DNA from: Deltaproteobacteria bacterium
Lineage (GTDB): Bacteria > JAGRBM01 > JAHCIT01
Direction: 5' to 3'
Assembly (NCBI GenBank): GCA_026129095.1
Contig: JAHCIT010000014.1
Location: forward strand, 1 to 43,297
Length of the DNA stretch: 43,297 nt
The notes below the pieces were generated by a model, which worked only from the letters and a program-made list of their open reading frames with translations, was not told the DNA's origin and did not search any database. A program made the position numbers and the translations under genes. Below are positions 1 through 43,297 of this stretch, piece by piece. How positions within the stretch are numbered: position 1 is the stretch's first letter; each line of letters opens with the position of its first letter.

Positions 1-1
1 A

Positions 2-541
<540 letters not shown>

Positions 542-570
542 GCCGTCGGTTAGCCTGCGACCGTAACCCC

Positions 571-614
571 GCCAGCGCCCGCGCCTTCCAGGAGGCCCGC
601 GGGCGCTGGCTTTC
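571..614 (+). terminator. Terminator-like hairpin after groEL
   Basis: A perfect 13-bp stem is formed by GCCAGCGCCCGCG (571-583) and CGCGGGCGCTGGC (598-610) around a 14-nt loop, followed by TTTC. It starts 30 bp after the groEL stop. The U tract is short, so termination strength is uncertain, but position and stem strength fit the end of the groEL transcript. Confidence 0.65.
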
Positions 615-678
615 GGATAGGCGGGGTACGGGATGGGCGGTTTGCCCAGCCGCTGTGTTTCCGTTCATCCTTGTGTCC

Positions 679-1299
679 ATGCCTTTTAGCAAGCGCACTC
701 CAGGCTCCCTCCGTGAATACGCATACTGGCTGTGGGAAACGGCGCAGCGCGTCCCGTCTCTGGTCCGGACCGAATCTGGGGCAGACGGGATTGACGGCCG
801 GTTCCGCGAGGAGGTGATGCTCGCGGTGACGGCGGTGAACGACTGCCGCTATTGCCGCTTTGTGCACGGCTCGCTGGCGGAGTACGAAGGCGTCGAACTG
901 GACGAGATCCAGAAGATGATGAAAACGGACTGGGAGCCGGGGGATCAGCGCCTGGCGGCTGCCGTCCATTATGCCCGGGAATGTGCCGAAGCGGGGAAAC
1001 TGCCGCCTTCGAAGGCGAGCCGTGCGGCACTGGGCAGGCTGTTTGATGAAAAGGAAGTTCGCGCCATTGAGGCATCGATTGCCGGGATCATGGTGGGGAA
1101 TCTGACCGGCAACACATTCGATGCCCTTCTTGCCCGCTTTACCGGTGAGCGCCGGTTTCGCGAGGAAGGCTGGGTCAGGGAGGCCGTCATCGCCAGCGCG
1201 GCACTCGCTGGTGGCCTGTCCGCCCTGGCCATGGGCGCGGCGGCCCGGGGTGCCGCCCGGCTGCCATTCCGCCGCCGGCTCCGTGCGGCGCAACGCTAG
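679..1299 (+). CDS. Carboxymuconolactone decarboxylase / AhpD-like family protein
   Basis: The 206-residue protein has the AhpD/CMD signature: a helix followed by NDCRYCRFVHG, with Cys56, Cys59 and His63. In AhpD-like proteins the CxxC pair and His are the redox-active centre for peroxide or disulfide chemistry. The actual substrate cannot be told from sequence. The C-terminus is Ala-rich and then strongly basic (RRRLRAAQR). ATG 679 is chosen; an in-frame GTG at 655 would add eight residues, and neither has a clear Shine-Dalgarno sequence. It follows groEL in the same direction but behind a terminator-like hairpin, so it is probably transcribed alone. It converges on the ammonium transporter gene. 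Family assignment is good, specific function unknown. Confidence 0.85.
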   Translation: MPFSKRTPGSLREYAYWLWETAQRVPSLVRTESGADGIDGRFREEVMLAVTAVNDCRYCRFVHGSLAEYEGVELDEIQKMMKTDWEPGDQRLAAAVHYARECAEAGKLPPSKASRAALGRLFDEKEVRAIEASIAGIMVGNLTGNTFDALLARFTGERRFREEGWVREAVIASAALAGGLSALAMGAAARGAARLPFRRRLRAAQR

Positions 1300-1376
1300 C
1301 AGTCAGGAAAACGGAGGGCCGGAACCCGGTCAGGGATTGGGAAATCCGGGCGCAGTGCCGTCTGTGGGTCTTGCCA

Positions 1377-1403
1377 GCCAGGTCTGCCAGCGGCAGGCCT
1401 GGC
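1377..1403. other. Strong hairpin in the convergent ahpD-like/amt spacer
   Basis: GCCAGG-T-CTGCC (1377-1388) pairs with GGCAG-G-CCTGGC (1392-1403) around a 3-nt loop. The stem is 12 bp with one T-G wobble. A second imperfect stem (GGAA-A-CCCG with CGGGTTCC) lies about 40 bp further on. Neither has a U tract. They sit between two converging genes, so they may end or separate transcripts, but this is inference. Confidence 0.35.
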
Positions 1404-1591
1404 GATCCCGTGGCTATCCCCGGCACCGGCTCCCGGAGGAGGAAACCCGCCGCCGGGTTCCGGCTTCTCCGAGCATTGTAACCGCGGGCCGGACAGGCCG
1501 AGGCTCCCGGGGTGCCGGACCGGCGATATTTGTATCGAACGCCGGATCCGGAACCCATGGGAGCCTCTCCCCCTTCCCGGGTGAAACGTGG

Positions 1592-3052
1592 TCAGCGGTT
1601 GGCGTGGATTGTGTCGCCTACGTAGGCCTCGACGCCGATTTCCATGTAGTCGAGACCCTCGACCTCTTCTTCCTCGGTAACCCGGGCACCGATCGTCACC
1701 TTGATGACCGTCCACAGGATGAGGCTTGCAGTCAGGGTGAACGCTCCTACCGAGACGATGCCGATGATCTGGGGTATCACCTGCCCCATGCCGCCGCCAT
1801 AGAACAGCCCAAGACCGGGCTGAGCGTCGCCTCCGGCAAAGCCGGGTGCGGCGAACAGGCCCACGGCGAGTGTGCCCCAGATGCCGTTCACCAGATGAAC
1901 GGAGAGTGCGCCCACGGGGTCGTCAATCTTGATCTTGTCCCAGAACAGGATGCTGAAAACGCAGAGCACGCCGCCAATGGCGCCGATCAGGAAAGCGCCG
2001 CCCGGAGTCACCCAGGCGCAGGGCGCAGTAATGGCGACCAGGCCTGCCAGGGCGCCGTTCAGCGACATGTTGATGTCGGGCTTGCCGAACTTCAGGGCGG
2101 CAACTCCGGTTGCGGCCAGCAGGCCGGCGGCCGCGGCGATATTGGTTGTCATGGCGATGTGGGCGATGGCGTTGAAGTCAGCTCCCATCGTGGAGCCCGG
2201 GTTGAACCCGAACCAGCCGAGCCACAGGATCAGCGTTCCCAGAACGGCGAGCGGGATCGAGTGGCCGGGGATTGGATGTACCTTGCCATCGGTGCCGTAT
2301 TTGCCGATGCGCGGTCCGATGATGAGAATGCCCGCCAGACCGGCCCAGCCGCCCACCGAGTGAACTACCGTCGAGCCGGCGAAATCCCAGAAGCCCTTGT
2401 CAGCCAGCCAGCCGGCGCCCCAGATCCACTTGCCGGGGAACGGATAGACGAGAATCGTCAGCAGGAACGAAAACACGATGAAGGAGCCGTACTTGTTCCG
2501 TTCGTCCACACAGCCGGAGACAATCGTGGCGGCGGTGGCGGCGAAGGCGAGCTGGAAGAAGAACTTGGCCTCAATGGGTATGGAGGTCCAGCTCAGTGAT
2601 TCGTAGAGTGATGCATCGCCGACAAATGGTGACAGCGCGCCCAGGAAGCTGCTCCCGTTTCCGAACATGAGCGAAAACCCCAGCAGCCAGTAAGCGATGG
2701 TTGCCGCTCCGAATACCGTGAAGTTCTTGCCAAGGATTGTCGCGGCATTCTTCTTCCGGCACAGGCCGCTCTCGAGGAGAGCAAAACCGGCGTTCATGAA
2801 GAAAACCAGAAAGCCGGCGATCATCGTCCAGATGGTATCGGCGGCGATCTTCAGGTCGGCGGCCTGCTGCTCCAGGGCAGCCAGCTTGTCTTCAGCGCCG
2901 CCTGTCCCGGCTGCTTCAGCTTCGGGCGGCGGTGCTTCGGGAGCCGGGACTGCTTCGGTTGCGGCCGGCATTTCATCGGCTACCAGGACCGATGGCGCGG
3001 CGACCGCTACCGCGAAGAACAACAACATGGACCAGCTCAAAATTTTTCTCAT
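1592..3052 (-). CDS. amt: Ammonium transporter, Amt/MEP/Rh family, with signal peptide
   Basis: The 486-residue protein carries NH4+/NH3 across the inner membrane. It starts at ATG 3052, preceded by AGGCAGGAAAG; an upstream in-frame start at 3166 adds a non-membrane tail and is rejected. Residues 1-25 are a signal peptide (MRKILSWSMLLFFAVAVAAP), then an acidic Ala/Pro-rich stretch before the first helix (TIWTMIAGFLVFFMNAGFALLE). Family marks include the twin pore histidines (in STVVHSVGGWAG and LSVHLVNGIWGT), NAGFALLESG, and GWFGFNPGST. The signal peptide and pre-domain are known in some Amt proteins. It lies divergent to glnK and glnA; PII proteins of the GlnK type commonly bind and block Amt, so the three genes form one nitrogen-assimilation unit. 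The ~980-bp divergent spacer should hold both promoters. Confidence 0.95.
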   Translation of the reverse strand: MRKILSWSMLLFFAVAVAAPSVLVADEMPAATEAVPAPEAPPPEAEAAGTGGAEDKLAALEQQAADLKIAADTIWTMIAGFLVFFMNAGFALLESGLCRKKNAATILGKNFTVFGAATIAYWLLGFSLMFGNGSSFLGALSPFVGDASLYESLSWTSIPIEAKFFFQLAFAATAATIVSGCVDERNKYGSFIVFSFLLTILVYPFPGKWIWGAGWLADKGFWDFAGSTVVHSVGGWAGLAGILIIGPRIGKYGTDGKVHPIPGHSIPLAVLGTLILWLGWFGFNPGSTMGADFNAIAHIAMTTNIAAAAGLLAATGVAALKFGKPDINMSLNGALAGLVAITAPCAWVTPGGAFLIGAIGGVLCVFSILFWDKIKIDDPVGALSVHLVNGIWGTLAVGLFAAPGFAGGDAQPGLGLFYGGGMGQVIPQIIGIVSVGAFTLTASLILWTVIKVTIGARVTEEEEVEGLDYMEIGVEAYVGDTIHANR

Positions 3053-4372
<1,320 letters not shown>

Positions 4373-4536
4373 CCGGCGGGAGTCAGCAATAAGGAATTCA
4401 GGTGGGCGGACGCTGGATCCCGGGCGGCCGCCAGCCGGAAAAGAGGGGAAGTGGCGCCTTTAACACAGGCCCGGCTTCCCTGAAGCGCAGGAAACCAAAG
4501 CAGGGAAAATAACACCCAAGGAGAATTGGTGTCACC

Positions 4537-5955
4537 ATGACGACAGCCAAAGATGTTCTCAAGATGATCAAGGACCACGGGGTTGAGATGGTTGATCTCA
4601 AGTTCGTGGACTTTCTCGGGACCTGGCAGCACAAGTCCCATCCCATCAACATGATCGATGAAGATGTATTCGTGAGCGGCCTCGGTTTCGACGGCAGCTC
4701 GATCCGCGGATGGCAGGGTATCCAGGAGTCTGACATGCTTCAGGTTCCGGACCCGGCGACGGCACGGATTGATCCGTTCATGCAGCACCCGACGCTTTCG
4801 ATGATCTGCGACATCGTGGATCCGATCACGAAGGAGCCCTATTCACGGGATCCGCGCAACATCGCCAAGAAGGCTGAGGCATATCTCAAGGCTTCCGGCG
4901 TGGGCGATATTGCCTACTTCGGTCCCGAACCCGAGTTCTTTATCTTCGATGATGCCCGTTACGAAGTGCAGCATCACAAGGCGTCGTTCTCGGTCGATTC
5001 GGGCGAAGCCCACTGGAACTCGAACCGGGACGAGGGCGGAAACCTTGGCTACAAGATCCGCCAGAAGGAAGGGTATTTCCCTGTAGCTCCGTACGATACC
5101 CAGCAGGATATCCGGACGGAGATGTGCCTGGTTATGCAGAAGGTCGGCATCGCCATCGAAACGCATCACCACGAGGTGGCCACCGCTGGCCAGGCCGAGA
5201 TCGACATGGTGTTCGACCAGATGCTTCCCATGGCCGACAAGGTCATGTGGTACAAGTATATCTGCCGCAACGTGGCGCGCCGGCACGGCAAGGTCGTGAC
5301 CTTCATGCCGAAGCCGATCTCGGGCGACAACGGATCGGGCATGCATACCCACCAGTCGATCTGGAAGGGCGGGAAGAACCTGTTTGCCGGCGACGGCTAC
5401 GGCGGACTCTCCCAGTTCGGCCTGCACTACATTGGCGGCATCCTGAAGCATGCCAAGGCGCTCAACGCCTTCACGAACCCGACGCTGAACTCCTACCGGC
5501 GTCTGGTTCCGGGCTTCGAGGCGCCGGTGTCCCTGGCGTACTCGTGCCGTAACCGGTCGGCTTCCTGCCGTATCCCGATGTACAGCCAGAACCCGAAATC
5601 CAAGCGGGTCGAGGTGCGGTTCCCCGACGCCGCCTGCAACCCGTACATTGCCTTCGCGGCGATGCTCATGGCTGGACTCGATGGCGTGCAGAACAAGATC
5701 GATCCGGGTGACGCGCTCGACAAGAACCTCTACGACCTGCCGCCGGAGGAACTGGCCAACGTGCCGCAGGCCTGCGGCTCGCTGGAAGAGGCGCTCGAGG
5801 CGCTTGAGAAGGACCACAAGTTCCTGCTCAAGGGCGACGTGTTCACCAAGGACGTGGTCGAAACGCAGATCGCCTGGAAGCAGCAGAACGAACTCGATAC
5901 GGCCCGCTTCGCGGTGCCGCCGATCGAGCACAAGCTGTATTTCGACGTGGGCTGA
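4537..5955 (+). CDS. glnA: Glutamine synthetase, type I
   Basis: The 472-residue enzyme makes glutamine from glutamate, ammonia and ATP as a cytoplasmic dodecamer. It has the full GSI layout. The N-terminal beta-grasp carries [10 protein letters not shown] and [10 protein letters not shown] (substrate latch region). The catalytic domain has [18 protein letters not shown], and [14 protein letters not shown]. The adenylylation loop [10 protein letters not shown] is present with Tyr399, so GlnE-type covalent control is expected. The start follows CAAGGAGAATT, a good Shine-Dalgarno sequence. PII directly upstream and Amt divergent give a classic nitrogen-assimilation cluster. A rho-independent terminator follows at 5993-6031. 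Nothing is unusual in the sequence. Confidence 0.98.
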
Positions 5956-5992
5956 TTTTCAGTCTCCCGTCCGGCCTTTTAGGGGCCAGGTT

Positions 5993-6031
5993 CGTGCGCC
6001 CTTCTGGAAACAGGGGGCGCGCGGCCTTTTT
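5993..6031 (+). terminator. Rho-independent terminator of glnA
   Basis: CGTGCGCCC (5993-6001) pairs with GGGCGCGCG (6015-6023), a 9-bp stem with one U-G wobble and a 13-nt loop. It is followed by GCC and five T (6027-6031). It lies 38 bp after the glnA stop. Confidence 0.75.
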
Positions 6032-6088
6032 CGGGTCCATGTCCACCCCTTTTCCTGCCCGTCCCCGGACCGGCTACGCTGCCGGTCT

Positions 6089-7138
6089 ATGCCGGAAGTC
6101 TCGGTCCTTATTCCTGTCTATAATGGTGAAGCACATGTCGAGGTGGCGCTGGAGACCGTACTTGCCCAGCGGGGACCGTCGTTTGAGGCCGTGGTGGTTG
6201 ATGACGGCTCCACCGACTCCACGCCGGCCATACTGGAACGGTTCGGTCGGTACCCCAGGGTCCGGGTCCTGACCGTTCCGCATGACGGAATTGCATCGGC
6301 GCTCAGGTCCGGAATGCAGGCATGCAGTGGCGAGTTTATCTGCCGGATGGACTCCGACGATCTCATGCCGCCGGACCGTATCGCCGTCCAGACGGACTAC
6401 CTGCGGTCGCACCCGGAGATCGGCCTCGTCGGCGGACAGGTCCGGCACGAACCGGCAGAGGGGGGGGCGGGTTTTCCTGCCGGTTTGGACGGCATGGCTC
6501 GCTATGTGGACTGGATGAACAGCCAGCGGACCCATGACGAGATGTTTGAGGCCATCTGGACCGATTCGCCGCTTGCCCATCCTTCGGTGATGTTCCGCAA
6601 GCCGCTGGCCGAACAGGCAGGGGGATACCGGATGGTCCCTTGGGCCGAAGATACGGACCTGTGGTACCGGCTCTTCCTTGCCGGAGCTGGATTTGCCAAG
6701 GTCGATGCCGAGACGGTTGTCTGGCGGGACCGTCCGGACCGGCTCACCCGGACCGATCCGGACCACTATGGACAGGAACGGCTCGCCGTGATGAAAGCGC
6801 ACTATCTCCCCCGGTTTTTCCGGCGGGCCCGGCAGGGTGGTGTGACGTTGCTCGGTGCGGGACCGTTCGGCCGCCGGATCGCCCGTGCGCTCCGGTCGGA
6901 AGGCGTTGCAGTCAACCGGTTCGTGGATGTTGATCCCGCCAAGATCGGCCGGACCCGGTCGGGAGTGCCGGTCGTGCCCGTGACGGAACTCGGTGCAGGA
7001 GACAGTGACCTGCTGGTGGCGGCGGTTGGCCAGCGCGGTGCCCGTCAGGAAATCGTTGCCGCGCTGGGGAACCGGGGTATTCCTTACCCGGAACCCGGCC
7101 GGCCCAGGGAGGAGACCCGCGTTGTCTTCTGCCACTGA
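6089..7138 (+). CDS. Family 2 glycosyltransferase with C-terminal Rossmann-like domain
   Basis: The 349-residue protein begins MPEVSVLIPVYNG, the usual GT2 start. It has the nucleotide-binding VVVDDGSTDST and the metal-binding FICRMDSDDLMPP (DxDD type). A likely catalytic-base segment is AEDTDLWYRLFLAG. GT2 enzymes move a sugar from a nucleotide donor, usually for polysaccharide or glycan assembly at the cytoplasmic face. The GT fold ends near residue 245. The last ~100 residues start with VTLLGAGPFGRRIARALRSE, a glycine-rich Rossmann motif, then FVDVDPAKIGRT. This resembles the N-terminal domain of PglD-like or sugar-nucleotide-modifying proteins. The fusion is real, since there is no stop or frame change. 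The following gene overlaps its end by 17 bp. Donor and acceptor are unknown. Confidence 0.88.
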   Translation: MPEVSVLIPVYNGEAHVEVALETVLAQRGPSFEAVVVDDGSTDSTPAILERFGRYPRVRVLTVPHDGIASALRSGMQACSGEFICRMDSDDLMPPDRIAVQTDYLRSHPEIGLVGGQVRHEPAEGGAGFPAGLDGMARYVDWMNSQRTHDEMFEAIWTDSPLAHPSVMFRKPLAEQAGGYRMVPWAEDTDLWYRLFLAGAGFAKVDAETVVWRDRPDRLTRTDPDHYGQERLAVMKAHYLPRFFRRARQGGVTLLGAGPFGRRIARALRSEGVAVNRFVDVDPAKIGRTRSGVPVVPVTELGAGDSDLLVAAVGQRGARQEIVAALGNRGIPYPEPGRPREETRVVFCH

Positions 7139-7646
7139 TGCCACTGAAATGACCGGGGGAGCGAGGCAGTCCCGTGATGACCGGTGGCTCGTGGTCGAGA
7201 CTGCCGGTTTCCAGTTTGCCATACCGATGGAAATCCTCGATGCGGTGGTGGAAATACAGTCATCGCGGATCAAGCGGAGCCAGGGCCGCCGCCGGCCGGG
7301 TTATCTGGGAATTGTCGAATGGGCGGGTGATGAACGCGAACTCCGCTCGCTCGCCGAACAGGTCGGCCTCCAGTCACGGGTAGCGGAAGCCTATCCGACG
7401 CTCGTGACGACGATCGAAGGGGTGGGCGCAGGCGGCGGTACCGGTGAGCCATACTTCTGGGCAGTCGAGAGGGTTGTGGCATCAGTGGAAAACGGCTCCG
7501 TGCAGGTCGAGCCGGCTCCGGCCAGGTGGTGGGCCGGCGGCGAGACGGTTTTTACCGGTTTGTGGTGGCATGGGGGGGCACCCGTGTGGGTCGTGGACCT
7601 GGCGCGAGTGGTACGCCGGGCGGGCGGGGGAGAATCGGCCGCATGA
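7122..7646 (+). CDS. CheW-like domain protein (putative)
   Basis: The 174-residue protein begins with WLVVETAGFQFAIPMEILDAVVEI, like the first strands of CheW (a self-contained beta-barrel adaptor that links receptors to CheA). A central region YLGIVEWAGDERELRSLAEQVG and a final APVWVVDLARVVR strand fit the same fold. TTG at 7122 is chosen as start because GGAGG lies 9 nt upstream, overlapping the glycosyltransferase end; ATG 7149 has no such signal. The next gene starts in the stop codon (ATGA at 7643). No CheA or receptor gene is near. The match to CheW is by pattern only, so function is tentative. Confidence 0.6.
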   Translation: MSSATDATEMTGGARQSRDDRWLVVETAGFQFAIPMEILDAVVEIQSSRIKRSQGRRRPGYLGIVEWAGDERELRSLAEQVGLQSRVAEAYPTLVTTIEGVGAGGGTGEPYFWAVERVVASVENGSVQVEPAPARWWAGGETVFTGLWWHGGAPVWVVDLARVVRRAGGGESAA

Positions 7647-8089
7647 GCAGCATCCGCGGTTATTCCGATCCGGGCCGGGCGATCGAAGGGCTCGATGTGC
7701 TGGTTTCCGGCGGCGGGGTCCGGTGGGTATTTCCGCTTACCGGCGCAGCGGTCTTCTTCGAGATGGAGCGCCTGTTTCGGCTTCCTCCTCCCGCCGCATG
7801 GGATGGAATTACCCGTGTTGAAGGCCGTACCTATTGCGTCCGGTACCTGCGTCCGTCACCGGATATGCAGCTCCCGATGACCAGGCCGGGTTCGCCGCTC
7901 CGGGGCTGCGTGGTCAGTGCGGGCGATTTGCCGGTGGCGCTGGTATTCGACCGGTTCCTGACCGGCTCCAGGCGGCCGGAATTCGAGCCCTTGGGACAGT
8001 CCAGTGCCCCGTTTCCCGGTGTCACCGGGCACGGGCAACTGGACGGTGTCGCCTGCTACCGGGTCGACACGGCCAAACTCATCGTTTAA
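7643..8089 (+). CDS. Small conserved-looking protein translationally coupled to the CheW-like gene
   Basis: This 148-residue protein starts at ATG 7643, overlapping the stop of the upstream gene (ATGA), so the two are translationally coupled. The core SGGGVRWVFPLTGAAVFFEMERLFRLP and the end GVACYRVDTAKLIV look like the first and last strands of a second CheW-like barrel, but the match is weaker than for its neighbour. No transmembrane segment or signal peptide is seen. A response regulator follows 100 bp downstream. Together these genes may form a small signalling unit. I do not recognise the family with confidence. Confidence 0.6.
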   Translation: MSSIRGYSDPGRAIEGLDVLVSGGGVRWVFPLTGAAVFFEMERLFRLPPPAAWDGITRVEGRTYCVRYLRPSPDMQLPMTRPGSPLRGCVVSAGDLPVALVFDRFLTGSRRPEFEPLGQSSAPFPGVTGHGQLDGVACYRVDTAKLIV

Positions 8090-8191
8090 AGTCCCCCGTG
8101 GTCCAGCCTTCAGCAGGTGAGCGACGCCGGTTGCCCCCAGCCAGCGCCGGATGCTACGGACGGGAAAAGCCGGGAATTCAGGTAGCTACGC

Positions 8192-9433
8192 ATGCCCAAA
8201 AAAGTTCTGGTCGCTGACGATTCAATTACCATCCAGCGGGCCGTACAGATTTCCTTTGCGAATCATCCGGATTTCGTTCTGGAGTTCGCCAGGGATGGCG
8301 ACGAAGCGCTTGCCAAGGCCAAGGCGGCGAAGCCTGATGTCGTGGTAGCTGACGTCGTGATGCCCAAGAAGTCCGGTTATGATGTGGCGGACGCGCTGAA
8401 GGGGCAGGGAATCCCGGTTGTTCTGCTCAAGGTCGGCTCTGAGGCCTATAATGAGGCCCGTGCCACCGCCGCCGGTGTGGCGGGCGCCATCCAGAAACCA
8501 TTTGAAACGACCGCGCTTGTTGAATTGGTCACTGCCGCTTCATCCGGCACTGCCCCCAAGGCTGCAGCCGCACCAGCAGCGGCAAAGCCGGTGGCTGCCC
8601 CGAAACCGGCGGCTCCACCACCGCCCAAGGCCGCGCCGGTATCCCTGGAAGACGAAACCGACTCATGGGATCTGGGTGAACCAGAAGCCGCTCCAGCTCC
8701 CGTGAAGGCTTCGCCGCCGCCAGCCCCGGCGCCCAAGCCTGCGGCGGCACCTGTAGCGCCGAAACCGCCGCCTGCTCCGGCACCGAAGGCACCTCCCGCC
8801 CCGCCGCCAGCCGCGGTGGAGGAAGAGGCGTGGGATCTGGGAGAACCCGAAGCGGCTCCTCTGTCTGCCACCTCGCTGGAGGCCGACGTGGAAGTTTCGG
8901 TCGAGACGGCTTCCGAATCGGAAGCATGGGATATGGGTGAACCGGAAGCGGCTCCCGCCACCGTCGAGGTCGAAGCCGAGTCTGCCGGAGAAACCTGGGA
9001 TCTGGGCGAACCGGAGGCGGCTCCAGCCGCGGCAGCCGAAGCACTGATGGCTGGTGGCGGTTCCGAGATCGAAGTGGAACTGTCCGCCGACTCCGGAGAT
9101 GCGTGGGATCTGGGAGAGCCCGAAGCGGCTCCGGCAAGCACTCCACCGCCGGCAGTAAAGATTCCGGTCACGGCTCCTCCTCCCCCTCCGGCTCCGAAGG
9201 CTGCCCCGGCTCCTTCCATGCCTCCGCCTGCAATTGCCGCACCGGCTGCTCGGGCTCCGGCTCCGGTCGATCCCGCACAGATCGAAGCGGCCGTCCGGCA
9301 GGCAGTCGAGCTGGCCCTGCGGCCCATGATCGACGAATCGGTGAAGCGGATCGCCAAGGCGATTTCCGAGGAGTTCCCGAAGATCGCCGAGCGCCTTATC
9401 CAGAACGAAATCGACCGTCTCAAGGAAGGGTGA
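8192..9433 (+). CDS. Response regulator: REC domain, Ala/Pro linker with five WDLGEPEAAP repeats, C-terminal helix
   Basis: Residues 1-120 form a receiver domain: acidic pair Asp9-Asp10, phospho-acceptor Asp54 in VVVADVVMPKKSGYDV, and the conserved Lys in AIQKPF. The Thr/Ser switch position in VVLLKVGSE appears atypical. Residues ~125-355 are Ala/Pro-rich and contain five copies of a WDLGEPEAAP-type decapeptide with Trp at residues 159, 214, 246, 269 and 305 (the third reads WDMGEPEAAP). Residues ~365-413 form an amphipathic helix (QIEAAVRQAVELALRP...EIDRLKEG) like the tail of single-domain regulators in Geobacter and relatives. There is no DNA-binding domain, so output is probably protein-protein contact. 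The repeats look like a short linear docking motif. The start has AATTCAGGT upstream. Confidence 0.88.
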   Translation: MPKKVLVADDSITIQRAVQISFANHPDFVLEFARDGDEALAKAKAAKPDVVVADVVMPKKSGYDVADALKGQGIPVVLLKVGSEAYNEARATAAGVAGAIQKPFETTALVELVTAASSGTAPKAAAAPAAAKPVAAPKPAAPPPPKAAPVSLEDETDSWDLGEPEAAPAPVKASPPPAPAPKPAAAPVAPKPPPAPAPKAPPAPPPAAVEEEAWDLGEPEAAPLSATSLEADVEVSVETASESEAWDMGEPEAAPATVEVEAESAGETWDLGEPEAAPAAAAEALMAGGGSEIEVELSADSGDAWDLGEPEAAPASTPPPAVKIPVTAPPPPPAPKAAPAPSMPPPAIAAPAARAPAPVDPAQIEAAVRQAVELALRPMIDESVKRIAKAISEEFPKIAERLIQNEIDRLKEG

Positions 9434-9435
9434 CA

Positions 9436-9490
9436 GGCGGGGGCAGAGCCCCGGTCTGACCGGGGGACAGCCCCGGCCCGGTTTCTGTTT
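9436..9490 (+). other. Mutually exclusive hairpins upstream of valS
   Basis: CCCCGG (9449-9454) can pair with CCGGGG (9460-9465), and the same CCGGGG can instead pair with CCCCGG at 9471-9476. GGGGC just upstream can also pair with GCCCC. The last stem is followed by CCCGGTTTCTGTTT. This is an end-of-transcript or attenuator-like arrangement between the response regulator and valS. No T-box consensus was seen. Confidence 0.35.
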
Positions 9491-9528
9491 GCCTCCCTGT
9501 CCGGTTCGCGTTAGCCACTCTGCCGGAT

Positions 9529-12183
9529 ATGAGCACGACCCACGAAATCCCCACGACCTTTGACCCCGGCACCTATGAGGAAAACTGGCTCAGGCGCTGG
9601 CTTGAGTCCGGCATTTTCGCAGCCGATCCCGGTGCGCCCGGCGAGCCGTTTTCCATCGTGATCCCTCCACCGAATGTCACCGGCGCGCTGCATATGGGCC
9701 ATGCGCTGAACAACACGGTCATGGACATCCTCTGCCGGTATCACCGGATGCGGGGACGCAACGTGCTCTGGCTTCCCGGCACCGACCACGCCGGTATTGC
9801 CACGCAATCCGTGGTTGAGCGCGAACTGGCGAAGGAGAAAAAAACCCGCCATGACATCGGGCGCGAACAGTTCGTCATCCGTGTCTGGAAGTGGAAGGAA
9901 GAGTACGGCTCGCGGATCATCCATCAGCTCAAGCGGCTGGGATCATCCTGCGACTGGTCACGCGAACGGTTCACGATGGACGAGGGCCTGAGCCTCGCCG
10001 TCCGGGAAGTATTCGTCCGGCTCTACCGGGAAGGCCTGATCTACAAGGGCGAGTATCTTGTCAACTGGTGTCCGGCGTCGCGGTCGGCCATCAGCGATCT
10101 CGAAGTCGAATACCGGGAAGAAAACGGCAATCTCTGGCATATCCGGTATCCCCTGGCTGACGGTTCGGGCCATCTCGTCGTGGCGACCACCCGGCCTGAG
10201 ACGATGCTCGGCGACACAGCCGTTGCCGTGAATCCCGAAGACGACCGCTATCGCCATCTCCACGGGAAAAGCGTCCGGCTTCCGCTCATGGACCGGGAGA
10301 TTCCCGTCATCACCGACGGGATGGTGGACCGGGAGTTTGGTACCGGCGCCGTGAAAATCACCCCGGCGCATGATCCGAACGACTACCGCGCTGGGCACCG
10401 CCACAAGCTGCCGATGATCAACGTGATGAACCCCGATGGTACGATCAACGGGAACGGCGGGCCGTACCAGGGGCTGGATCGCTATGAGGCGCGAAAGCGG
10501 ATCGTGGCTGACCTGGAAGCGCAGGGGCTTCTGGAAAAGGTCGGGAAGCACCGGAACCGGGTGGGCTACTCCCAGCGTCATGGTGTGCCGGTGGAACCAC
10601 TTATCTCGGAACAGTGGTTCGTGAAAACGGGGCCGCTGGCCGCCGAGGCGCTGAAGGCCGTCAAGGACGGGCGGACCACGTTTCATCCGGCCCAGTGGGC
10701 CAATACCTACTATGCCTGGATGGAGCGTATCGAGGACTGGTGCATTTCGCGCCAGCTCTGGTGGGGTCACCAGATCCCTGCCTGGTACTGCGGGGACTGC
10801 GGACACATCAACGTCGAGATGTCCGCGCCGGTAAAATGCACCAAATGCGGGTCGAAGAACCTCCGGCAGGACGAGGACGTTCTGGATACCTGGTTTTCGT
10901 CAGGGCTCTGGCCGTTTTCGACGATGGGATGGCCCGACGAAACCGAAACGTTGCGGAAATACTACCCGACCTCGGTTCTGGTCACGGCCCACGACATTAT
11001 CTTTTTCTGGGTTGCCCGCATGATGATGATGGGTCTGCACTTCATGGGCGAGGTGCCGTTCCGCAATGTTTATATTCATGCACTGGTGCGGGATGCCGAA
11101 GGGCAGAAGATGTCCAAGACCAAGGGGAACGTCATTGATCCCCTGTCGGTCGTCGATGAGGTCGGAGCCGATTCGGTCCGGTTCACGCTGGCGGCATTTG
11201 CCGCGCAGGGGCGGGATATCCGGCTCTCGCGGGACCGGATCGAGGGCTACCGGAAATTCATCACCAAGCTCTGGAATGCGGCCCGGTTTGTCCAGATGAA
11301 GCTGGGCGGACCGGTGCCGGAACTGGTGCCGGAATCGAAAATGTCGCCGGCTGACCTGTGGGTCCGCCGGGAGCTGGGCATTGCCTCCAGGGAAGTCGCC
11401 CGGGCCATCGAGGCATACGAGTTCGACAAGGCCGCGCTCGCCGCCTACCACTTCGTCTGGGGTACCTACTGCGACTGGTACATCGAGTTCGTGAAGCAGG
11501 ATCTGGCTGAAGGCGCCGACCCGGCACGCAGCGAGGTGGCCAGAAGCGTCCTGGGCAACACGCTGCTGGATACACTGAAACTGCTGCACCCGTTTGTCCC
11601 GTTTGTGACGGACGAACTGGCCTCACGCCTGAAACCCGGCGGAGAGTTCCTGATGAAGGGAAATTTCCCCGCCACGGAAGTCCCCGAAGCGAGCGAGGCC
11701 ATCCGGCAGGTCGAGAACCTGCGGCTGGCCATTACCGCCGTCCGGAACATTCGTGGCGAGCTGAACGTGAAGCCCTCCGGGTTTGTCGATGTGCAGGTCC
11801 GGGGCGAGGGCGCGGCGCTTCTTCTTGGACAGTTCCGGGGCCAGTTCACCGCGCTTGCCCGCATACGCACCCTGTCGGAGCTTGCCGCCGGTGCCGCCCG
11901 GCCAAAGGCGTCAGCGCAGGCGGCCGTCGGCAGGCTGGAAATCATTGTTACCTTCCCCGATGGTATCGAGGTGGAGAAGGAGCGTGACCGGCTGGTGAAG
12001 CAGATCGCAGGCCGCGAGGATGAACTGAAAAAGCTGACCCAGAAACTGTCGAACCAGGGATTTGTGGCCAATGCGGATCCGGACCTTGTGGACGAATACC
12101 GCGAGCGGGAATCCGGACTGAAGCTGGAACTGGAAAAACTGAAGCAGTCGCTCGCCCGGCTGGCTGATTTCGGGGCAGCCTGA
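9529..12183 (+). CDS. valS: Valyl-tRNA synthetase
   Basis: This 884-residue class I enzyme charges tRNA-Val in the cytoplasm. The HIGH motif is PPNVTGALHMGHAL (HMGH at residues 55-58) and the KMSKS motif is KMSKTKG at residues 527-533. Between them lie the CP1 editing domain (TTRPETMLGDTAVAV, FGTGAVKITPAHDPNDY) and the IEDWCISRQLWWGHQIPAWY block. A zinc-knuckle-like pair, YCGDCG and CTKCGSKN, follows. The C-terminal ~70 residues are the coiled-coil arm of bacterial ValRS (KERDRLVKQIAGREDELKKL). Length is normal. The gene starts a same-direction run with birA, coaX and a TPR gene. Confidence 0.98.
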   Translation: MSTTHEIPTTFDPGTYEENWLRRWLESGIFAADPGAPGEPFSIVIPPPNVTGALHMGHALNNTVMDILCRYHRMRGRNVLWLPGTDHAGIATQSVVERELAKEKKTRHDIGREQFVIRVWKWKEEYGSRIIHQLKRLGSSCDWSRERFTMDEGLSLAVREVFVRLYREGLIYKGEYLVNWCPASRSAISDLEVEYREENGNLWHIRYPLADGSGHLVVATTRPETMLGDTAVAVNPEDDRYRHLHGKSVRLPLMDREIPVITDGMVDREFGTGAVKITPAHDPNDYRAGHRHKLPMINVMNPDGTINGNGGPYQGLDRYEARKRIVADLEAQGLLEKVGKHRNRVGYSQRHGVPVEPLISEQWFVKTGPLAAEALKAVKDGRTTFHPAQWANTYYAWMERIEDWCISRQLWWGHQIPAWYCGDCGHINVEMSAPVKCTKCGSKNLRQDEDVLDTWFSSGLWPFSTMGWPDETETLRKYYPTSVLVTAHDIIFFWVARMMMMGLHFMGEVPFRNVYIHALVRDAEGQKMSKTKGNVIDPLSVVDEVGADSVRFTLAAFAAQGRDIRLSRDRIEGYRKFITKLWNAARFVQMKLGGPVPELVPESKMSPADLWVRRELGIASREVARAIEAYEFDKAALAAYHFVWGTYCDWYIEFVKQDLAEGADPARSEVARSVLGNTLLDTLKLLHPFVPFVTDELASRLKPGGEFLMKGNFPATEVPEASEAIRQVENLRLAITAVRNIRGELNVKPSGFVDVQVRGEGAALLLGQFRGQFTALARIRTLSELAAGAARPKASAQAAVGRLEIIVTFPDGIEVEKERDRLVKQIAGREDELKKLTQKLSNQGFVANADPDLVDEYRERESGLKLELEKLKQSLARLADFGAA

Positions 12184-12210
12184 TGCACTGATTGCCGCTG
12201 ATTATCACCG

Positions 12211-13206
12211 ATGGCCGGCCTTACCCACACGGAACTGTCCATGCTGGACCTGCTGAGAAGCGGCGGGGGATTCCATTCGTCGGCGGAGCTGACGGAAAAG
12301 CTGGGCGTCACGCGGGCGGCGATGTCAAAGGCCGTGGCGCGTCTCCGGGACCGGGGCTATGGCATAGAGTCAAAGGCGTCGGTCGGTTATGCGCTGGAGA
12401 GTCTTCCCGACCGGCTGTACCCAGAACTGATCCAGCACGGCCTGGAGACCCAGTTTGCGGGGCAGGAGATCGTCTGGTTCGAGAAGACCGACTCCACCAA
12501 TACCCAGGCCGCCCGGCTCGCAGACAAGGGTGCAGCCGAGGGGGTTCTCGTCGTGGCCGAATCCCAGTCGGCCGGTCGCGGACGGCTCGGCAGATCCTGG
12601 GTATCTCCGGCCGGGCTCAACTTTTACGGCAGTTTCGTGTTGCGCCCTTCGCTTGCGCCGGTGGCTGCCGCGCAGGTGACGTTGCTGTCGGGGCTCTGCG
12701 TGGCCCGGTCGATCGAGGCGGTGTCCGGCGTGCGCCCCCGGATCAAATGGCCCAATGACGTGCTGATCGGTGACCGGAAAGTGTCCGGCGTGCTGACCGA
12801 ATCGTCCAGCGAGCTGGACCGGATCAACTGGATCGTGCTGGGCATTGGCGTGAACCTGAACGTGGAAAAGTTCCCTGCCGAACTGAAGGATATCGCAACG
12901 AGTGTGCGGATCGAGTCGGGAAACCGGGTGGACCGGGCCGCCTTCGCCCGGCGGCTCTGCATGGAACTGGAGGCCCACTATCTCCGGTTCGTGACGCAGG
13001 GGTTTGCGCCGTTCCGTGACGACTGGGAGCGGTTCGCACGGATGGCGGGCGAGGAGGTCCGGGTCGGTACCGGGACAGAGACTGTTGAGGGCCGGTCGCT
13101 CGGTCTTGATTCGGACGGATTCCTGCAAGTAGAAACGGCGGAGCGCCGCGTGGTGCGGATCGTCGCCGGTGACGTCACGCTGATCCGGGGTCAGAACCGG
13201 CGCTAG
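12211..13206 (+). CDS. birA: Bifunctional biotin ligase / biotin operon repressor
   Basis: The 331-residue protein has a winged-helix domain at residues 1-62 (ELTEKLGVTRAAMSKAVARL), then the biotin protein ligase domain. The biotinyl-AMP loop is SAGRGRLGRSW (residues 120-130). DSTNTQA and IKWPNDVLIGDRKVSGVLTE are the other conserved blocks. The ligase attaches biotin to the carrier protein of acetyl-CoA carboxylase. The DNA-binding domain indicates it also represses biotin genes, none of which are in this window. A short C-terminal SH3-like domain follows (TVEGRSLGLDSDGFLQVE). It lies 27 bp after valS and 36 bp before coaX, so it is probably cotranscribed. Confidence 0.95.
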   Translation: MAGLTHTELSMLDLLRSGGGFHSSAELTEKLGVTRAAMSKAVARLRDRGYGIESKASVGYALESLPDRLYPELIQHGLETQFAGQEIVWFEKTDSTNTQAARLADKGAAEGVLVVAESQSAGRGRLGRSWVSPAGLNFYGSFVLRPSLAPVAAAQVTLLSGLCVARSIEAVSGVRPRIKWPNDVLIGDRKVSGVLTESSSELDRINWIVLGIGVNLNVEKFPAELKDIATSVRIESGNRVDRAAFARRLCMELEAHYLRFVTQGFAPFRDDWERFARMAGEEVRVGTGTETVEGRSLGLDSDGFLQVETAERRVVRIVAGDVTLIRGQNRR

Positions 13207-13242
13207 TTTTCCGGTCCGCACTGCAATTCAGGTGAAACATCC

Positions 13243-14013
13243 ATGCTGCTAGTGATCGATGTCGGCAATACCAATATCGTTTTCGGCGTTTATGACGGCG
13301 ACGAGCTGGCCGGGCACTGGCGGATTGCCACCAATCCCGACCGTACGACCGATGAGACTGGCATCCTGCTTCACGAGATTTTCAACTTCGCGGGAATCGA
13401 TATCCGCAAGATCCGGGGTTCGGTAATCTCGTCGGTCGTGCCGCCTGTGCTCCACCCGGTGACGCGCATGTGCGAACGCTACTTCCGCCATGCGCCGCTG
13501 GTGGTGGGACCGGGCATCAAGACCGGTATCAGCATCCTGTACGACAATCCCAAGGAGGTCGGGGCTGACCGGATCGTTAATGCCGTAGCCGCGCACCACA
13601 TGTACCCCGGCGACAACTGCGTCGTGGTGGATTTCGGGACGGCGACGACTTTCGATTACGTGACGCGCAAGGGAGAGTATCTGGGCGGGGTGATCTCGCC
13701 GGGCCTTCAGGTGGCCCTGAACGGCCTCTTTTCGGCGGCCTCAAAACTGCCCCGCGTCGAAATCGCCAAGCCAACGAAAATACTGGGGAAAAACACTGTT
13801 CACGCGATTCAGGCGGGGATTTTCTATGGCTACGTCGGCCTTGTGGACGGGATCGTCAACCGCCTGCGGGAAGAGCAGGGTGATCTCAAGGCCCGGGTTC
13901 TGGCTACCGGGGGGCTTTCGTCGCTGATTGCCCAGGAATCGAAGACAATTGAAGAAGTAGATGCCTTCCTCACGCTTTTTGGGTTAAAATTGATCTACGA
14001 AATGAATCGTTGA
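13243..14013 (+). CDS. coaX: Type III pantothenate kinase
   Basis: The 256-residue enzyme phosphorylates pantothenate, the first step of coenzyme A synthesis. It has the ASKHA-fold phosphate loop LLVIDVGNTNIVFG near the N-terminus. The central blocks are NPKEVGADRIVNAVAA and VVDFGTATTFDYV, followed by LGGVISPGLQVAL. These are the standard type III signatures; type I and II enzymes look different. It is linked to birA, a pairing seen in many bacteria and sometimes as a fusion. AATTCAGGTGAAA precedes the ATG. Its stop overlaps the first possible start of the next gene. Identity is secure. Confidence 0.96.
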   Translation: MLLVIDVGNTNIVFGVYDGDELAGHWRIATNPDRTTDETGILLHEIFNFAGIDIRKIRGSVISSVVPPVLHPVTRMCERYFRHAPLVVGPGIKTGISILYDNPKEVGADRIVNAVAAHHMYPGDNCVVVDFGTATTFDYVTRKGEYLGGVISPGLQVALNGLFSAASKLPRVEIAKPTKILGKNTVHAIQAGIFYGYVGLVDGIVNRLREEQGDLKARVLATGGLSSLIAQESKTIEEVDAFLTLFGLKLIYEMNR

Positions 14014-14078
14014 ACTGCGGCCTCCAAGCCCGTCTTCTGGATGCCGCACGCCCGGATTGCCGGATGAGGGTGAGTGGC

Positions 14079-14546
14079 ATGGACATGGACGATCTGAGAC
14101 GCCGCCGGAAGGCAGCGGTCGAGATGCTCGACGCCGGGCGGGTGGAAGATGCACTCGTTGAACTGAAGAAACTGAAATCCGAGGCTCCCGAGGACATGCT
14201 TGTGCTCTCGTATCTCGGACTCGCGCTTGCCCGGGAAGGGGCCGATACCGGCCGTGCGATCGAGGCGTGCAGCAAGGCCGCCCAGATCGAGTTTTTCCGC
14301 CCGGAATGTTTCCTGAACATGGCGAAGGTCTATCTCCAGCTTGGGAAAAAACCTCAGGCCATTGAGGCGATCTACAAGGGGCTCACGGTGGATCCCGAGC
14401 ACGATGAACTCCGGCAACTGGCCTATTCGCTGGGTATCCGGCGCAAGCCGGCCCTGGGATTTCTCCCGCGAAACCATCCTGTAAACAAGTGGATTGGAAG
14501 ACTGACCTGGTGGTTGTCCGGCGAAAGCCACGCTTCAGCCGGGTAA
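14079..14546 (+). CDS. Tetratricopeptide repeat protein
   Basis: The 155-residue protein starts at ATG 14079 after GAGGGTGAG; a TTG at 14010 overlapping the coaX stop is possible but has no ribosome-binding site. It holds about three TPR-like helix pairs: AVEMLDAGRVEDALVELKKL, LSYLGLALAREGADTGRAIE and NMAKVYLQLGKKPQAIEAIY with GLTVDPEH. TPRs are protein-binding scaffolds. The C-terminus is basic and aromatic (GFLPRNHPVNKWIGRLTWWL) and could touch a membrane. There is no signal peptide. Partner and role are unknown. Confidence 0.8.
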   Translation: MDMDDLRRRRKAAVEMLDAGRVEDALVELKKLKSEAPEDMLVLSYLGLALAREGADTGRAIEACSKAAQIEFFRPECFLNMAKVYLQLGKKPQAIEAIYKGLTVDPEHDELRQLAYSLGIRRKPALGFLPRNHPVNKWIGRLTWWLSGESHASAG

Positions 14547-14779
14547 GCTCCGCTGGCCCGCGGCGATGCTTATGGAACTCCCCTGCTCTTGACAGTCTGT
14601 TCCGTTAACCGCAAAATGGCGAAAATGTTGAGCTTTCCGGCTGTCCCACACAGCATGATCCGGTAGCTCCGCCTGGCACCTCGTCCGTTGTTCCCGGGAA
14701 TCAGGAATAACAGATCAAGGATGAAGTGGCCCTAAGCGCGGTCCCAGGCGGCATCCGGTCAAGGGAGTTCCTCTCCAAC

Positions 14780-15904
14780 ATGGCGAAAGATGGCAGCGGC
14801 GGCGACGGAATGGATGAAGCGTCGCTGGACGATTTCTTCCAGCCCCCCACGCAGGATGAAGGCGGCGATGTAGTCGACGCGGAACTGTTTGCTCCGCCAG
14901 CACCTCTTCCTGCAGCGAAAAAAAATGCGCCGGCTGGCGCGAAAAAGACCCCGGTGCTTCAGGACCACGAGGCGGTTCAGCCATTCGGTACGGCTGAAGA
15001 AGCTCCCCTTGAAATGACGCCGGACGATGATGTGACCGACCTATTCGGTGATACGTCCGGTCCGGGTGAACCGGCCCAGGCGGTTGAAGACCTCGATTTT
15101 TCCGATGGAGCGCCGGACAAGGCCAAAAAACGGAAAAAGATGATACTGATTGGCGGCGCCGTCCTCGGATTGCTGCTGCTCATCGGTGCCGGCTTCATGC
15201 TGTTTGGCGGATCAGCGACTCCGCCTCCTCCTCCGCCCCGGCCGGTCGCAGCCGAGCCGTCTCCGCCGGTGGAGGCTCCGCCGCCCGCGCCGAAGATTGT
15301 GGATCCGTTTCCGGGTCCGTTTGCCATGCTGGGCGACATAGATCGCCGGCCCGATGGGGCGAACGTGCTGACGCGGACACTGTTCAACGCTTCCGGCGAT
15401 GCCGATGAAGCGGCCCGCTCGGCGCTTCCCCGGCTGGCCAAAAACCAGTTCCTCAGTTTCTATTTCGGCACCTACGTCGTGCCGGCCCATCTGGATGGAG
15501 CCAAGGAACGGGTCCGCCAGTGGGGCATCAAGCCCATCCAGCGCACCGCCGATGCCCGCATCGACATGCTGCGGCTCAGGGTGGCCGAGTTCCCCCAGCG
15601 TGCGACCTCGGAGAAGCTGGCCCGCGAACTGAAAGGCAAGGGCTTCGACGCCTTTGTCATCAAGAACTCGCCATCCAGCTATACGGTCTATGCAGGCAGC
15701 TTTTTCACCCAGGCCAAATATGCCGAATATGCCGCAAAGCTGGGGCCTGCGGGATATCCACCGGGCACCCAGGAACGGGTTCAACTAACCAAGCGGGTAT
15801 ATGATCTCTGGGGTGGCCAGTACAAGACCGTTCCCGAAGCCGAAACGGCCATGACCAGCATGTTGAAGGCCGGCTGGAATCCCCGGCTGTATCTGGCGGA
15901 CTGA
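14780..15904 (+). CDS. SPOR-domain membrane protein with long acidic cytoplasmic region
   Basis: The 374-residue protein starts at ATG 14780 (AAGGGAG upstream); a GTG at 14726 is an alternative. Residues 1-110 are acidic and low-complexity. Basic KAKKRKK precedes one membrane helix (MILIGGAVLGLLLLIGAGFM, residues 121-140). A Pro-rich periplasmic linker follows, then a folded domain. Near the C-terminus, MLRLRVAEFPQRATSEKLAR and SSYTVYAGSFFTQAKYAEYA are SPOR-like. SPOR domains bind denuded peptidoglycan glycan at division sites. Topology is N-in, C-out. Separated by over 200 bp on each side, it seems monocistronic. The exact role is unknown; division or cell-wall linkage is inference. Confidence 0.75.
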   Translation: MAKDGSGGDGMDEASLDDFFQPPTQDEGGDVVDAELFAPPAPLPAAKKNAPAGAKKTPVLQDHEAVQPFGTAEEAPLEMTPDDDVTDLFGDTSGPGEPAQAVEDLDFSDGAPDKAKKRKKMILIGGAVLGLLLLIGAGFMLFGGSATPPPPPPRPVAAEPSPPVEAPPPAPKIVDPFPGPFAMLGDIDRRPDGANVLTRTLFNASGDADEAARSALPRLAKNQFLSFYFGTYVVPAHLDGAKERVRQWGIKPIQRTADARIDMLRLRVAEFPQRATSEKLARELKGKGFDAFVIKNSPSSYTVYAGSFFTQAKYAEYAAKLGPAGYPPGTQERVQLTKRVYDLWGGQYKTVPEAETAMTSMLKAGWNPRLYLAD

Positions 15905-16123
15905 CGTTTTTTGCCAATCTAAAGGCCCTGCTTCTTTTTCCATCGTGGCATGACTGGCTAGACTGTGTGCCGGAAGGTTTAGCCAGCAGGGGGCATTCGC
16001 CCCATGCGGCCTGCCCGGTGCACTGCAGGCCATGATCGGAAATGAGTGCCGTGTCATGGGCACGGTGCATGGAAACCGGTCCCATGAGCGGGACGCGGCG
16101 CTGTTTTTGGGACGAGGGCAGAC

Positions 16124-17257
16124 GTGGAAATTCCCCAGGTACTCCGGAAATTCGTCGGGCCTGACGCCCCGGAGAAAACACGTCTCATGGCGGCCAGGGG
16201 GCTGGTGCCGCTCAAGCCCGAAGACCTGCTGATCGCCCTGTATTTCCTGTCGAGCGATCCGGTGGATGCCGTCCGGGAGGCTGCGGCCAAGGCGGCCGGC
16301 GAACTTCCGGCGCCGATGGTCGCCTCCACTGTTTCAAAAATCGAGGCCCCTGAAGTGCTCGATTACCTGGCGAAGATTGGGCTGCCGGACGAAGTCATGG
16401 AGCGGATCATCACTTCCAAGCGAATATCCGACGAGACGTTGATGCATGTGGCGCGGACAGGCGACCGCATGCTCGTGGATATCATCTCGCAGAACCAGGA
16501 ACGGATGATTGATAACGCCCAGATCACTGTTGCGCTGCTGGAAAACCCGAAGCTGGATATCGACATTCGCGCCCGGGTGATCGAGTTCCGTCACATCTTC
16601 CTCGGGATCAAGGACGAAACTCCCCCCGGTCCCGTGGCCCGGACAGCCACACTTGCGGACGCCGGTGGTGACGTCGAGATGCTCGAACTGGATGACGATG
16701 CCATTTCGGATGCTCCCAAGGCTGATGAATTCGCCGACATGGACTTCCCTGAAGAATGGCTGAGCGATGCACCGGCCGAGGGCGGGGCCGAAGAAGAAGC
16801 CAATCTGTTCGAGCTGGCCAAGACCAATGTCTATGCTGCCATCGCCAAGATGTCGATCGCCCAGAAGATGCGGCTTGCTTCGCAGGGAAACAAGGCTGTC
16901 CGGGCCCTGCTGGTCCGCGACCCAAACCGGCTGGTGTCGATGTCGGTCATGAAAAACCCGCAGCTCACCGAACCGGAAGTCGAGGCATTTGCCGCGGACA
17001 AGAACATCGACGCATTCGTGCTGGGATCCATTGCCCAGAGCAAGACCCACTCGAAGCTGTATGGGGTTCGTTACTCCATCGTGAACAATCCGAAGGCTCC
17101 GCTCGACCAGGCCATGAAATTTCTTGCAACGCTGATGCCTTCCGACCAGAAGGAAGTCAGCAAGAACAAGAATGCCTCGGCATCGGTCCGGGGTGCTGCA
17201 CGCCGGATATTGCAGCTCCGCGAGGAAGAAGAACGGCGCAAGAAAGAAAAGAAATAG
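16124..17257 (+). CDS. HEAT-like helical protein upstream of an MglA-like GTPase
   Basis: The 377-residue protein starts at GTG 16124 after GAGGGCAG. It is helical and repeat-like. The N-terminal half carries units such as DPVDAVREAAAKAAGELP and DYLAKIGLPDEVMERIIT. After an acidic linker (residues ~185-225), the C-terminal half has KMRLASQGNKAVRALLVRDP, RLVSMSVMKNPQLTEPEVEA and SVRGAARRILQLREEEE. The pattern resembles HEAT-type repeats in conserved proteins of the former Deltaproteobacteria. No catalytic motif, signal peptide or membrane segment is seen. The MglA-like gene begins 27 bp downstream, so the two are probably cotranscribed and may act together, for example as scaffold or regulator. 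That partnership is inference. Confidence 0.75.
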   Translation: MEIPQVLRKFVGPDAPEKTRLMAARGLVPLKPEDLLIALYFLSSDPVDAVREAAAKAAGELPAPMVASTVSKIEAPEVLDYLAKIGLPDEVMERIITSKRISDETLMHVARTGDRMLVDIISQNQERMIDNAQITVALLENPKLDIDIRARVIEFRHIFLGIKDETPPGPVARTATLADAGGDVEMLELDDDAISDAPKADEFADMDFPEEWLSDAPAEGGAEEEANLFELAKTNVYAAIAKMSIAQKMRLASQGNKAVRALLVRDPNRLVSMSVMKNPQLTEPEVEAFAADKNIDAFVLGSIAQSKTHSKLYGVRYSIVNNPKAPLDQAMKFLATLMPSDQKEVSKNKNASASVRGAARRILQLREEEERRKKEKK

Positions 17258-17284
17258 CGCGAAAGGCAGTCCGGACTCCGAAAC

Positions 17285-18322
17285 GTGGCAACCTTCAACA
17301 ACACCACCCGCGACATTCGCGCGAAGATTGTCTATTACGGGCCGGGGCAGTCCGGGAAAACCACGAATATCCAGTACATCCACGCCAAGCTGAAGGAAGA
17401 CCTGCGTGGCGACCTGATGACGCTGGCGACCGAACAGGACCGGACGCTGTTTTTCGACTATCTGCCGGTGGACCTTGGGGAGATCAGCGGGTTCAAGACC
17501 CGGATACAGGTCTACACCGTACCGGGCCAGGTTTTCTACAATTCGACGCGGAAACTCGTCCTGAAGAACGCCGATGGAATAGTGTTCGTTGCCGATTCCT
17601 CGCGCCGGTTCCTCAAGGACAACCTGGAAAGCTTTCAGAACCTTATCGACAACCTGCGGGACTATGGACTGAAGGTGACGGACCTGCCGCTGGTTGTCCA
17701 GTTCAACAAACGTGACGCTCCCGACGCAATGCCGGTCGCCGAGTTGCAGGAAAAACTCAACCGTGCCGGGTTTCCGCAGTTCGAGGCGGTGGCCAGTTCG
17801 GGCCAGGGAGTGCTTCCGACCTTTCAGGGGCTCACCAAGCTGGTCCTGAAGCACATCAAGGATACCACCATCGGGGGAATGCCTCCGCTTCCAGGGAGCC
17901 AGCGCCCGGTTCCGCGGCCGGCGCTTCGGATCTCACCCGCGCCTTCCGCGCCGGTTCCGTCGCTCGAAGGCGAGCAGCAGCTTGACGCCGACGAGGAGGC
18001 CCTGCTGGACAGTCTGGGGCCGCCGTCGACCGGGTCTGTGGCACCAGCAGCCTCCGCGCCACAAAAACCTGATGCCGTGCCGACGGCGGCGATACTGGCT
18101 GCTGCCGGCATCCCGGCGCCTGCGGCGAAGAATGTCGCGCCGGAAACGGTTTCCAAGATCGATCCGGTTCCCACGCGGCTTGCTGTAACCGGAATTGGTT
18201 CCATCGAGACCGCGCCCGGTGGCGGTATTCTGGTCACGGTCCGGCTCAAGGATCCCCTTACCGGAAAGACCTACGAGGCCAAGATCGACCTGTCGGTCCG
18301 GGCTCCTGCCGGAGGGAAATAG
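17285..18322 (+). CDS. MglA-like small GTPase with C-terminal extension
   Basis: Residues 1-200 are a Ras-like GTPase of the MglA/bacterial Rab type. G1 is YYGPGQSGKTTN (residues 17-28), the switch region is LATEQDRTLFFDYLP, G3 is YTVPGQVFY and G4 is VQFNKRD. MglA switches set cell polarity and drive gliding or type IV pilus motility in Myxococcus. Unlike MglA (~195 residues), this 345-residue protein has a ~145-residue tail: a Pro/Ala linker, then a small possible beta domain (ILVTVRLKDPLTGKTYEAKIDL). No MglB-type (Roadblock) gene is adjacent. GTG 17285 is the start, preceded by weak SD. Motility or polarity function is possible but not shown. Confidence 0.85.
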   Translation: MATFNNTTRDIRAKIVYYGPGQSGKTTNIQYIHAKLKEDLRGDLMTLATEQDRTLFFDYLPVDLGEISGFKTRIQVYTVPGQVFYNSTRKLVLKNADGIVFVADSSRRFLKDNLESFQNLIDNLRDYGLKVTDLPLVVQFNKRDAPDAMPVAELQEKLNRAGFPQFEAVASSGQGVLPTFQGLTKLVLKHIKDTTIGGMPPLPGSQRPVPRPALRISPAPSAPVPSLEGEQQLDADEEALLDSLGPPSTGSVAPAASAPQKPDAVPTAAILAAAGIPAPAAKNVAPETVSKIDPVPTRLAVTGIGSIETAPGGGILVTVRLKDPLTGKTYEAKIDLSVRAPAGGK

Positions 18323-18448
18323 GCCCGCTTTTGCCTAAGTGTATCATAATGCTAGGCTCGCTGCCCCGCATGGACCTGTTGTGCGGTACCTGAACCGGCG
18401 GCCGGATATCCCCGGCGCCGGCATGAAAGCGACTCTGGCCCTAACCCT

Positions 18449-20257
18449 ATGGAACCCTCATCACGCTCCCTCAGGCTGCAGCCCCTTGATGGCTGGCAGC
18501 GAACCCACCGTAATCATGAATTGACCGCAAAGGATGCGGGGCAGGAAGTGGTCCTGTTCGGCTGGGCGCATTCAAACCGTGACCACGGCGGCGTCATCTT
18601 TATTGATCTCAGGGATCGTTGGGGGATCACGCAGGTGGTGGCTGATCCGGCCCACAGCAAGGAAGCGCATGCCCATGCCGATCTTGTCCGCGGCGAATTC
18701 GTGCTGGCGGTAAGGGGCCGTGTCCGGTCCCGGCCAAAGGACATGATCAACCCGCGCCTTCCGACCGGCGAGATCGAGGTGCTGGTGGACGAACTCCGGA
18801 TCCTGAACACCAGTGCGCCGCCGCCGTTCCAGATAGACGACAAGAGCGAGGTGAACGAGAACACTCGTCTCAAGTACAGGTATCTCGACCTCCGCCGTCC
18901 CGTGGTGCAGAGGCCATTTGTGCTCCGGCACGAGATCATGGCGGCCACCCGGCAGTATTTGAACCGGAACGGGTTTCTGGATCTGGAAACACCGATGCTC
19001 ACCAAGTCGACGCCGGAAGGCGCACGGGATTTTCTCGTTCCCTCACGGGTCAATCCTGGCCGCTTTTATGCCCTGCCCCAGTCACCGCAGCTGTTCAAGC
19101 AGATACTGATGGTGTCGGGCTTCGATGCGTACTACCAGATCGTCAAATGCTTCCGCGACGAGGATTTGCGGGCCGACCGGCAGCCTGAATTTACGCAGAT
19201 CGATATCGAAAAGAGCTTCCTTACCTGCGAACAGATGTACGCCCTCATCGAGGGGCTCCTGAAGGAACTGGTGAAGGTCTCCCGGGGCTATGACATTTCC
19301 ACTCCTTTCCCGCGGCTCACTTACGCCGAGGTGATGGAGCGATATGGCTCCGACAAGCCAGACACCCGGTTCGGCCTTGAGCATCTCACGGTGACCGACC
19401 TGTTCAGGGGGTCCGGCGTCAAGGTATTCGCCGCGCAGGTGGAGTCTGGCGGCATCGTCAAGGCGATGAATGCCAAGGGCGGCGGCCAGCTCTCGCGGAG
19501 CGAGATCGACTCGTTGACGGACCTGGTGAAGATACACGGAGCCAAGGGGCTTGCGTGGATCAAGATCAACGAGGGCGGTGCGTGGCAATCGCCAATAGAG
19601 AAGTTCCTCTCGCCTGCCGAGAAGGACGGACTCAGGGAACGGCTGAAACCCGAAGTCGGCGACATCCTTTTCTTCATGGCCGACAAACCGGCGGTTGCTC
19701 ACGCGGCCCTGTCGGCCGTGCGGCTGCATCTGGGAGCGAAGCTGAACCTCATTGACCAGGCGAAGCTGAACTTCCTGTGGGTGACCGACTTCCCCATGTT
19801 CGAATTCGACGAGGCGGAAAAGCGGTATGTGGCGCTCCACCATCCGTTCACCGCGCCGCGGGACGAGGACATTCCACTCCTTGACACCGACCCGCTCAAG
19901 GCGACGGCCCAGGCATACGATATCGTGCTGAATGGCCTGGAACTGGGCGGCGGCTCGATCCGTATCCACCGGCAGGATATCCAGCAGAAGGTTTTCAGCG
20001 CGCTCGGACTGACGGCCGAGGAGTCACAGGCAAAGTTCGGGTTCCTTCTTGACGCGCTGCAGTTCGGAACGCCGCCCCATGGGGGGCTGGCGCTGGGTCT
20101 TGACCGGACCGTCATGCTGCTGGCCGGAATGCACTCGATCCGGGATGTGATCACCTTCCCCAAGACCCAGAAGGGGGTAGATCTCATGACCGACGCCCCG
20201 GGGGAAGTAGATGCAAAACAGCTTCTGGAGCTCTCGATCCGTATCCACCGGCCCTGA
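18449..20257 (+). CDS. aspS: Aspartyl-tRNA synthetase (bacterial type)
   Basis: The 602-residue class II enzyme charges tRNA-Asp. The N-terminal OB fold starts VVLFGWAHSNRDHGGVIFID. Class II motif 2 is CFRDEDLRADRQPEFTQID and motif 3 is GGLALGLDRTVMLLAGM. The bacterial GAD insertion is present between them, for example GGGQLSRSEIDSLTDLV. The end SIRDVITFPKTQKG is typical. Sequence alone does not show whether it is discriminating or also charges tRNA-Asn; no gatCAB genes are in the window. The gene appears monocistronic: 126 bp separate it from the MglA-like gene, and a terminator lies about 245 bp after the stop. Confidence 0.97.
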   Translation: MEPSSRSLRLQPLDGWQRTHRNHELTAKDAGQEVVLFGWAHSNRDHGGVIFIDLRDRWGITQVVADPAHSKEAHAHADLVRGEFVLAVRGRVRSRPKDMINPRLPTGEIEVLVDELRILNTSAPPPFQIDDKSEVNENTRLKYRYLDLRRPVVQRPFVLRHEIMAATRQYLNRNGFLDLETPMLTKSTPEGARDFLVPSRVNPGRFYALPQSPQLFKQILMVSGFDAYYQIVKCFRDEDLRADRQPEFTQIDIEKSFLTCEQMYALIEGLLKELVKVSRGYDISTPFPRLTYAEVMERYGSDKPDTRFGLEHLTVTDLFRGSGVKVFAAQVESGGIVKAMNAKGGGQLSRSEIDSLTDLVKIHGAKGLAWIKINEGGAWQSPIEKFLSPAEKDGLRERLKPEVGDILFFMADKPAVAHAALSAVRLHLGAKLNLIDQAKLNFLWVTDFPMFEFDEAEKRYVALHHPFTAPRDEDIPLLDTDPLKATAQAYDIVLNGLELGGGSIRIHRQDIQQKVFSALGLTAEESQAKFGFLLDALQFGTPPHGGLALGLDRTVMLLAGMHSIRDVITFPKTQKGVDLMTDAPGEVDAKQLLELSIRIHRP

Positions 20258-20500
20258 AATTATTGAGAAAATCCGTTTTTCCCCAGTCAGAGCTATCTGC
20301 TGACGTAGCGCGTCATCGTGTTCAGGCTTTATTCGCACACTGAACTTGGGCCAGTCACGGCTCGAAAATCCGTCAGAAACAACCCTGTCCCTGTTGAACG
20401 TAAAGAGATGTAAATGCCTGTAATTCAAGGGTAATTTGGCAATATCTCGTTGCGCCCAATGGCCGGTTCTAAGTAGTCTTTAATTCGCATCACGGCACCA
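20258..20500. other. Gene-poor stretch between aspS and the envelope operon
   Basis: There is no supportable ORF in this ~240 bp. It is less GC-rich than its surroundings, especially 20400-20490, and ends at the terminator 20501-20530. A short untranslated RNA ending at that terminator is conceivable, but I recognise no RNA family. A TTGGCAATATCTCGTTGC segment at about 20436 resembles a sigma-54 site but has 12 rather than 10 nt between GG and GC. Confidence 0.4.
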
Positions 20501-20530
20501 AAAACTCGCCCCGCCTGGGGCGGGTTTTTA
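20501..20530 (+). terminator. Rho-independent terminator upstream of envelope operon
   Basis: CGCCCC (20507-20512) pairs with GGGGCG (20517-20522) around a GCCT loop, followed by GG and TTTTT (20525-20529). AAAA precedes the stem (20501-20504), so it may work on both strands. It lies about 245 bp after aspS, further than usual for that gene's own terminator. Confidence 0.8.
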
Positions 20531-20744
20531 ACGGATCAGAGGGCACTGGCGGGGACCGATCTGGCTCCGCCCGCTGCCCGTGGTCCGTTCGGGGAGTCGG
20601 AGAGGGCTTGTCTGTCTCGCGAGCGGACCGGCTTTCTCTCTCTGTTGCGGTGGGGTGATAGCCGAAGCACGCCTGGCTGGGGTGATCCCATGGCCGGTTT
20701 GTGGGGTGTGGACGTTGCAGGACGAGGCGAGACGGACAGTTCCC

Positions 20745-23700
20745 GTGCGGGCGAGTGCGCACCGCCGTGACGGGAGACCGAAGCCGGGGCATGGCAGCGG
20801 CCGGAAGCAATTCCTGTCGGCCGTGTTCCGTGCCGTCCTGCTCGCCTGCCTGCTTCTCCCTGCGGCGGCCTGTGAAAACACGAACAAGGCCAAGCCGCTT
20901 GCCGACTCAATTCCTCCGGGGGAGCAGTTCACCCGGTCGCCACCGGCAGCAGATATCCTGGTGCAGTTCACGGAACTGGCGCGGGCCGGGCAACTCGACG
21001 CGCTGGTGATCTCGTTCCAGCAGATTTACCGGACCGGCGGCCTGAAGGAGCTGGTCGATGCGTTGTCGATCATCCTGAACGCGCAGCGGGTGGAAGAGCT
21101 GTCGCGGGTGCTGAACGCCCTGATCGACCGGGGGACGATATTCCAGTTCACGCCGATCTCGACCGACCTGCTGAACGTGCTCGCAGCTGACCGCGATCCT
21201 TCCCAGCCGGGCATCCAGTCCTCGTGGGATCTGGTGTCGGTCCTGTTTGAAAGCGGCGCGATTCAGGACTTTCTGCCTGCACTCCGGAACCTGCTGGCGC
21301 CGGAGTTTCGCAGCGACGATCCCCGGTTCTCCGATCCGCGTGTGGAAGTGGTCGGGATACTGCTCGAACTGAACGACAAGCTGGGTTCGGATGGCCTGCA
21401 GAACATCCTGGACCAGCTCAACCTGGGACTCGTTCCCTACTCCCGGGTCCTTCCTCCGGACCAGGCATTCCTGGACCGCGGCGTGAACGGCGTTTTTGCC
21501 GTGCTCGCAGGCACGGGAACGACGCAGGCCTACGCGGCCGATGGAACGCTGAACTCGGCGGCTTCGACGTTCCGCCTCATGAACACAAACCTGATTCCCA
21601 CGCTGCCGAACGCCTGCACGCCGCAGCCGTCTGTCAACCCGGCCTTCCCGCAGGCGGTCCCGCTGGATAACTACCGGCTCTCGTTCCGGGTCCGGTTCCT
21701 TACCGGCCGCAATGCAGGCCGCTCGTTCAACATCGCTTCCGTGAACAGCGTGAACTCGCTGACGATCTGCCAGAACGCCTTTGTCCCCGGTGCCGTGGAC
21801 ATTGCCGAAGTGGGTCCTGTGCTGGAGGATGACACCAACTTCCGGTTCCAGATCCTCGTGCCGACGAATGTCCGCGCAACCGATGTGGAGCTGGACGACT
21901 TCAGCGTATTCCCGCCCGTGTTGAACGAGACATTCGACTACGCCGTCGATTCCGCTGCTGCCGGCGGCGTCGTATACAGCTTCCATGATCCGGCGGACTT
22001 CACGACCCGCGACTTCGCCGAAGCTGGCATCCAGGCAGGGGACGAGATCCGGTTCAAGAGCGGAGTCAATTCGGGACTCGACTTCAGGGTGGTCGCCCCC
22101 GCCCGCCGCGAACTCAAGGTGAAGCCGCGCTTCCTGGTGCAGGAAATGGCTGATGCGCTGGTCTTTGACCAGACCTACAACGACAGTTTTGCCGAGCGGA
22201 AGAAGCACCGGCGGCTGTCTGTCCTGTTGCCGGCGACACCGCTCGCGGGCGATATTCTTTATCTGGCACCGCAGTCGACAACGGGCCGGTTCCCGCGCGG
22301 CAACGACCTGAATTCCAGCAGCGGTTTCTATATCGCGGACCGGGCGGACACGACCCTGGCATACCGGTTTGGACAGCTGAACATCGTGCGCGATGCCCTG
22401 CCGGTGATCGAACGGGTGGTCAGCGGCAAGCTGACGCCCGATTCGCGCACGATTCTTGACCTGTTCCTGCTGACCGATCTCATGCCAGGCAACCGTTTCT
22501 ACGGCGACGACTTCGTGAGCCCCATCGAGCTGCTCGCGCTGACAAGCGTCCGCACCGACCAGAACCGGGACGGCGTGTTCAACGCCTTCGATAACCTGGA
22601 CCGCAACGGCGACGGCTCCTGCATGATCGCCAAGGATATCGTCGAGACCATCAATGTCCCGGCCAACCGGCGCATCCAGGTCGCCAAGACCGTGGACTAC
22701 CAGTTCGACTTCCTGAGCGGAACCCCCCAGTGCCAGCTCGACTTCCTCGACCTGAACAATGACGGCACGGTTTCGGATGGCGAGAACTTCGACGTGAATG
22801 GCGACGGCATTTTCGACATCCGGGATTTTTCCTTCGATGTGCTCACGAACCCGCTTTACGCCGCCCGCGCATTCCATTTTGACAAGGATGGCGACGGTTT
22901 CCCCGACTGCCGCCTGTTTACCGAGCCGCTGGACTGCCGGCTGTTCGACACCAATCTCGACGGCGTTCTGGACGATCAGGATCTGCTGCCGGCGGTCGTT
23001 GACCGGAACGGCCGGGTGAATCTGGTGAACGGGTTCTCGATACAGGACCGGTTCCCGGACGGGGCCCCCGACGGCGTGATCGACTATCGCGACATCCTGA
23101 ACACCGTCACCATCACGCCTGATAATTTCTACCAGCCCGATGACGCCAATCCGTTCACGCTGAACGACAATCTTCCCCGCCTGCTGGAAGCCACACTGGA
23201 CGGCGTGGAACTGGCATACAGCTCGGGCCTGGGGCCGTCGCTGGAGCGCGGAGCCTTCGCGCTGGCCGAGGGGTTGCGCAACCCGCTCCGGCTGTTCATC
23301 AACCGCGAGGACCAGAATGGCCAGGTCGTCAAGGAAGGCCTGCCGACGGTGATTATCCAGGACATCGGCTATGCGCTGCTGACGCAGGATCTGGTGAGTA
23401 ACGAGTACGTGCTGGGCCCCGCGATCAAGGCGCTCTACGCGCTGCTGACCGACGGTCCCCTCGGATACCAGTCGTTCCGTGGTTCCTTCGAAACCCGGTA
23501 CGCTGCTGAACTCCGGAAGGAATACAACCTGACGAGCGGCCAGTTTATCGAGGAGTATTTCGACCGGACGAGAGTTGCCGACGGTTCGACCTTCCTCCAG
23601 GCGCAGGCGCCCGTGAACCTGCTGACCCAGCCGGTCACGATCCGGATTCCCAACGATTTCGATAATCCTTTTGGGCGCGTTTTCCCGTATGGCACGCTGG

Positions 23701-26700
23701 AGTTCATTCTCCGCAATGCGCTGGGCAACATTGCGAACGATCCACTCGCATCGGTGGACGCCCTTTTCATACGCACCGCCCACAACTACCGGATGGAACC
23801 GCTTTGCCAGGGTCCGGATGGCTGTCTGGCGGTGCCGGTCCAGCGGGTGCTTCCCGACGGCAGTCCGATCGACCTGACCGAAGTCGCACTGGCGACTACC
23901 AGCGGCGATCCCGGCCAGGATCTGGTTCCGGGCAATGGACTGCGGATGTTCGGGTTCACCCGTGCAGAGGCACTTCTGGCCTGGGAGACACCGAAGGCAG
24001 TGTCCTGCGACATCGAGGCAAACGGACTTCCCCTGGCGACGGTGGCTGGAACGGGAGGATCCCTGAACCTCTCGCCAGATCCTCTCGACCTGGCAACTAC
24101 CTATTCCGTGACATGCCAGGGTACCGATGGCCCCGTGGAAGGCTCGCTGACGGTGGAGCAGCCGGTAGTGGGCGAGTTCCAGGTCCCCATCCGGGTGTTT
24201 GCGGCGACTCCATTCATCAAGACCGCACCCCAGTTCACCTCGCTTGGCTGGGATACCAGCGGCGTCACCGGGTGTTCGATCGACAATGGTATCGGAGCGG
24301 TCAATATCCCGTTCGGGCAGGTGTCGGTGAACCCCCCTGCCACGACGACCTATACGCTGACCTGTGATTCGGTGACCGGACCGGTGACCGCATCGACGAC
24401 GGTTGTCATCGGAACGCCCGGCACAAGCGTGGGACTGAGCAGCATTGAACTTGATGTCGCATCGGCAGCGAACGTGATCGATTTCAGCTTCGCGGTTCCG
24501 GGCGACATCATGGTGGTGGCTCGCCAGCCACTGCACTATGCCATTTGCGCGCCTGCTCTGGACGATCTTCCCAACGCCCCATCGGTCCTCGACCTGAGGC
24601 GGATGGCGGCGCCGGAAGTCGATGCCAGCGGGATTCCGCTGAACCCGGATATCCTGGACCCTGACAACTGCGATCAGTACCAGGTCTGGGATATCGATTC
24701 CCGGCCCGGGTATCCGGCTTACCGGGACAATACGATTGAAATCGAATCCCTGGAACCCACACCGGGGCTCCGTTTCGCCGACCGGCGCCGGATGGTGGAC
24801 CTTATCTGCAGCAAGGAGACGGTCGATTGCTATCGGGTGATGCAGGTGATCGGCGAGAGCGGCATCTATCTGGCGGCCGAGGAGGGGCTGGATGACGATA
24901 TCCTGCCGGGTGATGACATCGAAACCCGGCTTTCCGGCGGTGGGCTGTATCTGGGCACGATGGCAAACTACCTTGAAAGACTGCCCCATCAGCTGTTCCA
25001 GATTTACAACTTCCACCAGGAAGACGGACGGATCCCGACGTTTGACGGCCTGCCGCCGAACTTCGACTTCTCCAACATCGACCTTTCCCGCGCCCAGGCC
25101 AACGGTTCCCCGGAGTTCCGCCCCTCCATTGCGCAACAGATGACTCGTGCGCTGCCGATTTTCGACATCCAGGGCGAGTTCACGCTGCACTACGGGAGCG
25201 ATCTGAGGCGTCTCAATCCGGTTTCGACGACGGCGTACTCCGGCCAGCCACTTTCAAACCTGTGCCCGGTGAATTCGGTACCGGTTCTTTCCTGTAGCGG
25301 GGATTTCAGCGGCAACCCGTATACTGAAATCAATCACGATGGCACCGAGGACGATCTGGTGCTTCAGATCGGGACTGTGCAGGAACGGTTCCGCGTCAAG
25401 GCCGTGAAGGCGGACCAGATACTCTGCGTGAGCACCATATCCGTTAATGGCACGTCGCTGCCGGCCAGCATACCCGTTGTGGGAAGCGCCGGGTTCTCGC
25501 CGGATCTCAACTTCTACGATCCGTTCGCGAGTTTCGTGCCCGGCAGTCCGAACAATCCGCCTGACGAACTGAATGTGCGCGACGCGGCGGCCACGATATG
25601 CAAGCGGCAGGAACCGCCCACGGCGACTGTCTGCTCGGCATATCCGGCCTTTGTGCCGGGTGATCCGGTGCCGATCGTGCCGCGGAACTTCTGCACGGTA
25701 GAGAGCACATCGGTGTACCGGTGTAACGCCCCGCATCCCGGTGTCGATCCAAGCTGCCTGGTCAACGACACGGCTCCGCCGTCCGGTTCGGTTACCAGTT
25801 ACAGCATTCGCCGGTCGGTGAACGTGCTGGCGCAACTGCTTCCCCAGGTTTCACGGGTTCGCACGGCGACCGCCCGCCAGATGATCGAGGACACCAGCGC
25901 GATGACGGCTCCGCTGCTGGAGGGGTCGCTGGTGAGCGAATCCGACAAGCAGGCGATCCGCGAGTCGCTGAAGGCAATCGAGGCGCTGGCCCGGAACGGA
26001 ATTCTTCCGGTGGGGGTCCGTCTGGCGCAGGGACTGATCCGGCCCAATGGCCAGAACCTGAACGTCAATGACGCCATCATCACGGCGAGCCGATCGCTAA
26101 CCCGGTCCCGGCAGATGGATAACGGGGAGATCACCAACAACCGGATCGTTCTCCAGCAGCTGGAACCCCTGCTGGCGGCGCTGCTGAATCCGGATAACCC
26201 CCTGGTCCGGGACGCGCTCGACTTCCTGAACGCGTTCGATGAAGTCACCATCCAGAGCGTCAACAATCCGATCGTGATTCCTCCGATGCATTCGGCCTCT
26301 GACCCGGTGATCTACCGTGACATCATCGGGATTCCATGCAGTCTGGAGGAGATCGGCGTCGGGGCGTTCCCATGCGAGAACCGTACCGATGGTATCTCGC
26401 TGCTGGTGGACTTTGTCCGGGCGGCGACGGCAGCGGTTCCGCTACGGACCAAGGCAGGAGCAGTGCAGTATGATGCTTCCGGCAATCCCATCCTCATGCG
26501 GCCTGGCGATTTTCTCACGCAGGGGGCCGATGATCTCATGGCGCTCCTGGTTGACTGTATTGTCGGGGATGTGCCGCCGATCGGCATCGGCGCGCCGGTT
26601 TTCAACTGCAGTTCGCTGGAAGAACCTGCCCAACTGACGCTTTTTGGCGACATCATTGTCCAGGCGGCGCTTACGTTCGGAGCCATCGGGACCGATCCGG

Positions 26701-27350
26701 AGTTCGACACCGAGCTGGTCCCGTTCACGGCCACGCTGCTCGGCACGATCGGGGATCTGCTTGCCACGCCGCGGGGACAGCGCAAGGAGGATCCCCTTCT
26801 CTCGACGTTGCGGTTGTTCGCCGCTGAGCAGAGCCTGGCTGCGCTGGGTGAGGCCAACGACGCATTCCAGTCGCTGAACCATTCGGACCGCCAGAAGCTG
26901 CTTTCCTTCATCATCGACCAGTTTGACCCGAATACCGGCGCCGTCGCCGGATTTATCGACGCTACCATCCCGCTGATCGAGGCGGACGCGAAACTGGTGT
27001 TCCAGAAGGGCCTTTCGGAATTTTTCCAGGTCAATGTGGACCTGCCGCCTGTGCTCTGTTCCGCCGCGCCGTCGCTGGCCGGCCGGGTTATTGAATGCAT
27101 GACGCGGGTACTGGGCGATGTCCCGGAGCAGGACATCCGGTTTTTATATGATACGCTGGTCGAACTGATTGATACAGGGGTGGCGGACGTACTGGTGGGC
27201 GTCATCTCCCAGCTGGTAACGACGGGGGCACTTGAGCGCCTGACGCCGACGCTGGTGCTGATGTCTCAGGAAAACGTGACCGACGAGATGGTTATTTTTG
27301 TCAGCATTCTGCTGAATAATGGGGTGCTGGGGGTGGACAGGCCGAGATGA
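20745..27350 (+). CDS. Giant secreted lipoprotein (~2200 aa) with calcium-loop motifs and Ig-like repeats
   Basis: The frame runs about 6.6 kb. The N-terminus has a lipoprotein signal peptide: basic residues, FLSAVFRAVLLACLLLPAAA, then Cys. The start is uncertain: GTG 20745 gives a long basic n-region, GTG 20823 a minimal one; the frame is open back to 20580. After the lipobox comes a helical region (LKELVDALSIILNAQRVEEL). Residues ~600-760 hold EF-hand/dockerin-like loops (DQNRDGVFNAFD, DLNNDGTVSDGE, DVNGDGIFD, DKDGDGFPD, DTNLDGVLD), suggesting Ca2+ binding. Residues ~1080-1230 contain two similar beta units (VSCDIEANG...TYSVTC and VTGCSIDNG...TYTLTC), Ig-like. Many Cys follow. The FadL-type gene overlaps the stop by 4 bp. 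It likely sits on the outer membrane; function is unknown. Confidence 0.82.
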   Translation: MRASAHRRDGRPKPGHGSGRKQFLSAVFRAVLLACLLLPAAACENTNKAKPLADSIPPGEQFTRSPPAADILVQFTELARAGQLDALVISFQQIYRTGGLKELVDALSIILNAQRVEELSRVLNALIDRGTIFQFTPISTDLLNVLAADRDPSQPGIQSSWDLVSVLFESGAIQDFLPALRNLLAPEFRSDDPRFSDPRVEVVGILLELNDKLGSDGLQNILDQLNLGLVPYSRVLPPDQAFLDRGVNGVFAVLAGTGTTQAYAADGTLNSAASTFRLMNTNLIPTLPNACTPQPSVNPAFPQAVPLDNYRLSFRVRFLTGRNAGRSFNIASVNSVNSLTICQNAFVPGAVDIAEVGPVLEDDTNFRFQILVPTNVRATDVELDDFSVFPPVLNETFDYAVDSAAAGGVVYSFHDPADFTTRDFAEAGIQAGDEIRFKSGVNSGLDFRVVAPARRELKVKPRFLVQEMADALVFDQTYNDSFAERKKHRRLSVLLPATPLAGDILYLAPQSTTGRFPRGNDLNSSSGFYIADRADTTLAYRFGQLNIVRDALPVIERVVSGKLTPDSRTILDLFLLTDLMPGNRFYGDDFVSPIELLALTSVRTDQNRDGVFNAFDNLDRNGDGSCMIAKDIVETINVPANRRIQVAKTVDYQFDFLSGTPQCQLDFLDLNNDGTVSDGENFDVNGDGIFDIRDFSFDVLTNPLYAARAFHFDKDGDGFPDCRLFTEPLDCRLFDTNLDGVLDDQDLLPAVVDRNGRVNLVNGFSIQDRFPDGAPDGVIDYRDILNTVTITPDNFYQPDDANPFTLNDNLPRLLEATLDGVELAYSSGLGPSLERGAFALAEGLRNPLRLFINREDQNGQVVKEGLPTVIIQDIGYALLTQDLVSNEYVLGPAIKALYALLTDGPLGYQSFRGSFETRYAAELRKEYNLTSGQFIEEYFDRTRVADGSTFLQAQAPVNLLTQPVTIRIPNDFDNPFGRVFPYGTLEFILRNALGNIANDPLASVDALFIRTAHNYRMEPLCQGPDGCLAVPVQRVLPDGSPIDLTEVALATTSGDPGQDLVPGNGLRMFGFTRAEALLAWETPKAVSCDIEANGLPLATVAGTGGSLNLSPDPLDLATTYSVTCQGTDGPVEGSLTVEQPVVGEFQVPIRVFAATPFIKTAPQFTSLGWDTSGVTGCSIDNGIGAVNIPFGQVSVNPPATTTYTLTCDSVTGPVTASTTVVIGTPGTSVGLSSIELDVASAANVIDFSFAVPGDIMVVARQPLHYAICAPALDDLPNAPSVLDLRRMAAPEVDASGIPLNPDILDPDNCDQYQVWDIDSRPGYPAYRDNTIEIESLEPTPGLRFADRRRMVDLICSKETVDCYRVMQVIGESGIYLAAEEGLDDDILPGDDIETRLSGGGLYLGTMANYLERLPHQLFQIYNFHQEDGRIPTFDGLPPNFDFSNIDLSRAQANGSPEFRPSIAQQMTRALPIFDIQGEFTLHYGSDLRRLNPVSTTAYSGQPLSNLCPVNSVPVLSCSGDFSGNPYTEINHDGTEDDLVLQIGTVQERFRVKAVKADQILCVSTISVNGTSLPASIPVVGSAGFSPDLNFYDPFASFVPGSPNNPPDELNVRDAAATICKRQEPPTATVCSAYPAFVPGDPVPIVPRNFCTVESTSVYRCNAPHPGVDPSCLVNDTAPPSGSVTSYSIRRSVNVLAQLLPQVSRVRTATARQMIEDTSAMTAPLLEGSLVSESDKQAIRESLKAIEALARNGILPVGVRLAQGLIRPNGQNLNVNDAIITASRSLTRSRQMDNGEITNNRIVLQQLEPLLAALLNPDNPLVRDALDFLNAFDEVTIQSVNNPIVIPPMHSASDPVIYRDIIGIPCSLEEIGVGAFPCENRTDGISLLVDFVRAATAAVPLRTKAGAVQYDASGNPILMRPGDFLTQGADDLMALLVDCIVGDVPPIGIGAPVFNCSSLEEPAQLTLFGDIIVQAALTFGAIGTDPEFDTELVPFTATLLGTIGDLLATPRGQRKEDPLLSTLRLFAAEQSLAALGEANDAFQSLNHSDRQKLLSFIIDQFDPNTGAVAGFIDATIPLIEADAKLVFQKGLSEFFQVNVDLPPVLCSAAPSLAGRVIECMTRVLGDVPEQDIRFLYDTLVELIDTGVADVLVGVISQLVTTGALERLTPTLVLMSQENVTDEMVIFVSILLNNGVLGVDRPR

Positions 27351-28666
27351 ATCCTCGCAACTTGAGCGGAGGGCTGCCCGGCGGACGGTGGAGACACCGG
27401 CTCGCGGCGATGGCTTTCCTGTCCGCGGCCCTGCTGCTGCCGGCCGCTGCACGGGCCCAGTCGCCTGCCATCCAGTTCGGCCTCGGTTCGAAGTCGATGG
27501 CGCTGGGCGGTGCAGTGTCCGCGCATGCGGATGATTTCGCCGCCGTGTTCTACAACCCCGCCGGACTTGCGAACAAGACCGACCTCCAGCTTTCGGCCGG
27601 CCCGCAGCTGGTCATTCCCAGCTTCCGGATCCAGAGCTTTTCCGGTACCCGGAAGGGGAGCACCAAGACATTCCTTGCCAACAATTTCGGCGGTGTTGTG
27701 CCGATTGGCGGTCCGTTCGAACGCAAGCTCGCCATCGGACTGGCTGCCTACACACCGTTCCCGACCATCGTTTCTATACGTATCCGCACACCCGAGGAAC
27801 CCTCGTTTGTTTTCAGCGAGGACCAGCTCCAGACGCCGGTGATTGCCTTTGGTGCCGCATACCGGGTGAACCAGTATTTCTCGTTTGGCGCCGGCGGGCA
27901 GCTCCTCGTGACGGCGAAGGGCAAGATACGGACATCTGTGGACCTCGCCAACGCCGCGATACGCCAGCGCGATACGTCGATCACCATTGCGCCGACGCTT
28001 GCTCCCATTCTGGGTGTGCAGATCACCCCGATCCGGTACCTGAAGCTGGGCATGTTCTACAGGGGCAAGGTGAAGCCCGATTTCGACCTGCCGATCGACG
28101 TGGACGCCGACATTATCGGGTTCTCGTCGTCGTTCACGAGTTCGATCCTGTTCTCCCCGGCCCAGCTTGGTGGCGGTCTCTCTTTCGAGGTGCTTGAGAA
28201 ACTGATCCTTTCGACCGACTTCGTGTACGTGTTCTCGTCAGAAACACCGAGCCCCGGCATCGCGCTGCGGATCACGCCGACCGCGCTGGTTGCGCCGATC
28301 GTCACCATCGATCCGGACCCGAACTTCAGCAACACCTACGAACTGCGTGCCGGTGTCGAGTACAAGCTGAACGAGGATATCCGGTTCAGGGCGGGGTATT
28401 TCCGGCGTACAAGCCCCGCTCCCGAGCAGGTTTTCGACACGAGCTTCCTGGACTCCACTGCCAACGGTTTCTCCATTGGCACCGGTGTCACGCTGAAGGA
28501 TCCGACGGAAATACTCCAGAAGCCGTTCACGATTGACAACCATTTCCAGTGGACCCAGTACCAGCGTCGGACGTACCAGCGTGAATCACCGCTGCACCCG
28601 ATCGGTGATCTCCGCTTCAAGGGCCGGGTATTCAACATCGGCGCGACATTTACGGTGAGGTTCTGA
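27347..28666 (+). CDS. OmpP1/FadL-type outer-membrane transport protein
   Basis: The 439-residue protein starts at ATG 27347, overlapping the stop of the giant lipoprotein (ATGA). A signal peptide (LAAMAFLSAALLLPAAARAQ) is followed by the FadL-family signature FGLGSKSMALGGAVSAHADD and VFYNPAGLA. The N-terminal plug segment characteristic of these 14-strand barrels is present. The rest alternates polar and hydrophobic residues and ends in a Phe (FNIGATFTVRF), the usual C-terminal barrel signal for BAM. FadL proteins let long-chain fatty acids or aromatic hydrocarbons pass the outer membrane. Substrate here is unknown. Coupling to two lipoproteins suggests a hydrophobic-substrate uptake or surface complex. 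Confidence 0.9.
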   Translation: MNPRNLSGGLPGGRWRHRLAAMAFLSAALLLPAAARAQSPAIQFGLGSKSMALGGAVSAHADDFAAVFYNPAGLANKTDLQLSAGPQLVIPSFRIQSFSGTRKGSTKTFLANNFGGVVPIGGPFERKLAIGLAAYTPFPTIVSIRIRTPEEPSFVFSEDQLQTPVIAFGAAYRVNQYFSFGAGGQLLVTAKGKIRTSVDLANAAIRQRDTSITIAPTLAPILGVQITPIRYLKLGMFYRGKVKPDFDLPIDVDADIIGFSSSFTSSILFSPAQLGGGLSFEVLEKLILSTDFVYVFSSETPSPGIALRITPTALVAPIVTIDPDPNFSNTYELRAGVEYKLNEDIRFRAGYFRRTSPAPEQVFDTSFLDSTANGFSIGTGVTLKDPTEILQKPFTIDNHFQWTQYQRRTYQRESPLHPIGDLRFKGRVFNIGATFTVRF

Positions 28667-28671
28667 GAACG

Positions 28672-30621
28672 ATGCGTATGCACCGGAAACTGACGATAGG
28701 GGTGATACTGGTGGCTGCGGCCGGATTCTGGCTGGGGCCGCAGGGCTGCACCGATCCGTTCCTTCCCGATCCGTTCCCCACTGATCCGCAGGTGGGCTAC
28801 CTTGCCACGCTGGGCAAGGTGCCCCTGTTCGCATCGGACACGACACAGTCCGGCTTTGTCTACACGTTCGACGATTACGGCGTCGGCAGTCCCTACGTGC
28901 TGATCAATCCGGATGGCACGTATTCAATGTATTTCCAGGGCGATGACCAGCCCGACAGCGCCAGCGACCGGAACGTGACTTTCGCCATTGGCCGCTCAGA
29001 TTCCGACACCGAGGGGCAGACCTGGGGCCCCCGGGAAGTCATTCTCGTGAGGCGCAATCTGGCCGACGATCCGGGGCTCGTCCCGTTCGATCCGCCGGTG
29101 CCGGCGGTGGCAGGATGCGGCCCCAACGGCCTGATCGAGAACTGTTACGATTCAAATGGCGTGACCGACCCGATGGTGGCTGATGGGTTCCTTTACTATG
29201 CGGGGCCTGGGCTTCCGGATCCGATTCTCCGGTTCGACGGCGCCGAAGTTCCCGAAGTCCCGCCGGCAATCGGCCGGGCGCAGTTGCCCCCGGTAAACCA
29301 GATTGGCCGCAATGGGGTACCGCTTCTGATCGCCAACAAGGCGATGACGGCTGGCGACCCGGTGATCACGACAGAGGAAGACGCGTTCTTCAACTCACTG
29401 GCCGATTCGTTCGATCCCTACACGCTGCCGTGCGACCGGAAATCGTTCCTGCCGGACGAGTTTGGCAGTGCATCGGTCACGGAACTGAATTCGCGGAATT
29501 CGGCGCGGGCCACGGGAGTCCGGGCGGGGCCTTACCCTTGGGAATCGGGCGGCGTCAGCTCGCCCTTTGTCATCCAGAGTCCGTATGAACGGAACCGGGT
29601 TCTCATGTATTATACCTGCACCGAGGAGTTCGGGCGGATTGTCCAGGGGGACTGCGAGGTCCGGAAGATCGACCGGATCTGTGTTGCCGAGATGAGGACC
29701 ACCAGTGACGGGCGGATGGTTGCCGAGCGGCTCATCCGGTCCGATTCCGACGTGGTATATGCGACGCCATACGCCCCGAACCGGCCCCTTGCCAACAACA
29801 TCGTCGTCAACAACGGCAACTTCCCCGGCTTTGACGACGTAGGCAGCGGTGACCCGACTATCGAGCTCTCAACCACCATCACCGGCCGGGTGGTCATGCG
29901 GATGTGGTACACCGGCACGAGCGAGATCGGCGCCCAGCGAGTGGGCATCACGGGATCATTCGATGGTTTCGACTGGGATGCCGACGACCAGGTGCTCCGT
30001 ATCTCGACCATCATTCCGACCAATCCCGTCCTGGTCCAGGCGGCCAAGTCGGCCAAGCCGGCCTCGACATTCGATTCCAGTGATGTGCTTCGTGTGTTCT
30101 ATGAGTCGACTAGCAAGGGGCTCGCCTCGATCAACATGGCGACGATCGTCCGGCTGGACGACACGATTCCTCCCACGATCCAGTTCCTTTCGCCGCAGGG
30201 CTCCAGCCTGGTGTTTTCCCAGGGCGGGTCGGTCACGTTCCGCCTCCGCTTCGAGGATTTCGGCGGTTCGGGTATCGACCAGTCCACGTTCCAGATCCGT
30301 ATTACCGGTATCCAGACAACTGCCGGTGCCGGCACTGCGATTACTGCCACCAACCAGACCACCAATGGTGCCGTCGGCAGCGGATCGCCGCCGACCCTCA
30401 AGCTGAACGAGGATTTCAACGAGGAGTTCCCGGCCTTCCGGTTCGACGTGGCTGACCGGGCGGAAGTGGCCCTGACGCTCCAGGATTTCCTGATATCGCC
30501 GCCCCTCAGTGCCGGACAATCGGCCCAGGTGTCGGTCGAGGCGGTGATTTTCGACCGCGCTGATATCGGGCGGCAGCGTCCGGCCCGCAGCGGCGTGACG
30601 TTTACGGTCGTCCAGCAGTAG
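28672..30621 (+). CDS. Predicted lipoprotein with propeller-like repeats and C-terminal Ig-like region
   Basis: The 649-residue protein starts 5 bp after the FadL-type gene. Its signal peptide ends LGPQG-Cys, giving a probable lipoprotein. Repeating units such as GSPYVLINPDGTYSMYFQG with VTFAIGRSDSD, SPFVIQSPYERNRVLMYYTC and RVVMRMWYTGTSEIGAQRVG look like blades of a five-bladed beta-propeller, as in GH43/GH32-like proteins. I see no certain catalytic triad, so an enzyme cannot be claimed. Residues ~500-645 form an Ig/cadherin-like region (IPPTIQFLSPQGSSL, GGSVTFRLRFEDFGGSGID). ATG 28678 is an alternative start. It probably works with the two genes upstream at the outer membrane. Confidence 0.75.
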   Translation: MRMHRKLTIGVILVAAAGFWLGPQGCTDPFLPDPFPTDPQVGYLATLGKVPLFASDTTQSGFVYTFDDYGVGSPYVLINPDGTYSMYFQGDDQPDSASDRNVTFAIGRSDSDTEGQTWGPREVILVRRNLADDPGLVPFDPPVPAVAGCGPNGLIENCYDSNGVTDPMVADGFLYYAGPGLPDPILRFDGAEVPEVPPAIGRAQLPPVNQIGRNGVPLLIANKAMTAGDPVITTEEDAFFNSLADSFDPYTLPCDRKSFLPDEFGSASVTELNSRNSARATGVRAGPYPWESGGVSSPFVIQSPYERNRVLMYYTCTEEFGRIVQGDCEVRKIDRICVAEMRTTSDGRMVAERLIRSDSDVVYATPYAPNRPLANNIVVNNGNFPGFDDVGSGDPTIELSTTITGRVVMRMWYTGTSEIGAQRVGITGSFDGFDWDADDQVLRISTIIPTNPVLVQAAKSAKPASTFDSSDVLRVFYESTSKGLASINMATIVRLDDTIPPTIQFLSPQGSSLVFSQGGSVTFRLRFEDFGGSGIDQSTFQIRITGIQTTAGAGTAITATNQTTNGAVGSGSPPTLKLNEDFNEEFPAFRFDVADRAEVALTLQDFLISPPLSAGQSAQVSVEAVIFDRADIGRQRPARSGVTFTVVQQ

Positions 30622-30707
30622 TTTTACTTCTGCACCACCGGTGGCTATCCCTTGCCGCACGGACCGGATTTTTCGCGTCCGCATGCCGGGTTTCCCGGGC
30701 CTGAACT

Positions 30708-32633
30708 ATGAAGAATGCGATACGGTTTCATGTCCTCAAGACGCTGGCGCGTGTGACGGGTACGGGTGAGCTGCCGGTCCGGCTGGATGACGATGTGCTC
30801 GTAACGGCCGGTAATGTCCGGATCCCCGTCGAAATCATGCTCCCGAAGGACAAGGGACATGGGGATTTTGCACTGAATCTGGCGATGCAGCTCGCCAAGC
30901 CGCTCAGGGCAAATCCCCGGAAACTGGGTGAAGACCTGAAGCGCTGGCTCGACGACGGCCGGCCGGAGTGGCTTGATCCGGCAGAAGTGGCCGGACCCGG
31001 CTTCCTGAACTTCCGTATCCGGCCGGAGGGCTGGCACGGACTGGTTGACGAGATGCTCGCCGCCGGGCCCCTTGCCCTGTCAGGCGGCCAGTACAGGGGC
31101 TTCGGAGCGGTTCACGTCCCGTCCAACGAGAAGATCAACATCGAGTTCGTGAGTGCCAACCCTACCGGCCCGATGCATGTCGGGCACGGCCGTGGAGCGG
31201 CCTTCGGCGACACGATGGCGCGGATACTCCGGGCGACGGGGAACGATGTCACGGCCGAGTTTTACGTGAACGACGCGGGGCTCCAGGTGGATAACCTCGG
31301 AGAGTCGCTTTTCTACCATGCCCGCCAGCTTGCCGGACTGCACGTGAACGACCTGGAGGTAAAATACCAGGGCGAATACGTGAAGATCCTCTCGGTTATC
31401 CTGCTGGTCGAGGCGCTTGCGCCAGACCGGGTCGATGCGCTCGTCAACGGATCGGCGGATGATGAGTTCCCTGATCTCCTTCCGCGGACCGGCCGGGTGC
31501 TGGAAGTATACGAACTGGCAGCAAAAGGCGGCGAAGCCCCGCCGCTCAAGGAAGATCTCCACGAGAAGGCCCGGGAGTTCCTGAACGACCACGCGAAAGC
31601 GCTCGCGTTCTTCAAGGCTGCAGGCAGCGCCATTCTTCTGGGGCATATCCGGCGCACGCTTCGCCGGTTCAACGTCGTATTCGACCGGTATTTCTCGGAA
31701 CGCCAGATGGTCGAGTCGGGTGTCGTGGACCAGACCATCGAGCAGATGAAGGCCAGAGGCGTGCTGGTGCTCAAGGACAGCGCCTGGCAGCTGGAAAAGG
31801 ATTCGCTGGAGGACGAGAAGGACCGGGTCGTCGTCCGGAGCAATGGGGTCAAGACCTATTTCGCGAGCGACATCGCCTATCACGAGGACAAGTTCAGCCG
31901 GGGCTATCAGCGGCTCATCAATGTCTGGGGCGCCGACCATCACGGCTATATCCCGCGTGTCCGGGGGGCGATGAAGCTCCTGGGACATGATCCCGAGCGG
32001 CTGATTTTCCGGATTCTCCAGTTTGTGCTGCTGATGGAAGGCGGACAGCAGGGGAAGATGTCTAAGCGGCAGGGCAATTTTGTCACGCTTGAGGAAGTCA
32101 TGACCGACGTGGGGGTGGATGCCTGCCGGTGGTTTTTCCTCTCCCGCAGCCACGACCAGACCATCGAGTTCGACCTCGAACTTGCACGGAAGCAGTCGAA
32201 CGAGAACCCCGTTTACTATGTGCAGTACGGGTATGCCCGGATCGCCAGCATACTGAGAAAGGCAGCGGGAGAGGGCGTGCCGTTCGATCCGGCCGCGCCA
32301 GCCAAACTGGGACTGCTGGTGGCACCGGAGGAGATCGCCCTCATCCGCAAGGCAGCCGAATTCCCTGACGTGGTACTCGACTGCGCCCGGGCCCTGGAGC
32401 CCCACCATCTGACCTTCTACCTGATTGAGCTTGTCAGGACATTCAGTAACTACTACTCTGCAAAAAGTCCGTCCGGCGAAACCTTATATAAGGTCGTGGA
32501 CGCGGCGCAGCCGGAACTGTCCCGGGCGCGGCTCAAGCTGTCCGCCGCCATGGCGATAGTGATCCGGGGAGGTCTCGAACTGCTCGGGATCTCGGCGCCG
32601 GACCGGATGGACAGCCCAGCGGGTGAGGGCTGA
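30708..32633 (+). CDS. argS: Arginyl-tRNA synthetase
   Basis: This 641-residue class I enzyme charges tRNA-Arg and needs the tRNA for activation. The N-terminal ArgRS-specific (Add-1) domain covers residues 1-120. The HIGH motif is SANPTGPMHVGHGRG (HVGH at 157-160). KMSKRQG lies at residue 450, in the unusual but known class of ArgRS that keep a KMSK-like loop. A DALR-type anticodon-binding domain ends the protein (HHLTFYLIELVRTFSNYYSA). It is somewhat longer than E. coli ArgRS (577) through insertions around residues 230-290. The start ATG 30708 is 86 bp from the lipoprotein gene. The SPOR gene follows in 21 bp. Confidence 0.96.
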   Translation: MKNAIRFHVLKTLARVTGTGELPVRLDDDVLVTAGNVRIPVEIMLPKDKGHGDFALNLAMQLAKPLRANPRKLGEDLKRWLDDGRPEWLDPAEVAGPGFLNFRIRPEGWHGLVDEMLAAGPLALSGGQYRGFGAVHVPSNEKINIEFVSANPTGPMHVGHGRGAAFGDTMARILRATGNDVTAEFYVNDAGLQVDNLGESLFYHARQLAGLHVNDLEVKYQGEYVKILSVILLVEALAPDRVDALVNGSADDEFPDLLPRTGRVLEVYELAAKGGEAPPLKEDLHEKAREFLNDHAKALAFFKAAGSAILLGHIRRTLRRFNVVFDRYFSERQMVESGVVDQTIEQMKARGVLVLKDSAWQLEKDSLEDEKDRVVVRSNGVKTYFASDIAYHEDKFSRGYQRLINVWGADHHGYIPRVRGAMKLLGHDPERLIFRILQFVLLMEGGQQGKMSKRQGNFVTLEEVMTDVGVDACRWFFLSRSHDQTIEFDLELARKQSNENPVYYVQYGYARIASILRKAAGEGVPFDPAAPAKLGLLVAPEEIALIRKAAEFPDVVLDCARALEPHHLTFYLIELVRTFSNYYSAKSPSGETLYKVVDAAQPELSRARLKLSAAMAIVIRGGLELLGISAPDRMDSPAGEG

Positions 32634-32654
32634 CGACAGCGAACGGAGAGAGCC

Positions 32655-33497
32655 ATGCGCTCCTTCAAGGACGTCGCAGACCGTCACCAGGTCTCCCTCG
32701 ACAACAAGCAACTGGCCATGCTCACATCCGCTGCGGTGGTCGCGGCAGGACTCTTTTTCCTGACCGGTGTCCTGTACGGAACACGGGTTTCGATCCCGGC
32801 GCCGCCGGGCAGTTCCGGACAGAACTCGCTTGCACTCCGGCTGGACAAGGACGAAGACGACGTGCTCCCGGCGGTTCAGGCTCCCCAGGGCAGTGCATCG
32901 ACGGTCGTCCCCGTTACTCCGGATGCGAAATCCCGCAAGAACCGTGCGGAGCTTCTGGATCAGTATTCCCGCGAATCAGTGGTGGTGGAGCAGCCTGTGG
33001 CTCCACCAGCGGCTGCGGCTCCGGCGCCGAAATCGGGTTCCGGTGCTTCCCAGCCGGCAAAACCGATCGCCCAGGTACGGCCGGAAGCGCCCAAGCCTGC
33101 CGCTGTGAAACCGGTGGCAGAGGTCCAGCCAGCGAAGCCAGTTCCCGAAAAGTCCGGAGCCAAGCCCGCTACCCAGGTCGCTTCCGCCAGTCCCGCCGTA
33201 TCCGCAAAGGATCCGGGCCAGCCGCTTCTGAGAGGGCGGCCTCTTTCTGGCATGAAGGGGCCACTGTCCATTCAGGTCGCCGCCTTTACCGATAAGGCGA
33301 GCGCGCAGAAGGAACTGGAGCGGTGGGAGAAGGGACGCTTCCCTGCCTTCATGGGGCTGGATACGGTCGGCGGAAAACGGATTTACCGTATTCAGGTGGG
33401 CCGGTTCAGCGACCGCGCAGAGGCCGAGCGTGCCCGCACAGCCCTTGAGCGGGACATGAAGGTCGTAGGCCCCCGGATTATCGATGCAGTAAAGTGA
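32655..33497 (+). CDS. SPOR-domain membrane protein
   Basis: The 280-residue protein has a short cytoplasmic N-terminus, one membrane helix at about residues 20-42 (AMLTSAAVVAAGLFFLTGVL), a long Ala/Pro/Lys-rich periplasmic linker, and a C-terminal SPOR domain (PLSIQVAAFTDKASAQKELE with RIYRIQVGRFSDRAEAERAR). This is the classical FtsN/DedD-like layout. SPOR domains bind denuded peptidoglycan at the septum. GGAGAGAG precedes ATG 32655. It is probably cotranscribed with argS, a common neighbour pair in related genomes. The precise division role is inferred from the domain only. Confidence 0.9.
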   Translation: MRSFKDVADRHQVSLDNKQLAMLTSAAVVAAGLFFLTGVLYGTRVSIPAPPGSSGQNSLALRLDKDEDDVLPAVQAPQGSASTVVPVTPDAKSRKNRAELLDQYSRESVVVEQPVAPPAAAAPAPKSGSGASQPAKPIAQVRPEAPKPAAVKPVAEVQPAKPVPEKSGAKPATQVASASPAVSAKDPGQPLLRGRPLSGMKGPLSIQVAAFTDKASAQKELERWEKGRFPAFMGLDTVGGKRIYRIQVGRFSDRAEAERARTALERDMKVVGPRIIDAVK

Positions 33498-33502
33498 GAG
33501 AG

Positions 33503-33538
33503 GCCTAAACGCACCTTAATTCAGCAGGTTAGGCTTTT
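33503..33538 (+). terminator. Weak terminator-like hairpin after the SPOR gene
   Basis: GCCTAA (33503-33508) pairs with TTAGGC (33529-33534), followed by TTTT. The stem is only 6 bp with a 20-nt loop, so this is a weak call. It would separate argS-SPOR from lepA. Confidence 0.4.
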
Positions 33539-33636
33539 CGGCTGGCCGCTGTTTCCCGGTTTGTTAGCCCCCTTGGGACCGTCTATACCCTCCCGTTCCG
33601 GGGCCGCCTGAAGCGGCCTGCGGTAACTGTGCTCCT

Positions 33637-35436
<1,800 letters not shown>

Positions 35437-35437
35437 C

Positions 35438-36337
35438 ATGACCGATGAAGTTTCCGCCGGTCTTGAGGGCCTTTCCGGCGCGCACTTGAAGGAAGCCGCC
35501 CGGTCCTATGTGGCCGAGTCGCGCTGGATTCGCCGCAAGCACCGGAAGGTGCTGGCCCCGGCCGTTCTGGAACGGCTGGAGGCGATGGAGACTGCCGTCT
35601 CGGACCGGATGGACGGAGATGCCGGCGCCCTGAAAACGGCTCTTGGTGATCTGGTGCAGTCGATCGAGGTGGATCTCGCCCACTACCGCCGGTCGCGGAC
35701 GGTGGAGTTCCTGGAATTGCTGGGTTTTGCGTTCCTGCTGGCGCTCCTGATCCGGACGTTCATCGTGCAGGCCTATGTGATCCCGTCCGAGAGCATGGTG
35801 CCGACGCTGCTCAGGAACGACTATCTGCTGGTCTGGAAGCCGGCCTACGGGATCAAGGTGCCGTTCCGGCATGACTGGCTGGTGAGGTGGGGCCGGCCGA
35901 AGCGGTGGGACGTGGTGGTGTTCGTTCCCCCCCAGGAACTCGGAAAGAAATATCTCGACCAGGAGGATTTCATCAAGCGGGTGGTGGGGCTCCCAGGCGA
36001 CCGGGTAGAACTGGTCGACCGCGTTCTGTATCTCAATGGCGAACCGGTGCGTGACGAGTGGGCCCACTGGATTGACGGCGAACTGAGCGGGCACGGGGAG
36101 TTCGGACCGTTCGTGATTCCGCCCGGCCACTATTTCATGATGGGCGACAACCGGGACCGCTCGCTTGATTCCAGGAGCTGGGGGACCGTGCCTGAAGATG
36201 CTCTCGTGGGCCCGGCGGCATTCATCTACTTTTCGACCGACAGCACCTCTCCCGGTGGCCTGACCGGTCTGGTGCAGGGGATCGTCCGGTTCCCGTTCGA
36301 TACCCGCTGGCGGCGTCTCGGCCGGATCATACGCTGA
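35438..36337 (+). CDS. lepB: Signal peptidase I
   Basis: The 299-residue membrane protease removes signal peptides from secreted proteins. A ~90-residue N-terminal cytoplasmic helical region precedes the membrane helix (FLELLGFAFLLALLIRTFIV, residues 91-110). The catalytic Ser119 lies in IPSESMVPTLL and the general base Lys180 in FIKRVVGLPGD. Box E is present as GHYFMMGDNRDRSLDSRSWG. The start ATG 35438 nearly abuts the lepA stop, so translation is coupled. The N-terminal cytoplasmic region is longer than in most SPase I, a feature I cannot explain. tadA follows after 34 bp. Confidence 0.96.
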   Translation: MTDEVSAGLEGLSGAHLKEAARSYVAESRWIRRKHRKVLAPAVLERLEAMETAVSDRMDGDAGALKTALGDLVQSIEVDLAHYRRSRTVEFLELLGFAFLLALLIRTFIVQAYVIPSESMVPTLLRNDYLLVWKPAYGIKVPFRHDWLVRWGRPKRWDVVVFVPPQELGKKYLDQEDFIKRVVGLPGDRVELVDRVLYLNGEPVRDEWAHWIDGELSGHGEFGPFVIPPGHYFMMGDNRDRSLDSRSWGTVPEDALVGPAAFIYFSTDSTSPGGLTGLVQGIVRFPFDTRWRRLGRIIR

Positions 36338-36371
36338 GACTGGCCTGCCGCCGCATGGCCGGAGCATCCTG

Positions 36372-36866
36372 ATGGCTGCTGTAACGCACAAGGGGTTTAC
36401 GCCAGAGGATCATCGCTGGATGGGCCGTGCGCTCGCGGCCGCCCGCCGGGCTGCCGCTGCCGGGGAGGTCCCCGTGGGGGCTGTCATAGTGTCCCGCTCG
36501 GGGAAGTTTCTGGGTTCCGGACGGAATCGCCGGGAACAGGACAGCGATCCCACCGCTCACGCGGAACTGGTGGCCCTGCGCCGTGCCTGCCGGCGGAGCC
36601 GGAACTGGCGGCTTCCGGGTGCGACGGTCTATGTGACCCTGGAGCCGTGCCTCATGTGCCTGATGGCACTGAAGAATGCCCGCGTCGCACGGGTAGTATA
36701 TGGGGCGAGCGACCCCAAGCGCGGGGCCGCCCGCTGGGGGGGCCTGGACATCCCCGAAGACGGGAACCTGAACCCGGTCCGCTGCGAGGGCGGGCTTGAC
36801 GCAGACGCCGCCGGGCCGCTACTCAAGGCCTTCTTCAGGGACCGCCGGCGCAAGGCCGGTTCCTGA
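36372..36866 (+). CDS. tadA: tRNA-specific adenosine deaminase
   Basis: The 164-residue enzyme converts the wobble adenosine (A34) of tRNA-Arg(ACG) to inosine. The zinc-binding deaminase motif is HAE (His63-Ala-Glu65) with PCLMC (Cys93, Cys96). GEVPVGAVIV and VYGASDPKRGA are typical flanks. CCGGAG lies upstream of ATG 36372. It is the last gene of the lepA-lepB-tadA run and is followed after 26 bp by tRNA-Ser, which marks the end of the ordinary chromosomal segment. Confidence 0.95.
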   Translation: MAAVTHKGFTPEDHRWMGRALAAARRAAAAGEVPVGAVIVSRSGKFLGSGRNRREQDSDPTAHAELVALRRACRRSRNWRLPGATVYVTLEPCLMCLMALKNARVARVVYGASDPKRGAARWGGLDIPEDGNLNPVRCEGGLDADAAGPLLKAFFRDRRRKAGS

Positions 36867-36892
36867 CCGGCACTTCCCTTCAAGGGTGCTTC

Positions 36893-36982
36893 GGAGAGTT
36901 GGCCGAGTGGCTGAAGGCGCACGCTTGGAAAGCGTGTATAGGGGAAACCCTATCGTGGGTTCGAATCCCACACTCTCCGCCA
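36893..36982 (+). tRNA. tRNA-Ser (anticodon GGA), integration site of the right-hand element
   Basis: This is a class II tRNA of 90 nt including an encoded CCA. The acceptor GGAGAGT pairs with ACTCTCC (36972-36978), followed by discriminator G and CCA. The anticodon arm is CACGC-TTGGAAA-GCGTG, giving anticodon GGA (codons UCC/UCU). The long variable arm ATAGGG-GAAA-CCCTAT and the T arm GTGGG-TTCGAAT-CCCAC are perfect. The gene is complete, so integration has preserved it. The opposite-strand recombinase gene ends inside its variable arm at 36950. Confidence 0.97.
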
Positions 36983-38452
36983 GTCACCGCCCTTGTTTCC
37001 TTCGGCGATCAGATCGAACGGAAACGCCAAGGAATATTCGACGGTTCCGTTCCTCACCTGAAGGTTTGTACACAGGATTTTCGAGATTCTCGCGAGCGCC
37101 CTGGGGCTCGCCGAATCCAGCGTGGTTTCGAGCTCTTCGGCGAGTTTGTACGCCGCCTCGACCTGGTCTGCTGCCGCGTGCGTCTCTTCGCGCTCCAGCT
37201 CCCTCAGCCCGATCTCGGCCCTGTCCCGTTCGGCCCTTAGCGCCCCGGTTTGTTCACGGTAGGTGGCGGAATCGACATCGCCACTGGTCATGGCCTCAAA
37301 CGCCCTCGCCAGCTTGCGTTTCAGAACATCCAGACGCGCTTCCAGCGCGGCCCGTTTCGCCGCCCTGACCTCATGGGCCTTGCTCCGGAATTCGTCGAGT
37401 CCGGCCATCAGAAGTCCGGCGGCGGCGGGGGGCAGGATCGCCCGGCGGGCGATCCCGTCCAGCCGCCTCAGGGCCTCGCTCTCTGCGAGGAAAGCGTGCC
37501 TGTTGCCGTTGCGCTTGCAGGTCCCGCAGAACCCGTAGGTGTATTTTCCTTTCTTGGCGGCAAAGAACGTCACCGAATGGCCGCATTCGGCACACTGGAA
37601 GACGCCGCTCAGGGGCCTGGGTTCCCGGATCTTCTTCTCCGTCCGGCGCGTGTCCGAAAGACGGAGCCTGATGCGTTCGTGCGTCTCCATGTCGATGAGC
37701 GGCTCGTGCTGGAAGTTCGTGACCAGCTTCCCTTTGGCATAAAACGGCCCGGCAAAGACAGGATCGACCAGCCACCGGTGAAGCGCCGAACGTGAAATGG
37801 GCTTATCCTGATACGTAATTCCGAGTCTCTTGGACTCTTTGACCAGTACGTCGAGGGAGTAGTTGCCGGTGGCGGCGGCTTCGAGAAGCTCCCTCACCAG
37901 CGGCCCCTGCACCGGGTCGGGTTCGATGCCGGTACGGGGCACCTTCCGGTATCCGGGCGGTGCCTTGTAGCTCCAGTATCCAAGGCTCGTCTGCTGCCTG
38001 ATGCAGGACTTGACGCGGGCCGACAGATGCCGCGTCTCGCTCCGGGCGAACATCGCCATCATCTCGAACCGGTCCCACTCGGACGGAGGGGCATCGGCAT
38101 GGAGATGAAAACGGTCCAGCGCGGCATGAAGGTGCTTGCCGTGCCTTTTCACCAGGTCCTCCAGCCGCGCATGGTCCCAGGAGTTGCGGTTCGAGCGGTC
38201 CACCTTGTGGAAGACCAGATGGGGCACGTCGCCGGAGGCGGCAAACTCCCTCAGCATCGCCTGGAACTCCACCCGCTCGTCGTCGAAGGTGGCCGTTTCG
38301 GCCACCTCCCACGTTTTGACGAGATCGAGGCCGTTCGCGTCGCAATAGGCCCTGATCGAACCGGTCTGGAGGCCGAGCGAGATGCCGCCCCGTGCCTGGT
38401 CCTCGGAACTCACGCGGGCGAAGCCGAAGGCTCTTGAAGATATCGTTGCCAT
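36950..38452 (-). CDS. Large serine recombinase (integrase) ending inside tRNA-Ser
   Basis: The 500-residue protein begins [26 protein letters not shown] carries the catalytic Ser15 of the resolvase domain, with [20 protein letters not shown] completing it. A recombinase domain follows ([11 protein letters not shown]), then a zinc ribbon with CAEC...CGTC pairs and a coiled coil ([20 protein letters not shown]). This is the large serine integrase layout. ATG 38452 is chosen (GGGAGG 11 nt upstream). The last ten residues ([10 protein letters not shown]) and the stop lie within tRNA-Ser, 33 bp overlap. It is the end of a leftward operon. It should integrate and, with a directionality factor, excise the element; tRNA targeting is unusual for this class. 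Confidence 0.93.
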
Positions 38453-38507
38453 GAATGTTTCGCCTCCCAAAGTCAGCCTGCGAGCATCCGGCAGTTCCGG
38501 CCAAACG

Positions 38508-38702
38508 TCAACCGGTTTTTCGCCTCTGGCACGGAACAGCCATTTTCTCGCGGCGCATCCCGTTGCGGCCGTCCCGGATATCCTGAATCACTTCAAGCAG
38601 TTCCCTGACGCGCCGTCGGGCTTCGCCCGTTTCCTTTTCCGTCGGCATCCGGCCCGTGATGCGGACCAGCGCCCGGCGGAATTCGCTCCGGTCTGTTTCC
38701 AT
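38508..38702 (-). CDS. Small basic hypothetical protein upstream of the integrase
   Basis: The 64-residue protein has Arg/Lys- and Glu-rich helices (EFRRALVRITGRMPTEKETG, then RRRVRELLEVIQDIRDG). No known domain is recognised. It lies 55 bp upstream of the integrase in the same direction. Small charged proteins in this position can be recombination directionality factors, but nothing in the sequence proves that. The Shine-Dalgarno sequence is weak, so the coding call is moderate. Confidence 0.5.
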   Translation of the reverse strand: METDRSEFRRALVRITGRMPTEKETGEARRRVRELLEVIQDIRDGRNGMRREKMAVPCQRRKTG

Positions 38703-38786
38703 GGGGGACGCTCACGCGGCCTCTGCCGCCCGTGCCGTTCGTTCCAGTGACAGGAATCGGTGGTGTTTCCATCTGGCGCTCCCGTG

Positions 38787-39008
38787 TCAGGAGTCGCACG
38801 CCTGGCCTTCCGGGGCCTTCGGGTGGATCAGGAACCGGTAGCTCTTTCCGGCCCTGACCGTGACGCACCGGATACCGCCCCTCACGATCTCCCCGGTGAC
38901 CGAATAGTCGAAAAACCCGTGATCGAGCCCCTCTTCCAGAACCTCGACGAGTTTCCGGATGGCTTGCTCCAGCTCGGTCCTGTCCAGGTGGGGGTTCCGG
39001 TGCGGCAT
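38787..39008 (-). CDS. Small hypothetical protein of the integrated element
   Basis: The 73-residue protein has a helical start (ELEQAIRKLVEVLEEGLDHG) then a beta-rich end (GFFDYSVTGEIVRGGIRCVTVRAG). I do not recognise the family. It lies 16 bp after the previous gene of the leftward operon and before a further 84-bp gap. Composition is protein-like, which supports coding, but the ribosome-binding site is poor. It may bind DNA or a partner of the integrase; this is only position-based inference. Confidence 0.55.
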   Translation of the reverse strand: MPHRNPHLDRTELEQAIRKLVEVLEEGLDHGFFDYSVTGEIVRGGIRCVTVRAGKSYRFLIHPKAPEGQACDS

Positions 39009-39024
39009 GACGGGGGGTATCCAG

Positions 39025-39288
39025 TCAGGTCAGCCTGAGGTTCTGGAACCTGCGCACCGGAACCAGCCCGATGGCGTCCCGGCGGACCTGGAATCGCACG
39101 AGACCGCTTTTGTGAAGCTCGGCGATGATCTCGCCGAACTCGTCGCCCGTGATGAAGTAGCCAGCGGCATCGAAGGACTGCTTGACGGCCCTGATGAACC
39201 TGCCGGCCTGCGGGTGGCCGTTCCACCGCTCGCACAGCAGCCGGTAGACGGTCATCGCGCCCGGGGAGAGCTGTTCAGCGTTTTCCAC
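39025..39288 (-). CDS. Small winged-helix-like hypothetical protein
   Basis: The 87-residue protein starts at GTG 39288, with GAGGAGGAAG directly upstream, and overlaps the end of the MerR-like gene by 14 bp. The helix-helix-strand pattern (TVYRLLCERWNGH, SFDAAGYFITGDEFGEIIAELHKSGLVRFQVRRDA) resembles a winged-helix DNA-binding domain. I cannot name the family. Translational overlap shows it belongs with the regulator upstream; a role in element control or excision is plausible but unproven. Confidence 0.65.
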   Translation of the reverse strand: MENAEQLSPGAMTVYRLLCERWNGHPQAGRFIRAVKQSFDAAGYFITGDEFGEIIAELHKSGLVRFQVRRDAIGLVPVRRFQNLRLT

Positions 39289-39730
39289 GGCGCTTCCTCC
39301 TCACCCACTCGAACGGAAGGGAATAAACCTCCATCTGCCGGGCGACCTCGCCGTCGATCTTGATGGTCTTTTCCTTCCCCGTAATCGTCATTCCTCCCTC
39401 GTGGTAGATGCAGAGGTAACCCATGAACGGTTCGCCGGTTTTCGGTTTTCCCAATTCGCCGACCCACATGGGGAGGTATCCGGATTCGAAATAGCCCCAG
39501 AACCGGTCCAGAAGCATCGGGATATCCTCGTGCCGGGCACCGATCTCGACAAGCTTGTTGGCGATCTCCGCCCGCCGGATATCATTCCGGGTCCACCAGA
39601 CGGGCGTGCGTGGCTTGCCTGTCCAGGTGGCTGGCTGGACATAGCCCGCCCGCACCAGGCGCATGAGCTTCGGATAGCTGATATCCAGAATTCTGGAGAC
39701 CGTCTCGCTGTCCAGGAGGGTTTCGGTCAT
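39275..39730 (-). CDS. MerR-like DNA-binding regulator of the element operon
   Basis: The 151-residue protein begins with a MerR-like helix-turn-helix and wing: SETVSRILDISYPKLMRLVR, AGYVQPATWTGKPRTPVWWT, then NDIRRAEIANKLVEIGARHEDIP. The C-terminal half (WVGELGKPKTGEPFMGYLCI, TGKEKTIKIDGEVARQMEVY) has no metal-binding Cys/His set, so a metal sensor is unlikely. It is the first gene of the leftward operon reaching the integrase, and two dyads cover its own promoter (39745-39804). Autoregulation and control of integrase expression is a reasonable inference. Confidence 0.8.
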   Translation of the reverse strand: MTETLLDSETVSRILDISYPKLMRLVRAGYVQPATWTGKPRTPVWWTRNDIRRAEIANKLVEIGARHEDIPMLLDRFWGYFESGYLPMWVGELGKPKTGEPFMGYLCIYHEGGMTITGKEKTIKIDGEVARQMEVYSLPFEWVRRKRRGKR

Positions 39731-39744
39731 TTGGGGCCTGTCCT

Positions 39745-39804
39745 CATAGTTTCACCACCGGAAATATAGCCCGCCTCCGGAATAGTTTCAAGATCGAAAT
39801 TATG
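39745..39804. promoter_or_regulatory. Two tandem dyads overlapping -10 and -35 (putative operators)
   Basis: Operator 1 (39745-39769) reads CATAGTTTC-7-GAAATATAG, overlapping the -10. Operator 2 (39782-39804) reads ATAGTTTC-AAGATC-GAAATTATG (core arms ATAGTTTC and GAAATTAT), overlapping the -35. The left arms ATAGTTTCA are identical and start 36 bp apart. Binding would block RNA polymerase; the MerR-like protein encoded just downstream is the obvious candidate. Confidence 0.6.
39763..39791 (-). promoter_or_regulatory. Sigma-70-type promoter of the element operon
   Basis: On the minus strand, TTGAAA (39791-39786) is followed by exactly 17 nt and TATATT (39768-39763). The MerR-like start codon lies 33 nt further. 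This is close to consensus in an otherwise GC-rich region. Confidence 0.75.
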
Positions 39805-40403
39805 CCCGGCCGCTTTTTCCGCGGAATTCACACGGGCGGGTCTTGCCCCCGCCACGCCCGAACCGCCGGAATCCAGGCGCTTCCCGGACTCACACCGGAG
39901 CTGCGTCGCCCCTTGCCGGAACCGTGACGGCCTGCGGCCGGCTGCAGGGCGCTTTTCGCCGGGTACACAACCTGGGGCGAGGCATGAAGCTGCTACCCCC
40001 GGCGTGCTCATTGCGCGACTGGCTGCCGGAGTTTCCCATGCCCGGATGCCCCAGGCATGTTGATCCGGCGAACCACCCCTGACCTGGAGACTGGAACACC
40101 GGATGCGGATGTCATCGTGACGACGGCCGCCGAATCACCAGGAATTGCAGCGGACGGCCAACCCGGATCGTCCCGGTTCCCGCACGGTACAAGGACATCC
40201 AGCGATTCCGGCCGAACTTCGACCTCGTGGAACTCCGGCCGAACTCCGACCTCCATAAGAGATCGAACTTCGGCCTTTACAGGCCGTTCGAACGGCCTTA
40301 AATTGATGTTCAGCCGGGCGTGCGCGACACGGTGAATCTCCCTGCCGTGGCCTACGAGAGTAGGCAGCATGTAGGGGTGGGAGTCCTACCGTGCGTCCGG
40401 CAT
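39805..40403. repeat. Non-coding stretch with iteron-like CGAACTTCG repeats and hairpins
   Basis: No convincing gene lies here. Four CGAAC-type units start at 40213, 40240, 40264 and 40289 (spacing 27, 24, 25 bp). Units 1 and 2 share GGCCGAACT-C-CGACCT; units 1 and 3 share CGAACTTCG, itself a short palindrome. Unit 4 lies in the perfect 18-bp palindrome AGGCCGTTCGAACGGCCT (40281-40298), followed by AT-rich TAAATTGATG. Further on, CCTAC-GAGA-GTAGG (40351-40364) and GTAGG-9-CCTAC (40371-40389) form two hairpins. Roles as origin iterons, partition site, operator array or RNA remnant are all possible. Confidence 0.5.
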
Positions 40404-40874
40404 TCATATTGAGACAACCTCATCCAGCGTCCACAATCCGAGCATCCCCTTGCACGCCGGGCCGTCCACTCTCCGGACGTTCGCCAAAACCCAGCCAAAT
40501 AAGACTTCACCGACAGCGGGTTCCGTTAATCCATAGAGGAGCACCCGTTTCCTTTCCGCTGGGCTTGTCCTCCAGCTTCCGGTGATCCTATGGCAGCCAA
40601 CTAGGTCGGCGACGGCCACGATGCGACCAATAGGTAGGTCAGTCCGGTCGAAGTAGCAGGCTGCCTTGGTGAATTCTGGATTTACGGTCCTGGCCATCCA
40701 GGTCCGCAGCGCTTCGGCGTTGGCCGTACGAGCCTGCTTCGTCAGTTTTCCGCGACCTGCGTGGATCAGCAACTGACCACGATAGCTCGTGGGCCACGAG
40801 CGCATCTCCCATGATTTGAAACCATCGGCGATAAGTGATGCCCAAGGCTGGACGATAGTGAGAGCCTTGGGCAT
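40404..40874 (-). CDS. ASCH-domain protein
   Basis: The 156-residue protein starts MPKALTIVQPWASLIADGFK and continues with KSWEMRSW and RGQLLIHAG, the ASCH (PUA-like) fold start. Later blocks PIGRIVAVADLVGCHRI and LFGWVLANVRRVDGP complete it. ASCH domains bind RNA or modified nucleosides, and some act as hydrolases on modified bases; the target here is unknown. ASCH genes are common in phages and mobile elements. Its ATG at 40874 overlaps the previous gene's stop (TGATG), so the two are coupled. Confidence 0.85.
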   Translation of the reverse strand: MPKALTIVQPWASLIADGFKSWEMRSWPTSYRGQLLIHAGRGKLTKQARTANAEALRTWMARTVNPEFTKAACYFDRTDLPIGRIVAVADLVGCHRITGSWRTSPAERKRVLLYGLTEPAVGEVLFGWVLANVRRVDGPACKGMLGLWTLDEVVSI

Positions 40875-41467
40875 CACCCACCCTGCTTTCGGTATAGGAC
40901 TGTCCCGTCACGGAGCAGCCGTTGAACGTCGATATCTCGTGATCTGCGGAATGAAACGACAAAAGTCGCCTGTCCGCTTTTCTCGGCACGGACCACGGCC
41001 ATATAGGTCTTACCGCTGGACCTGATCACAGCTACACGCTCCCCCTTACCATCAGTCGCCTTCTGCCTGACAATAAAGTCGGGGTGTTCACCCAGCTCCG
41101 GTAGAATCCGGTAGTCCTCTATCTTGAGTTCAGGATGCTTCTCGCGCTGCTTCCAAGATATACCACTGTTGATAGCCGCCACACGATGGCGTGCGCCGAT
41201 CGCTTGGGCGGCTTCATCCGACAGGCGGAGCACCGGAAATTCCCCTTTCGGGAACTCCGAATGGAACCAGTCGTCGAAGAGCCGTCCGTTCACCACGTCC
41301 CGGATTGCCACCTGGGCGATCATCGCAGGCGCGCCCTCGAGCTTGTCGGTGAGAAGGCGGTAGGCCGACTCGACGCGCAGCTTGCCGGGATTGGTGTCGA
41401 AGCCCGGGGTCACTCCCCTGGGGACCAGCTCCACGTCGCCGGTCCGCTTGTTCTTCCATTCGGCCAT
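40874..41467 (-). CDS. C-terminal part of a Mu-like phage head-morphogenesis protein (probably truncated)
   Basis: The 197-residue frame begins MAEWKNKRTGDVELVPRGV then TPGFDTNPGKLR, which resembles the WxNKRTG...PGFDYNPG segment near the C-terminus of Mu gpF-like minor head proteins. The end, with ELGEHPDFIVRQ, GKTYMAVVRAEKSGQATFVV and SFRRSRD, resembles the PBECR-type nuclease-like module that follows in such phage proteins. Full-length relatives are about twice as long, so the N-terminal part is missing. The frame stays open upstream, past 41467 and into the first CRISPR repeat, and no good ribosome-binding site precedes ATG 41467. It is either a remnant or a free-standing C-terminal module. 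A repeat-like segment lies inside it at 41014-41037. Confidence 0.65.
   Translation of the reverse strand: MAEWKNKRTGDVELVPRGVTPGFDTNPGKLRVESAYRLLTDKLEGAPAMIAQVAIRDVVNGRLFDDWFHSEFPKGEFPVLRLSDEAAQAIGARHRVAAINSGISWKQREKHPELKIEDYRILPELGEHPDFIVRQKATDGKGERVAVIRSSGKTYMAVVRAEKSGQATFVVSFRRSRDIDVQRLLRDGTVLYRKQGG
41014..41037. other. Imperfect inverted match to the CRISPR repeat (anti-repeat candidate)
   Basis: Read on the minus strand, this segment aligns with the repeat as GTGT, a short mismatch, then TGATCAGGTCC exact (11 nt), a 1-nt insertion and GCG. As RNA the plus strand would pair with the repeat over 4+11+3 bp with one internal loop and one bulge, the shape of a repeat:anti-repeat duplex. It lies 520 bp from the array inside a protein-coding frame, so chance is possible. 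Confidence 0.35.
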
Positions 41468-41556
41468 CGGTGACGGCGGGCGCGCTGTTTTAACGGGAAC
41501 GGAGCGCCGCTGCCGGTGGCCGGTGAGCCGCCCGCCGGGATCGCGGCGAAGCTGGG
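41468..41556. other. Spacer between phage remnant and CRISPR array
   Basis: This 89-bp segment precedes the first visible repeat. It is GC-rich with a short TTTTAA, and is unlike the AT-rich leaders usual for CRISPR arrays. The first repeat is perfect rather than degenerate. I see no promoter, so it cannot be called a leader with confidence. Confidence 0.3.
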
Positions 41557-43297
41557 GTGTCAGTTGATCAGGTCCGCGTCGGCTCCGGCGGCGAGGGAAC
41601 TGGAGCAGACGACGGTCCGGAGACAGGTGTCAGTTGATCAGGTCCGCGTCGGCTCCGGCGGCGGCAAAAACAGTTTGCAGCGGCCCCGATCCCGTGGTGT
41701 CAGTTGATCAGGTCCGCGTCGGCTCCGGCGGCCCGTCCTCCGTGGAGGCCCCTGCGTCCAGCTCGACGTGTCAGTTGATCAGGTCCGCGTCGGCTCCGGC
41801 GGCGATCAGTGCCAGCTCGCGGGGGTGCCGTTCTTCTTGTGTCAGTTGATCAGGTCCGCGTCGGCTCCGGCGGCGGGAGTTGATGGTAGTGGCCCCTGTG
41901 CTAGTCGGGTGTGTCAGTTGATCAGGTCCGCGTCGGCTCCGGCGGCATTTCGCCCTTCAGGGTGGCGATCAGCCCGTCGTCGTGTCAGTTGATCAGGTCC
42001 GCGTCGGCTCCGGCGGCACCGGATTCTGATCCCCTTCGACGTGATGAGCCGCCTGTGTCAGTTGATCAGGTCCGCGTCGGCTCCGGCGGCGTCGACGAAG
42101 GAGAACGCCGTCCACGTCCGGGCGTGTCAGTTGATCAGGTCCGCGTCGGCTCCGGCGGCTCTCCCGGCGATGCTGCACGCGATACGGACACAGGGTGTCA
42201 GTTGATCAGGTCCGCGTCGGCTCCGGCGGCGGTCGCCCACCTGATCGCCCACGGGCAGTGGGACCTGGTGTCAGTTGATCAGGTCCGCGTCGGCTCCGGC
42301 GGCCATCCAGTCCTACCAGCGCGGCGCAGACGGGAAAAGTGTCAGTTGATCAGGTCCGCGTCGGCTCCGGCGGCCTCTACCCCTTTCGTCACGGGTATAC
42401 TCGTAACAAGTGTCAGTTGATCAGGTCCGCGTCGGCTCCGGCGGCGGGCGACGAGCGTGCCGCCGCCGGGCCAGTCGGCGTGTCAGTTGATCAGGTCCGC
42501 GTCGGCTCCGGCGGCGACGGTCGAGGAGCGCGTGTAGCATGTATTGGCGGTGTCAGTTGATCAGGTCCGCGTCGGCTCCGGCGGCACTCGCAACTGGTTG
42601 ATCAGATCGGGCGACATGAAGTGTCAGTTGATCAGGTCCGCGTCGGCTCCGGCGGCGCCGGGAAATCGCCAACAAACGGGAAAAACAAATGTGTCAGTTG
42701 ATCAGGTCCGCGTCGGCTCCGGCGGCCATTTCAACCCGCTTGCGCTGTTTAACGACGAGAAGTGTCAGTTGATCAGGTCCGCGTCGGCTCCGGCGGCGGC
42801 GCCCGGCGTCTCCGCCTCGATCTCCAGGGCGTCCGTGTCAGTTGATCAGGTCCGCGTCGGCTCCGGCGGCTGACACTGGAGCAGATGCACGTGGAGCTTT
42901 CCGTCGTGTCAGTTGATCAGGTCCGCGTCGGCTCCGGCGGCCAGGCGGCGCTCTTCGCCGAGATGCTCGACGGCGGGTGTCAGTTGATCAGGTCCGCGTC
43001 GGCTCCGGCGGCGTTAAACAGCGCAAGCGGGTTGAAATGGGCCTGATAGTGTCAGTTGATCAGGTCCGCGTCGGCTCCGGCGGCGCTCCACAGGTGGACG
43101 GTCAACGTAGCCAATAACGTGTCAGTTGATCAGGTCCGCGTCGGCTCCGGCGGCACTCTATTTCCCATTCACGGCTACGCCTTATTATAGTGTCAGTTGA
43201 TCAGGTCCGCGTCGGCTCCGGCGGCTCAAGAGGCTCCAGATTGGCGAAGCGCCGAAGCTGGTGTCAGTTGATCAGGTCCGCGTCGGCTCCGGCGGCT
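41557..43297. CRISPR. CRISPR array, 25 identical 36-bp repeats, 24 full spacers, cut by window end
   Basis: Repeats start at 41557, 41627, 41697, 41768, 41839, 41911, 41982, 42055, 42124, 42195, 42268, 42339, 42410, 42480, 42550, 42621, 42691, 42762, 42835, 42906, 42977, 43049, 43119, 43190 and 43261. Each is 36 bp, begins GTGTCAGTTGATCAGGTCC and ends GGCTCCGGCGGC, and I see no variant. Spacers are 33-37 bp, mostly 34-35, and none is duplicated, but two overlap on opposite strands. There is no strong internal palindrome. No cas gene is in the window, so type and direction cannot be fixed; 36-bp repeats with ~35-bp spacers fit several type I, III and V systems. Several spacers read as open frames, fitting phage or plasmid coding targets. 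Confidence 0.98.

Follow-up and report, generated by a model that had tools for sequence, protein, structure and literature searches.

Spacer acquisition by type V-B CRISPR-Cas has been described in E. coli, where a 5' ATTN motif is selected with no 3' preference and the modal spacer length is 35 nt (PMC9419969). Spacers drawn from overlapping stretches of one element have already been described in Sulfolobus (pMGB1; PMC4390879). Here we analyzed a window of 43,297 nucleotides, which is contig C14 (JAHCIT010000014.1, positions 1 to 43,297) of a 3.67-Mb genome assembled as Deltaproteobacteria bacterium (GCA_026129095.1). The window ends inside a type V-B array of at least 44 repeats, in which two spacers of opposite orientation share 27 nt. 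We assign a probability of about 0.87 to the reading that the system made two acquisitions, from opposite strands, at the same 44-bp site or at homologous sites of two related invaders.

The CRISPR array occupies positions 41557–43296 of the window (minus strand), where 25 repeats of 36 nt, all identical, enclose 24 complete spacers and the contig end interrupts the series. It continues on a second contig, C17, which carries 19 copies of the same repeat from C17:29157 on and stops within a spacer. In guide-RNA sense the repeat is GCCGCCGGAGCCGACGCGGACCTGATCAACTGACAC, read leftward in the window. From the repeats common to the two contig ends we infer a C14–C17 junction, bringing the array to at least 44 repeats and at least 42 complete spacers. 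The two contig ends (window:43297 and L012:1968-1983) both fall within the array, and the gap between the contigs may conceal further repeat-spacer units. Spacer length has its mode at 35 nt (16/42 spacers; mean 34.9). The leader-distal left neighbor of the array (window:36950-41467) is a mobile-looking stretch. It encodes a serine integrase (phrog_95, 191 bits), a protein with an ASCH domain and another, of 197 aa, that weakly matches a phage minor head protein.

The array belongs to a type V-B (Cas12b) CRISPR-Cas system. The C17 locus encodes a Cas12b ORF of 1493 aa (NF033949, 852 bits against a cut-off of 150; PADLOC Cas12b, 703 bits), a 565-aa Cas4-Cas1 fusion (NF049935, 613 bits) and a 96-aa Cas2 (PF09827, 59 bits). 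By motif, the RuvC triad of Cas12b is intact (SVDLGHR, D804; IENLQNY, E1221; QADLNAA, D1374), and the regions around all three residues align with solved C2c1. Between cas2 and cas12b (L011:9356-10239, minus strand) lie two opposite-strand genes of 119 aa and 175 aa, neither with a PHROG or PADLOC match; the 175-aa protein appears nucleotidyltransferase-like by eye (motif GGAAMALGFGSRDSTYDID), and the two could be a toxin-antitoxin pair. A second CRISPR system in the genome (contig C9, L013:7639-13053) encodes a Cas9 of 1240 aa (RuvC_III, HNH), a Cas1 of 309 aa and Cas2, and is probably type II-C; its short array has 6 repeats (AGTGTAACTGACTGGAGCCTGCCCGCAACTCAAAAC), and no spacer shares 10 nt between this array and the V-B array.

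On C17, cas4-cas1, cas2 and cas12b lie directly before the first repeat and point at the array. The 332-base stretch between cas12b and the first repeat contains an anti-repeat (GTTTATCAAGTCCGCGTC, C17:28919) that matches the repeat complement at 16/18 positions, compared with at most 15 in 200 shuffles of the stretch and 14 at the best site elsewhere in 15 kb. A dimer predicted between the RNA of this stretch and the repeat contains the repeat/anti-repeat helix as well; the putative tracrRNA region has no Rfam match. An energy-only anti-repeat search was dominated by GC content, and an identity search was used instead. The cas genes and the anti-repeat adjoin the C17 end of the array and place the leader there, so that in the window transcription runs leftward. 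The original prediction had raised leftward transcription in an aside, noting that its proposed motif would then sit on the 3' side, and the C17 gene order and anti-repeat bear this direction out.

The pair consists of spacers 17 (42727–42761, minus strand) and 21 (43013–43048, minus strand), separated by the three spacers 18–20. In window sense, spacer 17 reads CATTTCAACCCGCTTGCGCTGTTTAAC followed by GACGAGAA, and spacer 21 reads GTTAAACAGCGCAAGCGGGTTGAAATG followed by GGCCTGATA; their guide-RNA senses are TTCTCGTCGTTAAACAGCGCAAGCGGGTTGAAATG and TATCAGGCCCATTTCAACCCGCTTGCGCTGTTTAAC, respectively. The initial 27 nt of spacer 17 (42727–42753) and of spacer 21 (43013–43039) are exact reverse complements, for which the chance expectation among 42 unrelated spacers of the same composition is ~4e-11. 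Across all 42 complete spacers this is the sole pair to share more than 11 nt. A repeat finder returned 32 nt at 97% for the pair, the extra complementary bases being repeat-end letters. The two guides are complementary over the 27 nt, with a duplex predicted at −48 kcal/mol. Merging the spacers gives a locus of 44 nt (TATCAGGCC-CATTTCAACCCGCTTGCGCTGTTTAAC-GACGAGAA) from which both are recovered without mismatch. The spacer numbering, the count of 24 spacers, the 27-nt opposite-strand identity and the end coordinate of spacer 21 (43048) in the original prediction were all right. Its claim that a single target locus gave rise to both spacers, in opposite orientation, is likewise supported by the exact match and the 44-nt merge, read as one locus or one homologous locus.

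In guide sense, the shared 27 nt form the PAM-distal (3') part of both spacers. The unshared 5' ends are TTCTCGTC in spacer 17 (42754–42761, minus strand), comprising the spacer 17 seed and the 3' flank of the spacer 21 protospacer, and TATCAGGCC in spacer 21 (43040–43048, minus strand), comprising the spacer 21 seed and the 3' flank of the spacer 17 protospacer. Since the array is read leftward, the flanks that the pair exposes are the 3', PAM-distal ones. The PAM positions of both protospacers lie outside the 44 bp, and the pair displays no PAM.

A search for the merged 44-nt locus, proposed with the original prediction, gave no match in any collection. With blastn, 50,697 phage and 72,556 plasmid records yielded chance-level matches only (E 0.6–9). 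The locus was absent from 2.9 million IMG/VR contigs searched with an exact 19-mer core and codon-degenerate patterns in three open frames, where the best identity from the pattern searches was at most 27/44. One degenerate pattern run against 84,980 genomes produced 8 matches, taken as chance because they reached at most 24/44 and lay in short open frames of 15–42 codons. In the genome itself and in 20 other genomes searched as relatives (1 from the same order, the rest from the same domain only; the phylum has 2 genomes in the set), the locus occurred nowhere outside the array. From the spacer translations, the locus plausibly reads YQAHFNPLALFNDE, for which no relative was found; two other frames are also open. 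Searched individually, all 42 spacers reached a best E of 8 against phages and two weak matches against plasmids, of which just spacer 4 held up, and two leader-proximal spacers had no match in IMG/VR.

Spacer 4 (41804–41838, minus strand) matches the conserved DQCxxAGVPFFFK motif of DUF5131/phage Gp37-Gp68 genes. The window plus strand, antisense to the guide, encodes DQCQLAGVPFF at this position, and 31/35 positions are identical in a gene on a Pseudonocardia plasmid and likewise in an IMG/VR contig. Spacer 4 could thus be assigned to a DUF5131/Gp37-Gp68 gene target, and was the sole spacer with assignable homologous targets. As an independent test of the PAM side, we compared 18 homologues, none an exact protospacer, drawn from phages and plasmids, one viral contig and the genome itself. 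Their guide-sense 5' flank was TTG in 15, TTC in 2 and TTA in 1, that is, TTN in 18/18. These 18 count as one TTN observation (chance ~4–6%), because an invariant lysine codon dictates the TT. Other weak spacer matches (E 0.1–10, chance level) show no TTN, one example being spacer 10, whose match on a Pseudonocardia plasmid has GAT as its flank. Together with the literature, the homologues of this one spacer suggest TTN as the PAM. The own-genome DUF5131 gene (contig C8:205872-206582; L035) matches spacer 4 at just 26/35.

We propose that Cas4-Cas1 and Cas2 would have taken spacers 17 and 21 on separate occasions from opposite strands, either at the same 44-bp site of one invader or at sites that are homologous between two related ones. 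Both protospacers would be bounded on the outside by a PAM of their own, with the two PAMs facing each other, predicting the arrangement 5'-TTN-[44 bp]-NAA-3'. With insertion at the leader end, on the cas side, spacer 17 would be the older of the pair and spacer 21 the younger by four positions. Judging from known Cas12b cut positions, Cas12b with either guide would cut within the shared stretch.

The original prediction took the exposed flanks for the PAM side and GYC for the PAM. The agreement of the two flanks at −1, −3, −6 and −7 that prompted this is indeed present in window sense; as a motif it is not significant, because at this base composition four or more of eight positions agree by chance with P = 0.14. 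The placement of the cas genes and the anti-repeat locates the leader at the opposite array end, on C17, and makes the exposed flanks 3', a side on which type V-B has no motif (PMC9419969). In the targets homologous to spacer 4, the flank at the proposed position is CGC, CTG, CGA or AGA in window sense, and GYC occurs in 0/18. A GYC PAM is therefore very improbable. An alternative to two acquisitions would be that the pair is an assembly artefact or a duplication within the array: C14 and C17 both end in the array, and repeat units at their junction may be missing or collapsed. The two spacers are, however, opposite in orientation, differ at their outer 8–9 nt and lie within the contig, each flanked by intact repeats, and such a pair is not producible by array duplication or inversion, so that the chance of an artefact is negligible.

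With two acquisitions from one site, or from homologous sites, as the preferred reading, the question becomes what brought the second spacer there. Interference-driven or primed acquisition, in which spacer 21 was taken because spacer 17 already targeted the site, would fit the leader-end insertion order, in which spacer 21 is the younger, and the rarity with which a few spacers from one large element overlap by 27 nt or more at random (on 50 kb, ~0.3% with 5 spacers and 1.5% with 10). From a 5-kb element, however, the same overlap is expected by chance in 3–14% of cases for 5–10 spacers and in 14–48% for 10–20. In E. coli, priming was detected neither for type V-A nor for type V-B (PMC9419969), the array holds no other overlapping pair, the target of this one was not found, and a guide 17 cut, placed from known Cas12b cut positions, would land inside the spacer 21 protospacer. 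We regard such guidance by the first spacer as unlikely, and the wider proposition, that the V-B system of this lineage re-acquires spacers at sites targeted by an older spacer and leaves opposite-strand overlaps as the trace, as quite unlikely. Double sampling could instead have been favored, without any such guidance, by a local hotspot of acquisition or by a target element of small size. This would refine the main explanation, and we hold it as a tentative possibility: in E. coli, V-B spacers are acquired unevenly, with hotspots associated with DNA breaks (PMC9419969), and the probability of an overlap varies strongly with the size of the element. One pair cannot separate chance, a hotspot and first-spacer guidance.

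The opposite-strand pair is thus real, yet a fairly ordinary event in a V-B array. Fixing the array direction corrects the GYC guess and yields a sharp prediction for the unseen target, 5'-TTN-TATCAGGCCCATTTCAACCCGCTTGCGCTGTTTAACGACGAGAA-NAA-3'. A further outcome is the description of a large Cas12b system whose array is long, with at least 42 complete spacers, from a phylum represented by 2 genomes in the set. If the pair is non-random, it would offer a lead on V-B acquisition at already-targeted sites, where laboratory work saw no priming.

Compared with known systems, the Sulfolobus pMGB1 case (PMC4390879) differs in that it concerns archaeal systems with CCN PAMs and a known target element. 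Against the type I-G adaptation module (Cas4g/Cas1g, Cas2g), the effector alongside here is Cas12b, and no I-G effector gene was recognized among the ORFs read at the C17 cas locus. The closest likeness is to type V-B, as represented by the Cas12b of Alicyclobacillus acidoterrestris and by the adaptation described in PMC9419969: Cas12b, a fused Cas4-Cas1 and Cas2 occur together, with an anti-repeat beside the array, 36-nt repeats and a spacer mode of 35 nt. Unlike the A. acidoterrestris system, this one has a larger Cas12b (ORF of 1493 aa versus 1130 aa in the 5u30 chain). The nearest solved protein is the 1496-aa C2c1 endonuclease of PDB 9kln/9klo/9klp/9klq, with 9kln the closest chain; the Cas12b described here is not identical to it, and the two align over almost their full length (1044 bits).
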